A program made the translations under genes and the position numbers. This document shows positions 1-64,000 of a stretch of DNA of 64,000 bases, in pieces. The notes beneath the pieces were generated by a model, which saw only the letters and a list, made by a program, of their open reading frames with translations, had not been told where the DNA came from and made no database searches. The first letter of the stretch is position 1; each line of letters begins with the position of its first letter. Source of the stretch: Candidatus Thorarchaeota archaeon MP11T_1 (GTDB lineage Archaea; Asgardarchaeota; Thorarchaeia; Thorarchaeales; Thorarchaeaceae); assembly GCA_002825515.1 (NCBI GenBank), contig PJET01000003.1:1-64000 (forward strand), read 5' to 3'.

Positions 1-61
1 AACGGATAGCATTGCTGTAATGAAAAGATAAAACTGGCCACAGTATGTATCATATTCACAA

Positions 62-325
62 ATGCAGGTCTTTGATACAACCATTCCAATCTTAGCAATA
101 CTCCTTGGATCTGTTATCTCAAGCTTGGTCCTTGCATTGCCATTATATCGCTATAAAGGTAAGATTTCTGAGTCGTCAATCCTACTAAGATTAGCATTGT
201 TGATTCTATTGGCCTTTGGAGTAGGAACTACTGTGTTTGTTTCTTTTGTATTCCCAATCTATCTCATTTTTGCATTCATTTTTGTCCTACCATTCGCTGT
301 TTGCTTTATACTTAGAATTAGGTAA
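62..325 (+). CDS. Small integral membrane protein, function unknown
   Basis: This 87-residue protein is almost entirely hydrophobic. It has about three predicted membrane segments (roughly residues 8-29, 40-60 and 62-84) and a short polar stretch around residue 35. I do not recognise a family. The part from ESSI through FPIY matches ESSI...FYPIY in the protein at 1954-2355, so the two look like paralogues. The gene ends 11 bases before the 3' end of the convergent initiator tRNA gene. The start is the first ATG. The gene could begin upstream of the window in another frame, but nothing suggests it. Confidence 0.55.
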   Translation: MQVFDTTIPILAILLGSVISSLVLALPLYRYKGKISESSILLRLALLILLAFGVGTTVFVSFVFPIYLIFAFIFVLPFAVCFILRIR

Positions 326-336
326 GAAGAATAAAA

Positions 337-480
337 TGGTAGCGGGTAGTGGATTTTTTGGCGACCGATTGGAAGTCAAAGCGGCCGGAACCACTGATCT
401 CGGGGTAACCCCGACGACGGAACTCAAGCGTTTCCGCTCTTATGAGCCCCGCGGGATAGGCCTGGCTTCCCCAACCCGCT
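337..480 (-). tRNA. Initiator tRNA-Met(CAT) with two introns
   Basis: Read on the minus strand, the acceptor stem is AGCGGGT/ACCCGCT, with discriminator A and encoded CCA. The A1:T72 pair and the GC-rich anticodon stem CGGGG/CCCCG around loop CTCATAA mark an initiator tRNA. A 34-nt insertion sits at the canonical 37/38 site (about 407-440). A second insertion of about 31 nt (about 356-386) splits the T-loop: stem AGTGG, then TTC, intron, AAAT, then CCACT. Removing both gives a 79-nt tRNA including CCA. The T-loop intron contains a short GGCCG/CGGTC stem. The exact splice points are uncertain by a few bases because repeated A residues flank the site. Confidence 0.93.
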
Positions 481-538
481 ATGCTTGGGTGGAAGACGGG
501 CGTGCGGAGTTTTAAAGTTATTCGTAGGACTCGCAAGG
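469..538. repeat. Direct repeat copy 1: tRNA-iMet 5' end plus promoter
   Basis: This block covers the first 12 bases of the initiator tRNA, the short leader and the TATA region. It matches 1881-1949 over its whole length with substitutions and one single-base indel. The stretch around the TATA box is identical for 21 bases. Confidence 0.85.
505..525 (-). promoter_or_regulatory. Promoter of the initiator tRNA gene
   Basis: An archaeal TATA-like box, ACTTTAAAACT on the minus strand, is centred near 514, about 33 bases upstream of the mature tRNA 5' end at 480. A nearly identical block lies at 1917-1937 in front of the surface-protein gene. Confidence 0.65.
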
Positions 539-577
539 AACGAGCCGAAAGCGTGCCAAGTATTGATTCTTATCCAA

Positions 578-1879
578 CTAATCGTAATTGAAGGAGGACC
601 AATGAGAGCTAGGTGTTTTTCCCCTTTTGCCTGTCCAGTATAAGATAATGCATGCTACAGCCACGAATAGGGCTCCACCTAGGACGAGAGCATTTGATTT
701 GATGAAACTTACTAGTGGATGTTCGATGACCATCACAGTAACAAAATCCCACACCATGAAACCAGCTTTGTCTTGAAGTATCAGGTGAAAAGTTCGATTC
801 CCTACCTCAAGGCCATCTACAGATATGGTGATAGAAGATCCATTCCAAAGACCCTTCCTCCTGTTGGTGTCTGGCCAAGTATAGGAGTGTTCATAGTCGA
901 CCACCCAGTATCTGTAGGGATAGTCATCAGTGCAGTTCCATACTATGGTGTTTCCAGTCTGTCCGATAATATATACAATGTCGGTTACAGATGTGAGTGA
1001 TGGCGGGGTTGTGTCTATATCCCCACCAACCTCATACTCCAAGTAGATGTCATGGACACGAAATGGAGGGAGTGGATTGTACTGAAACTCGCAGTGTCCT
1101 CCAAACATCAAGACAAGGTATCGGATATTTCGTGCAGTTTCAACCTCCTCTGCAGGTATGATTGTCCCATTCCGAGCGGGCATGGGGTCATATGCTGGAA
1201 TACTCCCATTCAATCCATGGGAAGGTACAAACCATGTTGACCAGGTTATGTTGACATATTCCATCCAATGTTGAGAGTATCCCAATTCATAATAAGAAGC
1301 ACTATCGTCGCCCAAAGCAAATCTGTGTATGTTTGGATGTCGAAGATAGTATTTCCATCTACAACCACCCTGCGGATCATACCGAAACCAATCATGTATG
1401 TCTGCTACTAGAACTGGGTCATATAATTCGTCAAAGAGACCCACATAGACTACACCATAATAGGCAGGATCAGTATTGTTAAGCTCCATGTGAACACTAA
1501 AGTTACGCAACCCAGAGAGAGGAAATGGTTCAGACAATGTATGGACATATGCTGGACCATAGTATCCAGAAACTGGTGAGGTGTTTGTGAAATCAGGCAT
1601 CGGGAAACTCTGTCCATCCGATTCTAGATCGACCGCGGTGTACACCCACTGAGATTCCCAGAACTCCATAGAAATCTCCTTGTATTCAAATCCAGATGTG
1701 TTCGAACAATCATGATGCCAAGTTTTGATTTCTGGTTCTTGAGCAGGGTAAGAGAAGGAACTTGGTTTAAATGTTGTATCATCGGAAGTGATTGGTTGAC
1801 TCAAGGGCAGACTCATTGAGCAAACTAGGATGAATAAAACGAGAATTGTCAATGTTTGGCTGCTTCTGATAGAAACCAA
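578..1879 (-). CDS. Membrane-anchored extracellular protein, function unknown
   Basis: This 433-residue protein has an N-terminal signal peptide (hydrophobic core about residues 9-27), a long polar region rich in aromatic residues and NxS/T sequons, and a C-terminal membrane helix (about 396-416) followed by a basic tail. That is the layout of a surface protein anchored at its C-terminus. The region around 295-385 could be a beta-sandwich domain. I recognise no enzyme motif. The start is a TTG only 12 bases after the remnant of a tRNA 5' end, so the leader and promoter appear to derive from the initiator tRNA gene. The gene lies between the two promoter copies. A shorter start at TTG codon 10 is possible. 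Confidence 0.75.
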   Translation of the reverse strand: MVSIRSSQTLTILVLFILVCSMSLPLSQPITSDDTTFKPSSFSYPAQEPEIKTWHHDCSNTSGFEYKEISMEFWESQWVYTAVDLESDGQSFPMPDFTNTSPVSGYYGPAYVHTLSEPFPLSGLRNFSVHMELNNTDPAYYGVVYVGLFDELYDPVLVADIHDWFRYDPQGGCRWKYYLRHPNIHRFALGDDSASYYELGYSQHWMEYVNITWSTWFVPSHGLNGSIPAYDPMPARNGTIIPAEEVETARNIRYLVLMFGGHCEFQYNPLPPFRVHDIYLEYEVGGDIDTTPPSLTSVTDIVYIIGQTGNTIVWNCTDDYPYRYWVVDYEHSYTWPDTNRRKGLWNGSSITISVDGLEVGNRTFHLILQDKAGFMVWDFVTVMVIEHPLVSFIKSNALVLGGALFVAVACIILYWTGKRGKTPSSHWSSFNYD

Positions 1880-1880
1880 C

Positions 1881-1949
1881 CCCCAACCCGCTATTGCTGG
1901 GCTGAAGACCGCTATGTGAGTTTTAAAGTTATTCGTAGAATCAGTAAGG
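1881..1949. repeat. Direct repeat copy 2: tRNA-iMet 5' remnant plus promoter
   Basis: The remnant keeps the first 12 bases of the initiator tRNA (minus strand, ending at 1892) and the TATA region ACTTTAAAACT. It lacks the rest of the tRNA. It lies immediately upstream of the TTG start of the surface-protein gene, so it could supply that gene's promoter. No integrase or transposase is present nearby. Confidence 0.8.
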
Positions 1950-1953
1950 GGGG

Positions 1954-2355
1954 TTACTCTTCATCGTTCAATGCCTGCTTGTTTCGCTCTTTCTTCCATT
2001 CATTACGTTCTTTGAAATATTTCTCCCAAACCTCGTCATAACGAGATTGAACTATGCTGAGGCGACCAAAGCAACATGACCCAATGATTGCAGAACATAC
2101 AGCGATGAAGGCGAACATAGACAAGACTTGATAGATTGGATAAAAGACTATGAGAGAGATGAATGAGAACATAAAAGATCCTGTGGCTATGGCTAGTATA
2201 AACAGGATTGTAACTTTGAATTTTATTGACGATTCAGTCCAATCGCCTGAAAATAGTCGCAAAAAGAGAGCTAATAGTATAACTACGAAAAATGTGGCTT
2301 GTAACATGATTATGATTGGAGGAATGATGGAAGTCATTGAAACCACTCCCACCAA
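1954..2355 (-). CDS. Small membrane protein, paralogue of the protein at 62-325
   Basis: The protein has 133 residues with predicted membrane segments around residues 10-33, 46-68 and 72-94, then a charged helical C-terminus rich in K and E. The segment ESSI...FYPIY aligns with the protein at 62-325, which lacks the charged tail. The family is unknown. It lies just upstream of the duplicated tRNA promoter, on the same strand as the surface-protein gene. Confidence 0.65.
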   Translation of the reverse strand: MVGVVSMTSIIPPIIIMLQATFFVVILLALFLRLFSGDWTESSIKFKVTILFILAIATGSFMFSFISLIVFYPIYQVLSMFAFIAVCSAIIGSCCFGRLSIVQSRYDEVWEKYFKERNEWKKERNKQALNDEE

Positions 2356-2420
2356 GAGGTGTCTGTTTTCTTGTGTGGAGAGAGAGACATTTCTTCTAAT
2401 GTTTCTCTACTACAATCTAT

Positions 2421-3611
2421 CTACTTCACTTTTCTGGCGAACTCAGCTCCGAAGTTGAATGCTTGCTTAAGTTCTTCTTCATCGGGCACCCACTTCACAG
2501 TGAATGGTTCCATTACAATGTCCATCTTTCCTTTCTCCATGGATTCCTGTATCTTCTTCACAGCACCGCCTCCCCAGCCATAGGAGCCAAAGGCCGCGCA
2601 CTTCTTCCCAGCTGGCTTCAGCACCTCAAAATCAGAGAGAATGGGAGCAACAGTTGGTAGGATATCATTGTGTAGAGTAGCACTTCCCACAAGAATTCCT
2701 CTGGCTTCCAAAAGGTCAGCCATGATATCGCTACGGTCACTATGAGGAATGAGTTTCAATATGGGTTCCAGGCCTTCGCTATGAACACCCTCAGCAATTG
2801 CACGGGCGAGCTTTGTCGTGCTGTCCCACATGGTGTCCCAAGTGATGACCACTTTATCTTGTAGTTTCTCACCCTTCGCCCACTCAAGATATCTGGTGAC
2901 AATTTGAAGTGGGTTTTTGCGCCAAATTAGACCGTGTGAGGGAGCTATCATCTTGATTGGCAAGCCCAACGCAACAACCTCCTCGATCTTTCTCTGGACC
3001 ATCCTGCTTAGTGGCCAGAGGATGTTAGCATAGTATTTCTCAGCTTCTCGCCATAGAACATATTGATCCACCTCATCTGCAAAGCGTTGTTCTGTGGCAT
3101 AATGCTGACCAAAGGCATCGTTTGGCAGCAAGAGCTGTTTTTCTACATAATAGGTGAACATTGATTCAGGCCAATGAAGCATCGGTGCCTCATAGAACCG
3201 GAGGGTTTTTCCCCCCAAATCCAACTCATCTCCGGTTTTGACAGTATGAATATCCCAACCATCATTGTAGTGCTTCTTGAGTTGATCAACAGCCTTTGTT
3301 GTGCAGACTAGTTGTGCATTTGGAGCCATCTTGAGAACTTCAGGGGTCGTTCCCGAGTGGTCCATCTCTGTGTGGTTCGATATCATGAAATCGATTTTTG
3401 ATGGGTCTACCACTTTGGAGATCCTTGCTAGCATTTCACCTCTAAAAGGACCCATTACGGTATCAACGAGTGCCACTTTTTTTCCGATTACCAGGTATGC
3501 GTTGTATGTGGTGCCATGGTGTGTTGTGTAGCTATAACCATGAAAGTTACGAATACTGTAATCTAGAGCTCCAACCCAGTATACACCTTTGGTAATTTCA
3601 AATGGCTGCAT
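2421..3611 (-). CDS. fprA: A-type flavoprotein (FprA, F420H2 or rubredoxin:oxygen oxidoreductase)
   Basis: The protein has an N-terminal metallo-beta-lactamase-like diiron domain followed by a flavodoxin domain, about 396 residues, normal for the family. Diiron ligands are visible as HTEMDH (residues 80-85), His146, Asp165 and a later His in APSHG. The flavodoxin part begins near residue 250 (TWDTMWDST). Family members reduce O2 to water, or NO to N2O, in the cytoplasm, using rubredoxin or reduced F420 as donor; which donor applies here cannot be read from the sequence. A TATA-like box at about 3646-3654 suggests an individual promoter. It indicates oxygen or NO defence in a mainly anaerobic organism. 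Confidence 0.92.
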   Translation of the reverse strand: MQPFEITKGVYWVGALDYSIRNFHGYSYTTHHGTTYNAYLVIGKKVALVDTVMGPFRGEMLARISKVVDPSKIDFMISNHTEMDHSGTTPEVLKMAPNAQLVCTTKAVDQLKKHYNDGWDIHTVKTGDELDLGGKTLRFYEAPMLHWPESMFTYYVEKQLLLPNDAFGQHYATEQRFADEVDQYVLWREAEKYYANILWPLSRMVQRKIEEVVALGLPIKMIAPSHGLIWRKNPLQIVTRYLEWAKGEKLQDKVVITWDTMWDSTTKLARAIAEGVHSEGLEPILKLIPHSDRSDIMADLLEARGILVGSATLHNDILPTVAPILSDFEVLKPAGKKCAAFGSYGWGGGAVKKIQESMEKGKMDIVMEPFTVKWVPDEEELKQAFNFGAEFARKVK

Positions 3612-3702
3612 CAGAAATCTTCCTCAAAGTGGAGAACACACTCGAGCTATAAAAGGAGGAAGTAGCGTGCAAAATTCCGGTCCTGAGATTAGTATTCAGT
3701 AA

Positions 3703-4122
3703 CTAAGAGTATAGTAAATTTTCTGAGTCAATATTGGTATCAACACGATAGTTCCAGTCTGGTGATTCGGTTTCAAAGCTCTGGAGACCTTGGCTGCGAT
3801 TTATCCACCGCCAACAGGCTGCTGCACCAACCATCTCTAGCTGGTACAGATTCGCCTTAGTAGCACTGTATCTAACCTCAAGGAGGGTGCCTTCAGGAAG
3901 ACTATCAATGTCCCCCACATCGAGTGATGTGCGCCCATTACGGTCCTTCTCTCCGCACTGAGAGAGGAAATACCGAATCTCTCCACCATTGACAGGGTTC
4001 TTCATAATAACAGCAACGTGTGGTCGAGCCACAGGATCCCACCATCTGGGAATACCTGGACGCCTGATTACATAATTAGTGACTGGTTCAATCCGGTTGG
4101 GCATATCCATCTGAATAGTCAT
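3703..4122 (-). CDS. Hypothetical protein
   Basis: This 139-residue soluble protein has no motif I recognise. It contains a proline- and tryptophan-rich stretch near residues 22-33 (RRPGIPRWWDP) and mixed alpha/beta character. A TATA-like box TTATATAG lies at about 4152-4159 on the minus strand. Directly upstream of it is an imperfect inverted repeat (4159-4179) that could bind a regulator. Confidence 0.55.
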   Translation of the reverse strand: MTIQMDMPNRIEPVTNYVIRRPGIPRWWDPVARPHVAVIMKNPVNGGEIRYFLSQCGEKDRNGRTSLDVGDIDSLPEGTLLEVRYSATKANLYQLEMVGAAACWRWINRSQGLQSFETESPDWNYRVDTNIDSENLLYS

Positions 4123-4158
4123 CCTCTCCTCGTGTATGATTCCATGTTCTCTATATAA

Positions 4159-4179
4159 GGTGGCATCGCGTATGACACC
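4159..4179. promoter_or_regulatory. Inverted repeat next to a TATA box
   Basis: GGTGGCAT and ATGACACC form arms with one mismatch around CGCGT. They sit immediately upstream (minus strand) of the TATA-like box of the hypothetical gene ending at 3703, where BRE-proximal regulators often bind. This is sequence symmetry only. Confidence 0.3.
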
Positions 4180-4353
4180 ACCTCTAGGGTCTCATTCTGA
4201 TGCACTCTGAGGTCACTCTAAACTGTTAGTAATACCTAGAACTGGAAGATGTTGCACTGGAAGGAAAGGGAAGTAATTGTAAGAAATTGACTACTTAACA
4301 AATGGCCAGAAGTGGAGTTATGGCCGAGTGTAAATCCAATGACAGATCGTTTG

Positions 4354-4665
4354 TCATGTGTCCTCTTCTAGTTGAAGGCCGATCACTAGAGGCCTCCCCT
4401 CGTAGATTGAACGTGTGACTTTCTTTCTCGCACTTGCCAGTAGCCGCCAGATGGTCCCTCGTGAACATCCCATCTCGCGACCAGCCTGTTCTTGATACAA
4501 ACCCTCGAGATCTACGAGACGAAGTACCTCTGTTTCTGCTAAATCAATATGAATTGGGTCCATAGCACCTGAAGGTTCAGGAGTCATCTTTTCTGCTCTT
4601 GGTCTTCGTCCTATTTTGGGTTGAATAGGGAACCTACCACGGCCACCTTTTCTTTTCCTGTGCAT
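4354..4665 (-). CDS. UPF0251 (DUF134) family HTH protein
   Basis: This 103-residue protein has a basic N-terminus and a helix-turn-helix core with the family pattern ETEVLRLVDLEGLYQEQAG and then MGCSRGTIWRLLASARKK. DUF134 proteins are small predicted DNA-binding proteins, often near iron-sulfur or molybdenum-iron cofactor related genes; no such gene is adjacent here. The N-terminal cysteines common in the family are absent. Confidence 0.8.
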   Translation of the reverse strand: MHRKRKGGRGRFPIQPKIGRRPRAEKMTPEPSGAMDPIHIDLAETEVLRLVDLEGLYQEQAGREMGCSRGTIWRLLASARKKVTRSIYEGRPLVIGLQLEEDT

Positions 4666-4832
4666 TTCAATCCCAATATAGATAGGGAGGAGGTTTCTTA
4701 TTACCGTTTGTAGGCATCGAAAAAAGTGTGTATTAATTGTTCAAATGCGCATTTCAACGACTAGTTACTTGCGAAGCAGTATTCGTGGAGTGAAGCGTTT
4801 ATCTCTTGGTAATGGTATAGAATGACTGTTGA

Positions 4833-6071
4833 ATGTCAGCGGAGAGTTTTGTCATGGGATTCAGTGTCGGGATTGTTGGGAAGCCTTCATGCGGTAAGAC
4901 ATCATTTACTAATGCAGCTTGTATGACTGACTTCAAGGTAGGAAGCTATCCTTTCACAACTATTGAAGCGAATGTTGGGGTCACTCATGTTCGCACCAAG
5001 TGTGCATGTGCGGATTTTGAGATTGAGGACAATCCTAAGAACTCGATATGTATAGATAGGGTAAGACTTGTGCCAATCAAATTGATTGATGTCGCAGGGC
5101 TCGTGCCTGGAGCACACGAGGGTCGAGGGATGGGAAATCAGTTTCTTGATGACCTCAGACAAGCAGATGTCCTCATTCACATTGTAGATGCAAGCGGAGG
5201 GCTTGATGCAGAAGGACAAGAAGTCGCGGCAGGGAGTCATGACCCAATAGATGATGTGAAATTTCTTGAGGATGAGTTAGTTGAATGGATGCTAGGGATC
5301 ATTCAGAAAGATTGGCGACGGATTACCGGTCGTGTGAGATCTGAGGGTGTAAAGCTTGAAGATTTGTTGCTTGAGAAACTGTCAGGTTTGAAGATAACAA
5401 GAGGACAAATATTGAGAGCGATAAGAGACTCAAACCTCAAGGCTGAAACTGTTGACAAATGGACTGATGAGGAAACAAGAGAATTTGTGGGCACATTACG
5501 GAAAATTGCAAAGCCCATAATCATTGCAGCAAACAAGATTGATAGACCAAATGCAGATACTAACCTCACACGCCTACAGGAGGAGTTTCTAGACTATCTC
5601 GTGGTGCCTGTAAGCGCTCTTACGGAAAAGGTACTGAAAGATCTCGAAAAGAAAGGGGTAATCAAATACATACCTGGTGATGATGACTTTGAGATTCTAA
5701 GTCCTGAAAGCTTGAAAGAGTCTGAGCTTGAACAGTTAGAGAAGATTAAGGAGCAAATCTTGAGGAAGTATGGAGGATCAGGAGTACAAAACTTGCTAAA
5801 TCGTGCTGTTTTTGATTACTTGAACATGATTACTGTTTACCCAGTTCATGATGCAAATTCACTCACCGACAGTGATGGAAACGTACTTCCTGATGTGTAT
5901 CTGGTTCCAAATGGCACAACTGCGAAGGAGTTTGCAGGACATATTCATACAGACCTGATGGAGTCTTTCATCCATGGAATAGATGCTCGAACAAAGATGA
6001 GAATAAGCGACAAGCATGAGCTCAAAGACAGAGATGTCATCAAGATTGTGAGTGCTAAGGGCTCTAAATAA
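4833..6071 (+). CDS. ychF: YchF/OLA1-type Obg-family ATPase/GTPase
   Basis: The P-loop GKPSCGKTS (residues 16-24), the switch region DVAGLVPGAHEGRGMGN (about 88-104), the NKID motif (about 235) and a C-terminal TGS domain (from about residue 330, ending in VIKIVSAKG) define this translation-associated family. The insertion between the G3 and G4 motifs is typical of the archaeal form. It probably acts on ribosomes or translation factors. The ATG at 4854 (MGFSVG) is an equally reasonable start. It stands alone as a monocistronic unit. Confidence 0.92.
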   Translation: MSAESFVMGFSVGIVGKPSCGKTSFTNAACMTDFKVGSYPFTTIEANVGVTHVRTKCACADFEIEDNPKNSICIDRVRLVPIKLIDVAGLVPGAHEGRGMGNQFLDDLRQADVLIHIVDASGGLDAEGQEVAAGSHDPIDDVKFLEDELVEWMLGIIQKDWRRITGRVRSEGVKLEDLLLEKLSGLKITRGQILRAIRDSNLKAETVDKWTDEETREFVGTLRKIAKPIIIAANKIDRPNADTNLTRLQEEFLDYLVVPVSALTEKVLKDLEKKGVIKYIPGDDDFEILSPESLKESELEQLEKIKEQILRKYGGSGVQNLLNRAVFDYLNMITVYPVHDANSLTDSDGNVLPDVYLVPNGTTAKEFAGHIHTDLMESFIHGIDARTKMRISDKHELKDRDVIKIVSAKGSK

Positions 6072-6274
6072 CGATTCGATGAAAAGCTGAGGGGAAGAAT
6101 ATCTGTTCTCCTCGGTCCAATATATACTCACTAAATCATTGTTGTTTAGAGAGGATGTATTGATACTGAATCGTCATGTTATTTGTTAAATCTAAGCTCT
6201 ACAGACTCAGTGCGCACTCTCAGATGTCAGCCTAATTATGTTTTAGAAAGTATAACTACGATGGGTGATAACCT

Positions 6275-6697
6275 ATGGAGATTTTCACAACTCTTGCTGA
6301 TGCAAAAGATGCTGGCAGTTTCCTAGCCAAGTGTGGCCACTTCCCCACTATTTACAAACGCCTCGATCATGAGTACATTCTTGTTAGCAAGGGGGAGTGG
6401 CCTCCAAGAAAGTCATGGCCATTTCTGAAATGGGATGGAGAAGATTGGGTCCCAGTATTGGCACGATTGGACACATTGGAAATAGCCCGTGAGGCTACTG
6501 GATTATTCGTTTTGTTAGGACATGACCCAATAGTTGTGGAATTTCCAGGAATCACCTTTGATATCTTCCTAAAAGAAGCACATGTGCCTACAGGTGCTTG
6601 GATTGTCAAAGATTCTGATTCCTACTGTCCAGTGAAGTATCTCAAACCTCCAAGTCGATATGAAGATGATGAAACTTATGAGGTTCCAACTCAATAG
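6275..6697 (+). CDS. Hypothetical protein
   Basis: The protein has 140 residues and appears soluble, with no signal peptide. It is rich in aromatic residues (WPPRKSWPFLKWDGEDW near 47-63) and has an acidic tail. I do not recognise the family. It is convergent with the flavin reductase gene, separated by about 15 bases. Confidence 0.55.
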   Translation: MEIFTTLADAKDAGSFLAKCGHFPTIYKRLDHEYILVSKGEWPPRKSWPFLKWDGEDWVPVLARLDTLEIAREATGLFVLLGHDPIVVEFPGITFDIFLKEAHVPTGAWIVKDSDSYCPVKYLKPPSRYEDDETYEVPTQ

Positions 6698-6712
6698 CAG
6701 GTCAAAGTGAGT

Positions 6713-7249
6713 CTAAGAGATTTGTTTTCCAAGAGCCCAATATTGTCCATTCAATGGTAGATATGTGAATAGAGTTGTCTTTGATGGATCAAAGCGGCCT
6801 TTCTCGTCAAGTGTTGACTCATCAACATGCACTGCGACAACCTCTGCTATAAAGAGGTCATGTGCACCTAAGGGAATGATCTGGGTGGTCTTACACTCGA
6901 TGTTTATTGGACACTCCTTTATCATTGGTGCATTGACCCGAGTAGCGGGTTCAGGGGTGAACCCAATCTCTGAAAACTTGTCATGGTCACGACCAGATTT
7001 CGTTCCAGCAAATTCAGTACCTTCAATTTGCTCAGAGGAGGGAATATTCAATACAAACTCTCCAGCTTCCTTGACTAGACTATAGCTGTGACGCTCGGGT
7101 CTGATACCAGCAACTACTGTGGGAGGTTTGCTACAAACATTTGCAACCCAAGAAAGAGTGATGATGTTAGGTCTATCTTTCCCAGTCACACTCAGAAGTG
7201 CTACAGGACAGGGAACGAGGGCAGTTCCAGGTTTCATTTGTCGTTTCAT
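6713..7249 (-). CDS. Flavin reductase-like (flavoredoxin) protein
   Basis: The 178-residue length and the pattern PCPVALLSVTGKDRPNIITLSWVANVCSKPP, split over residues 13-43, match the FMN-binding split-barrel flavin reductase family. The fold continues with FVLNIPS and the late FAEV-like segment. Members bind FMN and either reduce flavins with NAD(P)H or shuttle electrons. The specific partner is unknown. Quoted motifs are conserved in archaeal flavoredoxins. Confidence 0.85.
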   Translation of the reverse strand: MKRQMKPGTALVPCPVALLSVTGKDRPNIITLSWVANVCSKPPTVVAGIRPERHSYSLVKEAGEFVLNIPSSEQIEGTEFAGTKSGRDHDKFSEIGFTPEPATRVNAPMIKECPINIECKTTQIIPLGAHDLFIAEVVAVHVDESTLDEKGRFDPSKTTLFTYLPLNGQYWALGKQIS

Positions 7250-7347
7250 ATGTGTACGTTACATCAACCGGTTAAGAAAATGTCGGGCCGTCGAATTTAA
7301 GACCAAGTTAGAAATCGCAGAGATCAAGACATATAGAGGGATGTTCT

Positions 7348-8259
7348 ATGGGACGTGTACTTGTAGCAGATCCGATTGAAGAGTCAGCTATGGCTAGGAT
7401 AAAAGCAGCAGGACTCGAAGTAGTAGTGAGAAATAAGGACACAGATGGACCAATTAAAGACCAGATTAAAGGCTTTGATTGTGTCGTTGTCAGAAGTGCC
7501 ACAAAGATAACAAAAGAGGTCATTGATGCCGCAGACAAACTAAAGCTGATTGTTAGAGCCGGTGTTGGACTTGATAATGTTGACAAAGATGCGGCTGATG
7601 AGCGCGGGATTGAAGTACAGAATACTCCTGAAGCTCCAACTGTTTCTGTTGCAGAAATGGTCTTTGCTATGATGTTTGCAATGGCTCGAACTATCACACA
7701 AGCAGATAGTTCAATGAAAGATGAACGTTGGGAGAAGAAAAAGCTCACAGGAACGGAGCTTTGGAAGAAGACCTTAGGAATCATAGGCTTTGGTAGGATT
7801 GGTTATGAGGTGGCAAAGAGAGCTAAAGCCCTTGATATGGAAGTCTTGGCCTATGACGTGATAGATATTGATGAGCTGTGTAGGAAAATAGGTGCGAAGA
7901 AAACTAATCTTAATGATCTACTCAAGAATTCTGATTATATTTCTCTACATGTGCCGCTTGTTCCCCAAACAAAGGGGATGATTGGTACAAACGAGTTTGT
8001 TATTATGAAGAAGACTGCTTTCCTTGTTAATACTGCGCGAGGCGGAGTGGTAGACGAAAAAGCACTCCTCAAAGCTCTCGAGGACGAACAGATTGCAGGT
8101 GCAGCATTGGACGTCTTTGAGAACGAACCACCTCTTGATTGGGAACTTGTAAAGCATCCACGTCTTGTCGCTACTCCACACTTAGCCTCTTCAACAAAAG
8201 AGGCTCAAGAACGAGTGGGAGAATTGACTGCTGACAAAGTCATAGAGGGATTGAAATAA
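7348..8259 (+). CDS. serA: D-2-hydroxyacid dehydrogenase, SerA-like
   Basis: The protein has the Rossmann motif GFGRIGYEVAKRAK (about residues 147-160), the catalytic-region motif NTARGGVVDE (about 226-235) and a late TPHLASST with the catalytic His. It fits phosphoglycerate dehydrogenase, the first step of serine synthesis. At 303 residues it lacks the C-terminal regulatory domains of long SerA enzymes, so glyoxylate or another 2-hydroxyacid is possible. No serine-pathway neighbour is visible. Confidence 0.85.
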   Translation: MGRVLVADPIEESAMARIKAAGLEVVVRNKDTDGPIKDQIKGFDCVVVRSATKITKEVIDAADKLKLIVRAGVGLDNVDKDAADERGIEVQNTPEAPTVSVAEMVFAMMFAMARTITQADSSMKDERWEKKKLTGTELWKKTLGIIGFGRIGYEVAKRAKALDMEVLAYDVIDIDELCRKIGAKKTNLNDLLKNSDYISLHVPLVPQTKGMIGTNEFVIMKKTAFLVNTARGGVVDEKALLKALEDEQIAGAALDVFENEPPLDWELVKHPRLVATPHLASSTKEAQERVGELTADKVIEGLK

Positions 8260-8306
8260 TAACATAGAGCCAGAGCGTTACACCTTTAAGCAAATAGCTT
8301 AGGAAA

Positions 8307-8391
8307 CCTCTAGGCTCTAATTTACATTCTAGAGTCCAACCATTTCCTTTGTGTTGGCGGACACGTCCGCATGGGATGTGGCCCATAGAGG
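8307..8391 (+). ncRNA. Structured RNA element upstream of rpl15e (leader or small RNA)
   Basis: An outer helix, CCTCTA (8307-8312) with TAGAGG (8386-8391), encloses four potential hairpins: GGCTCTA/TAGAGTCC, CAAC/GTTG, GCGGA/TCCGC and ATGGG/CCCAT. A TATA-like CTTTAAG near 8284-8290 would start transcription at about the first base of this structure. It may be a long 5' leader of rpl15e or a separate small RNA, because another TATA-like AATATAG near 8410-8416 could give a leaderless rpl15e mRNA. No known RNA family is recognised. The orientation is inferred from the promoter position. Confidence 0.45.
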
Positions 8392-8442
8392 CTGAACCAC
8401 AAACAAAGCGAATATAGTTACAACAAAGGATGGGAATACATA

Positions 8443-9027
8443 ATGCCAACGGCATATCAACATATGAATGAAACTTGGTTAGAGGAACAGAAAAAGCGTT
8501 CTGAACTGATAAGAGGTAGGCTTATTGTCTGGAGAAAACAGGGCAATATCGTGAAGCTTGACCGACCTTCGCGTCTTGGGAGGGCACGGTCATTAGGCTA
8601 TAAAGCAAAACAGGGATACGTGGTGGTCCGAATTAAGACTGGTCGTGGTCCTCGCGAGAAACCAAGACCTCGAATGGGACGTAAGCCTAGAAGTTTAGGT
8701 GTCGTAAAGTACACACCACAAAAATCACGACGGTGGATTGCTGAGGAGCGTGCTGGAAGAAAATTCCCCAATCTTAGAGTCTTGAACTCATATTGGGTTG
8801 GATCAGACCATAAGTGGGTCTGGCATGAAGTCATCTTAGTAGACCCGAATCATCCAGTAATCTACAATGATCCAAATATCAACTGGATATGTGACCTTGT
8901 GCAGAAAGGCAGAGAGAACAGAGGCCTCACATCTGCAGGAAAAAGGAGTAGAGGTCTACGGAAAAAAGGACGAGGCGCTGAGAAGATGAGACCATCTCTT
9001 GGTGCCAAAGGCAATCTTGGCAAGTAA
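8443..9027 (+). CDS. rpl15e: 50S ribosomal protein L15e (eL15)
   Basis: Signature segments include DRPSRLGRARSLGYKAKQG (about residues 39-57), the arginine-rich GRKPRSLGVVKYTP, PNLRVLNSYWVG and EVILVDPNHP. The 194-residue length is normal. It is followed after 29 bases by the exosome-like RNA-binding gene and the RNase P genes, a common archaeal arrangement. Confidence 0.97.
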   Translation: MPTAYQHMNETWLEEQKKRSELIRGRLIVWRKQGNIVKLDRPSRLGRARSLGYKAKQGYVVVRIKTGRGPREKPRPRMGRKPRSLGVVKYTPQKSRRWIAEERAGRKFPNLRVLNSYWVGSDHKWVWHEVILVDPNHPVIYNDPNINWICDLVQKGRENRGLTSAGKRSRGLRKKGRGAEKMRPSLGAKGNLGK

Positions 9028-9056
9028 ATAAAACTCCCTGGTGTGGGGGGTATATC

Positions 9057-9521
9057 GTGTCGTTTGTGGCAATAGTCGAAACCCGAGCATACTCCCGGGC
9101 AACAGAAGTATCAGATAGAGTTGTTACAGCGAGTTTGAATCTCTATCCTGAGAACTTTCGTCAACATGTGGGGATTCGAAGAACAAAAACAGAAGGACAC
9201 TCAGGTAATGAGATTGTAGTCATAGAGTCTGTGCTGAAAAACAAAACCGGCTGTGAGTCTACTCTGGATTACATCTTTGGAAAGTTGGACGAGAGGGATC
9301 GAGAACGGCTTCTTAACTCGTTATCACGCAGGATAGATGAGCACTGTCTTTTCTTCATTAGGATTGATAAGCAAGCAGCTTTTTTGGATAATATTGTGCT
9401 GACAAAAGGACCTGATGTTATTAGTGTCCAAGTGCATATCAGACAGTATCCGAGATGTAGGCAGGAGAATGCAGTAGCTATGTTGGAAGACCGTCTTCGA
9501 GCAGCTGGTGGTGGCGACTAG
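9057..9521 (+). CDS. COG1325-type RNA-binding protein (exosome-associated)
   Basis: This 154-residue protein resembles the archaeal COG1325 family often encoded with RNase P and exosome genes. Recognisable parts are an alpha/beta core with ETRAY near the start and the segment FFIRIDKQAAFLDN (about 98-111). The start is GTG after a G-rich stretch. Its stop codon overlaps the start of the RNase P gene by one base, so the genes are probably co-transcribed and translationally coupled. Its role in RNA processing is inferred from family and context. Confidence 0.8.
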   Translation: MSFVAIVETRAYSRATEVSDRVVTASLNLYPENFRQHVGIRRTKTEGHSGNEIVVIESVLKNKTGCESTLDYIFGKLDERDRERLLNSLSRRIDEHCLFFIRIDKQAAFLDNIVLTKGPDVISVQVHIRQYPRCRQENAVAMLEDRLRAAGGGD

Positions 9522-10210
9522 TGGTCATTGACATCGGGGTTTGCGCTTCAGAATCAAAAGGATTAGACTCGTTCATTGAGATGGCTCGAAAGCTAGGTTT
9601 CACAGGTCTTGCGACTGATAATATTGAGGGTGAGCCCGAACAGCGACTCCAAGATGGTTTCTCTATTCTGAAGAGAGCCGATTTTTCTGGAAGAGGTTTG
9701 AAATCACTAAGAAAACAGATTGAGAACGTTCGAAAACATGTAATGATTGTATCAGTTAGGCTCGCATCAATTGAAACAGCAAACTGGGCAGCTGAAGACC
9801 AAAGAGTAGACCTACTTGTGGTTGACCCTTCTCGGGAGAATCGGTTTCGTCAAACGACAGCGCGTCTTGCATCATCTTCTGATACTGCACTTGAAATCAA
9901 ATTTGAACCATTATTGCACATGGTGGGTTTGAATCGTTCTAAAGTAATTAAAAACTATAGAGAGTCCATACAGATTGCTATTGATGCAGGAATGCAGGTC
10001 ATCCTCTCAAGCGGAGCAAAGCATCCTCTACACATGCGATCACCCATGGCAATGAGGTTTCTTGGTGAGTTACTTGGCATGGAAACAAAATATGCAGAGA
10101 ACGCAATCATGAATGCACCAACGGACCTAGTTAGGCGAAACCGTGAAAGATTCGAATCGAATCATGGAATGAAAGGACTGAAGATTCTTCGGAGAGGGGT
10201 TGAGAAGTGA
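9521..10210 (+). CDS. rnp3: RNase P protein component 3 (Rpp30)
   Basis: A PHP-like TIM-barrel fold is suggested by the alternating hydrophobic strands, with the family pattern SSGAKHPLHMRSPMAM (about residues 165-180) and EIKFEPLLH. It is the Rpp30 subunit that, with Pop5, assists the RNase P RNA in 5' maturation of tRNA. The start is GTG sharing a base with the preceding TAG stop. It overlaps the next gene by 4 bases. Confidence 0.9.
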   Translation: MVIDIGVCASESKGLDSFIEMARKLGFTGLATDNIEGEPEQRLQDGFSILKRADFSGRGLKSLRKQIENVRKHVMIVSVRLASIETANWAAEDQRVDLLVVDPSRENRFRQTTARLASSSDTALEIKFEPLLHMVGLNRSKVIKNYRESIQIAIDAGMQVILSSGAKHPLHMRSPMAMRFLGELLGMETKYAENAIMNAPTDLVRRNRERFESNHGMKGLKILRRGVEK

Positions 10211-10515
10211 AAAAGACTCGTAGACGGTACCTTTCCTTTCAGCTCCACTCTGATGGGTCTACACTTGACGACAGGCAGATTGGGATGGCCATCTGGCAGA
10301 ATTTGTTATCTCTATATGGTGAAGTTTCAGCAGCTGATTCGAAACTGTATCTTGTGGAATTTGATAAGAAAACAGGAACAGGAATTCTCCAATGTACAGC
10401 TTCATCGTTGAACAAGATAATTACTGCAGCTACCTTGATTAACACTATTGGAGAAAGCTTGGTTGCATTCGAACCTAGAAAGACATCTGGAACTATCAAG
10501 GGACTCAAGAGATAG
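10207..10515 (+). CDS. rnp2: RNase P protein component 2 (Pop5)
   Basis: The protein has 102 residues with the N-terminal RRRYLSFQL strand and the RRM-like fold of Pop5. It is co-encoded with Rpp30, its known binding partner in the archaeal RNase P holoenzyme. The GTG start overlaps the rnp3 stop. Confidence 0.87.
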   Translation: MKKTRRRYLSFQLHSDGSTLDDRQIGMAIWQNLLSLYGEVSAADSKLYLVEFDKKTGTGILQCTASSLNKIITAATLINTIGESLVAFEPRKTSGTIKGLKR

Positions 10516-10521
10516 GGTCTA

Positions 10522-10941
10522 TCAGGTAAAAAGCAAGTCTACTTCTTTGATTTGTTCGTTCTCCATCAGATAGGCCTTACTTAGCCAGCTTCCGGACTCC
10601 TTTGAAGCGATGAGCCAAACAACATCATTAAGTTTCATATTTTGTTTATCCCTGAATGAGGGAAAAGGTGGGGCTGGATGGGAATGGAATATCCCTACAA
10701 ACTCTTCATCCCTTTCCTCTGCTTCTACTAAGAGGCGATATTGTACTTCAGGATTTACCATAAATGAAGTGATGTTGGACGAAGATTCATTTTGCACTAA
10801 TTCAATACGGTTGACTCCTATTGATTGTTCTACCATTCTTCCAAAAAGAAGTGCTACAGCTTCTAAAGGAAGACTGGTTTCAGCATGATCGTGGAGAATA
10901 TCGAGATGTATGCTGGAGAGATGCAGTGTATACTGCATCAA
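10522..10941 (-). CDS. JAB/MPN (JAMM) metalloprotease domain protein
   Basis: All JAMM zinc-site residues are present: Glu27 and HSHPAPPFPSFRD, giving His86, His88, Ser95 and Asp98. The domain fills the 139-residue protein. JAMM enzymes cleave isopeptide bonds to ubiquitin-like proteins, or process sulfur-carrier proteins. Asgard genomes encode ubiquitin-like systems with JAMM deubiquitinases, but no ubiquitin, E1 or E2 gene lies in this window, so the substrate is unknown. Confidence 0.88.
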   Translation of the reverse strand: MMQYTLHLSSIHLDILHDHAETSLPLEAVALLFGRMVEQSIGVNRIELVQNESSSNITSFMVNPEVQYRLLVEAEERDEEFVGIFHSHPAPPFPSFRDKQNMKLNDVVWLIASKESGSWLSKAYLMENEQIKEVDLLFT

Positions 10942-10956
10942 GAAACCTCCTGGAAT

Positions 10957-11394
10957 CTAAAACGCAGACTTGATTTCCTCAAGCACAATACAGGTTTCGG
11001 CATCACCAACACCAGGGATTCTTCCGAGGCGAGTTTCGAGAAATACCTTTAGTTCAGTGAGGTCATCTACTGTCACCATAATCATCAGACCACAAGCTCC
11101 ATCTAGAAAATATGCCTCGTTGACTTCATGGAATTCCCTGAGTTTCTTGGAAATCACTGCTGCTTCTTTCATTGCGGTCTTGACCCGAATAACTGCACGT
11201 ATCTTGCGTCCGATTTTTAGCGGGTCCAATACCACTGTGAATCTTTTGATATATCCTTCATCGATGAGTCGTTTTACCCGTCGTCGGATGGTGACTTCAG
11301 TTCTTCCTACAGTGTCTGCAATCTCACTGAAAGATCGTCTACCATCATTCTGGAGCATTGATATTATCTGAGAGTCGATGTCATCTAGACGCAT
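10957..11394 (-). CDS. Lrp/AsnC family transcriptional regulator
   Basis: The N-terminal winged HTH (DIDSQIISMLQNDGRRSFSE and TEVTIRRRVKRLIDEG, residues 4-48) is followed by a RAM ligand-binding domain (about 65-140). The 145-residue length is typical. It probably binds a small effector such as an amino acid. It sits 15 bases upstream of the JAMM gene on the same strand, so the two may be co-transcribed. A TATA-rich region (ACATATATATTAG) lies near 11450. Confidence 0.93.
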   Translation of the reverse strand: MRLDDIDSQIISMLQNDGRRSFSEIADTVGRTEVTIRRRVKRLIDEGYIKRFTVVLDPLKIGRKIRAVIRVKTAMKEAAVISKKLREFHEVNEAYFLDGACGLMIMVTVDDLTELKVFLETRLGRIPGVGDAETCIVLEEIKSAF

Positions 11395-11524
11395 CTCTTT
11401 TGCCTCTTCTCATTATCCTTTATGAAACGCGACGAGTGTTCGAAATCGTACATATATATTAGCTGTTGTGTGTGAACTCGTTAGATACTTGTTTTGTAAA
11501 GTTCAAATTACCGCATAATTTCGC

Positions 11525-12346
11525 TTAAAGCACGCGAAGCTCTTCTTTGATTATCGTGTCTTCTCTGGGGGACATGATGGCATAGAGTTCTATGTGGTCA
11601 ATCAGCGATTTAGCGTTGCGGATTTTCTCTTCAAGAAGCTCCTGTATCTGAAAGATTCCAGAAGCGTTGTTCATGGTCACTTCAATTCGGACTGTTTTTG
11701 ATTCTCCCTTTCGAATTCTCACATTCTCAATAGCAAGAGCACTAGTACTGTGTATGTTGACTCTTCCAGCCTCAAATGGAATTCTCGCTCGACCCTTTGT
11801 CATATCTAAGGCATCAGCGATACCTACTACACCTGCCTCCACTGTTAAAGGCATGGCCACTCTGTCATGGCAGTATATAGCATGTAGAACATGATTTCTG
11901 ATGTGGATTTGCTTATGTCTGTCGCGTGAATACACCTTTGCTAGGATTCTATCAATAATTGGGAGTGCCAATACTACTGAGAACTCATCGTGATTCGTTC
12001 GTCCAACCACCATACCTATGTCATGAAGATAGCAGCCAAGCATAACCACAAGTTCTGAGTCATTTGCATCGCCTGTTTCCTCTTGGACTATTGTAGGTTG
12101 GAGTTCTTTGATCAGTTGCCTAAATAGACGTACTCCATTCATTGTTACAATCAATGAGTGTGTATGACCGTGGTCTGAGTACCCCATTCGGTCTATTGCC
12201 ATGCGATTACTATCTTCAAGCATGGTTTGAACTTCAATATCATTCTCTAGTTCTTCGAATGCAATTTGACAGAGTTTGTTTGTCTTGAATATTCTACGTA
12301 CTCTGTCTTTGAGTGTACTTCGTTGTTTTGGGCTCTTTTTCATCAT
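11525..12346 (-). CDS. HD-domain metal-dependent phosphohydrolase
   Basis: HD-superfamily metal ligands are visible in DHGHTHS (about residues 58-64), YLHDIGM (about 107-113), a later HAIYCHD and finally DALDM. The 273-residue protein is a cytosolic phosphohydrolase of unknown substrate, nucleotide or second messenger. The C-terminal roughly 80 residues form a separate small domain of unknown type. It is monocistronic. Confidence 0.85.
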   Translation of the reverse strand: MMKKSPKQRSTLKDRVRRIFKTNKLCQIAFEELENDIEVQTMLEDSNRMAIDRMGYSDHGHTHSLIVTMNGVRLFRQLIKELQPTIVQEETGDANDSELVVMLGCYLHDIGMVVGRTNHDEFSVVLALPIIDRILAKVYSRDRHKQIHIRNHVLHAIYCHDRVAMPLTVEAGVVGIADALDMTKGRARIPFEAGRVNIHSTSALAIENVRIRKGESKTVRIEVTMNNASGIFQIQELLEEKIRNAKSLIDHIELYAIMSPREDTIIKEELRVL

Positions 12347-12621
12347 TCAACGCCCCTTCTTTCATTTTCTCTAATCAATTCTGACTATTGCTAATTCAGT
12401 AATAAATGAGATACAGGTTGCAACTCAAATCGGTAGGCGTGTGTTTAATTCCCCTCGACCTACTCTAAAACTGATGAGCTTCTTCAGATTCTATATTTTC
12501 TTAATACTGATGACTAGTTATTTAATATGAACTAGTTGATTACGGCATAGATTTCTCAATTAGCTAGTGACTGTGCCTTTTTTAATTGCAATATGAAAAT
12601 ACAGATTGTGTAGGGTAGTAA
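12347..12621. other. Intergenic stretch without a recognisable gene
   Basis: This AT-rich gap of 275 bases separates two minus-strand genes. ACTAGT occurs twice within about 25 bases near 12513-12535, and a related TTAGCTAGTGA follows. I see no RNA gene or convincing ORF. It probably holds the promoter of the HD gene's upstream region and the terminator of nothing identifiable. Confidence 0.4.
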
Positions 12622-13083
12622 TCAGAGTCTAATTGGGTTCGGCCCAATCTTTCTAATCTCATCAGCGAACTTGTTGACCTCAGCTGCAAACTTGTCGCCC
12701 TCAGCTGCAGACACGAACACCATTTTCACACGGTCCTCGTTCAGACCAAGCTGTCCGACTAGCTTTCTCGCAAACCGTACCCGCCGCTCTGCCCCCAGAT
12801 TTCCGGTCTTAAATGCACAGTCTCCGGGGTGACATCCGACAACTAACACACCGTCCGCTCCTTCTTGTAACGCTTTCAAGAGAAAATTGATGTCCAGTCT
12901 AGCGGTGCAGGGCATTCGTATAATTCTACTCGTGATGTCGTACTGCAACTTCATCGTTCCTGCGAGATCGGACGCGGCGTACATACATTGCATGCATCCG
13001 TACACAATGATGTTCATGTCTTTAGGCGGCATATCAATTGTCCATCCAAGAGCCTTGTTAGACCGCAGGGATAAATGTGGCAT
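12622..13083 (-). CDS. mvhD: MvhD-like [2Fe-2S] hydrogenase/Hdr delta subunit
   Basis: Cysteine motifs of the MvhD family are present: YGCMQCMYAASD (about residues 28-39), MPCTARLD and GCHPGDCAFKTGN. In methanogens MvhD passes electrons from hydrogenase or formate dehydrogenase to HdrA. Here it is free-standing, while a second MvhD domain is fused to HdrA 5 kb away. The N-terminus is about 20 residues longer than usual, and Met18 or Met23 are alternative starts. Base composition looks more GC-rich than the neighbours, which may reflect transfer or high expression. Confidence 0.88.
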   Translation of the reverse strand: MPHLSLRSNKALGWTIDMPPKDMNIIVYGCMQCMYAASDLAGTMKLQYDITSRIIRMPCTARLDINFLLKALQEGADGVLVVGCHPGDCAFKTGNLGAERRVRFARKLVGQLGLNEDRVKMVFVSAAEGDKFAAEVNKFADEIRKIGPNPIRL

Positions 13084-13174
13084 ATAATCTTTCAGATGTG
13101 AAGTCCTTATGACAAATACTTTGTATTAAGCTGGGTGCACCGATTTGTTTCAGGTTTGAGAGAGAAATTAAGTG

Positions 13175-13807
13175 CTATTCTAGATGATTCGAAAAGATAA
13201 CATGAATGACTGAAACAAGATCATCCAGAACTGATAATGGCTCCAATATGGTTCCGTCTAAAAGGTTCCTATTGGTATTACCAGTACCACTTATGTACAT
13301 AATTAGACCGGGCTCTGTTTGAAAAGTTATGATGTATATCCATGAGCCGTCAGCATATGTGATCTCTATTTCGTACCACATGTGTGGACTTGAATCTGGT
13401 TCAAACAATTCTTGGGCTGTGATATTGGATGGATATGTCTGGTTTAGCCCTTCATGGAGTGCATCGTTTATTGATTCCACCTCTTCTGATGTGATTGTAA
13501 AGCTCCGGTCATAAATCTCAAGAGATTCATATCCAGCAGAATCATCCACAAAATGCGCACTGACTAGCCAAGCGTTATTCTCTAAAAATAGGAAGTTTGC
13601 CTCAGCTAGTTCAGGATAGAGCAAGTCAGAGCTATTACCGCATATCATTAGTGATGTAATCTTTGAAGAGTCCGAGGAGGTAATTGGATTGTCTGAGTTG
13701 AGCATCGATAGAAAAGCTGCGGTGGAAACAGCTAATATGATGATTGTTGCAACAACAATTGCCTTAGAGTTCTCTGCGGCCATTCGGTATTCCACCCACC
13801 CTAGCAC
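13175..13807 (-). CDS. Membrane-anchored extracytoplasmic protein, function unknown
   Basis: The 210-residue protein has one N-terminal hydrophobic segment (about residues 15-37), which would act as a signal anchor. The rest, acidic and rich in S, T and Y, would face outside. No known domain is recognised. An internal ATG at residue 9 is a possible start. It stands alone between mvhD and a divergent HD gene. Confidence 0.6.
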   Translation of the reverse strand: MLGWVEYRMAAENSKAIVVATIIILAVSTAAFLSMLNSDNPITSSDSSKITSLMICGNSSDLLYPELAEANFLFLENNAWLVSAHFVDDSAGYESLEIYDRSFTITSEEVESINDALHEGLNQTYPSNITAQELFEPDSSPHMWYEIEITYADGSWIYIITFQTEPGLIMYISGTGNTNRNLLDGTILEPLSVLDDLVSVIHVIFSNHLE

Positions 13808-13988
13808 CTTATAGTATGATGCGTATTCTCATCAACTTTCTGTTTCTGGTCATGATATGTCGGAGAACTAGTGTCTGTGTGTATCTAATATTGATTCTAG
13901 GATTGGTTTCAATAAGACTGTCCAACTAAAGGAGTACTGTTTTAGGAGGCTTTTGTCCAAGCAATATGTTGACGAGGAAGTGTAATGA

Positions 13989-14582
13989 TTGATTGACCTC
14001 GATTTGCAAAAACGGATTTCGTTCATTGTAGAGATTGATGAACTCAAACAAGTTTTCCGAAAAACTGTGCTCATTAAGGATTGTAGACAGGAGAACGATG
14101 CTGAACATTCGTGGCATCTAGCTATGATGGTGATACTGCTCTCTGAGTACTCTAATATTGGGATAGACCTCTTACGAGCCGTCAAAATGGCATTGATTCA
14201 TGATATTGTGGAGATAGAAGTTGGGGATACGTTTTGCTATGATGTTCATGACAGGGAAGAGAAGACATTGAGAGAAAGAGAGGCTGTGAGTCGGATATTC
14301 GGTATCCTGCCCGAGATTCAAGTAAACGAGTTTAGACTCCTCTGGGAAGAGTTTGAGAGAATGGAAACACCTGAAGCACGTTTTGCAGCAGCTGTTGATC
14401 GGCTGCAGCCATTGATTCTAAACTATAACACAAAAGGTCATGCTTGGCTGGAACATGGTGTCACCAAAAGTCAAGTAATAGAGCGAAACAGACACATAGC
14501 AAAAGGGTCAACAAGACTCTGGGAATTTGCTAAACAATTGATTGATGATTCTGTCCAAAGAGGTTACCTTCGTGATGGCTAA
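13989..14582 (+). CDS. HD-domain hydrolase, HDDC2/YfbR-like nucleotidase
   Basis: The motifs ENDAEHSWHLAMM (about residues 36-48), ALIHDIVEIEVGDT (about 68-81) and AAAVDRLQP (about 134-142) match the HDDC2/YfbR group of HD proteins, which act as 5'-deoxynucleotidases. The N-terminus RISFIVEIDELKQVFR is also typical. The start is TTG; the ATG four bases upstream is out of frame and soon stops. A role in nucleotide-pool cleanup is inferred. Confidence 0.87.
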   Translation: MIDLDLQKRISFIVEIDELKQVFRKTVLIKDCRQENDAEHSWHLAMMVILLSEYSNIGIDLLRAVKMALIHDIVEIEVGDTFCYDVHDREEKTLREREAVSRIFGILPEIQVNEFRLLWEEFERMETPEARFAAAVDRLQPLILNYNTKGHAWLEHGVTKSQVIERNRHIAKGSTRLWEFAKQLIDDSVQRGYLRDG

Positions 14583-14596
14583 TTTATTCAATCAAA

Positions 14597-14971
14597 TTAA
14601 GGTTGAACAAGTTCCTCAGCAGCTGGATGCCACTCTGGATATACGATACACAAGAATTCTAGATTGGTTTCACCTGTGTTCTTGATTGATTGAATAGCCT
14701 TAGGTGGAATATATATTATATCTCCAGGACCTACTCTCTCTCTATCATCGTCAATATACATCAGACCCTCTCCTTTGAGGATGTAATATACCTCTGAGGC
14801 TGTTTTGAATCGATGGGGTAGTGAGGTTTTCTTTGGAGGAAGAGTAGCATGCGCTAGACTATACCCAAGATGAAGAGGAATAGTGTCATGCTTTGGATTC
14901 AGCATTTCTCGTATTATTGTATTATCAAGTGCGACAATTTCCTTGAGATCTTTCAGTTTTTTAACAATCAT
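14597..14971 (-). CDS. Cupin-domain protein
   Basis: This 124-residue single cupin barrel shows the pattern HRFKTASEVYYILKGEG (about residues 53-69) followed by GPGDIIYIPPKAIQSI (about 80-95). Metal ligands would include His53 and Glu60. Its enzymatic or binding role is unknown. It directly follows the acyl-CoA dehydrogenase gene on the same strand, with a gap of about 20 bases, so an operon is likely. Confidence 0.87.
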   Translation of the reverse strand: MIVKKLKDLKEIVALDNTIIREMLNPKHDTIPLHLGYSLAHATLPPKKTSLPHRFKTASEVYYILKGEGLMYIDDDRERVGPGDIIYIPPKAIQSIKNTGETNLEFLCIVYPEWHPAAEELVQP

Positions 14972-14991
14972 AACAAAATCTCCCGATTATT

Positions 14992-16191
14992 TTAGAAATC
15001 TGGAGGATTTTTCGCATACCACTTCGGAATTTTATCCATGGCTGGTTCATAGCCACTGAGAACATGACGACCAAGAATGAGCCTTTGAACCTCACTAGTC
15101 CCTTCATAAATCTGGTATAGTTTTGCATCTCTGAAAAGCTTCTCAAGTGGATATTGATCAATGTAACCATATCCACCATGAATCTGAAGTGCCTCGCTTG
15201 CTATTTCCATTGCTGCATCTGTAGCGTATGCTTTCGCTACGCTTGCAGGAACTGTGGCATCACCTATGTTGTCGGTGGTCCAAGCAGCCTTGAGGTACAA
15301 AGCTCTTGAGGCTTCAATTTTCATGTACATTTCAGCCAATTTGAACTGAATCACTTCAAATTCTTGCAGTTTTTGCGTAAATGCCTCTCGTTTGTTAACA
15401 TACTCCCTTGCATATTCCATCGCAGCTCGTGCAAGTCCTGTGGCAAAAGCTGCAATCGATGGACGGGTCATTGCAAACGTCTTCATCGCGATTCCGAAGC
15501 CTTTCCCTTCCTCGCCAAGGATGTTCTCTTCAGGGACTTTAGCATCCCGGAACATCACAGAGGAAGTTGTAGAGGCTCTGTGTCCCATCTTTTCAACAGG
15601 ACGGCCGGTCTTGACTCCAGGAGTGTCAGCATCCACAATGAAAGCGCAGAGTGCTTTGTGCCGCTTGCTGGGATCAAGACTTGCAAAGACTGTGAAATAG
15701 TCGGCATGAGGCGCATTTGTGATCCAAAACTTTGACCCATTGAGTACGTAGCTACTCCCTTCTTTCTTTACGCGAGTCTGTATTCCAGCGACATCTGATC
15801 CCATACCTGGTTCTGAACAGGCAAAACTCACGAATTTGAGTTCCTCGGTAAGTGGGCGTAAATACTTCTCTTTCTGATTATCAGTCCCAGCAACAAGAAT
15901 TGGTTCAGCACCTAGTGTGTTTACATAGATGCTGGTGGTCATTCCTGCACATCCAGCAGCCAGTTCTTCCACTGTGATGCATTGTTCGATTGAGCCTAGA
16001 CCAAGACCCCCATATTGCTTTGGAAGAGAGAGGTTCATGAGTCCTTCTTCCCAACACTTCTGGATTATTGGACGTGGAAACTCTCCAGTCTTGTCATAGT
16101 AATGCGCGTAAGGAATCATATACTCCTGCGCAAACTTTCTAGCCCTATTTTGCAACTTTTGTTGTTCATCTGATAGCCTGAACTCTACCAT
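14992..16191 (-). CDS. Acyl-CoA dehydrogenase
   Basis: The protein shows the FAD-binding segments FACSEPGMGSDVAG (about 133-146) and FWITNAPHAD, the C-terminal IHGGYGYIDQYPLEKLFRD split region, and YEGTSEVQRL, whose first Glu is the usual catalytic base. The length of 399 residues is standard. It oxidises an acyl-CoA to enoyl-CoA and passes electrons to an ETF-like acceptor. No etf genes are in the window. It is 92 bases downstream of the Hdr operon on the same strand, which raises the possibility of a link to that electron-transfer complex. Confidence 0.95.
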   Translation of the reverse strand: MVEFRLSDEQQKLQNRARKFAQEYMIPYAHYYDKTGEFPRPIIQKCWEEGLMNLSLPKQYGGLGLGSIEQCITVEELAAGCAGMTTSIYVNTLGAEPILVAGTDNQKEKYLRPLTEELKFVSFACSEPGMGSDVAGIQTRVKKEGSSYVLNGSKFWITNAPHADYFTVFASLDPSKRHKALCAFIVDADTPGVKTGRPVEKMGHRASTTSSVMFRDAKVPEENILGEEGKGFGIAMKTFAMTRPSIAAFATGLARAAMEYAREYVNKREAFTQKLQEFEVIQFKLAEMYMKIEASRALYLKAAWTTDNIGDATVPASVAKAYATDAAMEIASEALQIHGGYGYIDQYPLEKLFRDAKLYQIYEGTSEVQRLILGRHVLSGYEPAMDKIPKWYAKNPPDF

Positions 16192-16283
16192 TATGCTCCC
16201 TCAATGAAATATGCAGTTTCTGACTTTTTCTCAAGTGGTATAAGTCAGTTGCTAAAGGGCAGTGTGCCCGTTCAATGTTAATA

Positions 16284-18548
16284 TTATGAAGTCGATGTAA
16301 TGTGTCTTACAACTTCTGGAAGGTTCCATTTTAACTCCAATTCTAAAGCCCCGCCTTCAGGACCTGGGCATCGCCTGACACACGTGCGACAAGCAACACA
16401 GAGCCAGAGATCTACTTCTACTGCACCAAATCCAGGAGCCTCTTTCTCTAATGGGATGTCTTTTGAGGGTTTTACTGTGGCAAGATTTTGAACAGTCTTG
16501 TAGAATAGAGCGCGATTGGATGGTAATTGCGAGAGAGCTTCATCAGAGATTTCGAAGAACTTGGGTATCTCGATTCGATCCTCTAGTTCGATAGCATCCT
16601 CAGGACACGCAATCTCACAAGACTTACAACCAAGGCATTTCGATTGATCCCATTCAATTGTTCCGAATCCTAGTAGAGGAGCATATCCCATTTGATTTCT
16701 GTATTCGTCAAGAACTGATGGGACATCAATATCTACTAAATCGTCAAGAGTGACCTTTGGTCTAGTGCTTGGTATCTTTGCACGTGTACGGTAGGCAAGT
16801 AACACTGCTGAGCGAATTTTGTCCTCCACCTCGTTGAGTGTCGTTTCATCAATCACTAAACCATTCACACGAACTGATGCAAGTTTGTCACGGGCTTTCG
16901 AGAAAACTTCCAAAGAGTTGGCTAGTTTGCCAATATCAGGCGCCTTCAGCTCGCTCAAGATTATCTGAAGCTCTAGCTTAGCCTCAGAGAGTTGTAGAGC
17001 AAGAGCACACGCTGTCTGTATAGTAATTTCAGCCTCTGATGGTGTTCTTGGAACATCATAAAGAATGTAGCCATGGCTCTCACCAGCTATGGTGAGAAGT
17101 TCATCACGTTTCATTCTGAGGAGGTGTTTGAGAATTCTGTCTGACGGAATATTTGTTCTCTCAGCAAGGTCATGAGCGGTGAGAGCTCCAAGTTCTCTGA
17201 TTAGAATCAGGATTGTGCCTCTCTCGAGTTCATTATCAAGGTAGGTGTCCATCATTGTTTGGTATACTTCAGGATCCAATTTTTCTCCATAAACATTGGT
17301 TCCGGATACAAGATTAGGACCCTTCTCTAAAGTGATTTTCAACCTGAAACGTGCAAATGCTTCGAGTCCTGCTGAAACAAGAAGTCTTAGATTTTCAGCA
17401 TCATCAGATGTTTGAACTGTCAGAACTGCTTCGGTGACATTGTCAATTGTTTCTCTGAGTTTATTCATTGGATTTGAAAGCTTAGTTTCATCATACACTC
17501 CCAAAATCTGCAAGCGTTCAAGTAATGTCTGTAACTTTTTCAGAAAGTCATTCGTTGTGTCAGCAAGGTCATCTTCTAGTGATTTAACCATGCCGCGGAC
17601 TTGTTGTACGATTCTCTTTAGGACAAGCGTGGTGTTTGGGATTTCTGTGAGAACCTTGGAGAAGACGGGAGCGTCACCATCAAGGCCAACCATCTCAACC
17701 TCGCCTCTCTGCATCATGGTAACAAGAGCATTCTGGACTGTTTGGGGTGAGGTCTGCATGAGTTCCCCTATTTGAACGACTGTTTTAGAACCCATTTTTC
17801 CCAGTATTAACATAATCACTCCACGATTGGCTTCAGTGAGCATGTTGCCCACGACGAGCTTGCTATATCTGGTGTCATCAATTCGGCCCTCTCGTTTTCC
17901 TCGTTTTACTTGAGCAATAGCTCTCAACCCAGGACCGTATCTGGTTTTTGACCCAAGGTTTTGAAGTGCATCTAGAGCAATGTCAGGTTCTGTTTCAGCT
18001 TTTATTTTGGCTTCATTGAGGGCCTCGATCAAAGACACCAGTTCGTCCTGTGCAGATTTTGCATCTGACGCTGTATTCATTTCAAATTCGTTTGTAACTG
18101 ATTCAATTTCATCAATCAAGTCAGATATAATTGAGAAGGCACTTGTCAAGTCTACATCAATGCTAGTATCTCGGATTTCCTCAACCTCAGTCATCCTGCT
18201 AAGAGTAGTGTTGAGTAGATCTTTCAGTCCAGCTAATGTTTCAGACTCTGTTTTCGACAGTGCCTCTTCGAGGTTGGAAACAGCTTCTTTGAGAATACCC
18301 TTATCGCGTATCTCAGAAACCATGTTGCTTTTTTCAACAGCTTTCAAGAATTTCTCATAGTATGAGTCTGGAAAAGCAAGAATTGCATCAGTCAAAGGCG
18401 CCAACTCTGTCTTAAGATGGTCAAGTTCCTCCTTGACCCTACTGAGTGGTATTGCAGACTCTTCTTTGAGACCACCAAGAACTAGTATCATATCCAACAT
18501 ACGTTGTCTCTTCGGAGCAATTGGTTTCTCTGGTGTTGGTCGACTCAT
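16284..18548 (-). CDS. Two-wHTH, two-[4Fe-4S] protein of the Hdr operon
   Basis: This 754-residue protein ends an Hdr-type operon and overlaps hdrA by 4 bases. Long helical or coiled-coil stretches (about residues 25-230 and 305-400) alternate with two winged-helix-like segments (about 235-300 and 435-500). The C-terminus carries two complete CxxCxxCxxxCP clusters, at Cys638-648 and Cys717-727. The combination suggests a ferredoxin-like electron carrier on a scaffold derived from a MarR/ArsR-like fold, or a redox-sensing DNA-binding protein. No known family name applies with confidence. Confidence 0.8.
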   Translation of the reverse strand: MSRPTPEKPIAPKRQRMLDMILVLGGLKEESAIPLSRVKEELDHLKTELAPLTDAILAFPDSYYEKFLKAVEKSNMVSEIRDKGILKEAVSNLEEALSKTESETLAGLKDLLNTTLSRMTEVEEIRDTSIDVDLTSAFSIISDLIDEIESVTNEFEMNTASDAKSAQDELVSLIEALNEAKIKAETEPDIALDALQNLGSKTRYGPGLRAIAQVKRGKREGRIDDTRYSKLVVGNMLTEANRGVIMLILGKMGSKTVVQIGELMQTSPQTVQNALVTMMQRGEVEMVGLDGDAPVFSKVLTEIPNTTLVLKRIVQQVRGMVKSLEDDLADTTNDFLKKLQTLLERLQILGVYDETKLSNPMNKLRETIDNVTEAVLTVQTSDDAENLRLLVSAGLEAFARFRLKITLEKGPNLVSGTNVYGEKLDPEVYQTMMDTYLDNELERGTILILIRELGALTAHDLAERTNIPSDRILKHLLRMKRDELLTIAGESHGYILYDVPRTPSEAEITIQTACALALQLSEAKLELQIILSELKAPDIGKLANSLEVFSKARDKLASVRVNGLVIDETTLNEVEDKIRSAVLLAYRTRAKIPSTRPKVTLDDLVDIDVPSVLDEYRNQMGYAPLLGFGTIEWDQSKCLGCKSCEIACPEDAIELEDRIEIPKFFEISDEALSQLPSNRALFYKTVQNLATVKPSKDIPLEKEAPGFGAVEVDLWLCVACRTCVRRCPGPEGGALELELKWNLPEVVRHITSTS

Positions 18549-20710
18549 TCAGTCACCTCCATCCACTTCCCTGCAGTTCCTTCATGGACTGGTGTGGATC
18601 CCAACTCTTTCGCTCGTTTCACCATTTCATTAATTGCATTAGTGAAACGTTCAGGTTCTGCACTGAACATTCTAAACATTTCAACGCGTTCACCTTTCCA
18701 ACCAATAGCATTCAAAATATCTCGAGAAACATCTACCTGCACTTGAGCAATCTCGTTCCCAGTTCCTCCGATATGACAACGGTCTTTCTCACAAGCTGCA
18801 ACCATTACAGTGCTAGCACCATTTTCAAAGGCTTTGAGAAGGTCTATGACACTTACGCGGCCCGCGCAAGGAACTGGAATAAGACGCGTGCTAGCAGGAT
18901 ATTCCATTCGTCGGGTTCCAACGATGTCTATTGTGGATACAGAACATTCTTCACAATAGAAACAAAGCGTGATTGGATATTCTGAACCTGCACCTTCCAG
19001 TGCGGCATCAATCTCAGACCAAAGTTGTTCATTAGATAGGAAATTAAGTTGAGTAGCTCCGGATGGGCACAAACTCTGACAGACACCACAAGAGTGACAA
19101 TTTAGAGTGTCAATTGCCGCCTTGAAAAGGATCTTTTGTTCTTCATCGGTCTCCTCTGCTTCTACCTGTTCAATCATCAGAGGAACTCCACGTGGGCACT
19201 GTTGAGCACAAAGACTACATCCAACGCAGTCATCTACATCTAATACAGCACCGCGTGTGACTGATTCAATCTTTCCACCTTGTAATTCATTATGAATTAT
19301 GAGCGCACTGGCTTGGGCATCTGTCACAGCTTCGAAGACAAACTGGGGACGTGTGACGCATCCCGCTGCAACAACACCACGGCGACGGGTTTCATTTCTT
19401 CTTAGTTTGCCATAGAGTTCCTTTACATGACCATCATCTTCGATGGCATATCCTAACGTTTCAGAAAGCTCTGAAGTCCCATCAGGAGGGAGAACTGCGG
19501 AGGAGAGAACCAGTAGGTCAACGGGTGTTTCCAGATATTTGTCAAGCAGAGAGTCATAGATTCGTACATGTGTGGTATCATCTTTCTCCCAAGTCATACT
19601 GACTCGACCACGGATATAGTCAACGCCTTTTTCCCGTGATTCTTTGTAAATCATCTCGTTCTCAAATGGAACTCTAATATCCATGTAGACAATTCTGACA
19701 TGCGCATCAGGTATCCTTTCGAGGATTTCTAGAGAGTTGTCAATTGCAAAAGTGCAACATAGTTTGCTACAGTCTTTTTTGTAGTCTTCGTCCCTACTTC
19801 CAACGCACTGCACCATTACTATGTCTTTGACTGGATTACCATCAGATGGTCGAACAAGTTCACCGCCGGAGAGCATGCATGAAAGCTCAAACTGAGTTAT
19901 GACATTTGGATTCTTCCCGTAACGGTACTCTTCCATGGATGTTGGTTTGAATTCCTTGAATCCAGTAGCTAATACTATGGCAGAGCATTCCAAGGTCTTC
20001 TCTTCATTATTCTCGGATAAATAGTGAACTACAAAGTCACCCATCTCACCTGTAATATACCTTATTTTTGTCCTGGTCATTATCTCAATGTTGTCATCAT
20101 TTTGAAGTGCTTCTAATCGACCGCCAAGTATCTCTTTACCTGACTTGCCCGTGGGAGCAACCACAGGAAGACTCTTGACATGCCCTCCTAGCTCATCAGT
20201 GAGTTCTATTAGAGAGACCCTGTAGCCGAGATTCGACAGACTAAGTGCAGATTCGATGCCAGCAATCCCTCCTCCAACAACAGTGACGTGCGGAGCAATC
20301 TCCTTTTGTTCTAATACTCGCTTTGTGGATTTTGCAGACCTTGCGAGTGTACCGCGAATCATATCCACAGATTTCTTGTTTGCTTCATCCAAGTCTTTAT
20401 GCACCCATGCCGAGTGCTCTCTAATATTCGTATATTGAATCTGAGAACTGTTAATACTCTTTGAGTCAAGATATTGATCAATTCGTGGCTGAATTTTCTG
20501 GCTGGAACATGCTGCAATCACGAGACGTCCATCACTATTCTTGACTAATTCTGAAATTTTTACCAGACCTTCTTCTTGACATACAAAATCATGAACAGTC
20601 ACAGAAGAAGCCAAGTTCATCTTTTTGATCTGAGTTTCTAGGAAGTCAAATCCCAACTGAAGCTGTTTGCCACAGGTACAGATGAGTACCGCTGATTTGT
20701 TGTCATCCAT
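18545..20710 (-). CDS. hdrA: HdrA-MvhD fusion, heterodisulfide reductase subunit A
   Basis: The HdrA N-terminal domain (CTCGK at 11-15) is followed by a Rossmann FAD motif, VVGGGIAGIESAL (144-156), and two ferredoxin clusters, CVGCSLCAQQCP and CHSCGVCQSLCP (about 485-555). A C-terminal MvhD-like domain has CFYCEEC, VPCAGRVS and CEKDRCHIGGTGN (about 580-670). HdrA is the bifurcating flavoprotein of methanogen Hdr complexes, so this protein probably combines flavin-based electron splitting or confurcation with the electron-input subunit. It is co-directional and nearly contiguous with the short HdrA, HdrB and HdrC. Confidence 0.93.
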   Translation of the reverse strand: MDDNKSAVLICTCGKQLQLGFDFLETQIKKMNLASSVTVHDFVCQEEGLVKISELVKNSDGRLVIAACSSQKIQPRIDQYLDSKSINSSQIQYTNIREHSAWVHKDLDEANKKSVDMIRGTLARSAKSTKRVLEQKEIAPHVTVVGGGIAGIESALSLSNLGYRVSLIELTDELGGHVKSLPVVAPTGKSGKEILGGRLEALQNDDNIEIMTRTKIRYITGEMGDFVVHYLSENNEEKTLECSAIVLATGFKEFKPTSMEEYRYGKNPNVITQFELSCMLSGGELVRPSDGNPVKDIVMVQCVGSRDEDYKKDCSKLCCTFAIDNSLEILERIPDAHVRIVYMDIRVPFENEMIYKESREKGVDYIRGRVSMTWEKDDTTHVRIYDSLLDKYLETPVDLLVLSSAVLPPDGTSELSETLGYAIEDDGHVKELYGKLRRNETRRRGVVAAGCVTRPQFVFEAVTDAQASALIIHNELQGGKIESVTRGAVLDVDDCVGCSLCAQQCPRGVPLMIEQVEAEETDEEQKILFKAAIDTLNCHSCGVCQSLCPSGATQLNFLSNEQLWSEIDAALEGAGSEYPITLCFYCEECSVSTIDIVGTRRMEYPASTRLIPVPCAGRVSVIDLLKAFENGASTVMVAACEKDRCHIGGTGNEIAQVQVDVSRDILNAIGWKGERVEMFRMFSAEPERFTNAINEMVKRAKELGSTPVHEGTAGKWMEVTE

Positions 20711-20719
20711 CTGTTCGTT

Positions 20720-21970
20720 TCACTTCCTGCTTTGGAGTATTTTAGATACAACTGCACGAGCTTGGGTTACACTCTCAGGGACTTCTGCAGGCCCCAGAGC
20801 TGTGCCACATGCATAGATATGATCACCCACCACGACCTCATTCTCAGAAACTGGATCAGCAATTCCCACAAATCCACTTGCAGACTTTACTCCAAGTGTT
20901 TCTATAAGTCTGCTAGTACCCTCCTGGGGCTCTAATGCTGATGAGAGAACAAAGAGATCAACTGTATACTTGAGATATTTGTTCAGGAGTGAATCGTAGA
21001 CAGTGATATCCAAAGCATCATCAGTGCGAGACTGGATAAGAGAAACCCTGCCTCGGATGAATTCCACTCCTGAATTCCGGGAGTCACGATAGTATCGCTC
21101 ATACCTGTCATAGGTGCGGATGTCCATATATACAACGCTGACCTGAACATCATCTCGTTCATTTGCTAGAATGTTGGCATGTTTGAGAGCAAATATGCAA
21201 CATATCTTAGAACAGTATGGGTAGTAGTTCTCATCTCTACTTCCAACACACTGCACCATCAATACTCTTTTTGCATGCTTGCCATCAGATGGTCTTACAG
21301 GTACTCCACTTGACTCTCCATTAGGGTCGATCATCTTAGCTAGTTCAAGCTGGGTTACTATGTTAGGATGTTTTCCATAGCTATACTCAACAACATTGAC
21401 AGGTTGCATCTCATGATACCCGGTTGCAATAATAATATCTGAGATTTGGATTGTTTCTTCAGTTGGTTGAGCAGCCAAATTGATTGCTTTCGTTGGACAG
21501 TCTTCTTCAGCCTTTTTTGCACCATCATCCATTTTTGTAGGGTCAAAGACCACAGCTTGTGGTTGACACTGTGGTGACAGAAGACAGTAAGCCTTTGATT
21601 TTTCTAAACAGAGCCCGCACATCGTGCATTTTTTGGGATTGACATACTCTGGACCAACATTGAGCTTGACTGTGAAATTCCCAGGTTTACCCGTTATCTC
21701 AGCCACTTCGCTATTCATTCTCAGTGTTATATTTGGTTGGTCAATGAGTGCGCTTCTATAGAAGCACTTTCGGATTCCTGGACGCCAACGATTTCCTTCA
21801 AAACAATAGAAACAGTCATCGGTTGGAAACGCTTTGTAGAGATCGAGCGCATTACCACCTACAGTTTCTTGCTTTTCAACAAGGACTGTTTTAATCCCTG
21901 AGTCTGCAAGTTCAATAGCGGCTGTCATCCCTGCAACGCCGGCTCCAATGATGAGGACCGGATTTGACAT
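20720..21970 (-). CDS. hdrA: Short HdrA-like flavoprotein
   Basis: This 416-residue HdrA paralogue starts directly with the FAD motif IIGAGVAGMTAAIELADSG (residues 6-24). It therefore lacks the N-terminal HdrA domain and the C-terminal ferredoxin pair. It keeps an internal cysteine cluster, CTMCGLCLEKSKAYC and then CPTKAIN (about 135-190), and the VQCVGSRDENYYPYCSKICC segment. It lies 9 bases before the HdrA-MvhD gene. Two HdrA-type halves suggest a heterodimeric arrangement in which this subunit provides a second flavin. Confidence 0.9.
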   Translation of the reverse strand: MSNPVLIIGAGVAGMTAAIELADSGIKTVLVEKQETVGGNALDLYKAFPTDDCFYCFEGNRWRPGIRKCFYRSALIDQPNITLRMNSEVAEITGKPGNFTVKLNVGPEYVNPKKCTMCGLCLEKSKAYCLLSPQCQPQAVVFDPTKMDDGAKKAEEDCPTKAINLAAQPTEETIQISDIIIATGYHEMQPVNVVEYSYGKHPNIVTQLELAKMIDPNGESSGVPVRPSDGKHAKRVLMVQCVGSRDENYYPYCSKICCIFALKHANILANERDDVQVSVVYMDIRTYDRYERYYRDSRNSGVEFIRGRVSLIQSRTDDALDITVYDSLLNKYLKYTVDLFVLSSALEPQEGTSRLIETLGVKSASGFVGIADPVSENEVVVGDHIYACGTALGPAEVPESVTQARAVVSKILQSRK

Positions 21971-21981
21971 TCTTCTTCACC

Positions 21982-22848
21982 TCATCCGGTCAAATGATCC
22001 AAAATTGGGTCTGCAGGAACCCTATTCATGCTAAGTCCAACTTCTTCCTCATCCATCCCCAATGCTAAACCAAGTATTTGAGGATAAAGAAGTACTGGCA
22101 GATTGTATTCTTCTCCATAAGACTCTTTGAGACCAAGCTGTTGCAAATCCAATTGGTTTCCGCATGCAGGACAGACCACAGTAATGAATTCTGCTCCAGA
22201 CTCTTTCATTGACTTCAACTTATCACGAGCTAATCTAATCCCAATGTTTTCGTCGACAGGTAGAATGGTTGCACCGCAACATTGTTTCCATATTGGATAT
22301 TCTACAACTGAAGCTCCCGTAACCTGAATTAGTTCGTCTAGATACTCTGGTCGGAATTCGGTAACATCAGCAGGACGAAGAACATGACAACCATAGTGAA
22401 TTGCAATTCCTACACCATCTAGTGGTTTTGTGATTTTTTTCCTGATCTCTTCAATCCCAATGTCCGTATATAGAGCCTCTACAAAATGACGCGGAGTGAT
22501 TGTACCTTTGAATTCAATACCATCCTTTTTCAAAATAGCATTGACTTTCTTTTTATAATCATCATCATGTTTGAGAAAATGGTATGTGTCTTTCAGAGAG
22601 CCAAAGCATCCATTGCATGGTGTGACAATATCATGACCGTTTTTTTCTGCTATGGCTAAGGTTCTCGCATTTACTGTAAGCCACCCCATATAGTCAATGG
22701 CACGAAGATTGGGGCTTCCGCAACAGGCGACTCCTTCCATGTACTCCAATTGCATGTCAAAAGCTGTAGCAACTTTAATCATAGCAGCCTCATAGTTTGG
22801 ATAGTTTGCAGGTACACTGCAACCCATGTATAGATTGTAAACTGGCAT
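21982..22848 (-). CDS. hdrB: Heterodisulfide reductase subunit B (HdrB)
   Basis: Two CCG domains are visible: CCGSPN with CNGCFG, and GCHVLRP with KQCCGAT and CPACGNQ. In methanogen HdrB these coordinate the non-cubane [4Fe-4S] clusters that cleave CoM-S-S-CoB. The start was set at the ATG at 22848, two bases after the hdrC stop and behind GGTGGTGAG, instead of an upstream in-frame codon. The physiological disulfide in a non-methanogen is unknown. Confidence 0.93.
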   Translation of the reverse strand: MPVYNLYMGCSVPANYPNYEAAMIKVATAFDMQLEYMEGVACCGSPNLRAIDYMGWLTVNARTLAIAEKNGHDIVTPCNGCFGSLKDTYHFLKHDDDYKKKVNAILKKDGIEFKGTITPRHFVEALYTDIGIEEIRKKITKPLDGVGIAIHYGCHVLRPADVTEFRPEYLDELIQVTGASVVEYPIWKQCCGATILPVDENIGIRLARDKLKSMKESGAEFITVVCPACGNQLDLQQLGLKESYGEEYNLPVLLYPQILGLALGMDEEEVGLSMNRVPADPILDHLTG

Positions 22849-22849
22849 T

Positions 22850-23407
22850 CTACTCACCACCACCCACAAGTCTGCCTGTTCTGGTTTCTTTCAGAATATC
22901 TTTCACAGAATCAACTGCTAGACCAGGCACCTCAGGTTCTAAACCCATGTCTTCACGCTCCCAATCAGCAGTAACAGTATAGAGCTGACCTTTCTCAAGT
23001 AGTTCTTTACCCAGACCAACAATATTCGGTGGGACTTTACCTTCTTCAGCTGCCAGATTTTTGCAGTCAAAGAAAATGTCTGTGACTCTTACCTTCTGAG
23101 GACAACGTTCTTGGCACTGAAAACATGTCAAACAAAGCCAGATTTCGTCAGAGGAAAGGACTTCATCGCGCATCCCCAAAAGTATCATTCGAATTAACTG
23201 ATGTGGTTTATATTTCCAAATATTTGCAATGGGACATGCTGCAGTGCAGGTTGAACAAGCAAAACAAGCAGAAAGTTCTTCCCCGTTCGGCATGCTATGA
23301 ATCTCTTCACGAAACTTGGTGTCAAGTTTTGACATGTCAATAGGGTCAATCAATGTGACTGGGGGACCAGTCGATTCTTTCGTTTCAGCCATGGGTGGAC
23401 ACCACAT
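22850..23407 (-). CDS. hdrC: Heterodisulfide reductase subunit C (HdrC)
   Basis: The 185-residue protein has two CxxCxxCxxxCP clusters, CFACSTCTAACP (about residues 48-59) and CLTCFQCQERCP (about 92-103). These form the [4Fe-4S] wire from HdrA to HdrB. It is the first gene of a five-gene operon hdrC-hdrB-hdrA(short)-hdrA/mvhD-wHTH/ferredoxin. No transmembrane helix is present, so the complex is soluble. Confidence 0.93.
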   Translation of the reverse strand: MWCPPMAETKESTGPPVTLIDPIDMSKLDTKFREEIHSMPNGEELSACFACSTCTAACPIANIWKYKPHQLIRMILLGMRDEVLSSDEIWLCLTCFQCQERCPQKVRVTDIFFDCKNLAAEEGKVPPNIVGLGKELLEKGQLYTVTADWEREDMGLEPEVPGLAVDSVKDILKETRTGRLVGGGE

Positions 23408-23513
23408 GTATGTTTAGGCAATTCCGCCAGTTGGCTGAGCAATTTTGTAGCCCATATTAAAAGTTTGCAGAAACGACGAATTATTGAATTTGTTGTTATT
23501 GGACTTTCAATAA

Positions 23514-23702
23514 TCAATCGGGAATTCCCTTCAGATATATCAGTCGAAGCATACCAATTACACACAGAACTACTACAGATACATACAAAATGGGAGCCAA
23601 GATGCCCCATGGTGTTGAGGGATATAACAGTCCGCCTGAAATTGCAAGCGTAATACAGATTAAGCAAGTTAAGTAGACAGCCCATTTCTTGTGTACTGAC
23701 AT
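23514..23702 (-). CDS. Small two-helix membrane protein
   Basis: The 62-residue protein from the ATG at 23702 contains two predicted membrane helices (about residues 7-25 and 31-54) with a short SGGLLYPSTPW loop. An upstream in-frame start would overlap the previous gene and is less likely. It ends the replication gene cluster. No family is recognised. Confidence 0.5.
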   Translation of the reverse strand: MSVHKKWAVYLTCLICITLAISGGLLYPSTPWGILAPILYVSVVVLCVIGMLRLIYLKGIPD

Positions 23703-23742
23703 GAATCTGGCATTGCCCAAGGGGCTCTTAGGACTTTCTATA

Positions 23743-24030
23743 CTAGAGCGTTTGTAGCATGTCATTTACTCTTCCAACTCGGACTCTCAAGCCTTCATAC
23801 GGATTTAACGAAATTTGGCGTATTTCCGTACTTGTTCTAATTAGATATGCTTTAAGATCCTCTGTGCTGCCCTTCATTTTAGTGAGGATTGGACTCCCTT
23901 CACCTAGTAAGCGAAGCGTGTTAGTAAGGGCTATTTGGAATTTATCATGTTCGTTGGCAATTCTATCACGAGCATCATCTATGAAGTTGAGAAGTGATGC
24001 GACCTCTTTAGTAATGTCGTCTTTTTTCAT
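23743..24030 (-). CDS. Small helical protein of the replication cluster, function unknown
   Basis: The 95-residue protein is largely helical and charged. It overlaps the GINS gene by 4 bases (ATGA type), so it is very likely translated together with GINS. No motif is recognised. Position suggests a role near GINS or primase, but that is inference only. Confidence 0.6.
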   Translation of the reverse strand: MKKDDITKEVASLLNFIDDARDRIANEHDKFQIALTNTLRLLGEGSPILTKMKGSTEDLKAYLIRTSTEIRQISLNPYEGLRVRVGRVNDMLQTL

Positions 24031-24668
24031 TCAGGGAGTTCCTCCTCAGTGACAATACGGACAACCGTACCATCCCGTAGCCAAGCTCTTGCATTGGCAG
24101 CAGGAATCATTGCAACATCTTCCTTCTTGAATGGACCGTATGTCTTCTCATCCAGTCCTAAGAAAGCATCGATAATTGGTTGTAGAAATCGTACGGTGAC
24201 ATATTCAACTGTTTCAGAGGAGGGGGTCCTAGTTTTTCTCACATCGTCTTTGGCTTTCTTCTTCTTAGGTTTGGATCCAGCTAGTGAGTCGTTGATAAAC
24301 TCGGTGTGGCCATCAAGAGCTCGTTGGGTTCTATTGAATAATTCTTCCTCAGCGAGTGTCATATCCCCTTTTGGTCTGTATCCCGAAAGAGCAGCTTTTA
24401 GTATCTTCTGTCTTCGAATTGTTAAAAGGTCTTCAATTATGAATTCAAGATTGAGGGCTTCTTGAGTCAGTAAATCAGCTTGGATTCGTTTTTCAGCATC
24501 CGTTGATGCCAATGCCAAACGCACACTAGAGAGATAAGCTACCATCTTGCTTAATCGAAGGTCGCCCAAGTCTTGGAGACCTTCATTCTGTACTTCATTT
24601 TCCCATGTAGATTTGATATCATCATAACCTAGTTCACTCAATGATGGCAACTCCTTTGCACAGAACAA
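24027..24668 (-). CDS. gins51: GINS complex subunit Gins51
   Basis: A helical A-domain (about residues 15-110) is followed by a charged linker (KPKKKKAKDD) and a small C-terminal B-domain with RFLQPIIDAFLGLDEKTYGPF and KKEDVAMIPAANARAWL. The A-then-B order marks Gins51 rather than Gins23. GINS links MCM to primase and the GAN/Cdc45-like protein at the replication fork. It overlaps the priS 3' end by 35 bases, which is long; a downstream start such as the TTG codon at LPSLSEL is possible. Confidence 0.87.
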   Translation of the reverse strand: MFCAKELPSLSELGYDDIKSTWENEVQNEGLQDLGDLRLSKMVAYLSSVRLALASTDAEKRIQADLLTQEALNLEFIIEDLLTIRRQKILKAALSGYRPKGDMTLAEEELFNRTQRALDGHTEFINDSLAGSKPKKKKAKDDVRKTRTPSSETVEYVTVRFLQPIIDAFLGLDEKTYGPFKKEDVAMIPAANARAWLRDGTVVRIVTEEELPE

Positions 24669-26022
24669 ATGCTGCTGCTGGTGTTGGTAACTCTACTGAC
24701 TCCCCATGATATGGACCATATGTTTCATCACCAATTCTAAAACGAGGCACTCCTGGAGATTTGTGAAGGAACTTGATTTTCATTTGTCCATCACTAAATG
24801 CAATAGCGTCCTGAAAAGGATCAAAGTCATCTAGCTCATCTCTACTCAGCTGGTTGACTAAGAATCCTGTCTTTCCATTCAAACTCCCAATTAGACGAAT
24901 GACTCGATGAATATCATGGGTTACTGGACGGTCTATCTCGCCACCATAGAGCTCTGCCGCTTTCTCTGCAAGTTCCTGCCATGATTTCTGTCCGATGTCT
25001 TTTGCTTCAGGGTTCAGAATAGGTGGATTTCTTAGAAGTCCTTCAAGGGCAGCAACTTTTCCTTTTTTGAGTGGTTTCACCCACCTCTCAGTTCCATTGT
25101 ACGAGTCTATGTTTCGCACAAACTCAACAATAGCATCGGCTATCTTCCCACCCCATCCTGGAAAATCACGATCTGGTACTCTTTTCACTTGGCCCTGAGT
25201 AACGATTACTTTCTCGGTGTTAAGACCAAGACCCATTATATAGTGCACAATCTGAATACGGCCACTTGAATCAAGTGAGTAGACACGAGGGTCGCGAACA
25301 CGAACATGATAGCCTCTATGACCGCTATAATTGAGTTGGACAAATTCAGGGTCAAATCCGAAATCATTCACAATGAATTTGTCATAGAGCTTCACGGTAT
25401 ATTTTTTCGCTTCGCCAAGACAGTTCTCACATACCCACTTTCTTGTACTGAAACTCTTACCACCGCAGTCTGGACAATTTTCAGGATGAATACCAGTTCC
25501 AGTTTTATGACATTCCTTTTCGTTACAACGCCATGCATCATGGTCCTTTGCACATGATAAATCTAAATGATCTGCATCAATATCAAAGACAAGTTCAGCC
25601 CCAAACCATTCTTTCTCATCCATATGGCGTGCAACTGGTATCTTATAGAACGCGGCTGAATGATAGACACTGTGTGGAGCTACAGATGTTAAATCTCGTA
25701 TCAGTTCATCACGATTCAGATATCCAACATGTCTCCTCCAAGTTGTCGTCTGGATGTCATCGGATCCACAATTTGGGCATTTTTTGATATTTGAAAGGGA
25801 CGTTCCTGACTGTCCACAACCAGTTGTTACATTATGACCGGACTCGTCGCGACCTTTTCTCATCGGGCAAAACCAATTGTATTCCCAGCTCTGTATGCCA
25901 AACTCTCTATTATGTATCTTATCTGGAATATCAATCGTATCAGGATTAGATTTATAGTATTCATGGAACATGAATCTCAGTTTCAAAACAGTACTTGTGA
26001 AACCTTGATTCTGATTCGACAT
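24634..26022 (-). CDS. priS: DNA primase catalytic subunit PriS
   Basis: The catalytic motif VFDIDADH (about residues 144-151) and later SGHRGYHVRVRDPR (about 230-243) define archaeo-eukaryotic primase small subunits. Two extra cysteine groups occur (CPNCGSDD about 86-93, and C...C sets around 158-200) and probably bind zinc. At 462 residues it is longer than many archaeal PriS, mainly because of the N-terminal zinc region. It synthesises RNA/DNA primers and works with PriL, which is not in the window. Confidence 0.94.
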   Translation of the reverse strand: MSNQNQGFTSTVLKLRFMFHEYYKSNPDTIDIPDKIHNREFGIQSWEYNWFCPMRKGRDESGHNVTTGCGQSGTSLSNIKKCPNCGSDDIQTTTWRRHVGYLNRDELIRDLTSVAPHSVYHSAAFYKIPVARHMDEKEWFGAELVFDIDADHLDLSCAKDHDAWRCNEKECHKTGTGIHPENCPDCGGKSFSTRKWVCENCLGEAKKYTVKLYDKFIVNDFGFDPEFVQLNYSGHRGYHVRVRDPRVYSLDSSGRIQIVHYIMGLGLNTEKVIVTQGQVKRVPDRDFPGWGGKIADAIVEFVRNIDSYNGTERWVKPLKKGKVAALEGLLRNPPILNPEAKDIGQKSWQELAEKAAELYGGEIDRPVTHDIHRVIRLIGSLNGKTGFLVNQLSRDELDDFDPFQDAIAFSDGQMKIKFLHKSPGVPRFRIGDETYGPYHGESVELPTPAAAFVLCKGVAIIE

Positions 26023-26073
26023 ACACTAGAACTCCATTATTCGGAACCGATGTGTTCAGAGTTTCTTGTCTTC

Positions 26074-26829
26074 TTATCTACGTTCTACGCGTGGCGCAAG
26101 AACGAAGCTTATACTTCCAGCCTCAGCTATTGGAAATTCCAACATCATTGGTTTGTTGGAGGTGAATTGAAGCATTAGGCTGTCACTAGCAATCGCTTTT
26201 GAAATCTCTGCCAAGTAGTTCAGAGCATACATCGCTACCGATTTGTCTGATACTTCTAGCTGGAAAAGTGCTGGTGCATCACCTTTTGTTGTCAATGCAA
26301 CATTAGCTTCACCAGTATCACCCTCACCAGCAAAGGTGAGTTGTTCTGGTTCTGCACTGATCTTCACATGGCTAGATACAACTCCAATATCTTTGATTGC
26401 TTGCTTGAATGTATCAGCCAATAGTTCTGCCTTGACGTCGAATTGAATTCCAGGTTTCTTTGTCTGATCATCAGGTGGCGTTAAGAGTTGAAGTTTAAAC
26501 ACTCTACTCGCTTGTCCGACCATTCTAATCTCAAACCGGTTTTCAGACTCGTCAAGATTAAATTCAAGATGCTCATCTCCAGCCATCCGCTTACTCACCT
26601 TGGCGAGTTCATCGATACCCAAGCAAATGTCATGTTCTCCTTTGCATGAGTATTCCTGAAAGATTCCAGAGGGAAGTATCAAATCAACCATTGCAGCTTT
26701 TGATGAGTCAAGCTGACGTAACGATATTCCAGATTCATTCACACGGAAATGTGCCTCTGTGAGCAAAGTTGCAAGAGCATCTACAATCTGTTTCCATGTT
26801 TTAGTGCTGTCGAGGGTTGCGTGAAACAT
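26074..26829 (-). CDS. pcn: DNA polymerase sliding clamp PCNA (copy 1)
   Basis: This is a 251-residue PCNA with FHATLDSTKTWKQIVDAL at the N-terminus, LRQLDSSKAAMVDL and the C-terminal LEFPIAEAGSISFVLAPR. The start is the ATG at 26829. The upstream in-frame extension would run through the TATA box and a palindrome and does not resemble PCNA. It shares extensive identity with copy 2, which lies just upstream. The two may form heterotrimeric clamps. Confidence 0.96.
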   Translation of the reverse strand: MFHATLDSTKTWKQIVDALATLLTEAHFRVNESGISLRQLDSSKAAMVDLILPSGIFQEYSCKGEHDICLGIDELAKVSKRMAGDEHLEFNLDESENRFEIRMVGQASRVFKLQLLTPPDDQTKKPGIQFDVKAELLADTFKQAIKDIGVVSSHVKISAEPEQLTFAGEGDTGEANVALTTKGDAPALFQLEVSDKSVAMYALNYLAEISKAIASDSLMLQFTSNKPMMLEFPIAEAGSISFVLAPRVERR

Positions 26830-26866
26830 GCCAATATCTCCAACTGTCTGTAAATGCGTAAACTGG

Positions 26867-26898
26867 CATATAAAACCCATATGATGGGTTATCATATG
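26867..26898 (-). promoter_or_regulatory. TATA box and perfect palindrome upstream of PCNA copy 1
   Basis: On the minus strand a TATA-like TTTATATG lies at about 26868-26875. Immediately upstream is a perfect 8-base inverted repeat, CATATGAT and ATCATATG, separated by GGGTT (26878-26898). The position over the BRE makes it a good operator candidate for PCNA copy 1. Copy 2 has no such element. Confidence 0.55.
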
Positions 26899-27011
26899 AG
26901 CTGTCAGTTACGCTAATTATCTTTGAACTAGATTCTCAAAATTGATTTCCCATTTAAAATGTACTTCTCGGTGGATTTTATCTTCCGTTTATAGGGAAAA
27001 TGACTGACTTA

Positions 27012-27764
27012 CTATCGTCGCTCAATTCGTGGTGCTAAAAGGAACTTGATTAGTCCACCTTCTGCAATTGGGAATTCAAGCATCACCGGTTTATTCCCAG
27101 TCATTCTGAGGGTTAAACTGTCACTTGAAATTGCTTTTGCTATTTCTGAAAGATAACTAAGAGCATACATTGCAGTGGCTTCTTTTTTTACCTCTAAATC
27201 ATGGAGGAGCGAATCTTCTCCAATGCTCAATGAAACTTCAGCCTCGCCGACATCACCTGTTCCTCCAAACCCGAGCAATTCTTTTGTTGCTGTAATTTTC
27301 AGATGATTAGAAACTACGCCTATATCTTTTACAGCTTGTTTGAAGGCATCAGAGTACAATTCAGCCCTTATCTCAAATGATGGACTTATCTTCTTAGTCT
27401 TCTCTTCAGGTGGTGTGAGGAGTTGAATCTTGAATGTTCGTTCAGCTTGACCTATCATCCTGATTTCAAAACGTTTCTGAGATTCGGCTAGAGTGAATTC
27501 AAGTCTATCATCACCAGCAATTCTTTTGCTCACTTTGACAAGCTCATCCAATCCTAGACTGACCTCATGTTCGTCTTTGCAGTTATACTCTTGAAATATA
27601 CTTGAAGGGAGAAATAGGTCGACCATAGCAGCTCTTGATGAGTCATATTGTATTAGTGAAATTCCATCTTTGTTGATTAGAAAGTGAGCTTCTGTGAGTA
27701 GTGTTGCAAGGGCATCAACAATTTGTTTCCAAGTCTTACTATTGTCAAGAGTTGCATGAAACAT
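27012..27764 (-). CDS. pcn: DNA polymerase sliding clamp PCNA (copy 2)
   Basis: This 250-residue paralogue of the clamp is encoded 182 bases upstream of copy 1. The same landmarks are present (FHATLDNSKTWKQIVDAL, LIQYDSSRAAMVDL, LEFPIAEGGLIKFLLAPR), so it arose by tandem duplication. It belongs to the TFS/OB-fold operon, with a 13-base gap to the OB-fold gene. Differences in the interdomain region may set subunit-specific contacts. Confidence 0.96.
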   Translation of the reverse strand: MFHATLDNSKTWKQIVDALATLLTEAHFLINKDGISLIQYDSSRAAMVDLFLPSSIFQEYNCKDEHEVSLGLDELVKVSKRIAGDDRLEFTLAESQKRFEIRMIGQAERTFKIQLLTPPEEKTKKISPSFEIRAELYSDAFKQAVKDIGVVSNHLKITATKELLGFGGTGDVGEAEVSLSIGEDSLLHDLEVKKEATAMYALSYLSEIAKAISSDSLTLRMTGNKPVMLEFPIAEGGLIKFLLAPRIERR

Positions 27765-27777
27765 CTTATTCTATACC

Positions 27778-28200
27778 TCATTCACTCATTGTCCTAGTTA
27801 CTTTTTCTTCCATATCTAGAACTTCCTTGTAGAGTGCTATATCTAATGAATCGATATCATGTGCAATTGAGGCGTTCAATCTGAGTTCTTTTCCATCGTC
27901 AGTTGTTTTCTCTGTCACCTCTCCTATGAACAAGTACTTCTTACTTAGTTCCAAGGATCCTTCGACACTGACTTGAATTTTCCCTGCGTTTTTCACATCT
28001 TCATCGTATATGTCTTGGACAACTGCGAGTCCCGGGCTAGCATCAACAACGATTCCCATTATTCTGACAGGTCCACTAGTATCTTTAGACAGTTTTCGAA
28101 TCTTAGTAAGTTTGGATGGTTTTCGATGTGGGAAGCTCTTCTCTTCGGTCACTTTGATTACACCATTTGATTTAGTAGGCGAAATTGAGTAACAAGTCAT
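27778..28200 (-). CDS. Putative OB-fold protein (RPA-like) of the replication cluster
   Basis: The 140-residue protein has a charged N-terminal tail (to about residue 40). A likely OB-fold follows, with strands VRIMGIVVDA, LAVVQDI, GKIQVSV, KYLFIGEV and LRLNASIAHDI (about 45-117), and then a C-terminal helix. This resembles small RPA-type single-strand binding subunits, but the similarity is by pattern only. It lies between TFS and PCNA copy 2. Confidence 0.5.
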   Translation of the reverse strand: MTCYSISPTKSNGVIKVTEEKSFPHRKPSKLTKIRKLSKDTSGPVRIMGIVVDASPGLAVVQDIYDEDVKNAGKIQVSVEGSLELSKKYLFIGEVTEKTTDDGKELRLNASIAHDIDSLDIALYKEVLDMEEKVTRTMSE

Positions 28201-28233
28201 TTAGGCAGCTGTATCTTGAGGGCTATAAATTTG

Positions 28234-28557
28234 TCAGTACCTTCGCCAAGTATGTTTACACTCTGTACATCTATAGAATTCAGTTGCACCCTCATCACCT
28301 CGTCTTGTCTGGAGCGTCCAATAATAGGCATCATTATTTCCACATTTGGGACAAGTTTCCTTTGTAACAGGCATGGGAATAGTATCATCGTCTACAACAA
28401 TTATCTTGTCACGAGGTGTTTTCTCAAGGTTTTGAGAAACCGTGAGCTTCCCTTTGATACCCTTGGTGTTTCCACAGCTTCTGCATTTTAGAACTCTATT
28501 ACCTTCATCATCTGTAGTTGGTACCATCATTGCTCCACATTTATCGCAAAATTCCAT
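28234..28557 (-). CDS. tfs: Transcription factor S (TFS)
   Basis: The N-terminal zinc ribbon has CDKCG and CRSCG. The C-terminal ribbon, CPKCGNND with CTECKHTW, carries the acidic pair in RRGDEGATEFYRC, which in TFS/TFIIS stimulates RNA cleavage in backtracked RNA polymerase. The 107-residue length is standard. Confidence 0.95.
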   Translation of the reverse strand: MEFCDKCGAMMVPTTDDEGNRVLKCRSCGNTKGIKGKLTVSQNLEKTPRDKIIVVDDDTIPMPVTKETCPKCGNNDAYYWTLQTRRGDEGATEFYRCTECKHTWRRY

Positions 28558-28625
28558 GTAACATTCACTTCCCGGCAGCAGCGTTTAGATTTCAATTAAG
28601 CATTACGACAATGAACACTTTGAGA

Positions 28626-29036
28626 TTAGGGTAATGAGGAGATGTGTTGTTCTAGGAAATATTGGAATGCGAGTGCAGCAATCTCTCCCTCTCTGTTTCT
28701 ATTAGTCTTGGAATCTATGTTAAGTGATTGAATAAGAGCATCAACAGTTCCCTGTACGGTAATTTTTCCTTTCATCCACAGATATGCAATGATTGCCTCA
28801 TAAGCATCAGCAGCTTTCCCAATATCAGTTCTATGGGATATATGTTGGTAGATTTCCGTTGCACGTATCGCACGGGCAAGTACACTGTCCCTGACCTTAT
28901 CACCAGTAGCATGACCAAGCACGTTGGATTTCGCTAAAGAGTAACAAAGATTGATAATACCATCACCCACTTTTGCAAGTCCTTTATCATTCATGATTTC
29001 TTCAACAGTTTCATGCTGGACAAAGGTTTCCCACAT
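28626..29036 (-). CDS. Archaeal RNase III-family-like protein
   Basis: The 136-residue helical protein carries the pattern LAKVGDGIINLCYSLAKS (about residues 20-37), then GDKVRDSVLARAIR and DAYEAIIAYLW. This matches small archaeal RNase III-like proteins. The motif GDGIIN replaces the usual LGDSVL signature, so catalysis is uncertain. It sits between rpoL and tfs in an RNA-metabolism operon. Confidence 0.65.
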   Translation of the reverse strand: MWETFVQHETVEEIMNDKGLAKVGDGIINLCYSLAKSNVLGHATGDKVRDSVLARAIRATEIYQHISHRTDIGKAADAYEAIIAYLWMKGKITVQGTVDALIQSLNIDSKTNRNREGEIAALAFQYFLEQHISSLP

Positions 29037-29060
29037 GCAAAGAGCCGCTCCAAGTGTTTT

Positions 29061-29351
29061 TCAGTCAATATTGTGATCTGAAACAGCTTGTCTGAATTTC
29101 TTGCGGAACTCTTCGGTTCTAGCAAGCATCTTTTCAAGAGCCTCTCTGAGGATAACATTTGACTGACGTCTCTTTGTTCGTAGGGTAAGGATTGGGCTAG
29201 CAAGTAGTGGATGTTCGATGCTGTAACCAGCAAATTCCACTGCTGGTTCTTCCAACAGCGTCTTACGAAGTAGATTTGGGAATGAATGTCCCTCTCCACC
29301 AATCTCAAATTTAATTTCAAATTTTGAATATTCAATAGTTCTTGGCTTCAT
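29061..29351 (-). CDS. rpoL: RNA polymerase subunit Rpo11 (RpoL)
   Basis: The protein has 96 residues with the RpoL signature GEGHSFPNLLRKTLLE (about residues 19-34) followed by VEFAGYSIEHPLLASP. It pairs with Rpo3 in the polymerase assembly platform. It lies 2 bases downstream of csl4, a conserved archaeal arrangement. Confidence 0.95.
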   Translation of the reverse strand: MKPRTIEYSKFEIKFEIGGEGHSFPNLLRKTLLEEPAVEFAGYSIEHPLLASPILTLRTKRRQSNVILREALEKMLARTEEFRKKFRQAVSDHNID

Positions 29352-29353
29352 AT

Positions 29354-30094
29354 CTAATGCCTCCTATTACTTCTGTGGCGATCATCGCCTCTTCTTTCGC
29401 GTCTGTCTCCACCTCTTCTACGTTGATCGTCAAATCTTCTAGCTCCGCGGTCATCTCGGTCATATCGTCTGTGTTCATATGAGCGTCTGCGAGGTGCTAA
29501 ATCAGGTCTTGGTTCAAGACCAAATCTCATTCCATAATCATTTGCAACTTCTCGAGTTTCGCGGTTCTCACATCGAAGACAGAACATGTTATTATGTGTA
29601 GTGAGGGTCAGGGGATTTCCACACCTTATACATACTCCAAAAATGACTCCGAGTTCAGGCCCGACAAGAGTCAGTTCTACAGGAATCTGGTGCGTGTTGA
29701 GAGCTGCAGCACGAACTATGTCATTCTGTTTGACTACATCTTGCATGCTCTTTACATATCTTCGAGTTACATTGCTTATGTGCAGTTCACCCACTAAGCC
29801 ACTATGATAGTCCAAATCGTTGATACGCACTATTTTGACTTCAGCACGTTGATCAAATACAATGGTGACTTCACCAATTAGGATGTCACCTTTCTTTGGA
29901 AGAGATAGTTTCATCCCACCATCAGGACTGACTATTCTGATACTACGTTCCTTTAGGTCCATATCAACTCGTCCGGGAGCTGCGGCATAAACAATACCAT
30001 CCTTCTCATAAGTACCAAAACTTGGCATCAACTCTTCGATAACACAAAGTTGATCTCCAGGTACTACGATATCGCCGCTCTTTACATCTGCCAT
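29354..30094 (-). CDS. csl4: Exosome RNA-binding subunit Csl4
   Basis: After the MADVKSG start come an N-terminal beta domain, an S1 domain (about residues 60-145) and a zinc ribbon with CIRCG and CLRCE (about 167-185). The C-terminal tail of about 50 residues is unusual: dense in R, D and G, RGG-like, and probably disordered and RNA-binding. The start at 30094 avoids overlap with the upstream methyltransferase and matches family N-termini. Confidence 0.92.
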   Translation of the reverse strand: MADVKSGDIVVPGDQLCVIEELMPSFGTYEKDGIVYAAAPGRVDMDLKERSIRIVSPDGGMKLSLPKKGDILIGEVTIVFDQRAEVKIVRINDLDYHSGLVGELHISNVTRRYVKSMQDVVKQNDIVRAAALNTHQIPVELTLVGPELGVIFGVCIRCGNPLTLTTHNNMFCLRCENRETREVANDYGMRFGLEPRPDLAPRRRSYEHRRYDRDDRGARRFDDQRRRGGDRRERRGDDRHRSNRRH

Positions 30095-30095
30095 T

Positions 30096-30734
30096 CTATT
30101 CACGCTCTTTGACACATATTCGATACAGATCTACATCCACCAAGTGTTTCGGTTTTTTATGGTATTCGAACAGTCGACCAATTGGAAACTGAAATGTTTC
30201 AAGCTGTGTCACTGTGGCACCTAGCTTCTCTATTTCTTTGCTCAGAAACACCCTGTTCTTGTCGCCAGCGAGGTGCATGCTGTATATCACATCAGCAATA
30301 GAGATAGCTGTTTTTAGGAATCTCAAATCGGCACCCCGATTTTTCACTCCGAACGGGGGATTACTTACCACTGTATCTATTGGACAGCATAGCTGTAAGG
30401 AGGAAACATCTCCCAGAATCCAGTCTACGATGTCTTCTATTCCAAGCAATCGTGAGTTCAGTTGAGACGCCTTTAAGGCTTTGCTTTGTACATCAAATCC
30501 AATGACCTTGTTTGCACCTAGTAGGGCTGCGCCAATAGCAAAAATTCCATCACCACATCCTAAATCAAACACTATTCTATCAGTGATGTCATTGTGTTCC
30601 ATTTGTGCCGAATATAGAACAGAAGCAGCTATTGATGCAGGAGTTGGGTATTGTTCCAATGCAACACTATATTCATCAAGTCGTTTCATTGATTCAAGTG
30701 CAATTTCAAGATCCCTAAGCCGCAAGAACTCCAC
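30096..30734 (-). CDS. METTL5-like RNA methyltransferase
   Basis: The SAM-binding motif VFDLGCGDGIFAIGAALLGA (about residues 54-73) and the NPPF catalytic motif (about 127-130) fit the METTL5-type adenine-N6 methyltransferases. The N-terminal LEQYPTPASIAA is typical. The likely substrate is rRNA, as for eukaryotic METTL5, but this is inferred. It is the first gene of the csl4-rpoL operon and is divergent from orc1/cdc6. Confidence 0.87.
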   Translation of the reverse strand: MEFLRLRDLEIALESMKRLDEYSVALEQYPTPASIAASVLYSAQMEHNDITDRIVFDLGCGDGIFAIGAALLGANKVIGFDVQSKALKASQLNSRLLGIEDIVDWILGDVSSLQLCCPIDTVVSNPPFGVKNRGADLRFLKTAISIADVIYSMHLAGDKNRVFLSKEIEKLGATVTQLETFQFPIGRLFEYHKKPKHLVDVDLYRICVKERE

Positions 30735-30830
30735 CGATTTGATGATTTGATTAATAACTGAAAAAAGTCTGTATTGATGAATTATGCGATTTGTACATGA
30801 AAAAGAGCTGGGTAATACCTACTCTTAACA

Positions 30831-30907
30831 GTTCCATATGCTCCATAGGTTCCAGTTGAAATCCAGTGGAACTTGCCTCAAGTTCTTATGGAAGTATTTA
30901 TGTTCCA
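30831..30907 (+). other. Candidate replication origin (ORB-like repeats) upstream of orc1/cdc6
   Basis: GTTCCA or its complement TGGAAC occurs four times in 77 bases: 30831, 30849, 30867 and 30902. The central pair forms an inverted element ending in TCCAGTGGAAC (30862-30872), which matches the core of archaeal origin recognition boxes. The gap between the METTL5-like gene and orc1/cdc6 also has an AT-rich stretch at 30745-30800, suitable for unwinding. This is the position where archaeal origins commonly lie. Confidence 0.6.
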
Positions 30908-30951
30908 GATTGTGCTTTTCATGATAGATTCAAACTGGAGAAGATGACGAG

Positions 30952-32199
30952 ATGGAGAAACCGCTTGATAAGCTATTTGACAAGTTCTTGCAAGGTCAGG
31001 CTATTTTTAGAGATAGGACAGCTCTAAGACCAACTTACGTGCCTCAGAGCCTTCCATACAGAGATGACCAAATGAGTCGAATTGGATCCATCTTGGGACC
31101 AGCACTCAGAGGAGCTCCACCTTCAAACATTCTATGCTATGGAAAGACTGGAACTGGCAAGACTGTGGTGGCAAGATATGTACTTGAGATGCTAGTCAAT
31201 AAAGCAAAAGAAAGTGGAATAACCGCACCCTTAACTGCATTTGTAAACTGCAGGATAGTTGGGACAAACTATAGAGTGTTAAAACGGTTGTGTGATGCGA
31301 TTGAAGCAACTATGCCTGATGGGTCTGAAGTACCATTCACAGGTCTTCCCACTGATGAGATACGAGATGTTCTGAAGAATAAGTTGGACTCCGATACGAA
31401 TATCCTTACAGTTGTGCTTGATGAAGTTGACAGTTTGTTGAAACGTGATGTGGGACAAGGTAACGATATTCTCTATGGATTGACTAGGATGAACGGAGAG
31501 CTAGAAAATAGTAGAATATCAATCATAGGCATAAGTAATGACCTGAAGTTCAAAGAGATGCTAGATCCAAGGGTTCTATCTACGCTTGGAGAAGAAGAGG
31601 TGATTTTCTCTCCCTATAATGCTGTAGAGCTGAAAGGCATTCTAAAACAGAGAGTAGAACTGGCCTTCAATAGAAGTGCCATAAGTGATGAGGGAGTGAT
31701 TAATCTTGTTGGAGCTCTAGCAGCTCAGGAACACGGAGACGCTCGTAGAGCACTTGATTTGTTGAGAACTGCAGGCGAACTTGCTGAGAGAAGGGGTGAT
31801 AGTACTGTTACCCAAGAACATGTCCGAGAAGCACAGAAAGTCATTGAACGTGACACCATAACTGAAACAGTAAAGACCCTTCCAATGCAATCAAAGGCAG
31901 TTCTGTTTGCTGTTTATGTCTTAGCCAGTAAGGGCCAACGAGATATTTTCACTGGTGAGTGTTATAACATCTACTCGGAGATAGCAAAATCTCTCTCTAT
32001 AGACACATTGACTCAGAGACGTGTATCTGATCTAATCTCGGAGTTGGATATGTTAGGACTGATTAATACTACAGTGATTTCTAAGGGGCGCTATGGTAGG
32101 ACAAAGAAAATCAAACTGGCTGTGAGTAAGAAACAGATTGGTGTCATTTTGGACGATGATATTCGTCTCAGTAAGATGGCACAGGACATCCTTGATTAA
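30952..32199 (+). CDS. orc1: Orc1/Cdc6 replication initiator
   Basis: Walker A GKTGTGKT (residues 64-71), Walker B VVLDEVDSLL (about 149-158) and the ISNDLKF sensor region belong to the AAA+ domain. A C-terminal winged helix (about 330-405) has the DNA-contact segment GRYGRTKKIKL. At 415 residues it is a full-length initiator that binds origin boxes and loads MCM. A TATA-like TATTTATG sits near 30896. Confidence 0.96.
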   Translation: MEKPLDKLFDKFLQGQAIFRDRTALRPTYVPQSLPYRDDQMSRIGSILGPALRGAPPSNILCYGKTGTGKTVVARYVLEMLVNKAKESGITAPLTAFVNCRIVGTNYRVLKRLCDAIEATMPDGSEVPFTGLPTDEIRDVLKNKLDSDTNILTVVLDEVDSLLKRDVGQGNDILYGLTRMNGELENSRISIIGISNDLKFKEMLDPRVLSTLGEEEVIFSPYNAVELKGILKQRVELAFNRSAISDEGVINLVGALAAQEHGDARRALDLLRTAGELAERRGDSTVTQEHVREAQKVIERDTITETVKTLPMQSKAVLFAVYVLASKGQRDIFTGECYNIYSEIAKSLSIDTLTQRRVSDLISELDMLGLINTTVISKGRYGRTKKIKLAVSKKQIGVILDDDIRLSKMAQDILD

Positions 32200-32216
32200 A
32201 CAGGTCATGATTTTGA

Positions 32217-33857
32217 TTACAATCTAGACATATCGTAGAAGAATCTCACACCTGGCGCACCGGTCCGTAGATTCAGAAAAGTGATGATACCAGGAGTTGG
32301 TACTACTCCCTGTTTGCGCATGAAATCGGTCTGGGACTGAAATGTCCCAGAGTTGATGATTTGAACTCCACGATAGTTATCAACTGCATTGTGATGGCAA
32401 TGACCAAAGTGTACTATATCTGGAGGAATATCAATCACCATCCAGTCTCTATGAAGTGGAGCGAGTTCGGTCTTTCCTCCATACATTGGTACAAGATGAC
32501 GTTTTTTGAGAAGCTCTATCATTGGTTTTGCAGGTTCCGTGTATGAAGCTCCAGGAATGTTTGTGACAAGGTCATCCATACTATCTCCATGTGTCAAGAG
32601 AATATTTACACCTTCGACAATTACTTGACTCGGGTCGCCCAACATAGTGATACGTTTTCCAAGGTTGTATAATGGTTCTGCAAATTCCTTGGCAATGGGA
32701 GGTTTAGGAAGAGCTTGTCGGTTAGCATCATGATTGCCAGGAATGCAGAATATTTTGATTTGGTTAGGAAGTCTACTCAACTTACTCGCAAAAAGCGCAT
32801 ATTGTTCGTAAATACTCTCAATTCTCAGGTCGTTTCTCTGGGTGGGATAAACACTGATTCCATCAATCATGTCACCAGCAACGAAGAGATACCTGATTTG
32901 TTTCACAATTGCTTTGTCCTCTTCATCAATACCACGACCATTCATCCAATCAATGAATTTGTCAAACTCATCCTCTAGGAATTCTTTGCTTCCGCAGTGA
33001 ATGTCTGAAATGAAGACGGCATAAACATCTCTTCTGGCTCTACCTACATCTCGGGCTGTTGGAATATCGGGGAATATCACATCATCCGCAATCATCCTCG
33101 CATCCTCGTCGACAAATCCAGATATACAGGTTATTTCATCGAGAAGTAGCGAGTTTGCCTTTTCAGAGAGCTGCTGTCCCTTTAGACCCTCTCGAGTCGC
33201 AGGGACTATACAAATAATTGAGTCTTCTGCATCTTCAAGATCAATGATTACGTTTCGTGACTGAGAGATGCTCTTGTTCTTTACAATTCCAAGTACTGTC
33301 TGAGTTGTGCGACTCGATGTACGTATCCCCTCCCTATTCATTGCCCGTCTCTGCTTTGTAGAGTCCTTTCTTAGTTTGGCAACCTGTGGTGAAACTGCAT
33401 TCTGAGTGTCAATTCTGCTCAAGTATATTCTTTTGATGCGATTGAACCGGTCTGTAAAGAGTGCTAAGAAATCCTCTACTGTTCCCGCAGATCCCACCAT
33501 TGCAGCCTCGGGGTTCTTCTCAATACGGAAAGACCATCCGTCTTCTTCATCAAGAGTAGAGGTTTGTAGTGATGGTTCACTGTCTTCTCTTTCAGAATTA
33601 TCCATAGCTATCTCTACTTCTTCGACAGATACTGGTTCAGAGGTAATACCTTCGATGAGTGATTTTACATAGTGACGCGAGAGCACTGCTGGGTGCTTTC
33701 CAACCTCATTAGTAATAAGAATGGATTTTATGGTTTCAATGGGGGCATCTAGATGTAAAATATATTCAAGTGCTTCAGGTGCTACTTGGAAGCCTGATTC
33801 AATTAGTAGTTTTAACAAATTACGTCGAGTTGAGGATGTCAATAGGTCACCATTCAA
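32217..33857 (-). CDS. DNA polymerase D small subunit DP1 (exonuclease)
   Basis: The C-terminal calcineurin-like phosphoesterase domain carries FISDIHCGS, the GDMID pattern, GNHD, LTHGDS and GHCHHN, which are the metal ligands of the Mre11-like 3'-5' exonuclease. The N-terminal portion contains a helical domain and acidic linker. The 546-residue length is typical. It partners with DP2, the polymerase subunit, which is not in the window. It is convergent with orc1/cdc6. Confidence 0.95.
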   Translation of the reverse strand: MNGDLLTSSTRRNLLKLLIESGFQVAPEALEYILHLDAPIETIKSILITNEVGKHPAVLSRHYVKSLIEGITSEPVSVEEVEIAMDNSEREDSEPSLQTSTLDEEDGWSFRIEKNPEAAMVGSAGTVEDFLALFTDRFNRIKRIYLSRIDTQNAVSPQVAKLRKDSTKQRRAMNREGIRTSSRTTQTVLGIVKNKSISQSRNVIIDLEDAEDSIICIVPATREGLKGQQLSEKANSLLLDEITCISGFVDEDARMIADDVIFPDIPTARDVGRARRDVYAVFISDIHCGSKEFLEDEFDKFIDWMNGRGIDEEDKAIVKQIRYLFVAGDMIDGISVYPTQRNDLRIESIYEQYALFASKLSRLPNQIKIFCIPGNHDANRQALPKPPIAKEFAEPLYNLGKRITMLGDPSQVIVEGVNILLTHGDSMDDLVTNIPGASYTEPAKPMIELLKKRHLVPMYGGKTELAPLHRDWMVIDIPPDIVHFGHCHHNAVDNYRGVQIINSGTFQSQTDFMRKQGVVPTPGIITFLNLRTGAPGVRFFYDMSRL

Positions 33858-33990
33858 GTTGATACGAGTTTTTCGTTTTAAACATCATCTATCGTGAATG
33901 AGATAAGTACAGGAAAACATCCTGCGGGAAATGTAATAAGCCGCCTACATAGAGTTCAAATGGCAACTTCCTTTGTCAGGTGAAAATAAT

Positions 33991-34968
33991 ATGGTTAACA
34001 TCAGGAAACTCCAGCAGACTGGTGGAAAAAATGGAAGTTCCTTTCTGATAATACTTCCAAAGGATTGGATAGTTAGGCAAAAACTGAGTAAGGGAGACCC
34101 TGTAGTAGTTGCGGAACGAGAAGATGGTTGTTTGATTGTTGATCCGCGCCTTCCAAAAGCAGGTGAAAGAAGAACGACCACTGCACAAATAGAACAAAAT
34201 CTGAGATGGGAGATAACAAGCAGATATCTACTTGGTTTTGATGAGATTCGGATTGTCAGTAAAGACCCCATCACGAACGACCAGAGAGATGAATTAAAGC
34301 GGATAATCAAACGGTTTGTGGCTCTTGAAGTTACTGAAGAAGACGACCACCAGATAGTGGTACGATGTCTTGTAGATCCTGCAACTTTACCGGTGAATAC
34401 AGCAATGCGTAGAATGCATCTCATCACTTCCAGAATGATTAGTGACTCATTGATGGCATACTTTGATGGAATCAAAGATGTGGCTAGTGAAGTAGTACAG
34501 AGAGATGAGGAGGTTGACCGTCTGTTCTTCTTAATCGTTAGAGAATTGAGGTCTGCGATTCAATACCCGAGAATGAGTGAAATGATGAATATCACACCAG
34601 TTGAAGCACTTGATTTTCGACTAGCAGTGCAGTATATTGAAAGGATTGCGGATTTAGCAGTGGATATTGCACAGAGAGTTGGGGACCCAATAGATGCTTC
34701 CCTGAAGAAAAAGATGGAACCATTAGTAGGAAAAGTAAGTGGGATGTTCTCAGATGCATTCAATAACTTATTCAAGTTTGATTCAAAGAAGGTAACGTCT
34801 GTGATAGAATCTGAAAGAGAACTGATTTCCGAAACAGGAAAGCTTAGACAGCATATTGTAGTTACTCCTAATGGACAACCACAGACTCAAATTTTGGTTG
34901 TTGATAGTCTCTTAAGAATGGGCGAAGCTGCAAAGGACATAGTCGACTTGGCATTACCGCATTACTAG
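33991..34968 (+). CDS. PhoU-like regulator with AbrB-type N-terminus
   Basis: An N-terminal swapped-hairpin domain (VNIRKLQQTGG then SFLIILPKDW and DPVVVAERE, about residues 1-45) precedes PhoU-like helical bundles, ending with MGEAAKDIVDLAL. Archaeal members regulate phosphate uptake. The start is the ATG at 33991 behind CAGGTGA. No phosphate transporter is adjacent. It is followed by the phosphohexomutase gene after 11 bases. Confidence 0.87.
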   Translation: MVNIRKLQQTGGKNGSSFLIILPKDWIVRQKLSKGDPVVVAEREDGCLIVDPRLPKAGERRTTTAQIEQNLRWEITSRYLLGFDEIRIVSKDPITNDQRDELKRIIKRFVALEVTEEDDHQIVVRCLVDPATLPVNTAMRRMHLITSRMISDSLMAYFDGIKDVASEVVQRDEEVDRLFFLIVRELRSAIQYPRMSEMMNITPVEALDFRLAVQYIERIADLAVDIAQRVGDPIDASLKKKMEPLVGKVSGMFSDAFNNLFKFDSKKVTSVIESERELISETGKLRQHIVVTPNGQPQTQILVVDSLLRMGEAAKDIVDLALPHY

Positions 34969-34979
34969 AGGAATAAAAA

Positions 34980-36362
34980 TTGACTCAGAAACTGTTTGGT
35001 ACATCTGGTATAAGGGGATCTATCGCTGAGAAATCGACCCCTGATCTAGCACTTGGACTTGGCAGGGGACTTGGTTCGTTTCTTGATGGAAAGGGGATTG
35101 TGGGAGTGGGTGTTGATGCTAGAACTTCACGTGAGATGTTAAGGAGTGCACTTGTCAGCGGTTTAGTTTCAACAGGAGTCAACGTTATAGATTTGGGAAT
35201 AGCGCCAATGCCTACAGTCGCATATTATAGCACAATCGATGGGATAGCTGCAACTGTAATTATAACAGCTAGTCACAATCCTCCGACGGACAATGGATTC
35301 AAGTTCTTCGCATCAGGACGAGAGTTCATCAGATCGGAGGAGAAATTCTTAGAGAATTCTATTTTCAATAGAGAGTACAAAGTAGCAGCCTGGGATAAGA
35401 TTGGGTCAATTTCGAAGAAGAATATCAAAATGGATTATCTGTCTAGGGTGAAAAAATTCCTCTTGAATAGGGGAGGGTTAAGCAAGAAAACGAAAGTCTT
35501 GCTCGATTTAGCAAATGGTGCAGCTACAGATTACACACCTGAACTACTTACAGATCTTGGATTCTCAGTGACAACCATAAACTCTCATCAAGATGGTCAT
35601 TTTCCGGGGAGACCACCGGAACCATCACCTAGAAACCTCGGTGATGCAATGAGGATGGCTGCAGAGTCTGATTTCGCGGTGACCATGTGTCATGATGGAG
35701 ATGGAGACAGATTGGCTGTGATTGATGAAGCTGGTGAGTTCATTGATCAGAACCGTGTAATTGCAGTGTTTGCCAGAGATGAAGTGGAGAGGAAGGGAGA
35801 AGGAATTGTCCTTACATCAATTGATACCTCTAGTGTGATTGACGAGGTGGTAAACTCAGCAGGAGGTTCAGTGATTCGATCAGCTCTTGGATCACTTCAG
35901 GAATTTCTTGCAGGTGAGAGAGGAAAGGATGTGATATTTGCCTCCGAGCCTTGGAAACCGATATTCGCAGAATTTGGTTGGTGGATGGATGGGATTACAG
36001 GAGCAGGTCGCTTTGCACAACTAGTTGATGAGCTTGGCGATGGCAGTTGCATGAAGTTAATGAAGACAATTCCAAAGTACCCCATTCTAAGAGACTTTGT
36101 ACCTTGTCCTGACATGATTAAGCAGTCCTTTTTACCAAGAGTGAAGGAGTTACTTGTTCCTGAGATTAGTGGAGTAGAAAAAGTTCTCGAAGTTGACGGA
36201 ATTCGAATAGACTACAAAGATGGGTCTTATGTGCTGATTAGAGTTTCAGGAACTGAACCAAAAGCGAGATTATATGTCGGCGCCAAATCAGAACAGATAT
36301 TGGATAAGACTGCTTCAGTGGCCAAGAAGATAATGGAACAGGTTTTGGACGAACTTCAATAA
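34980..36362 (+). CDS. glmM: Phosphoglucosamine/phosphomanno-mutase family protein
   Basis: The N-terminal FGTSGIRG (6-13), the active-site serine in TASHNPPTDNG (Ser98), the metal-binding DGDGDR (about 240) and a C-terminal sugar-phosphate loop, RVSGTEPKARLY, mark the alpha-D-phosphohexomutases. Whether it uses glucosamine, mannose or glucose phosphate is not readable. The start is TTG after GAGGAAT. It is probably in an operon with the PhoU-like gene. Confidence 0.92.
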   Translation: MTQKLFGTSGIRGSIAEKSTPDLALGLGRGLGSFLDGKGIVGVGVDARTSREMLRSALVSGLVSTGVNVIDLGIAPMPTVAYYSTIDGIAATVIITASHNPPTDNGFKFFASGREFIRSEEKFLENSIFNREYKVAAWDKIGSISKKNIKMDYLSRVKKFLLNRGGLSKKTKVLLDLANGAATDYTPELLTDLGFSVTTINSHQDGHFPGRPPEPSPRNLGDAMRMAAESDFAVTMCHDGDGDRLAVIDEAGEFIDQNRVIAVFARDEVERKGEGIVLTSIDTSSVIDEVVNSAGGSVIRSALGSLQEFLAGERGKDVIFASEPWKPIFAEFGWWMDGITGAGRFAQLVDELGDGSCMKLMKTIPKYPILRDFVPCPDMIKQSFLPRVKELLVPEISGVEKVLEVDGIRIDYKDGSYVLIRVSGTEPKARLYVGAKSEQILDKTASVAKKIMEQVLDELQ

Positions 36363-36368
36363 ATGAAT

Positions 36369-36500
36369 TGGCGCCGGGGATGAGACTTGAACGACTTCAC
36401 AAATTGTGAGACTCTTTGAACTCATGCGTCCGAAGACAGCGGTTACCTCGCTAAAGTAGACGATTCGAGACCGCCTCCATAGCCACTAGGAGACCCCGGC
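36369..36500 (-). tRNA. tRNA-Ser(CGA) with two introns
   Basis: The acceptor stem is GCCGGGG/CCCCGGC with discriminator G and encoded CCA. The anticodon stem GCGGT/ACCGC holds loop CTCGAA+A, giving anticodon CGA. The long variable arm GTC-TTCG-GAC is typical of serine tRNA. A 19-nt intron sits at 37/38. A 29-nt intron with a TCACA/TGTGA hairpin interrupts the T-loop (ATGAG-TTC, then AAGT-CTCAT). A TATA-like TTATATC lies near 36528. Removing both introns leaves 84 nt. Confidence 0.93.
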
Positions 36501-36677
36501 TTAGTCTGATTTGATAGTTGTGGAGATATAACATTAATTGTCTGCATTCTCAAAATGAAAGAATCGAAGATCACGACTGAACGAACTTTAATTGCAGTAT
36601 TTTTTCCAATGTTCCTGCATCCATAATACTCAATACAAGGTAGTACTCTTAAAATCAGGCTTGGAGAGTTTGCGATA

Positions 36678-37091
36678 ATGTCAGTAGAACAAGTTAAGAA
36701 TTGGTTGAACTCACTTGAGATACCCTATGAGCTGTTAGAAGACATTAACACATTCGATCTGAAATGGGATGTTGAAGGCACCACATTCGATATCAGGGTT
36801 GCAATTCGTGCTGACAAATGGATTCATGTCGCAGTACGTCTTCTTAGGCCAGAAGAAATCCCACAAGAGAGCAAGGAAGAGCTATATGGTTTTCTGCTTC
36901 GTGAGAATTGGATGCTTGATGATGTAACATATTCCATGGATGAGAGAGGCAATCTCTATTCGGAAAATGACATACCCGAGCAGACGAATCTTGAGAACTT
37001 TAAGAGTGAGCTTGATGCTGTCATCTTCGGTCTCGAACGCTTTTTTACGACAGTGTCAAGTCGATTTGGGATTGAGCCAAGAGGTATATAG
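36678..37091 (+). CDS. Hypothetical protein, possibly CesT/YbjN-like fold
   Basis: The 137-residue protein has alternating helices and strands, with FDIRVAIRADKWIHVAVRL in the middle. It recalls the type III chaperone-like (CesT/YbjN) fold, but this is a pattern impression only. A TATA-like CTTAAAAT lies near 36649. It is monocistronic and highly acidic. Confidence 0.5.
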   Translation: MSVEQVKNWLNSLEIPYELLEDINTFDLKWDVEGTTFDIRVAIRADKWIHVAVRLLRPEEIPQESKEELYGFLLRENWMLDDVTYSMDERGNLYSENDIPEQTNLENFKSELDAVIFGLERFFTTVSSRFGIEPRGI

Positions 37092-37139
37092 AAAGTAATG
37101 ATTCAAAGCAGTTCAATAGAACTTCATCATACTCTACAT

Positions 37140-37562
37140 CTATTCAATGAGTGCTCTAAGCAGGTCTGCCTTGTAAAGAAGGACAGCTGTTACTATTGCA
37201 AGGATAAAATCGAAACTTGTTGAAATGATTAAAATCAAACCCATCGAGGGTGTGTTAATCACCTCGAGTGCTGTTAAAACGGGCAGGAATAGCCGCACAC
37301 AGATAGCTGCAATGGGAATTACGACGTATCTCTTGGGATTGAAAGAGGCTATGATTTGTAGCGCTCCTAAGGTGATTGCCAGTAGTCCCATTGTCCGCCA
37401 ATACAATGGGTAGACGGGGACTGTATGCATTCCTGTAGCAATTGCTACAATCAAGTCACCCCAAAGAAGAATAATTAACCCCATGATAGATTCAAAGACT
37501 CCACCAAAAGCAATGACTCCCTTGAGTAGACGATTTGAGTTCTTTTGCTCCATCATTTTCAC
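37140..37562 (-). CDS. Four-helix integral membrane protein
   Basis: The protein has 140 residues and four predicted membrane segments (about 14-34, 52-71, 78-96 and 105-128). No family motif is recognised. A transporter or enzyme role cannot be assigned. It is transcribed in the same direction as the upstream tRNA-Leu. Confidence 0.6.
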   Translation of the reverse strand: MKMMEQKNSNRLLKGVIAFGGVFESIMGLIILLWGDLIVAIATGMHTVPVYPLYWRTMGLLAITLGALQIIASFNPKRYVVIPIAAICVRLFLPVLTALEVINTPSMGLILIISTSFDFILAIVTAVLLYKADLLRALIE

Positions 37563-37617
37563 CTTGAATCCACTGCCACTTCCTGATTAGTATGTATGAC
37601 AATTATTAATGGATAAA

Positions 37618-37705
37618 TGGTGCGGAGGGCGAGATTCGAACTCGCGAATCACTACTGAACGGGGACCTAAACCCCGCGCCTTTGACCTGGCTTGGCAACC
37701 TCCGC
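37618..37705 (-). tRNA. tRNA-Leu(TAG), no intron
   Basis: The acceptor stem is GCGGAGG/CCTCCGC with discriminator A and encoded CCA. Stem CGGGG/CCCCG encloses TTTAGGT, anticodon TAG. A long variable arm and an intact T-arm, GCGAG-TTCGAAT-CTCGC, complete the structure. A TATA-like TTTTAAC lies near 37735. It is the only tRNA in the window without introns. Confidence 0.96.
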
Positions 37706-37754
37706 TTGGTGAAGCAAGGTTGAGAGCAGACCAGTTTTAACCGTTTTGTATTTG

Positions 37755-37892
37755 TCAGTCTTCAACGGTTTCCCAAGTATTGCTACAACGTGGGCAGCGC
37801 CACTTCTTCCTATACTTGCCGCCACCGAACATCTCTTTTCTTACTAGAGCGACGTCATTGAATCCGCATCTTGAGCATACTACATTTTCCAT
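37755..37892 (-). CDS. Small zinc-ribbon protein (45 residues)
   Basis: A short reading frame encodes MENVVCSRCG at the N-terminus and KWRCPRCSNTW near the C-terminus, giving two CxxC pairs 24 residues apart. Small archaeal zinc ribbons of this type are common near translation genes. An in-frame ATG at 37901 is an alternative start. It lies between tRNA-Leu and the divergent eS1 gene. Function unknown. Confidence 0.6.
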   Translation of the reverse strand: MENVVCSRCGFNDVALVRKEMFGGGKYRKKWRCPRCSNTWETVED

Positions 37893-37974
37893 GGAGCGCA
37901 TCTCAAGCCTCACAAAACATGACTATCATATCTAGTTTTGCTATCTGTATCAGGACACGTCACAATGTTTTTAT

Positions 37975-38066
37975 TAGTCTCGTTAGTTGTCGGCGCGTTT
38001 CTATGGTTGGAAACCATAGAAGAATCCATGATTTTCTGGATTTTCCAGTATGAGTGTGATATTCAG
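37975..38066 (+). promoter_or_regulatory. Promoter and two-hairpin leader of the eS1 gene
   Basis: A TATA-like TTTTTATTA near 37972-37980 precedes a perfect 10-base-pair hairpin, TTCTATGGTT/AACCATAGAA (37999-38021). A second 5-pair hairpin, CTGGA/TCCAG (38036-38048), follows. Both lie between the expected transcription start and the ATG at 38067, so they would be in the mRNA leader. This could be a protein-binding autoregulatory site. Confidence 0.5.
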
Positions 38067-38720
38067 ATGTCCTCAAAAAGTAGACAAGCAGCGGCAAGGA
38101 CCAAAGACAAATGGCGAGAGAAGATTTGGTACCAGATCCTTGCACCAGACTATTTCGACAATAAAGAGATAGGTAAAACACCAGCAGGCAGTCCTGAACT
38201 CTTGGTAGGTAGAACTGTACAACCCACACTCTACGACATAACAGGGGACTTTGATAGGATTCATGTCAAGTTGCGATTCAAGATATTAGAAGTTGCAGGA
38301 CAGCAAGCTAAGACTGTGTTCTATGGACATGAATGGAGTTCAGACTATCTAAGAGGGTTAGTGCGGAGAGGTACATCGAGAATTGATTGGATTGGTCCGA
38401 TTCTTACCAAGGACGACTATTTGATGCGAATTTCAGTCATTGTCTTTACAACTACTCGGGCTAAGACAAGCCAAGAACATGCTGTTAGAAAAGCAATTGA
38501 AATGGTCATTAGGGCTCATGCGAAGAAACACGTTTTTGATGAGCTTGTTACCAAGGTGATTCTTGGCGATTTAGCTAAAGAGGTCTATGAAGAAGTCAAG
38601 AAAATAATCCCAATTCGACAGTGTGAAATTCGAAAAAGCAAGGTACTCAAAGGACCAGAAGAGGTTAAGATTCGAAGAGCTAGACTTCGAAGAGGCACAT
38701 CAGCTGATAAAGAAGCTTAG
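38067..38720 (+). CDS. rps3ae: 30S ribosomal protein S3Ae (eS1)
   Basis: The family start MSSKSRQAAARTKDKWREK is followed by YQILAPDYFD, GRTVQPTLYDITGDF and HVKLRFKI. The ATG at 38067 gives the usual size; an in-frame hydrophobic extension upstream is rejected because it contains the TATA box and leader hairpins. It is a component of the small subunit. Confidence 0.95.
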   Translation: MSSKSRQAAARTKDKWREKIWYQILAPDYFDNKEIGKTPAGSPELLVGRTVQPTLYDITGDFDRIHVKLRFKILEVAGQQAKTVFYGHEWSSDYLRGLVRRGTSRIDWIGPILTKDDYLMRISVIVFTTTRAKTSQEHAVRKAIEMVIRAHAKKHVFDELVTKVILGDLAKEVYEEVKKIIPIRQCEIRKSKVLKGPEEVKIRRARLRRGTSADKEA

Positions 38721-38735
38721 AAGCTCAATCATCTC

Positions 38736-39089
38736 TTAAGTTCCCATATTCTCAAGCTTGTGAAGTGCTTGCAGCAATAATACCATGAGATTCGCAAGTT
38801 TGGTGAGAGCTTCAGTATCTGTTTCATTATCGACTACTTCATTTAGAGCCTTCAGTTTGTTGATCAGGGTCACTCTTAGTTCGGGAATTAACGTTTTTAC
38901 AGCTTGAGCTTCTACGTCTTGATCTGACTGAGCATATACTATTCGCCTATCACATTTGGCACAATAGATGTCGTCTTTCACCTTGAAAAGTGGAGAACCA
39001 CATTGAGGACAAGCATCAGCAAGCATTGTAGCTCCTTGTCGTAAAAGATCAGCCATTCTCTTAACAGATGTGTCATCTTTATCGCTCAT
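38736..39089 (-). CDS. UPF0148 / autoantigen p27-like zinc-ribbon protein
   Basis: After MSDKDD the pattern MADLLRQGATMLADACPQCGSPLF (split about residues 12-35) and CAKCDRRI forms the zinc ribbon of the SSSCA1/p27 family. The C-terminal half is helical. The start at 39089 is preferred over the upstream ATG at 39098. Function in archaea is unknown. Confidence 0.85.
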   Translation of the reverse strand: MSDKDDTSVKRMADLLRQGATMLADACPQCGSPLFKVKDDIYCAKCDRRIVYAQSDQDVEAQAVKTLIPELRVTLINKLKALNEVVDNETDTEALTKLANLMVLLLQALHKLENMGT

Positions 39090-39249
39090 TATCCTCACTT
39101 GGGGTTAAATTTCTATTACAATATAAGATAAGCTACATGATTATTGAGGCTATTTGTGATTTAGACCAGAGCTCTCAAACTCGTTAGTTCTAATGAAAAC
39201 GTTGATATGGTTAACAAGATGAAAGTCATTTGTTGTTCGCACTCCGTTT

Positions 39250-39543
39250 GTGCGCAAAGACCATTCAGAGGTGAGTCCATTGGACCCCGAAACACAGAAG
39301 AGCATAGACCAGTCTAAGCACCTCCTAAAACAGATATCGGAGGATTCCTCAGTTCCCAGGAATATTAGGCGTGCAGCGAATGAAGCAATCGCTGTTCTTG
39401 AAAATGAAACAGACTCTCCAGCTGCGAGAGCGCAAAACGCAATAGCAATCTTAGATGAGCCAAGCCAAGACCCGAACTGCCCAAACCATGCTCGAACTAA
39501 GATTTGGCATGTTTCCAGCTTGTTGGAGCCAATTCGTGACTAG
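39250..39543 (+). CDS. UPF0147 family protein
   Basis: The pattern SSVPRNIRRAANEAIAVL (about residues 34-51) followed by SPAARAQNAIAILDEPSQDPNCPNHARTKIW (split) is typical of the archaeal UPF0147 family, a small helical protein of unknown function. The start is GTG, and a second GTG at 39274 is possible. It precedes the FAU-1 gene. Confidence 0.85.
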   Translation: MRKDHSEVSPLDPETQKSIDQSKHLLKQISEDSSVPRNIRRAANEAIAVLENETDSPAARAQNAIAILDEPSQDPNCPNHARTKIWHVSSLLEPIRD

Positions 39544-39635
39544 CTCTGTTTGGTAAACAATAGTAAATCACTAAGACCAACCAGAACCTAGCAAGGTAAT
39601 GGAATGGCACCCATTTCCCGGGCCAGTGTTTGCTC

Positions 39636-41105
39636 ATGATAAAGGCGAGGATAAGAGGAATCTATTCGCAGTCGTTGACGCAGATTATGCTGCAAAATCA
39701 CTTTGACATAGTGCAGCCCACTCCAGAGGTGGCAAGAAGGTTTGGTCTCCCCTATCGCAGCGATATTCCAGATGTGGATATTTGGGACAGAAGTGATCTT
39801 CAAGGTATTGTGGCTATTGCATACGAGTCTGTTTTGACTCGTCTTACAGAAGTATTGCGACGGAGATTAGGGGGTGTAATTACCAGAACACCGAGGGTGG
39901 CAAAGAGTTCTGTCTATAAAGGAACTGTTCTTGGAAAGGATGAAAGAACGGGACAGACAAAGATTGACCTAGGATTGATATCAGGACTGCTCCCTGATAG
40001 AAGACTCCAAAGAGGACAACAAATCATGGTTCAAATACGGGCTCATGACTATGGACGAAAAGCCCCAGTTCTATCTTCAAGCATAACTATTCCTGGACAA
40101 GCTGCAGTTCTCCTCCCTGAGCCAGTTGTACGTCTTAGTACAAAAATAAAGGATCAAGAGTCTCGCAGAAATCTTTTGAGCCTCGGTAGGAAGATTAGAG
40201 AGCATACAGAGAACTGGGGAGTGTTATGGAGAACTGCAGCAGAGAAACTCACCGAAGAAGAGTTGCGTGACGAGGTGGATGATCTTCTCGATACAGCACA
40301 ACAGATATTCAATAAATATGATGAGATGGATTCTGCAGGTATTCTCTTCGAAGGTACTAGCAATGCAGATATTGAGTTTCCTCTAGAAGTAAAAGATGCA
40401 CTTGATAAAACACGTGCAAAAATCAAGCCTACTCTAAAACGACATCATTTCTACAAAAGTGCAGGTTATGCAGCTCTGGTTGATTTGGCAGAGATGATTA
40501 TTGAAGATCGTCCTGAAGAACGAAGCTATGTTATTTCTAAGCTTGAGAAGGTAGTTTCAAGGGATTTGCCCCGTGTTGATGATTCTATAAACATAGAACA
40601 TGTTAAGCTAGATGGGAGAAATATTGTGCTTTCTAGGGGAAGAATATCTGAAACTACTTCTAAAGGTTTCATTATTAGAAGACAATTTAGACACACAAAT
40701 CGGAAATTAAAAATGAATCAGGATGCACATGAAGGCGTTGATGTAGTAGGTGGCGAGGGCGACTATGCATTGACTCAGGTAATTCCAGGCGCGTTTTCGC
40801 TATCGACTAATTACTACTCTCGCGATGGTATTGTGAAGGGCACCTATGTCAACATTAACACAGGTGTTGAGGTATATCCGAGCAATGGGAACAGTCCTGG
40901 AAGAATTCGATATGTTGACCTTGAGATTGACGTGGTAAAGGCACCAATCACTGAAGACCCGCGTATCATAGATCAGCATCTGCTAAAGAGGGCCGTTCAA
41001 CGGGGGTTCATCACCCAAGAGATGGCAGATGAGTCATATACAAAGGCGCAAGCAATATGTGATGAGCTCATGGCGTCAAATGAGGTCAGTTCAGAGTCGA
41101 CGTAA
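39636..41105 (+). CDS. FAU-1 type RNA-binding ribonuclease (RNase E/G-like, DUF402)
   Basis: The protein shows the N-terminal KARIRGIYSQSLTQIM, an S1-like RNA-binding region (about residues 95-150), a central helical portion and a C-terminal DUF402-like domain (about 350-460) with IIRRQFR, GTYVNINTG and YVDLEIDVV. Archaeal FAU-1 binds AU-rich RNA and processes pre-rRNA. The ATG at 39636 was chosen over the TTG two codons upstream. About 490 residues, normal for the family. Confidence 0.87.
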   Translation: MIKARIRGIYSQSLTQIMLQNHFDIVQPTPEVARRFGLPYRSDIPDVDIWDRSDLQGIVAIAYESVLTRLTEVLRRRLGGVITRTPRVAKSSVYKGTVLGKDERTGQTKIDLGLISGLLPDRRLQRGQQIMVQIRAHDYGRKAPVLSSSITIPGQAAVLLPEPVVRLSTKIKDQESRRNLLSLGRKIREHTENWGVLWRTAAEKLTEEELRDEVDDLLDTAQQIFNKYDEMDSAGILFEGTSNADIEFPLEVKDALDKTRAKIKPTLKRHHFYKSAGYAALVDLAEMIIEDRPEERSYVISKLEKVVSRDLPRVDDSINIEHVKLDGRNIVLSRGRISETTSKGFIIRRQFRHTNRKLKMNQDAHEGVDVVGGEGDYALTQVIPGAFSLSTNYYSRDGIVKGTYVNINTGVEVYPSNGNSPGRIRYVDLEIDVVKAPITEDPRIIDQHLLKRAVQRGFITQEMADESYTKAQAICDELMASNEVSSEST

Positions 41106-41124
41106 TTCCATAAATCTGTAGGAT

Positions 41125-41364
41125 TTAGTCAACAGAGTCGGATGTTCTCATTGATAGATCGATGGCACTCATTATATCCTCAACCGTACCAGCTAAGCTT
41201 TCCAAACTACGTGATGATCGGATTGTGACATACACTTGTTGGTCATTAAGTGAACATTCAATCTCAAGACCTTCAGGTAATGGAGTGTTGTCAGGAGAGA
41301 TGGCTAAAAGGGTTCTTCTTGCATCTTCTTTTGATTCGAAGTTTAGTTTAATGTGTACGCTCAT
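41125..41364 (-). CDS. pcc1: KEOPS subunit Pcc1
   Basis: The 79-residue protein has the KH-like Pcc1 pattern: a beta strand HIKLNFESKEDARRTLLA, then a strand YVTIRSSRSLESLAGTVEDIM (split about 48-68). Pcc1 dimerises and binds Kae1 in the KEOPS complex that makes t6A37 in tRNA. It lies immediately downstream of the RecJ/Cdc45-like gene, a conserved archaeal order. Confidence 0.88.
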   Translation of the reverse strand: MSVHIKLNFESKEDARRTLLAISPDNTPLPEGLEIECSLNDQQVYVTIRSSRSLESLAGTVEDIMSAIDLSMRTSDSVD

Positions 41365-41365
41365 G

Positions 41366-42709
41366 TTAGCCCTCCTTGCCGGTTTTGGAACTTATCAAAC
41401 TGAGAATATCATCTCTTGATTCTGCTGAGAGTTCTTTGAACATCAGAGATTTGGGTGAAGTCAGAATTGGATTCAAACTCTTCTTTCTTACAAGTAACAG
41501 AACTTTGCTCATATCTATTTTTTCAGCTGCCCAGATTGCTACAGACGAATTGTCGTTGCTTATCAATAGCGGATGTTCCTGATTCACTATACCACTCTCA
41601 AGAGCAATACGACCCACATCTGTTAGAATCTCACTCTGAACACCAGCAATCTCAATTGAAGTGCTAGTTTCGGTTGATTTCCCTTTCAATTTGGTTTCCA
41701 GTCTCATTATTGTTGAAATGACATCTTTATGATGACTCAAGTAAGTATCAATCAGATTTCGCAACGATCTTCCTCGGTCTCCAATCCATACACTCATTGA
41801 AGCTCCTAGCTCTTGTCTAGCCCAAGCAGTTTCTGCAATAGCCTCTAATCCTGATAGATATCTTAGCGGACTAGTTTCAGTTTCTTGGGTTAAAATAAAA
41901 TCAGTTCCAAGAATATGAGAAATAATGCCTGGTTCGATTTTATCAAGTAGTTTGGAGGTCAGATGTTGGGTAAGATGTTGAGCTTCCTTTCTACTCAATG
42001 TACTCATCGGAGAACGAAGTTTGGTGATTGGGATTTCAGCTTCGTTAAGTAATTCATCACAGGCTTTTTGGTTCCCACTTATACCCTGAATGAACGGTCT
42101 CGTGTTGTATAGAAATAATTCATCAAGTGGTAGAAAACCAAAACCAAAAAGTCTGATTCCCTTGCGCTCCTCTATCAGTTTTCGCTCTTTGGCTTGCTCA
42201 ATAATCTCTTTGTTCGCTTTCGGAGATATTTGAGTAGGTCCAGTATGAAGCATTGTTGCTCCTGCAGCAATCTGTAAATCATAATCATGGGTTGTGAGAT
42301 GTTCAGTAGCAAATGTATAGGCTGTAGCTGGTACTATCTGGTTCGTCCCGAGGGTTAGTGATTCTACCTGTTCAGACTCTGACTTTCCACCAAAGAATAT
42401 TGGATAGCTTTTTCCCTTACGGATTTTTTTCTTTCCTGTGGTGTCGATGCCCACGAAAATAATAGATTCTGATTCATGTTTGGTCTGAAGATCATCGACT
42501 CTGTCTAAGCCTATGACAGACGATTCAAACGATACATGGAATGCTCCACCAGATTTCATGATCGCTCTGCACAAAATTGCAGTAGCAAGCGCGGAACTAG
42601 TATAAGGAGAAGAAACTAATAATACTTGTTTGTCATTTTTGAGTGCTGTTTCTGCACACTGTTTTTTCAGTGATGTGAGAGACTCTGAATCACGTGTTTT
42701 CTTACTCAT
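41366..42709 (-). CDS. RecJ/Cdc45-like (GAN-family) protein with degenerate active site
   Basis: The position between uS15 and Pcc1 is where archaea encode the DHH-type GINS-associated nuclease. The domain order and patterns such as ALATAILCRAI (40-50) and the segment IIFVGIDTT (about 82-90) support homology. The motif I DADG of RecJ is replaced by SPYTSSA (34-40), and no DHH triplet occurs where expected (IFFGGKSE, about 104-111). It is probably catalytically inactive, like eukaryotic Cdc45, and serves as a structural partner of GINS and MCM. Homology is inferred by synteny and pattern. Confidence 0.72.
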   Translation of the reverse strand: MSKKTRDSESLTSLKKQCAETALKNDKQVLLVSSPYTSSALATAILCRAIMKSGGAFHVSFESSVIGLDRVDDLQTKHESESIIFVGIDTTGKKKIRKGKSYPIFFGGKSESEQVESLTLGTNQIVPATAYTFATEHLTTHDYDLQIAAGATMLHTGPTQISPKANKEIIEQAKERKLIEERKGIRLFGFGFLPLDELFLYNTRPFIQGISGNQKACDELLNEAEIPITKLRSPMSTLSRKEAQHLTQHLTSKLLDKIEPGIISHILGTDFILTQETETSPLRYLSGLEAIAETAWARQELGASMSVWIGDRGRSLRNLIDTYLSHHKDVISTIMRLETKLKGKSTETSTSIEIAGVQSEILTDVGRIALESGIVNQEHPLLISNDNSSVAIWAAEKIDMSKVLLLVRKKSLNPILTSPKSLMFKELSAESRDDILSLISSKTGKEG

Positions 42710-42742
42710 TTCATGAGAACAGATTTATCGTGTATGATAAAA

Positions 42743-43204
42743 CTATCTCAAAAGAACAGCAGCTTGGTCAGGGCTGTATTTCCAATCAGCAGGTAAAACC
42801 TTCTTTTTACGATAATATTTCGAGAGTCTGTGGATTTTGCTTTCGACAAGTTGAAGACCTCTCTTCGAAGCAAAATCCTTCTTGTTCTCTTCCAAATGGC
42901 GGCGGATGGTAGCAGCCTTTGCAATCATATTTCGAAGGTCTTCAGGTACACGCCGTTCAAGGTCATTCTCTCGAAGAATGTCTAAGATGCGTTTCCCAGA
43001 AATCACTCGAACCAGAGGTACGCCATATTGATCTCGAAGAATTTGGCCTATCATAGAAGGACTATTTCCGGCTTTGGCAAGTTCAACTACCTTTGCTTCT
43101 ACCCACTTAGCGTCCTTTTCTTTTTCCATCCACTCAGGGACTGTCAATGTGGAAGGGCGTTTGCTTCCAGATTGGCCTTTGCGTCTTGTATGCATTCTTG
43201 CCAT
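42743..43204 (-). CDS. rps15: 30S ribosomal protein S15 (uS15)
   Basis: The start MARMHTRRKGQSGSKRP and the later LVESKIHRLSKYYRKKKVLP match archaeal S15. The ATG at 43204 gives 153 residues; the longer in-frame reading is rejected because it runs through the TATA box. It is part of the conserved S15-RecJ-Pcc1 order. Confidence 0.95.
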   Translation of the reverse strand: MARMHTRRKGQSGSKRPSTLTVPEWMEKEKDAKWVEAKVVELAKAGNSPSMIGQILRDQYGVPLVRVISGKRILDILRENDLERRVPEDLRNMIAKAATIRRHLEENKKDFASKRGLQLVESKIHRLSKYYRKKKVLPADWKYSPDQAAVLLR

Positions 43205-43250
43205 TGGAACTACCTCTGAGTCCAAAATACCCTCAAAAACCGGGTTTGAA

Positions 43251-43280
43251 CCACGGCCTAAGGCTGTGGATATAAAGATT
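43251..43280 (-). promoter_or_regulatory. uS15 promoter with overlapping dyad
   Basis: On the minus strand TTTATATCC (about 43270-43278) is a clear TATA-like box. Next to it, toward the gene, CCACAGCC-TTA-GGCCGTGG (43251-43269) forms an inverted repeat with one mismatch. It lies between the TATA box and the expected transcription start, so it is more likely an operator-like dyad than an RNA hairpin. Confidence 0.4.
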
Positions 43281-43325
43281 GCCTTGTGGCGAGTGATTTT
43301 ATTTTGGGTGGTAAATACAGCTTTG

Positions 43326-43952
43326 TTAGTGATATCGTCCTCGTTCACGGATTTCTGTCATTCTTAACAAGGTTGGCTCTGCTGTGTTTCCTAATACATC
43401 AACATAACCCTCAAGGGTTGCATCTAACATATCCTCTTGGATATCCCAATGTGTTGTTTCTAGAGCTCTATGAATTAGATGAAGGTCAACACCCTTCATC
43501 TCAAGGGTTGCATTCATTTCGGAAAGGCCAAAATCTACAATCCATAAACGCGACTTTTCATCTACAATAACGTTGCTTGTTGTTGGGTCTCCATGGACCA
43601 CATCACCTTCATGAAGATAAGCAATTAGTCGTCCAAATCTGTGACAGAGTGAGATTAGATTAGACCGAGATAACTGCCCAGCCAATTGTTTGAATTGAGT
43701 ACCTGCAATGAAGTCCATTAAAATTGTGTAATTTTCAAGGTCCACAGAATATACGGCAGGAGTAGGTACTCCAAGTGTTCGCGAAATTGTCAGCATTTTA
43801 CATTCTCTACTAGTTCGCGATTTTCTAAGTTGTGAGTCTATATCTTTCAGAAGGTATGACTTTTCTTGGCGCCATTTTAGGACAAAAGGAAATCCCCATT
43901 GGTCTATTTTGTAAATGACTGACTCAGCTCCTTTGGCTAGTATCTGTTTCAT
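43326..43952 (-). CDS. bud32: KEOPS kinase Bud32
   Basis: The motifs LAKGAESVIYKI, HGDPTTSNVIV (catalytic loop) and IVDFGLS (DFG metal site) define Bud32 kinases. It is about 208 residues from the ATG at 43952. It acts with Kae1 and Pcc1 in tRNA t6A synthesis. It overlaps the kae1 3' end by 4 bases. In many archaea Kae1 and Bud32 are fused; here they are separate adjacent genes. Confidence 0.93.
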   Translation of the reverse strand: MKQILAKGAESVIYKIDQWGFPFVLKWRQEKSYLLKDIDSQLRKSRTSRECKMLTISRTLGVPTPAVYSVDLENYTILMDFIAGTQFKQLAGQLSRSNLISLCHRFGRLIAYLHEGDVVHGDPTTSNVIVDEKSRLWIVDFGLSEMNATLEMKGVDLHLIHRALETTHWDIQEDMLDATLEGYVDVLGNTAEPTLLRMTEIRERGRYH

Positions 43953-44944
43953 TTTGGCGCCCTCCACAAAATATCTTGATCATCAGTGCGCCATTTAGGT
44001 AGTACATGAGAATTCTCAATTTTGATTTGATGACCTGAATTGTACTGAAGAATTCCATTCCAAGCTATCATTGCCCCTTGATCACCAGCTAAAGATGGAG
44101 ATACTCGATGAAATGCTGCTTCATGTCTTTTTGCTACACCTGACAAAATTTCAGTAAGACGATTATTACGAGCAACTCCTCCTGTCAGGAGTAGCTCATT
44201 TTTCTTTGTGTGTGCTATTGCACGTTCTGCCACCTCAGCAAGCATTCCAAAGGAGGTTTCTTGTACACTATAACAAATATCCGGAATTGAAACACCTTCT
44301 GAGCGAAGTCTTTTCGCTGCAGTGAGCATGCCAGAATAACTCAAGTCCATACCTTTCACTGAGTAAGGAAGATTGTGGTAACTCTCACCATCTTTTGCAT
44401 GTTTTTCAATCATTGGACCGCCAGGAAAATCCATCCCTAACTCACGACCAAGAACGTCTAGCATATTCCCGATTGCAATGTCCAGAGTTTCACCAAAAGT
44501 TCTGAATCGACCGCCTGCAAAAGCGATAACTTGTGTGTTTCCACCAGAAACATAAACTGTCACAGGATCATTGAATCTGGATTCTAGACAACCAATCTCA
44601 ATATGAGCAACACAATGGTTGACATCAACAAGTGGAACCTCTAGCTTGAGTGAAAGGGTTCTGGCGATTGTTGCAGTCGTTCTTAGACATGGACCCAATC
44701 CCGGACCTCGAGAGAAGGCGATGAAATTTATTTTTCCAAAGTCGATACCTGCTTTCTGAACAGCATCTTTGATTATTTTTGGACCCAGCTCTGAATGATG
44801 TCGACTGGCCTCACGCGGGTGGATTCCGCCTTGAGTCGGTTTAAGCATGTCCCACTCGTTTGACAGAACCTTACCTTCACTTGTCACAACTCCAGCGCCA
44901 AATGAGTGCGCAGTTCCTTCGATTCCTAGACAATATAGTGTCAT
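43949..44944 (-). CDS. kae1: KEOPS subunit Kae1 (tRNA threonylcarbamoyltransferase)
   Basis: The protein has the start LGIEGTAHSFGAG, the metal-binding NHCVAHIE (HxxxH) and the phosphate/metal segment YVSGGNTQVI of the ASKHA fold, then LLTGGVARN. It has 331 residues. It transfers the threonylcarbamoyl group to A37 of ANN-decoding tRNAs. It is co-transcribed with bud32. Confidence 0.96.
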   Translation of the reverse strand: MTLYCLGIEGTAHSFGAGVVTSEGKVLSNEWDMLKPTQGGIHPREASRHHSELGPKIIKDAVQKAGIDFGKINFIAFSRGPGLGPCLRTTATIARTLSLKLEVPLVDVNHCVAHIEIGCLESRFNDPVTVYVSGGNTQVIAFAGGRFRTFGETLDIAIGNMLDVLGRELGMDFPGGPMIEKHAKDGESYHNLPYSVKGMDLSYSGMLTAAKRLRSEGVSIPDICYSVQETSFGMLAEVAERAIAHTKKNELLLTGGVARNNRLTEILSGVAKRHEAAFHRVSPSLAGDQGAMIAWNGILQYNSGHQIKIENSHVLPKWRTDDQDILWRAPK

Positions 44945-45091
44945 CTTGTAATAACCTATGATGAGATGTTATTGGAAAAACATGTGTATCCTCACAAGTT
45001 GACTCTTACGCTTGGGATATATCTGAGTTTATGGTCATCTAGCAAAGGCTTTATAATAGACTCATAGTGGCTCTTTAGAGAGGTGTCCTGA

Positions 45092-45319
45092 TTGCCTGAG
45101 AAAATGCCAATAAAAGCCTTAGAACAACAACTCAATGACATTGTTTCAATAAAATTGAAGGATCAGAGGATCTTTCGAGGGCGCCTAACAAGATGTGACA
45201 TGTACATGAATCTCACACTTGCAGATGCTGAAGAACTTGAAGAGGAAGAAACTAAAGCTAAGTATGGTCAGGTTCTAATTAGAGGGAACAACATTCTATG
45301 GATTCAAATTCCTGAGTGA
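45092..45319 (+). CDS. Lsm/Sm-like RNA-binding protein
   Basis: The 75-residue protein shows the Sm1 motif DIVSIKLKDQRIFRGRLTRCDMYMNLTLADA (split about 16-46) and Sm2 VLIRGNNILWIQIP. It would form a heptameric ring that binds U-rich RNA ends. The start could be TTG 45092 or ATG 45104. Upstream, GAGAGGTG is a possible ribosome-binding site. Confidence 0.93.
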   Translation: MPEKMPIKALEQQLNDIVSIKLKDQRIFRGRLTRCDMYMNLTLADAEELEEEETKAKYGQVLIRGNNILWIQIPE

Positions 45320-45362
45320 TAAAGTTCTAGCAATCTCTGAGTGTATTCATCACTTATGGATT

Positions 45363-47396
45363 CTATCTCTCAATCTCACGGCGATATCGCTCTACTAACT
45401 CTACTAGCTCTTCTTCGCCCTTCTGTCTAGCTTGTTCGCGTACTGTTCGCATGAATGTCTGTAGCTGTTGGTTAAACTTGCCACGACTAATGAACGCAAA
45501 TTCATCTACGCGTTGAAGCTCGACCTCTTTCGCATTGATAACTGGAATAAGTGCCTTAATCAATTCGTCTTGAGGAAGATGAGAAAGCGGTGTGTCTACA
45601 ACTACGGCTCTTATTTCTCGGTCAATTAATATTCCCGCGGTCTGTGGACCTCCTCCTGATGCATCTTCAAAAAGAACAACATCACCACTTTTCAGACCAA
45701 CTTTTTTGAGGAATTCCTCGATACTTTCGCGAGTAAAGTGAGGGATTACTTTGACTGCTAGCATGTCCCCACGCATTTCTAGACGTTTTACGCCCTTTAG
45801 ACGTTCAAGTCGTTTACTTAGAGTGTCCACTTGTTTCTTTAGAGATGTTGTTTCCCGTTGTGTCTTTCTTAGTGTGGATTTGATTTTCTCCACTTCACGA
45901 TCTCGTTTGATTTTCCAATGGTTCTCACGATTTACAATCTCGAGACTCTCTTCAAGTTCACTCTCCCTAAACTTCAGGTATTCTACAAATCGCTTCAAGT
46001 CATCAATCTTTTCTGCAAGCAGTCTGTTTTCAGATTCCAAGTGCTCAGTCTTTGATTTTAAAGCATCAAAACGTTCTTGCGTTAGAGGTTCGTCTTCAAC
46101 AGTTGGCAGTTCTGGAACACTTTCTACCGGTTCTAATTCCTCGCTCTCAATCTTAGCTAAAGCCTCATTTATTGAAGATCCTTTTATCACCAATGCTTTG
46201 AGATAGTTGCGATCAACTGATAGTTGTTCATCACGGATCATTTTGTCAATTTGTTGAAATTTCGGAAGAAGACTTTTGAATGCGAAGACCGCAGCTGTTA
46301 ATGCATCTCGCTCGTGGGCATTTCGAATCTTTGTGTTAGTGCCATATTCCCGGGCAAGTTCTTGTTTATCTGCTACAGCAATGGGCTTCTTTGGAGTGAA
46401 AATAGCAGCATTCACTGTACTAGCAATTTTCTCAACAAAATGGGGCGCTTGTGGTACATCTGAAGCCACCATAGCAGGAATACCATCTTCATATACTTCT
46501 CTGATTAAATCTGCTCTTGTGAGTCCCTTTTTACTTCTTAGAGCACGAATTTTTCCATCAAATGATAGAAGACAATAGGCTGCAGTTGTTCCAGGGTCTA
46601 TGCCTAGAATGAAGTATTTTGGTTTCAAATCTAGTGGAGCAGGACGAGGTTCAAGGGAGAGAAATTCTACTCTTTTCCGAACAGGAGATATGATTACCTT
46701 GAAGTCTCCACCACGCTTTGTTTCAACAAGGCTATGGACAGCTGGCAGAGGCGCATATGTGATTAACCTTGCACTTGCATAGCCAAAATCAGATGCACGA
46801 ATATCAAGATCATATTCAATTTCAGCAGCCTTCAACTGTGACTCAATGAAACGAGTCATCTGTTGTATCTGTGAGTGGACTCTACGGCGATATCTGTTTG
46901 CACTCTGTCCACCTCGTCCGGGTTTGCGTCCTCGAGTCACTTTGATTTCAGTCTGTTCGCCAAAACACTCTAGTGAGTGACCAACACCTCTAGAAGCTAG
47001 TTGTGCTGCAATACGAGCTGATTCAAGAGGACTGGGCTTGCCTCGCGATATAAGACCATGACGTTTTGCTAGTATTTTGAGAGGCGTTTGATGCGGCGGG
47101 ACTCCGGTCACTTGGACAATTTTAGTTTCTGTAGGGATTCTATCAACAAGATGAAAAAGTGATTTTGTGTCTGGAACAATCTCAAAGATGTTGTCGGTAC
47201 AAAGCCATTTAGGAACAACTTCACGGACAAGTTTCAGTAGTGCGCTTCTAGATATTTCTGGATATTCATTCAAGACAACCTCGTTTCTGGTGATCACACA
47301 CGCAAATTTTGGGGCTTTTTTAGAGGATGCACTATATGAGGGTAGTATATCGAAACCTATGATGAATACGCCATCTTCGCCCATCTGGCTCAGCAC
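45363..47396 (-). CDS. DUF460 protein with RNase H-like domain
   Basis: The long 677-residue protein begins with IIGFDILPS, then a second RNase H-like region with FILGIDPGTTAAYCLLS (about residues 260-276). A coiled coil (about 430-560) follows and then a compact C-terminal domain (about 570-670). This matches archaeal COG2433/DUF460 proteins, whose role is unknown but resembles nucleic-acid processing. The coiled coil could mediate dimerisation. Confidence 0.85.
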   Translation of the reverse strand: MLSQMGEDGVFIIGFDILPSYSASSKKAPKFACVITRNEVVLNEYPEISRSALLKLVREVVPKWLCTDNIFEIVPDTKSLFHLVDRIPTETKIVQVTGVPPHQTPLKILAKRHGLISRGKPSPLESARIAAQLASRGVGHSLECFGEQTEIKVTRGRKPGRGGQSANRYRRRVHSQIQQMTRFIESQLKAAEIEYDLDIRASDFGYASARLITYAPLPAVHSLVETKRGGDFKVIISPVRKRVEFLSLEPRPAPLDLKPKYFILGIDPGTTAAYCLLSFDGKIRALRSKKGLTRADLIREVYEDGIPAMVASDVPQAPHFVEKIASTVNAAIFTPKKPIAVADKQELAREYGTNTKIRNAHERDALTAAVFAFKSLLPKFQQIDKMIRDEQLSVDRNYLKALVIKGSSINEALAKIESEELEPVESVPELPTVEDEPLTQERFDALKSKTEHLESENRLLAEKIDDLKRFVEYLKFRESELEESLEIVNRENHWKIKRDREVEKIKSTLRKTQRETTSLKKQVDTLSKRLERLKGVKRLEMRGDMLAVKVIPHFTRESIEEFLKKVGLKSGDVVLFEDASGGGPQTAGILIDREIRAVVVDTPLSHLPQDELIKALIPVINAKEVELQRVDEFAFISRGKFNQQLQTFMRTVREQARQKGEEELVELVERYRREIER

Positions 47397-47529
47397 TTAT
47401 TATTATCTGATAGAGAGAGCTATTGAACCTATTTGTTGGTTCAATCTTGTACAATTCGCTTTTCGAAATATCCTCAAACAACAACTATAATAAAGCAATA
47501 CTTGAGCAATCACGAAACACTCATTCGAG

Positions 47530-47820
47530 GTGCAAGAACTGTCCGAAACACTTGAAATCAATAATGACGACGCAATTTTGCGAATTGGAAGCGCTCTTTC
47601 ATCAGGAACTCGTTTAAAGATACTGAAGATTTTACTTCAGGGAGAAAAAGACGTTACACGAGTGGCCAGACACCTCGGTGGAACTGAAGCCAACGCCAGC
47701 GCCCAAATTAAGATTCTAAAAGATGCAGACTTATTGGATTGCAGATACGAACCTGGTCAGCATGGTCTCAAGAAGATCTCATGGACCAAAGTCAAACGCA
47801 TCATAATAGACCTAGAGTAA
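47530..47820 (+). CDS. ArsR-like winged-helix regulator
   Basis: The wHTH core LSSGTRLKILKILLQGEKDVTRVARHL (split about residues 23-50) and the recognition helix EANASAQIKILKDADLL are typical. It is 96 residues with a GTG start. No metal-binding cysteines are present. It is divergent from DUF460, and the 133-base gap could hold a shared regulatory region. Confidence 0.82.
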   Translation: MQELSETLEINNDDAILRIGSALSSGTRLKILKILLQGEKDVTRVARHLGGTEANASAQIKILKDADLLDCRYEPGQHGLKKISWTKVKRIIIDLE

Positions 47821-47870
47821 TTCTATTGGCCAGAGTAATAATCTACTGGCAAGTCTGTTGGAAAGCAAAA

Positions 47871-48434
47871 TCAAACAGCTAAATGAGCTTTCCAACGGCG
47901 AATTCTTTTCAGAATATTGTCACGTTCATCGGGGCGTATTGATTTTGTTCCGCGGGCTTTTAGAAAATTAAGAACTATATCCATGTCTCTAGCAACTTTG
48001 CCTTTTTGGGGCTCGTCATCATCATCAATCAGATATTCTCTTGCAGCTTGCAGATATTCATAGATTATCTCTGCAGGAGCCTCTCCCGTACGTAACTCAT
48101 GGGCAATTGGATCAAGAACCCTGTTCACTTTTGCATTATTTCCGGTTTCTGAGTCTTCAGGTATCGTCATATCAATTGGTGCTTCACTTTCCGTAGTGGG
48201 GGTTATGATTTCGTTATCTTTTGGAGAGGAATTTGGTTCTGAATCAACAGGGTCTGAAATGGGCATTTTAACTTCAGAGAAGAGAGGAAGAATTGATGGG
48301 GAGGTTTCTGATGCTGTATTGGAAACTAGGTTCAGACGACTGCGTAGTTCACGTAGTTGGTCGAAAAGCTCTACAAGACCTGATTGCATTGAATCGATAA
48401 GCTGTTTAATCTCGTTTAGGTCTTCATCGGTCAA
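47871..48434 (-). CDS. Hypothetical acidic protein next to HerA
   Basis: This 187-residue protein has an N-terminal coiled-coil (about 3-36), a disordered acidic/serine-rich linker (about 37-105) and a helical C-terminal domain (about 105-187) with a basic end, KRIRRWKAHLAV. No family is recognised. It lies 82 bases downstream of HerA on the same strand, so it may be a partner or processing factor of HerA-NurA. Confidence 0.6.
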   Translation of the reverse strand: MTDEDLNEIKQLIDSMQSGLVELFDQLRELRSRLNLVSNTASETSPSILPLFSEVKMPISDPVDSEPNSSPKDNEIITPTTESEAPIDMTIPEDSETGNNAKVNRVLDPIAHELRTGEAPAEIIYEYLQAAREYLIDDDDEPQKGKVARDMDIVLNFLKARGTKSIRPDERDNILKRIRRWKAHLAV

Positions 48435-48516
48435 CTATTGGGCCCCCTAATTCATTTCTCATCGTATCCAATTGGAACATCATTCTTTCGTCTTATCAGG
48501 ATTGTTAGGAGATACA

Positions 48517-50031
48517 TCATCTGTCAGATTTTCTCATTGCATCAGAAAGACTCTTGAGTGCACCTGTTGGCTCAAACTTTCTTTCTCGTATCTTTACGAA
48601 TGTAGGAACTGATACTGTTTCACCGACAAAGAGCGCTTCACCAATTTCAAGGGTGGTGATTGCATCAAGTGATGGCCGGTCAATCCCCTCACTTGATTTT
48701 CCAATATGATCCAAATCGTATGGGTTGGTACATCTAAAGATAGCTTGATTGCTACACTGGCTTAGAACTGTCGTGGAGAGTTTTACTGGTCTCTGCGATA
48801 TCAGACAAAGTAGGGCATAGAATTTTCGTCCCTCGCGAGCAATTGTTTCGATACGACTTTTGGGTAAAGCAAGCTCATGTCTGCTCTCAGGACAAAATTG
48901 GTGTGCTTCTTCGAGAACTAGCAAGAATGGAGGAATCATTTCACGTCTCCTAAAGTGAAGAAGTTCATTGGTCAGGTGAGAAACAATGATTTGTTTCTTC
49001 TTGAGACTGATAAAATCACTCAAATCAATCAAAGTAATTTTTCCAGGTCTCACAACAGTCTTAATGCTTGGAACAGCTTCCTTCCCAAAAAGACCTGTTT
49101 CATCGAGATTAATCAACCAACCAGAAAGAGCTTCGCGTGTGTTCTTGCTTATCTTTTCGTCATTTTGTACGTATTCGATAACATCGGCTAATGTGTATCC
49201 TTCGTTCAACGAGTTCTTCAGTTCAGATATAACTCGACGTAAGTCTCGGATTTGAATTGAACTCATATCTGAAACAAGCGCTCCTATTGCTTCTGCTGAG
49301 AGTGTCTGAACAGGGATTTGAAAATGTGATCCTCGAATGTGCTCTACTTCAAATTGGCCTTTGGATAATCCGAGAGCTTCAGGAGTTATGTCTTTCAGAT
49401 AAGAGTACTCTCCATGTACATCAATGACAACAACCGAGAGACGACCTCTTTCCTTTGGTCTAGATAGTAACTCTTCCAAGAGGACAGATACAAAGTATGA
49501 TTTTCCTGCACCACTCATTGCTAAAATTGCTAGATGTTTGGCTAACAACCGATCAAGTGATGGTGCAAACTCAAGATTCTGGTATGATAATTGACCAAGA
49601 TGAAGACCCTTTTCTAAGTCAAGTTTCAGAAAAGAAGCAAGAATGTTCTCATCGACTCTTCGAACAACAGCTCCTGGAGAAACTGCAAAGTATGGTCGGA
49701 TTGTGCGGCCATCGCTCCATAAACCTAGAACACGGGCCAAGGCAACAGTATATTGCCATCTATCTGTAGGAAATATTGAACGTAGCGGTTCACCTCTGGA
49801 TTGGTATTCTCGTACTGCTTCTGCGTGTTGATAATATCGATTTGTACGTACAAGATTTTGAACTCTTGCTATCACGGTTCCTACATCGGTAACAACTGAT
49901 ACGAATTCACCACGTCGTGCAACAATCTCCCGAGGACCACCCTCGAGAACGAATGAAAATTCTATAACATTGGGACCAGAGTCAGTGGAAACAACAGTGC
50001 CAAGTCTTGTAGTTGTTGAAAATTCAGTCAT
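48517..50031 (-). CDS. herA: HerA hexameric DNA translocase
   Basis: An N-terminal HAS-barrel (about residues 1-95) is followed by Walker A LAMSGAGKSYF (about 170-180), Walker B LLVLEEAHQF (about 370-379) and C-terminal LISQRPVKLS. At 504 residues it is a full-length HerA. It pumps DNA in end resection together with NurA. It is adjacent to nurA, 3 bases apart. No Mre11 or Rad50 gene is in the window. Confidence 0.95.
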   Translation of the reverse strand: MTEFSTTTRLGTVVSTDSGPNVIEFSFVLEGGPREIVARRGEFVSVVTDVGTVIARVQNLVRTNRYYQHAEAVREYQSRGEPLRSIFPTDRWQYTVALARVLGLWSDGRTIRPYFAVSPGAVVRRVDENILASFLKLDLEKGLHLGQLSYQNLEFAPSLDRLLAKHLAILAMSGAGKSYFVSVLLEELLSRPKERGRLSVVVIDVHGEYSYLKDITPEALGLSKGQFEVEHIRGSHFQIPVQTLSAEAIGALVSDMSSIQIRDLRRVISELKNSLNEGYTLADVIEYVQNDEKISKNTREALSGWLINLDETGLFGKEAVPSIKTVVRPGKITLIDLSDFISLKKKQIIVSHLTNELLHFRRREMIPPFLLVLEEAHQFCPESRHELALPKSRIETIAREGRKFYALLCLISQRPVKLSTTVLSQCSNQAIFRCTNPYDLDHIGKSSEGIDRPSLDAITTLEIGEALFVGETVSVPTFVKIRERKFEPTGALKSLSDAMRKSDR

Positions 50032-50034
50032 TAT

Positions 50035-51198
50035 TCAACCTCCAAAAGGGTTTCGTGAACGTCTTTTTTCAAGTGTCATATAGGTGAGCCCAGAGAGTGC
50101 CATCAGTCTGTCAATGACTAATCTTGCTTCATTTGCAGTAATCTTTGCACGAGCATCAGCCTCAAGAATTGGTGTTGGGATACCATACTCAGGATGTTGA
50201 GAAGAAAGTGGGAGTATTGCTGATAATGCTTTGTCCAGTCTATCAGTGACAGTTTCATCATCCTCCGCTGAGAGAAATTCTACTCTTATTGGCAAGTCAT
50301 CTCTCGCTGTTTTTAGATAAGTGACCCAGATTGATGATGCCCAAGCAGAGGAATGATTACCAATTGAATTTGTATTATGAAGTAGTTCTGATGAATATCG
50401 GAAAACAAAAGATCGTTCCCCTTCTTCAAGAAAGGTATCAAGTAGGTCACAATCTCGGGATATTTTGAGTAACCATCTATAGTCAATACCTTGCATCATT
50501 TCAAAGATTGCGGGTTTGCGAACAATATGTGGGAATATTTCGCCCATTATTGTGGCTACTCGAGTTGATTTGCTATCTTTTACTATGCCAACTAAAGTTG
50601 TTCCTTTTTTCCTAGCCTTGTTGTAGAGTTGTTTGTATAGTGATAGAATCTCTTGGAATTTTTCGTAAACAATAGAACCAGTCGGGGGACGGTCTCGAGG
50701 ATGATAAAATAAGGATCCATCAAGAAGTATTAGGTCCGTATGATATTCCTCAAGAACTGACAAGGCTACTCTAAGTTCAGCTGCAATACGTTCTAGCGAA
50801 GCAAGCTGGTCTAATTCTGTGCTGGATAATGTGAGCAATAAGGGACTGATTTTTGGTTCGGGAAAAGCATCAGGATAGAAATCAACAACAGGACCCTCTT
50901 CGGCACCAAATTGGAATATTACTGCAACCCCTCTTGTCAACACTAAATCCATAGATCTGAAATGCTTCCTGACCAGACCGCCATCTATGCCTGCGATTCG
51001 GAGACCTGAGAGACTTGTAGGATTTATCTTAGTATAGAGCTGTTTGTCGATTATATTTGATGCAATTGCTGGGAACATGTTCAAATCAATTTGGTTTCTG
51101 ATATTTCTGAGAACTGTCCCAAATCCTTCTCTTGTTACCTCGATTTGCTCGATTTCCTCAACTAATTTTGATAATAACTTATCGAGGTTTCTTTCCAC
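50035..51198 (-). CDS. nurA: NurA 5'-3' nuclease
   Basis: The NurA metal site begins with IAGIDGG (about residues 68-74), and the later segment LILLDGSLFYHPRD (about 158-171) carries the second aspartate. At 387 residues it is typical. It resects DNA ends in complex with HerA. It follows pyrG, sharing one base with it, so the three genes are probably co-transcribed. Confidence 0.93.
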   Translation of the reverse strand: MERNLDKLLSKLVEEIEQIEVTREGFGTVLRNIRNQIDLNMFPAIASNIIDKQLYTKINPTSLSGLRIAGIDGGLVRKHFRSMDLVLTRGVAVIFQFGAEEGPVVDFYPDAFPEPKISPLLLTLSSTELDQLASLERIAAELRVALSVLEEYHTDLILLDGSLFYHPRDRPPTGSIVYEKFQEILSLYKQLYNKARKKGTTLVGIVKDSKSTRVATIMGEIFPHIVRKPAIFEMMQGIDYRWLLKISRDCDLLDTFLEEGERSFVFRYSSELLHNTNSIGNHSSAWASSIWVTYLKTARDDLPIRVEFLSAEDDETVTDRLDKALSAILPLSSQHPEYGIPTPILEADARAKITANEARLVIDRLMALSGLTYMTLEKRRSRNPFGG

Positions 51199-52886
51199 TA
51201 TTTCTTCACTCTCACCTTTTTATATTCAAGTGCGGCCCTTATTAGACCCAAGTAGAGTGGATGAGGATTATCAGGTCGTGATTTGAACTCTGGGTGGTAT
51301 TGAACTCCAATCCAGAAAGGATGGCTAGTGAGCTCAATTGCATTGATGATTTTTCCAGTTGAATCAAAGGCTGAAGCCCTGAGTCCCTTCTCACGCATCT
51401 TGTTTAAGTAACGTTCAATCAGATGATATCTGTGTCGAAATCTTTCGCGTGTCTTATTTTTACCATAGATTTTATGCAATCGTGTATTTTGTACAATATG
51501 GATATCATGGCCACCAAGACGCATTGTTCCACCCTTGTCCTCTGTAAGCTTCTGTTCATCCATCAAATCAACAACAGGATAAAGACTATCAATGTCTACT
51601 TCTGTGGTATGGGCACCTTTCCAACCCATAACATTCCTTGCAAAAGCGACTGTCGAAAGTTGAGCGCCATAGCAAATGCCTAAGAGCGGTATTTTGGAAT
51701 TTAAAGCCACTGTAGCAGCACAAATCATACCTTCAACGCCTCGTTCCCCAAAACCTGGCGTAAGAAGAACCCCGTCTACATCCGATAAATCGCTAGTAAG
51801 ACACTTTTCGGTACTTCGTTCTTCAGTTTCAATCCATTTTATTGTAACCTTTGTGCTACAAGCTGCTGCAGCATGTGCTAACGCTTGGTTGATACTTTTG
51901 TAGGAATCGCCAAGTGTAGTATATTTTCCAGGCATCGCAATCACTATTGTTTCTGAAACTTCATCGAAAGACTGTACCATCTTTGTCCAGGATTCTGTAT
52001 CAGGTCTTCTTGGTTCCAAACCAAAGTGTTCAACAAGTATGTTTCCGAGACCTTCGTCTTCGAAGGACAAAGGAAGCTGATAAATCACAGGAATATCTGG
52101 ATTTGAAATGACTCTCTCTCTCGGAATGTTACAGAATAGTGCAATCTTCTCCTTTGCAGGATCTAAGAGTTTTTTCTCAGCCCTACAAATAGTGACATCG
52201 GGTTGGAGACCTAGGCTTTGAAGGGTTCTAACACTATGTTGTGTTGGTTTGGTCTTGAACTCTCCTACGGATTTTATGTAAGGTACAAGGGTGACATGAA
52301 CGACAGCAGTACGAGTTCGGCCTAGTTCACTTACAAGTTGTCTTACAGCCTCAAGGAATGGCATTGCCTCTATGTCACCAACTGTACCACCTATCTCTAC
52401 TAAGATAACATCTGGAATTGGATCTTTTTTTACTACATCCCAAATCCTCTGTTTGATTCTGTCTGTGATATGAGGTATGATTTGAACTGTCCTTCCAAGG
52501 TATCCACCTTTACGCTCCTCAAGAATGACTGAAAGGTAGATTTGTCCTGAGGTGATATTCTGAGATGGATGTACATCCATTCCAGTGAAGCGCTCATAGG
52601 TTCCAAAATCCAAATCAATCTCAGATATATTGAATTCGGCATCATCAACTGGACGAAAAGTCCAAGTTTTGTCTGTTACAAAGACTTCCCCGTGCTCAAT
52701 AGGGTTCAAAGTGCCAGGGTCAATATTGAGATATGGATCAATCTTGATTATTCTAATTGTGTATCCTCGAAACTGGAATAATTTTGCAATTGAAGCAGTA
52801 GTAACTCCTTTTCCAATACCCGAGAGAACTCCACCCGTTACAAACACAAAATTTGGTCTTTCTTGCATAGAATCTAACATTAACAA
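51198..52886 (-). CDS. pyrG: CTP synthase
   Basis: The N-terminal amidoligase has FVTGGVLSGIGKGVTTAS (about residues 15-32) and KIDPYLNIDPG. The C-terminal glutamine amidotransferase has GICYGAQL with the nucleophile Cys and the QYHPEFKSRP His-Glu pair. At 562 residues it is complete. It makes CTP from UTP, ATP and glutamine. The first 6 residues are uncertain: in-frame ATGs at codons 1, 3 and 7 are all plausible. Confidence 0.97.
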   Translation of the reverse strand: MLMLDSMQERPNFVFVTGGVLSGIGKGVTTASIAKLFQFRGYTIRIIKIDPYLNIDPGTLNPIEHGEVFVTDKTWTFRPVDDAEFNISEIDLDFGTYERFTGMDVHPSQNITSGQIYLSVILEERKGGYLGRTVQIIPHITDRIKQRIWDVVKKDPIPDVILVEIGGTVGDIEAMPFLEAVRQLVSELGRTRTAVVHVTLVPYIKSVGEFKTKPTQHSVRTLQSLGLQPDVTICRAEKKLLDPAKEKIALFCNIPRERVISNPDIPVIYQLPLSFEDEGLGNILVEHFGLEPRRPDTESWTKMVQSFDEVSETIVIAMPGKYTTLGDSYKSINQALAHAAAACSTKVTIKWIETEERSTEKCLTSDLSDVDGVLLTPGFGERGVEGMICAATVALNSKIPLLGICYGAQLSTVAFARNVMGWKGAHTTEVDIDSLYPVVDLMDEQKLTEDKGGTMRLGGHDIHIVQNTRLHKIYGKNKTRERFRHRYHLIERYLNKMREKGLRASAFDSTGKIINAIELTSHPFWIGVQYHPEFKSRPDNPHPLYLGLIRAALEYKKVRVKK

Positions 52887-52995
52887 CCTCAGAAATAGTT
52901 TTGGGAAAAGAGATATTCTCCAGGCTCAAAGTGCAATTTTGTCTTGTCTATAATTGGTTTATTTGATATTAATCAAGACTTGAGTTCTTTGCTTG

Positions 52996-53574
52996 TTATG
53001 CAGGTTGAGCAAGTACGCTTGCACGCATAGCACTTTGGAAGAGGTATTGAAAAGCTTCCATGATGTTACGACCCTCTCTTGCCACACTTCTAAAGACAGG
53101 CACAGACGATGGTATTTTCAAATGCACTCTAAGCTGTTCCTCGTGAATTGCATTTGGAATATCTTGTTTGTTAAGACACACAATTAATGGAAGAGGTCGT
53201 TCTTCCTCCTCAATCATCGACATTAGCTCATTCCAACTTGCTAGATTCTCATCTAAAAGATGTTCTTGAGAGTCTGCTACGAAAATCACTCCATCAGCTC
53301 CAACTAACACTACCTCTCGTGTAGATCTGTAAAAATCTTGACCAGTAGCAGACCAAACATGAGCATTTATTGTCCAGCTATTACTTAGGGAGAAAGGAAT
53401 AGTGCCAAAATCACAAAACATTGTCCTTCCAACAGTATTCTCTATTGAGGTCAGCTTTTCTGCATAGTCTAGTATTGAAAACAACCATCGAATAGAAGTT
53501 GTCTTTCCACTCATTGCAGGTCCAAAAAAGACAATTTTAAGTCCCACAGTACGATTCCCATAATCGATTATCAT
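52996..53574 (-). CDS. MglA/Arf-like small GTPase
   Basis: The P-loop GPAMSGKTTS (residues 19-28), switch I VGRTMFCDF (48-56), GADGVIFVADSQ (92-103) and NKQD (135-138) place it with MglA-like GTPases rather than with Ras or Rab. The G3 position reads WSATGQ (74-79) in place of the usual TVPGQ or DxxGQ. It follows two genes, a tandem roadblock protein and an unknown protein, in one operon. In bacteria MglA and MglB (roadblock GAP) set cell polarity. No lipidation signal is obvious. Confidence 0.9.
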   Translation of the reverse strand: MIIDYGNRTVGLKIVFFGPAMSGKTTSIRWLFSILDYAEKLTSIENTVGRTMFCDFGTIPFSLSNSWTINAHVWSATGQDFYRSTREVVLVGADGVIFVADSQEHLLDENLASWNELMSMIEEEERPLPLIVCLNKQDIPNAIHEEQLRVHLKIPSSVPVFRSVAREGRNIMEAFQYLFQSAMRASVLAQPA

Positions 53575-53588
53575 TTCTTAACCTCCAG

Positions 53589-54509
53589 TCATGTTCCCCA
53601 CATGCTATCTACCCATGCTCCAAGTCCAGACAAAGCTCCGCTTTTCACACAGTCGGAGAAATCTTCGTGCCATTCTGCTCTGATAAACTGAATCAAATCA
53701 GGTAGTTCTCCTCCATCCCATCCAATAGCTTCGTAAAGGTTTCTTTCTGTGAGAGTTGTGGATGCACCAAGTTCTCTTGCCAGCCGAATTCGTGACAACA
53801 GAGTAACTGCTCTACGAGCTGCATGAACATAGTTATTGATCTCTTCCTCGAAAACATCTTGTGTTAGTTTCTCAGATTCATCATCAAGTTTGAGAACTGC
53901 TGTCAGAATATGATTCGACACATTAAGGCCACGAAGGGATTTTGTAAGAAGTCGTCTAATCCTCTCTAGTGATTGTTTCTTTCGAACTAGGATTTTGTTC
54001 ACAATTTTCTTCTCAACATCAAGACTGCTATTCGAAGATTTAACAAGTGAGAAAGTTATAGATGATGGCGAACTCACTCTTAAAATACCACAATTGCCAG
54101 AATTTTTTAAAATATGAGAAGTTACATCTTGAAGTGTGTTCTCAGTCACTTGTACACCTAGTACTGTAAAGCCTAAGGGTACAGCGAGAATCCAACCTGC
54201 AAAATGTGAAATTCTATCCATAGCAAGTCGAAGATTGCCTGATAGACCACATACAATGGTTCTGCTAACTTCATAGTTGTGTTTTTCTTCTTCCCATACC
54301 GCCAAAATCTCTGATTCTGATGTGAAGTCACGCCAAAATACTAGTTTATGTCGATGAGAACATAAAGTGGTTAGACTCTCTGTTATGTCGTCCACTAGTT
54401 CGATATCTCCACCTGCTACAATAACTGGCCTTCGTTCAAGTAGTGTATTCAACAAGAGCGGAAATTGGTCATCCATCAACTCAATTAATTTCATAATCGA
54501 ATATGTCAT
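53589..54509 (-). CDS. Unrecognised middle gene of the GTPase/roadblock operon
   Basis: The 306-residue protein has no motif I recognise. An alpha/beta N-terminal part (about 25-165), with strand-like VIVAGGDIELV and WILAVPLGFTVLGV, is followed by a largely helical C-terminal part rich in charged residues. It overlaps the roadblock gene by 4 bases and precedes the GTPase by 14 bases, so it is almost certainly co-translated with both. A role as adaptor or effector of the GTPase is inference. Confidence 0.7.
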   Translation of the reverse strand: MTYSIMKLIELMDDQFPLLLNTLLERRPVIVAGGDIELVDDITESLTTLCSHRHKLVFWRDFTSESEILAVWEEEKHNYEVSRTIVCGLSGNLRLAMDRISHFAGWILAVPLGFTVLGVQVTENTLQDVTSHILKNSGNCGILRVSSPSSITFSLVKSSNSSLDVEKKIVNKILVRKKQSLERIRRLLTKSLRGLNVSNHILTAVLKLDDESEKLTQDVFEEEINNYVHAARRAVTLLSRIRLARELGASTTLTERNLYEAIGWDGGELPDLIQFIRAEWHEDFSDCVKSGALSGLGAWVDSMWGT

Positions 54510-55453
54510 GGCTCTCTCCTCGTTAGCATCAAGCTGCCATCCGTGCCCCCTGAAAGTAGTAGTTCTTTCAAATCATCTGGGACTGCAGGTTTCACAGCAG
54601 ATGCTGCAGCCAAGACTCGTCTTATTTCCTCAATGTAATGTTTCAATAGAAGCCTCATGAGACCAAGCTTTTGGCTATCCCTTTCTACCCATAGACTGAA
54701 CACTCCGTTTGGAACTGCATAGATAAAATGGCGTGTTTCATCTGTTTCGCACAAAACAGTTTGAAGTGAACTGTTTCGGAGTGTTCGTACAACTCGTTCT
54801 GATGCATCATGTAGTGCAAAGGACATTGCAGCTAGTCGGTCGTTTGTGAATCCTTCTAATGAAACACGGACACCTCCACTTAGAGATAGGAATACTGATC
54901 CGATATTTGGTATGCAGTCATGCACTTGACGCAAGAGAGCTCTGAGACTAAGTGCTTGAGAACGATCGAGTGAAATAATGGATCTTGAAACACCGTAACT
55001 TGTGTCACGCCCTTCAGCTACAGCAAATCCTTGTAATACTTTCTGAGTTTCGTCAAGACTATAAGATCGAAGAGGGGGAAGTCTTCCGTCTACATGCTGT
55101 CTAAGAAGAAATGAAAGTCTGGAAAGATTGTCTTTCATCTCAATGAATAAAGCTGCTAGATTGACTCGAGGTGCAGTTGTCACAGTCAAGAAATAGTCTG
55201 GGTCATTTGGTAACGAGGCAAGAAATACTTTGGATGTGTCAGACTCCATTAATAAATACTTGAAATCACCATGTATGAGTTTCGCTACACCAAAGATTGC
55301 GCACGTTGAGGAAGCCACTGCAAAGACTTCATCCTTACTGAACCATACTCCTGCACTTGCTACAGGAAGTCCGTCTTTTTGAATCAAAACGACATTCTCA
55401 ACGCCTGTGATGGTCTTAATGTTCTGTAAGGTTTCAGTAAGTTCGTCGCTCAA
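54506..55453 (-). CDS. Tandem roadblock/LC7-domain protein
   Basis: The first roadblock domain (about residues 5-115) has TGVENVVLIQKDGLPVASAG and FLTVTTAPRVNLAAL. The second (about 165-295) has PNIGSVFLSLSGGVRVSLEG and MSFALHDASERV. The linker carries RLPPLRSYSLDE. Roadblock proteins often act as GAPs or scaffolds for small GTPases, as MglB does for MglA. The first gene of the three-gene operon ending with the MglA-like GTPase. Confidence 0.87.
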   Translation of the reverse strand: MSDELTETLQNIKTITGVENVVLIQKDGLPVASAGVWFSKDEVFAVASSTCAIFGVAKLIHGDFKYLLMESDTSKVFLASLPNDPDYFLTVTTAPRVNLAALFIEMKDNLSRLSFLLRQHVDGRLPPLRSYSLDETQKVLQGFAVAEGRDTSYGVSRSIISLDRSQALSLRALLRQVHDCIPNIGSVFLSLSGGVRVSLEGFTNDRLAAMSFALHDASERVVRTLRNSSLQTVLCETDETRHFIYAVPNGVFSLWVERDSQKLGLMRLLLKHYIEEIRRVLAAASAVKPAVPDDLKELLLSGGTDGSLMLTRREP

Positions 55454-55591
55454 GTCTTCAACCCCAGATGGAAAGTTGGATTCAATGTAGAATCCATATC
55501 GCGACTATATAATCACCACACAGAATTGAGTACCTCAGAAACTTGTTTTGCAAATCTGAGATGTGTATGTATTATATATTCGAAAATAATT

Positions 55592-56890
55592 TCACATGTG
55601 TATTAGTGCAGTATCAGGAACTTCTTGGAAAACCTCACGTGCTGCTCTTCCTACTTTTATACGATTCTTGTCGAATGTATATACTCTGATTACATCAAGG
55701 TACGTCTTCATCATCTCAGCAATATTAGAATACTCTGAGAGTTTATGTGGAACTCGCTTTCCGTCAAAGATTTCAAAGATACCTATCTCCATTGGATCTA
55801 GTTGATGAGGATTATATGGCACTGATGGTAATGTGGGAACATCAACAATCACCTCGTCATAATTGACTCCAGCGATAGATGCTATTTCTTCTTGGATACT
55901 TTCACGAACTTTTCCTTTAGTGAGAATTTTAGAAACGAATCGGTCTTGTGTATGAATAACTTTCTCAAAAGCTGATTTGTAAAGAATACGAGAATCGAGG
56001 AGATTAACCATTTTTGATGCTTCTTTGGCTTCCTCTGATTCTGAAGGGTCTATGCCTCGAACTCTTGATATGAGGGACATATCATCTAGTTCTAGGAATT
56101 CTTCTGGAGAAGAGAAATTAGTAAGTCCTAACACTTTATCTGCAGCATCTATTAGTTTAACTAACATGACTTCTACGCTTCGAACCGTTTTGTGATAATA
56201 TACATTGAGAAACATCTCATATCTTGCTACAAGAAACGATTCCAATGCACCTCTTGATGCGATATCAAATTGCATCTGATAATCCTTTGAAATTTCAATA
56301 CTGTTAATCAAGCGGTGAATGTCAACTAATCCATAGTTTACTCCGCAGTAGAATGAGTCTCGAATTAAGTAATCCATCTTATCAGAGTCAATTTGTCCAG
56401 CAACAATTCCAGCTAAGATTGCATCCTTCTTGGTCTTCTGGCGACCTCGAACTAAGTCAGCGATTCTTTTCTTTGAGATTCCATCAGATTCTAACAAGTC
56501 ACTTAGTTCACTCTTGAGGATTATCCACTCTGTCACATCCTCGTGATTCATTCCACGTTTCTCTATGAGTACTTCTTCAAAGACATGGCTGAAAGGACCA
56601 TGACCAATATCATGGAGTAAGCCCGCAATTCTTACTTCTTGGAGAATATCATTTCCAAGACCCATGCGGCTTAGAAGTCTTCTACCGCTGAGTCCTGCTA
56701 GGTACATCACACCGATACAGTGACCAAAACGTGTATGTTCAGCTGTGGGATAGACAAAATGACCGCCAGAAAGTTGTTTGATTCTTCGCAGTCTTTGATA
56801 TGGTAATGAATTGATGATCTTAGCCTCAGTTTCAGTAATACCTATGAAACCATGGATTGGGTCATTAATCTCAATAGTAAATTTCAGCAT
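55592..56890 (-). CDS. SAMHD1-like HD-domain protein
   Basis: The HD ligands appear as TRFGHCIGVMYLAG (about residues 53-66), LLHDIGHGPFSHVFE (about 91-105) and DSDKMDYLIRDSFYCG (about 168-183). The 432 residues match the dGTPase/SAMHD1 group, whose members hydrolyse dNTPs or other nucleotides. The substrate is uncertain. It is followed upstream by the XRE regulator gene, 22 bases away, on the same strand. Confidence 0.88.
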   Translation of the reverse strand: MLKFTIEINDPIHGFIGITETEAKIINSLPYQRLRRIKQLSGGHFVYPTAEHTRFGHCIGVMYLAGLSGRRLLSRMGLGNDILQEVRIAGLLHDIGHGPFSHVFEEVLIEKRGMNHEDVTEWIILKSELSDLLESDGISKKRIADLVRGRQKTKKDAILAGIVAGQIDSDKMDYLIRDSFYCGVNYGLVDIHRLINSIEISKDYQMQFDIASRGALESFLVARYEMFLNVYYHKTVRSVEVMLVKLIDAADKVLGLTNFSSPEEFLELDDMSLISRVRGIDPSESEEAKEASKMVNLLDSRILYKSAFEKVIHTQDRFVSKILTKGKVRESIQEEIASIAGVNYDEVIVDVPTLPSVPYNPHQLDPMEIGIFEIFDGKRVPHKLSEYSNIAEMMKTYLDVIRVYTFDKNRIKVGRAAREVFQEVPDTALIHM

Positions 56891-56912
56891 ATTTCACCTT
56901 TTTGAGCAAGTA

Positions 56913-57656
56913 TTACATCTGGGGGTCAAACAACCGAATCTCGCGTATTAGTTCCTCAGCAGTATCTATTTCTGATATACATAAAGGTAGATGTATACTG
57001 TCAGCTATTCGTATCGCAAGTGGGTCTAATTCTTTTATCCCTTGAAGTATAACCACTGCGGGTTTTACTGCAGCAGAGGTGCCAATCTGACTAGCTTTAA
57101 TGGCCACCATTGGAGAACGGCCTGTTGTGACATTTGTAAGAATGGCGCCTCGTTGGGTTGTTCCACCATATAGCCGGAGAAGCTGTTGAGGGGTTAAGCT
57201 AACTATGGCTTTTATGCTATCAAGAGCTGTATAACCATAGATGTCTCTATCAAGTAAATTTCGATGAGTAAGAACTTTGCAGTTAAGATATTCTACAAGC
57301 AATCTTGAAGGTATTGGAAATCCAAATTCGCGACTGTCAAGAATTGCATCTGAAGCGATTTCGGGGACTATTAGTTTCTCAAGTGCCATAGCTACCCTTC
57401 CGCCATCAGAAGCATCCATCTCAATTAGCCCTTCGACAAACCGCTTAATGGTTTCAACTCGAGGTGATTTTCGTCTACCACTTTCATAGTCACTGATGAC
57501 TGAAGGTGATACATTAAGATACTTGGCGAGATTCTTCTGAGAGATATGAAATCTTTCGCGCCATCGTCGCATAACAGCGCCAGGGTCATTTTCAGCGAGA
57601 CATATCTCACCAGCCATTGCTTCTGCTAGCCTTCGGAGAGCCTCACTAGTGTCCAT
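56913..57656 (-). CDS. Archaeal XRE-family regulator with C-terminal ligand-like domain
   Basis: The HTH lies at FHISQKNLAKYLNVSPSVIS (about residues 33-52) followed by YESGRRKSP. The C-terminal domain (about 110-245) resembles the COG1709-type archaeal regulator. The start is the ATG at 57656; an upstream in-frame stretch is not conserved in character. Likely co-transcribed with the SAMHD1-like gene. Confidence 0.85.
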   Translation of the reverse strand: MDTSEALRRLAEAMAGEICLAENDPGAVMRRWRERFHISQKNLAKYLNVSPSVISDYESGRRKSPRVETIKRFVEGLIEMDASDGGRVAMALEKLIVPEIASDAILDSREFGFPIPSRLLVEYLNCKVLTHRNLLDRDIYGYTALDSIKAIVSLTPQQLLRLYGGTTQRGAILTNVTTGRSPMVAIKASQIGTSAAVKPAVVILQGIKELDPLAIRIADSIHLPLCISEIDTAEELIREIRLFDPQM

Positions 57657-57808
57657 AATATGATTGCCCTTTAAAATCGCTATAAGAGTTGCGTAGACGC
57701 TAATTTGGACTCTGTTTAATGTGGATAGAGAAAGGAGGTTTATAGAAAATTGGAATCGTACCGAAGAACTCAAAGAGGTTGATTCAATAATTCTTGCTGG
57801 TACTGCAG

Positions 57809-58573
57809 ATGTATTTCACATTCATTGTTGGTACAGCAGGCTCAGGTAAGTCCTTGCTGACCGCATCGCTGGAGAAGTGGTTGGTTGGCTCGGATTTGAG
57901 TGTGACTGTAGTTAATCTCGATCCTGGCGTGGATTCTCCCCCGTATACAAGTGATGTTGATATTAGAGAATACGTCGATTATGGTGAAGTTATGAGCTCG
58001 TTTGGCTTGGGTCCAAATGGGGCTCTTGTAGCTTCATTGGACATGGCTGTTAGCAATGTCAATGACATTAGAGATGAAATTATTGATACTGACAGAGATT
58101 ATGTGCTGGTAGACTGTCCAGGTCAAATGGAGCTTTTTGCCTATCGTAATTCTGGACCCCTAATGGTATCAAGTTTGAGAGGTAGTGATCCAGCACTCTC
58201 TCTATATCTACTCGATTCTAATATAGCTCGTACTCCCACAGGATACCTCTCATCGACTCTCTTAGGGATTTCAATCAGTATTCGATTTAACCTTCCACAG
58301 TTGAATGTCCTGAGCAAGCCAGATATTCTGACTGAGGAAGAGGTAGAAGAAATTGTGGAGTGGGGTTCAGAGTTTTATTTACTTGAGGAGGCTCTTGAAT
58401 CATCTTCGGAAGGACTGCCGAGAGAATACTCAAGATCCATTATGGAGATGCTTGAATCACTAGATACAGCTACAGCAAGTGTACCTGTTTCAGCAAAAGA
58501 AATGACTGGAATCGATGTACTATATGGAGAGATGCAACTTATCTTTGCAGGTGGCGATAACCTATACGAGTGA
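57809..58573 (+). CDS. GPN-loop GTPase
   Basis: The P-loop GTAGSGKS (about residues 6-13), the family GPNGA loop, the DCPGQMEL G3 motif and LSKPDIL G4 are present. Archaeal and eukaryotic GPN GTPases are linked to RNA polymerase assembly. The ATG at 57809 was chosen over the TTG five codons upstream. It overlaps or abuts the next gene closely. Confidence 0.93.
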   Translation: MYFTFIVGTAGSGKSLLTASLEKWLVGSDLSVTVVNLDPGVDSPPYTSDVDIREYVDYGEVMSSFGLGPNGALVASLDMAVSNVNDIRDEIIDTDRDYVLVDCPGQMELFAYRNSGPLMVSSLRGSDPALSLYLLDSNIARTPTGYLSSTLLGISISIRFNLPQLNVLSKPDILTEEEVEEIVEWGSEFYLLEEALESSSEGLPREYSRSIMEMLESLDTATASVPVSAKEMTGIDVLYGEMQLIFAGGDNLYE

Positions 58574-58580
58574 TGACTGT

Positions 58581-59612
58581 TTGAGCAAATATTTTGTCTA
58601 TATATCTGGTGAACATATTAGTGCGGCTAAAGCAGAAGTCGATGTTTTAGCTCGTTTATCGGAAAGTAATCCTGCAATTGAGTGGGATGGACGAATTGGT
58701 CTTTTAGATTCTCAAAAAAATCCGATTCCATTTCTCCTTAAGAGAGCTGCATTGGTTAAGGAAGCTGGGGTTCTACTCGCAAAAACAGATTTACAGAGTA
58801 ACTTGCTTGAAAGTTTGTCTGATGATATTTTGATAAGTAATATCAAACCAAATGAAACATTCTCAGTGAGAACTGTTTCAGAGAATAGGGAGTTAACAAA
58901 CAGCGAACGGCTATCTCTTGAGAATGGTCTTGGAAATCATATCAAACAGCTTATTGGTGCGAGAGTTGATCTTGATAATCCTCAGGTTCGTATTCTTGTT
59001 ATATTTACACAAGGGAGTATTCGAGTATGCAAGTCTTATGCTTCAATTCTAAGACCTATATTAAGAACCAGAGAACCAGGAAGAAAGCCTTTCTTTCATC
59101 CTAGTATGATGAATGCCATTCTTGCTAGAGTAATGTGTAATCTTGCGGGCGTCATGCCAAATGAGATTGTACTCGACCCATTTTGTGGAGGTGGTGGTAT
59201 TCTATGCGAGGCTGCGTATATTGGTGCGAGAACCGTTGGAATCGATTTGAATTGGCGGTTATTAAAAGGAAGTAAAGTGAATCTTTCATCTGTTGGAAAC
59301 AATTTTAGCATTGTTCAAGGAGATGTTCGTAATTTGCCAGTTGGCGGATGTGATTGTATAGTAACTGATCCACCCTATGGTAGAACAAGTTCAACGAGAG
59401 GCGCTCAGGCTATTGGGCTTGTCGAGGCTCTTTTTGAAAGAGTTGATTCTATTCTTCGTCGTAATAAAGAGAGCGTGTGTATTTGCGGAAGCAGTGATAT
59501 GAATCTTCAAAATTTAGCTGAAAATAAAGGACTTTTTGTGAGTAAGGTTATTCGAGTTAGAGTTCATCGTGGATTAGTAAGGGAGATACTAACACTGGGG
59601 TTTAATGGTTGA
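58581..59612 (+). CDS. tRNA (guanine-10-N2) methyltransferase, Trm11-like
   Basis: After an N-terminal THUMP-like region comes the SAM-binding DPFCGGGGILCEA (about residues 194-206), then the catalytic TDPPYGR (about 262-268). The pattern fits the archaeal Trm-G10 enzyme that makes m2(2)G10 in tRNA. The start was set at TTG 58581 because its product MSKYFVYISGEH matches family starts; the longer reading overlaps the GPN gene. Confidence 0.88.
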   Translation: MSKYFVYISGEHISAAKAEVDVLARLSESNPAIEWDGRIGLLDSQKNPIPFLLKRAALVKEAGVLLAKTDLQSNLLESLSDDILISNIKPNETFSVRTVSENRELTNSERLSLENGLGNHIKQLIGARVDLDNPQVRILVIFTQGSIRVCKSYASILRPILRTREPGRKPFFHPSMMNAILARVMCNLAGVMPNEIVLDPFCGGGGILCEAAYIGARTVGIDLNWRLLKGSKVNLSSVGNNFSIVQGDVRNLPVGGCDCIVTDPPYGRTSSTRGAQAIGLVEALFERVDSILRRNKESVCICGSSDMNLQNLAENKGLFVSKVIRVRVHRGLVREILTLGFNG

Positions 59613-60027
59613 TAATTCTCCCATTTTTTGTTGGAGGAGCAAACCAATTAATAAAATCCTCAAATTCCGATTTGGAATCAAAAGAAATTATGATTTCAAT
59701 ACTGCCTAAGGGCGGCAATTCTTGATCATCATCAATGATTCGAGTCTTTCCTGCAAAGGCGGTCTGTTTATCGAAGTGGATTTTAGTAGATGTCCCATTC
59801 CAGTTTATGCTCAATCGTTTTCGAGCGGCATCAATGATTCGATTTTCATGGATAGTTTGACGTACGAGATTTAGAGTATCCCGATTAGTAGAGGAGAAAG
59901 AGATTTCTTGAGTTTGATTACTATCGATAATTGAGAGATCAGACCTACCTAGAACATTCTCAATACTTGTTGAAACTTTATTGATATCTTCTGTAGGATT
60001 CACAGGGCATATTACAAGAACTTCCAT
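59602..60027 (-). CDS. UPF0201 family protein
   Basis: The pattern ICPVNPTEDINKVSTSIENV (about residues 6-25), then RIIDAARKRL and FDKQTAFAGKTRI, matches the archaeal UPF0201 family, a predicted RNA-binding protein. It lies one base downstream of the UPF0200 gene, which is the usual family arrangement. Confidence 0.87.
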   Translation of the reverse strand: MEVLVICPVNPTEDINKVSTSIENVLGRSDLSIIDSNQTQEISFSSTNRDTLNLVRQTIHENRIIDAARKRLSINWNGTSTKIHFDKQTAFAGKTRIIDDDQELPPLGSIEIIISFDSKSEFEDFINWFAPPTKNGRIINH

Positions 60028-60028
60028 C

Positions 60029-60577
60029 TCAGATTAGCCTCATCACTAATTCTTTGGACTGTTCTTTGAATTCGGAGAGTGTACCTTCATTTACAAGCAT
60101 GATATCACTTAGTGCGATTACTCCTCCTAAACCTACTGAGATTTCTCTGATATCACGTTCGCGAAATACTTCCCAACTAGGAGGCGCATCCTCACGATTT
60201 CGTTCACGGAGTCTTGCATAGCGCTCTTTTGGAGAGGCATGAACACAGACAATTACAACAGATTCAGCGCAGTCATCAAAGACATCGATTTCAGCGATGC
60301 TTCTACAACCCTCTATGACGATTATCTCAGATTCAAGTTTTTTCAATTCATCTACACAGAATAGAGCCACTGCGCCAGCACCTTTCTTTTCCCGAAGCTC
60401 CAACATGATATTTTTTGTATTCTCTGGATTTGGTTCAAGACCACGTCTACGAGTTTCTTCACGTATCACATCACCCATTACAATTACTGGAACGCCAGCA
60501 TCATGGAATGCTTGGGCAACTCCACTTTTTCCAGCCCCAGGCATACCAGTCACAATCACTAATTTCATCTTTTCCAC
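60029..60577 (-). CDS. UPF0200 P-loop kinase-like protein
   Basis: The P-loop GMPGAGKSGVA (about residues 11-21), the GDVIREETRRRG segment and a LID-like RLRERNREDAP (about 127-137) match archaeal UPF0200, related to adenylate and nucleoside kinases. The substrate is unknown. It is paired with UPF0201. Confidence 0.87.
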   Translation of the reverse strand: MEKMKLVIVTGMPGAGKSGVAQAFHDAGVPVIVMGDVIREETRRRGLEPNPENTKNIMLELREKKGAGAVALFCVDELKKLESEIIVIEGCRSIAEIDVFDDCAESVVIVCVHASPKERYARLRERNREDAPPSWEVFRERDIREISVGLGGVIALSDIMLVNEGTLSEFKEQSKELVMRLI

Positions 60578-60731
60578 CAGGATTCTTTGGTTATATCATG
60601 TGATTAAGAAGCACTTTGGTTTGATATATACAACTACGCCTTCGTTTCGTAATTACCCTTTAAGAATTCACTTAGAACCATCTATCGTCATCGTAATATT
60701 GTGGACTAGTATATAGAATAGTCAGTCATTT

Positions 60732-61313
60732 GTGGATGTGTTAGATGTGAGTTCTATTGTCAGAGCTTTCTTGAGCATCAATATTGAGGATCAATCGTTA
60801 TTATCTAAAATTCAAAACATACAGAAAACGCTTGACTTGACAGCTGCTAAGATGAAGATTATCAAGCGTGAAGAGATTCATTTTACCCTACGTTTTTTTG
60901 GTGATACTCCACTGCAAAGACTAGATCAGATTCAAGCATGTCTTGAAAGAGTTGAGATTAATCCCTTTAAGATTGAAATTGCAGGGATTGGGTCATTTCC
61001 CAATAAAAGAAGACCAAGAATCATTTGGGTTGGAGTTACCGAAAACGCATCTCAGGTTCTGAAACTAAAGAATGAGATTGACTCATCTTTAATTGAGATT
61101 GGTTACCACCCAGAGAAAAAGTACACTCCTCATGCGACCATTGCTAGGGTCCGTTATGTGAAAGATTCAAAACGAATTACTGAAAATTTGGAAAATCTGG
61201 CTGATGAAGTACTTGGAGAAATGACTGTCGAGAAAATCAAAATGATGAAGAGTACTTTAACGCCCTCAGGTCCCATCTACGAGTGTCTATGGGAGATTGG
61301 GTGTGAGGTTTGA
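60732..61313 (+). CDS. thpR: RNA 2',3'-cyclic phosphodiesterase ThpR (LigT)
   Basis: The two HxTx motifs HFTLRFFG (about residues 50-57) and HATIARVR (about 136-143) define the 2H phosphoesterases. ThpR opens 2',3'-cyclic phosphates and was first described as a 2'-5' RNA ligase acting on tRNA halves. It may start at GTG a few codons in. It lies just upstream of a convergent two-intron tRNA-Pro gene, a suggestive though unproven link. Confidence 0.93.
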   Translation: MDVLDVSSIVRAFLSINIEDQSLLSKIQNIQKTLDLTAAKMKIIKREEIHFTLRFFGDTPLQRLDQIQACLERVEINPFKIEIAGIGSFPNKRRPRIIWVGVTENASQVLKLKNEIDSSLIEIGYHPEKKYTPHATIARVRYVKDSKRITENLENLADEVLGEMTVEKIKMMKSTLTPSGPIYECLWEIGCEV

Positions 61314-61319
61314 ATAAAA

Positions 61320-61458
61320 TGGTGGGCCGGGGGAGACTTATTCCGGTTTGGGAAAGTCCCAAATCGTTTGAACTCCCGATCTCTTGCATTCTGTGACTTG
61401 AGGCTTGAATTCCTCAGTCGCCCCAAGCAAGAATCATACCAAGCTAGACTACCGACCC
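61320..61458 (-). tRNA. tRNA-Pro(GGG) with two introns
   Basis: The acceptor stem is GGGTCGG/CCGGCCC with discriminator A and encoded CCA. Stem CTTGC/GCAAG encloses TTGGGG+T, anticodon GGG. A 32-nt intron sits at 37/38. A 30-nt intron containing a strong TTTGGGA/TCCCAAA hairpin splits the T-loop (GGGAG-TTC, then AAGT-CTCCC). Removing both gives 77 nt. Confidence 0.93.
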
Positions 61459-61664
61459 GTGCAAACATGAGGTTTGGGGTGACTCATGACTAGGGATGCG
61501 GTGTTTCATAGTAAAGATAAACATTACCAATATTTGGACGATTTATGAAAATATCTGGAACACGTGTTCTGTGAATTTTTGTCTTCGATTGTCATGGCTT
61601 CAAACTTATCAGTAGCTTCATAATTCCCGAAGGTACTGGATTTGAAACTGGAGATGACAATGTA

Positions 61665-62714
61665 ATGGTCACTGATTTGGTATACCACGATATCTTCGTT
61701 GAACATGTGATGTCTCCAAGTCATCCAGAAAGTCCAGATCGGCTAAGAAGTGCATTGAGTTCAATTAGAGCTGCAGGTCTACTGGATGGTCAAAAAGCGA
61801 GTCTCCTAACTCCACACAAAGCTCCTCTAAGTGAGGTGCATCTTCTTCATAGTAAGGAGTATCTTGAGGGAATAAAAGCAAAATCAGAGAGGGGTGGAGG
61901 GATTTATACAATGGACACTTCAGTTAATTCATATACATATGATGCTGCATTACTAGCCGCTGGAGGAGGAATAGAAGCAGTTGATAGGGTCATGCAGGGA
62001 GATTCTGAAAATGCATTTGTATTATGTAGACCACCCGGTCATCATGCTGAATATGAACGAGCTTTTGGGTTTTGTTTTATCAATAATGTGGCTGTAGCAG
62101 CTAAACACCTTTTGGAAAATCATGCAGTTGAACGTGTATTGATAGTTGATTATGATGCCCATCATGGAAATGGAACACAACGTAGTTTTTACTCTTCTAA
62201 AGATGTGTTTTATGTGGGACTTCATCAGGATGGCAGAACTTTGTTCCCAGGATCTGGTTTTCCAAATGAGATTGGAGCAGGTGAAGGAGAGGGATATACA
62301 ATAAATTTGGCAATGCATCCCGGGGCAGGAGATCGTTCTTATGATCGAGCGTTTTCTCAGGTAGTCGAGCCTATAGCTGCGTCGTATGATCCAGATTTCA
62401 TACTTGTGTCAGTTGGCTATGATGGACATTTCATGGATCCCTTGACTAATCTTGGACTAACCACAACTGGTTTTGGAATGATGAATACCAAGCTGAAACA
62501 GATAGCTAGTTCATACGCTGATGGAAGAATTGTATGTTTTCTTGAGGGGGGTTATAATCTTGAGGTCATGGGTATGTGTTCATTGAATCTTCTTCAAGAG
62601 CTAATAGGCATGAATGTCACTTCATTCGATGATGATTACAAAGAGAGCAAAATAGCAAGTGACTATACAGAGAAACTAATTGAGAAGATTATCGCAGATT
62701 CGCCTCTACTTTAA
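61665..62714 (+). CDS. Histone deacetylase family protein
   Basis: The catalytic and zinc motifs RPPGHHAE (about residues 122-129), DYDAHHGNGTQ (about 164-174), VGYDGHFMDPL and the late EGGYNL are intact. Length 349 residues is normal. Archaeal members deacetylate acetyl-lysine or other amides. No histone gene is in the window, so the substrate is unknown. Confidence 0.94.
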   Translation: MVTDLVYHDIFVEHVMSPSHPESPDRLRSALSSIRAAGLLDGQKASLLTPHKAPLSEVHLLHSKEYLEGIKAKSERGGGIYTMDTSVNSYTYDAALLAAGGGIEAVDRVMQGDSENAFVLCRPPGHHAEYERAFGFCFINNVAVAAKHLLENHAVERVLIVDYDAHHGNGTQRSFYSSKDVFYVGLHQDGRTLFPGSGFPNEIGAGEGEGYTINLAMHPGAGDRSYDRAFSQVVEPIAASYDPDFILVSVGYDGHFMDPLTNLGLTTTGFGMMNTKLKQIASSYADGRIVCFLEGGYNLEVMGMCSLNLLQELIGMNVTSFDDDYKESKIASDYTEKLIEKIIADSPLL

Positions 62715-62717
62715 TAA

Positions 62718-64000
62718 TTAATCACCAAAATCTTCTAACAGCGTCTGCATCGACTCTATATCATCATCTTCAAACAAATCTTCAGGATCAGAGGCTGTTA
62801 TTTTTATATCAATACCTAGTTGTTTTTTAATTGACTCTGCTATTGAAGTGCCAATAGTTGGTATTCGTGCTAATTCTTCTATGGGAACTTGATATAGATT
62901 GGATAAGTTAATCAATCTATGATTGTGGAGCATTCTACCCCTTACTCGTCCAACTCCTTTGAGACTTACAAGTTCTAAAATATCTGAACGAACTCCATGA
63001 CGAAGACGTAATTTCAAATTATTGAGAAACGGAATATGACTGGTTGCATTAGATATTCTAGAGATTTCATGTGCTGCATATGTCAGCCATTCTGCAGATT
63101 GTACAAATCGATGGACATCACCCATACCAACATTGTATCTTTCTGTAATATCCCTCTCAGTTTTTTCAGAGATCCAATCTTGAAGCAGCAAAGCAGTCTT
63201 TACCTGTGCCAAGAATTCTGAGTAGGCACGAGGACTCTCTTCGATAGGTGGTTCAATCATAAGATCATCAAGAAGATCATCTACAGTGACTTCATACTCT
63301 TCAGCCTCTGATCTTGTCACATATGTTAATGGTTGGTCTGGAGAATGGCATATTAGATGTAGAATCCCTATCATACTATGACTATCTGTTCCAGACAAGA
63401 CATCGCGGAATAATATCGCTGTATAGGAATCAATGTATAACTGAGAAGTTCTCCTTCCAAGTAGTGTGGCATTATAAGAACCATCAGAGCTCGTTTCGAT
63501 TAGACTACCTTCCTCAAGAAACCCTAAGGCTGATGAAACATGTTGATTAATCTCCCATTGGTCAAATTGATGCGAGAAGAATGTCCCTTTAATTAGAGAG
63601 TCTATCTCTTCACGATTTCTTGTCATTTCAGCGGCAATAGATGCTAGAAGATGAGCTCGAACTGCACGTGGAGAAGCTAATTTGGATGTGATTTCTTCAG
63701 GCTCTGATAGGGTGTAGTTGTCAATAAGAAAATCATGTTCTGGTTCGGTACGGGCTATTAGAACGGCTTCTCCGTATTTATCATATTTTGGCCTGCCGGC
63801 TCTTCCAGCCATCTGTTTATACTCGAGAACTGGAATAGGATAGCTACCACGATCTGTTTCAAAACGTCTGTAATCACGAATAATCACACGTCTCGAGGGA
63901 AGGTTTACTCCAGCTGCCAAAGTTGGAGTAGCAACAATCACTTTCAACAGATTTTCTTTGAAATAGTCCTCGACAAGTGTACGTTCTTGGTTGTCAAGAC
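62718..64000 (-). CDS. hel308: Hel308-type DNA helicase, partial
   Basis: The 3' part of a Ski2-like helicase runs off the window end. It includes LKVIVATPTLAAGVNLPSRRV and QMAGRAGRP (motif VI), a winged-helix and helical region, and a C-terminal HhH segment (VSLKGVGRVRGRML). The reading frame stays open to base 64000, so the TTG at 63947 is not the start. Hel308 unwinds stalled forks and lagging-strand duplexes. Confidence 0.92.
   Translation of the reverse strand, partial: LDNQERTLVEDYFKENLLKVIVATPTLAAGVNLPSRRVIIRDYRRFETDRGSYPIPVLEYKQMAGRAGRPKYDKYGEAVLIARTEPEHDFLIDNYTLSEPEEITSKLASPRAVRAHLLASIAAEMTRNREEIDSLIKGTFFSHQFDQWEINQHVSSALGFLEEGSLIETSSDGSYNATLLGRRTSQLYIDSYTAILFRDVLSGTDSHSMIGILHLICHSPDQPLTYVTRSEAEEYEVTVDDLLDDLMIEPPIEESPRAYSEFLAQVKTALLLQDWISEKTERDITERYNVGMGDVHRFVQSAEWLTYAAHEISRISNATSHIPFLNNLKLRLRHGVRSDILELVSLKGVGRVRGRMLHNHRLINLSNLYQVPIEELARIPTIGTSIAESIKKQLGIDIKITASDPEDLFEDDDIESMQTLLEDFGD

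Follow-up and report, generated by a model that had tools for sequence, protein, structure and literature searches.

How can a tRNA that no cell can spare be encoded by a gene that is broken twice, once inside the T-loop? The question is raised by a locus close to the start of a 64,000-nt stretch of the contig PJET01000003.1 of Candidatus Thorarchaeota archaeon MP11T_1, which is referred to below as the window. The extent 337..480 given in a preliminary description proved exact; the gene is read on the minus strand, from 480 to 337, as an initiator tRNA-Met(CAU) (iMet) gene with an encoded 3' CCA. The features of the locus are as follows.

337..480, minus strand: initiator tRNA-Met(CAU) gene, with A1 at 480 and the encoded CCA at 339-337
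480..441, 406..388 and 356..337, minus strand: iMet exons, whose mature sequence is near-identical in 26 relatives
407..440, minus strand: 34-nt canonical intron at 37/38 (CUCAUA^...^ACCCCG)
357..387, minus strand: 31-nt T-loop intron at 56/57, an interrupted hairpin with an ACUUC pentaloop
509..530, minus strand: promoter-like block GTCCTACGAATAACTTTAAAAC; ACGAATAACTTTAAAACT is also found upstream of iMet in G002, G004, G007 and G026
324..336, minus strand: T-rich tract directly 3' of the CCA, a possible terminator judging by its sequence
1881..1938, minus strand: partial second copy comprising the promoter block and the first 12 nt of iMet

The mature tRNA had been said to require removal of two insertions, and this was borne out. 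When both inserts were excised, the resulting 79-nt sequence was called by ARAGORN as tRNA-Met(cat) with correct ends, and the unspliced sequence returned 0 genes. Excision of the T-loop insert alone again gave tRNA-Met(cat) with correct ends plus the 34-nt intron, and excision of the 37/38 insert alone gave a tRNA call with wrong ends. The T-loop is split as described, between TTC and AAAT with AGTGG and CCACT on either side. Every arm of the cloverleaf is base-paired, from the acceptor through the D and anticodon stems to the T stem, and the exons lie collinear within 144 nt, which does not fit a permuted or split tRNA gene. The tRNA has the CAU anticodon, an A1-U72 pair and GGG/CCC at 29-31/39-41, the last of which is a mark of archaeal initiator tRNAs. 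The A1:U72 pair is mentioned in the part of PMC8450103 that was available. Sequence analysis confirmed 337..480 as an initiator tRNA-Met gene predicted to be interrupted by two introns, and we infer that it serves translation initiation. When run on the whole window, ARAGORN made a single call, a tRNA-Leu, and Rfam RF00005 at E values up to 1 likewise reported the tRNA-Leu alone. Both tools were blind to the initiator gene, so genomes of this kind may seem to be without an initiator tRNA.

The relatives examined were 38 genomes (those of L001-L038), labelled Thorarchaeota except for two Lokiarchaeota and two named plainly as archaeon. A 39-nt pattern recovered iMet in 10 of them, and a second pattern, applied to the remaining 28, matched in 20, of which 16 proved on reading to hold a true iMet; these 26 genes and that of the window form a set of 27. 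Each of the 26 relatives yielded one full iMet gene via a single pattern, so copies escaping that pattern would go unseen. After the spliced sequences had been cut out with our own template, the mature tRNA was near-identical across the window and the 26 relatives with the inserts variably present, which excludes chance as the origin of the match. The 17 distinct spliced sequences gave standard pairs in 357/357 pair cells, and covariation in the T-stem spans the position of the intron, four of the five T-stem pairs having changed on both sides. Full iMet genes were not found in 12 of the 38 genomes by six patterns, one BLAST query and one covariance model, the last scoring at most 150 candidates per genome.

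Could the window gene nevertheless be a dead or decaying copy, with an intact initiator elsewhere doing the job? Incomplete copies do occur: the block at 1881-1938 matches 469-527 with 81% identity over 59 nt (E 6.6e-10), and 3'-half copies of iMet are present in the relatives G016, G018 and G031. However, the fragment at 1881 holds just 12 nt of the tRNA and is not a second intact initiator gene, whereas the gene at 337..480 has every stem intact, a mature form near-identical to those of relatives with one full iMet each, and a conserved promoter block. This block, in which the TATA-like CTTTAAAAC is separated from A1 by 28 nt, is promoter-like and is the putative iMet promoter. We consider a dead copy very unlikely. 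It is highly probable that 337..480 works as an initiator tRNA gene and that its two introns belong to the archaeal bulge-helix-bulge (BHB) type; its transcript would be cleaved and ligated as set out below.

The introns themselves are distributed unevenly. The 37/38 intron, rightly described as canonical, is present in 17/27 iMet genes and absent in 10; a D-loop intron is found in 15/27, and a T-loop intron in 9/27, seven of these at 56/57 and two at about 59/60. All eight presence combinations of the three introns were seen: none in one gene (G002), D-loop alone in five, 37/38 alone in six, T-loop alone in two, 37/38 with T-loop in three (including the window), D-loop with 37/38 in six, D-loop with T-loop in two, and all three in two (G008 and G027). 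The nearest relative is Candidatus Thorarchaeota archaeon SMTZ1-45 (L001), whose L15e is 96% identical to that of the window (8443-9027) and which adjoins the window in a tree of L15e DNA with support 100/99; the iMet of this sister genome (G001) has an intron in the D-loop and none in the T-loop. On the same tree, which has 26 coded rows and omits G036 for want of a complete L15e, at least seven changes are needed to account for where T-loop introns are present, or at least five when the 56/57 class alone is counted. The pattern indicates that iMet introns are gained and lost quickly in Thorarchaeota, even between sister genomes. It also bears on an assembly error or chimera that would have placed unrelated sequence inside the gene, an explanation we regard as having a negligible chance of being right, since six relatives from separate assemblies also have their T-loop interrupted at 56/57, by introns with the same type of loop.

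We propose the following route to the mature tRNA. The transcript would begin upstream of 480 and be trimmed at both ends; an archaeal splicing endonuclease would excise both introns, and ligation of the exons would yield the mature form of 79 nt. In the T-loop, the GCCA at the 3' end of the intron, which is followed by AA|A, can pair with exon U51-G52-G53-U54, so that the 5' strand of the T-stem and U54 would form a 4-bp central helix UGGU/GCCA (one pair being U-G) flanked by the bulges UC|C and AA|A. The interrupted hairpin capped by ACUUC would sit inside the intron. At 37/38, inspection by eye showed a 3' bulge UU|A and a central helix CUC/GGG of just 3 bp.

The pairing at 56/57 was scored over the 20 introns at this site in iMet and tRNA-Lys, taking the best of three offsets, and exon positions 51-54 and the intron 3' end gained 69/80 points, with 2.5 to 4 of 4 per intron. 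When T-stems were shuffled among genes the mean was 61.3 and 0/20,000 shuffles reached 69; with shuffled introns the mean was 45.1 and 0/5,000 reached it. The paired sequences themselves differ, from UGGU/GCCA in the window to UUGU/ACAA in G019 and GGGU/GCCC in Lys. Two intron bases (AA| or AG|) lie between the pairing and the 3' cut in 16/20 introns, as would be expected if a 3-nt bulge were cleaved 3' of its second base; no base is left in G019, G015 and G026, and one in G027.

By these features the T-loop insert resembles a BHB intron: its exon-intron central helix is 4 bp long, and removal of the insert restores a normal tRNA. The bulges UC|C and AA|A would also fit such a motif. No outer helix follows directly past the 3' bulge at 56/57, and the motif is relaxed in this respect. 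The lowest-energy fold of the window T-arm closes the T-stem and leaves the central helix unformed, and a closed T-stem was preferred in most of nine folded T-loop cases, G026 preferring the intron-paired form. Because the energy model mostly favours the closed T-stem, we regard the T-loop motif as a relaxed BHB. The closed stem could also mean that the insert stays in the mature tRNA as an expansion segment. Against this, a T-loop insert is absent from 18/27 iMet genes, that of the sister genome among them, and the covariation between the 3' end of the insert and the T-stem is what a splice motif should show. A retained T-loop insert would disrupt the contacts between T-loop and D-loop. Retention therefore appears most improbable, and excision of the insert is the reading followed here.

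An endonuclease suited to relaxed motifs is predicted in the relatives. Two PF01974 paralogs were found in 19/20 related genomes searched, and G014 has just one. In alignments of G007 and G019 read by eye, the first paralog shares Tyr, His and Lys, which we take to be the catalytic residues, with 3p1z_B, and the second paralog is without the His. The relatives would accordingly have one catalytic and one non-catalytic paralog, the composition expected of a heterotetrameric (alpha-beta)2 splicing endonuclease, and the organism of the window presumably has the same enzyme. In other archaea, relaxed motifs and non-canonical sites accompany two-subunit endonucleases, according to the available parts of PMC4090602 and PMC6379350.

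In three relatives (G001, G010 and G019) a single contig carries both iMet and the second paralog, about 130-150 kb apart. G014, a one-chromosome genome, is without an iMet in the searches made except for an iMet-like 3' end at 1501-1524 of L182. A split or permuted initiator using this 3' fragment was considered and set aside, an assembly gap being likelier: G014 has neither iMet nor the second paralog, which are linked elsewhere, and we infer that its assembly probably misses a stretch.

T-loop introns had been described as rare outside a few crenarchaeal orders, which does not hold for Thorarchaeota, where they extend beyond the initiator. A pattern built on the iMet T-loop intron gave 26 matches in 18 of the 38 related genomes against three for a reversed control pattern; in 42 other archaeal genomes it gave three matches in three genomes, and the control five. 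Fifteen of the 26 lie inside tRNA genes (6 iMet, 6 Lys-like, of which one is truncated where its contig stops, and three of other kinds), two that were read lie outside tRNA genes, and nine are known from the matched string alone. Since the pattern includes the loop, its matches do not test loop conservation. A loop-independent search with the 5' half of tRNA-Lys(CTT) found a match in 28/38 genomes. T-arm introns, with all T-arm sites counted, are present in 20/27 tRNA-Lys genes: 13 at 56/57, four at about 58/59 and three at 53/54. Isotypes were assigned by our reading of the anticodon; one tRNA-Lys (L294) was retained though its contig ends just past the T-loop intron, and five truncated or degenerate copies were left out (three in G006, one in G007, one in G009). 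Of these five copies (L291, L298 and L299 in G006 and G009, L292 in G007), four break near the T-arm.

The introns at several of these sites share a pentaloop. We refer to T56/57 (iMet and Lys), T58/59, the Lys variable region and Lys 30/31 as the favoured sites. When the best 5-nt loop was chosen by pairing alone, it read A-N-U-N-C in 32/43 introns at the favoured sites and in 2/47 at other sites, and shuffled introns gave a mean of 0.9 and a maximum of 4 in 300 rounds. Loops predicted by RNAfold matched R-N-U-N-C in 34/43 versus 1/47. The two groups were drawn after the loops had been seen and orthologous introns are not independent, so these contrasts carry no clean p-value. Among the favoured sites, Lys 30/31 reaches only 6/12 for A-N-U-N-C by the pairing-only rule. 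Elsewhere, the same rule gave 0/2 at iMet 59/60, 0/15 in the D-loop, 0/17 at iMet 37/38, 1/10 at Lys 37/38 and 1/3 at Lys 53/54, and a looser count (R-N-U-N-C with three flanking pairs) gave 3/15 in the D-loop and 2/10 at Lys 37/38. A-N-U-N-C is absent from the four tRNA-Val variable-region introns that were read (L132, L141, L142 and L143). In the window T-loop intron the pairing-only rule selects CCGCU and RNAfold selects ACUUC.

Why should such different introns share a loop? The main rival to constraint is recent copying of introns from site to site, the pentaloop being a mere mark of common descent. Copying of this kind is reported for Thermoproteales in the available part of PMC4090602; in our set, orthologous introns are non-independent and stems at the same site are partly similar among close genomes. 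On the other hand, over the 43 introns, loop columns 1, 3 and 5 carry 1.13, 1.40 and 1.37 bits and the closing R:Y pair about 0.8 bits, whereas the outer stem carries 0 to 0.5 bits. Informative loops on near-uninformative outer stems suggest that the loop has outlasted the stems. We give common descent a serious chance, somewhat short of even, and consider it more likely than not that the pentaloop is under constraint, with a role that may or may not lie in splicing. A bolder and rather doubtful proposal is that the non-canonical introns of Thorarchaeota form a class marked by R-[A-N-U-N-C]-Y, which the splicing machinery (for example the non-catalytic subunit) would read, so that relaxed BHBs in the T-loop, in the variable region and at 30/31 would be cut accurately, those of iMet included. 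Archaeal tRNA splicing is otherwise regarded as structure-directed; if functional, the shared pentaloop would add to it a sequence-specific signal. Two further candidates were dropped by eye: a GGAA/UUCC pseudoknot in long 37/38 introns, because the pairing registers vary between sequences, and a kissing interaction between the T-intron loop and D-arm GGAAG, because tRNA-Lys has no GGAAG.

tRNA genes with several introns have been described from other Asgards and from Thermoproteales, and the window gene is therefore of a known kind. In Atabeyarchaeia and Freyarchaeia, 92-95% of tRNA genes bear introns, often at non-canonical sites, and over half have more than one (PMC11291895). Like the window these are Asgard genomes with non-canonical introns, but they belong to other classes, and the available part of that source mentions neither a T-loop intron in an initiator nor any pairing of introns or loop motif. 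The tRNA-Pro of Pyrobaculum islandicum (Thermoproteales) has introns at 25/26, 37/38 and 56/57 (PMC4090602, available part), which places a 56/57 insertion alongside one at 37/38 as in the window, and in Crenarchaeota relaxed motifs likewise occur together with two-subunit endonucleases; it is, however, a crenarchaeal elongator tRNA. Initiators that need splicing for their assembly have been described in the accessible part of PMC3218864, namely a permuted iMet in Thermofilum pendens (59/60 and 37/38), also disrupted at the T-loop, and a split iMet in Nanoarchaeum equitans (37/38), whereas the window iMet is collinear with cis introns. Among the matches listed in the literature searched, including the available parts of PMC11291895 and PMC8813620, there was no description of tRNA introns in Thorarchaeota, and none that fitted, by title or abstract, a pentaloop conserved among the tRNA introns of archaea. 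For consensus features in introns at non-canonical sites there is some precedent in the clade-specific models for intron consensus of tRNAscan-SE 2.0 (Crenarchaeota/Euryarchaeota and Thaumarchaeota), as far as its available description goes. What is new is the pentaloop on diverged stems that T-loop introns of iMet and Lys and the Lys 30/31 and variable-region introns for the most part have in common, together with the pairing of the T-stem with the 3' end of the 56/57 intron.

An initiator tRNA is indispensable, yet in this Asgard group introns enter and leave its gene at three places, which puts splicing on the route to every protein. Presence and absence in sister genomes offer natural pairs for studying how a T-loop intron is gained and cut.

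The surroundings of the gene show traces of duplication. Along the minus strand, the promoter-like block with 12 nt of iMet (1881-1938) is followed by an ORF (1879..578, 433 aa, no Pfam match), then by another copy of the block and the complete iMet gene; the copied tRNA promoter may drive expression of the ORF. A gene matching window 2421 is the neighbour of the iMet promoter in both G004 and G008. The arrangement recalls the Caldiarchaeum tRNA-Thr locus, where intron gain via site-specific integration is described in the part of PMC3293823 available: both loci combine an insertion, a neighbouring 5' fragment of a tRNA and a whole tRNA that bears an intron. In Caldiarchaeum the tRNA has a putative recombinase gene next to it, whereas the ORF at 578-1879 is not a recognised recombinase. 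At 8357-8403 (plus strand) the window has an eL15-Euryarchaeota ribosomal leader (RF03144, 51.3 bits), which precedes L15e in this Asgard genome.

Copies of the iMet 3' half were also observed in relatives. By a loose match allowing up to 9 substitutions, G031 has 23 in one orientation, 0.6-3.2 kb apart, on contig C42 (L303+L304) and eight in one orientation, 1.5-11.5 kb apart, on contig C22 (L305+L306), and the copies separate gene-sized stretches. These arrays look like an attachment-site or cassette array on an iMet that has neither an anticodon-loop nor a T-loop intron. Degenerate 3'-half copies occur in L118 and L119 (G018 and G016), whose own iMet genes likewise have no intron in the anticodon loop or T-loop; in these two related genomes the copies fit, weakly, the idea that introns at those places block integration.
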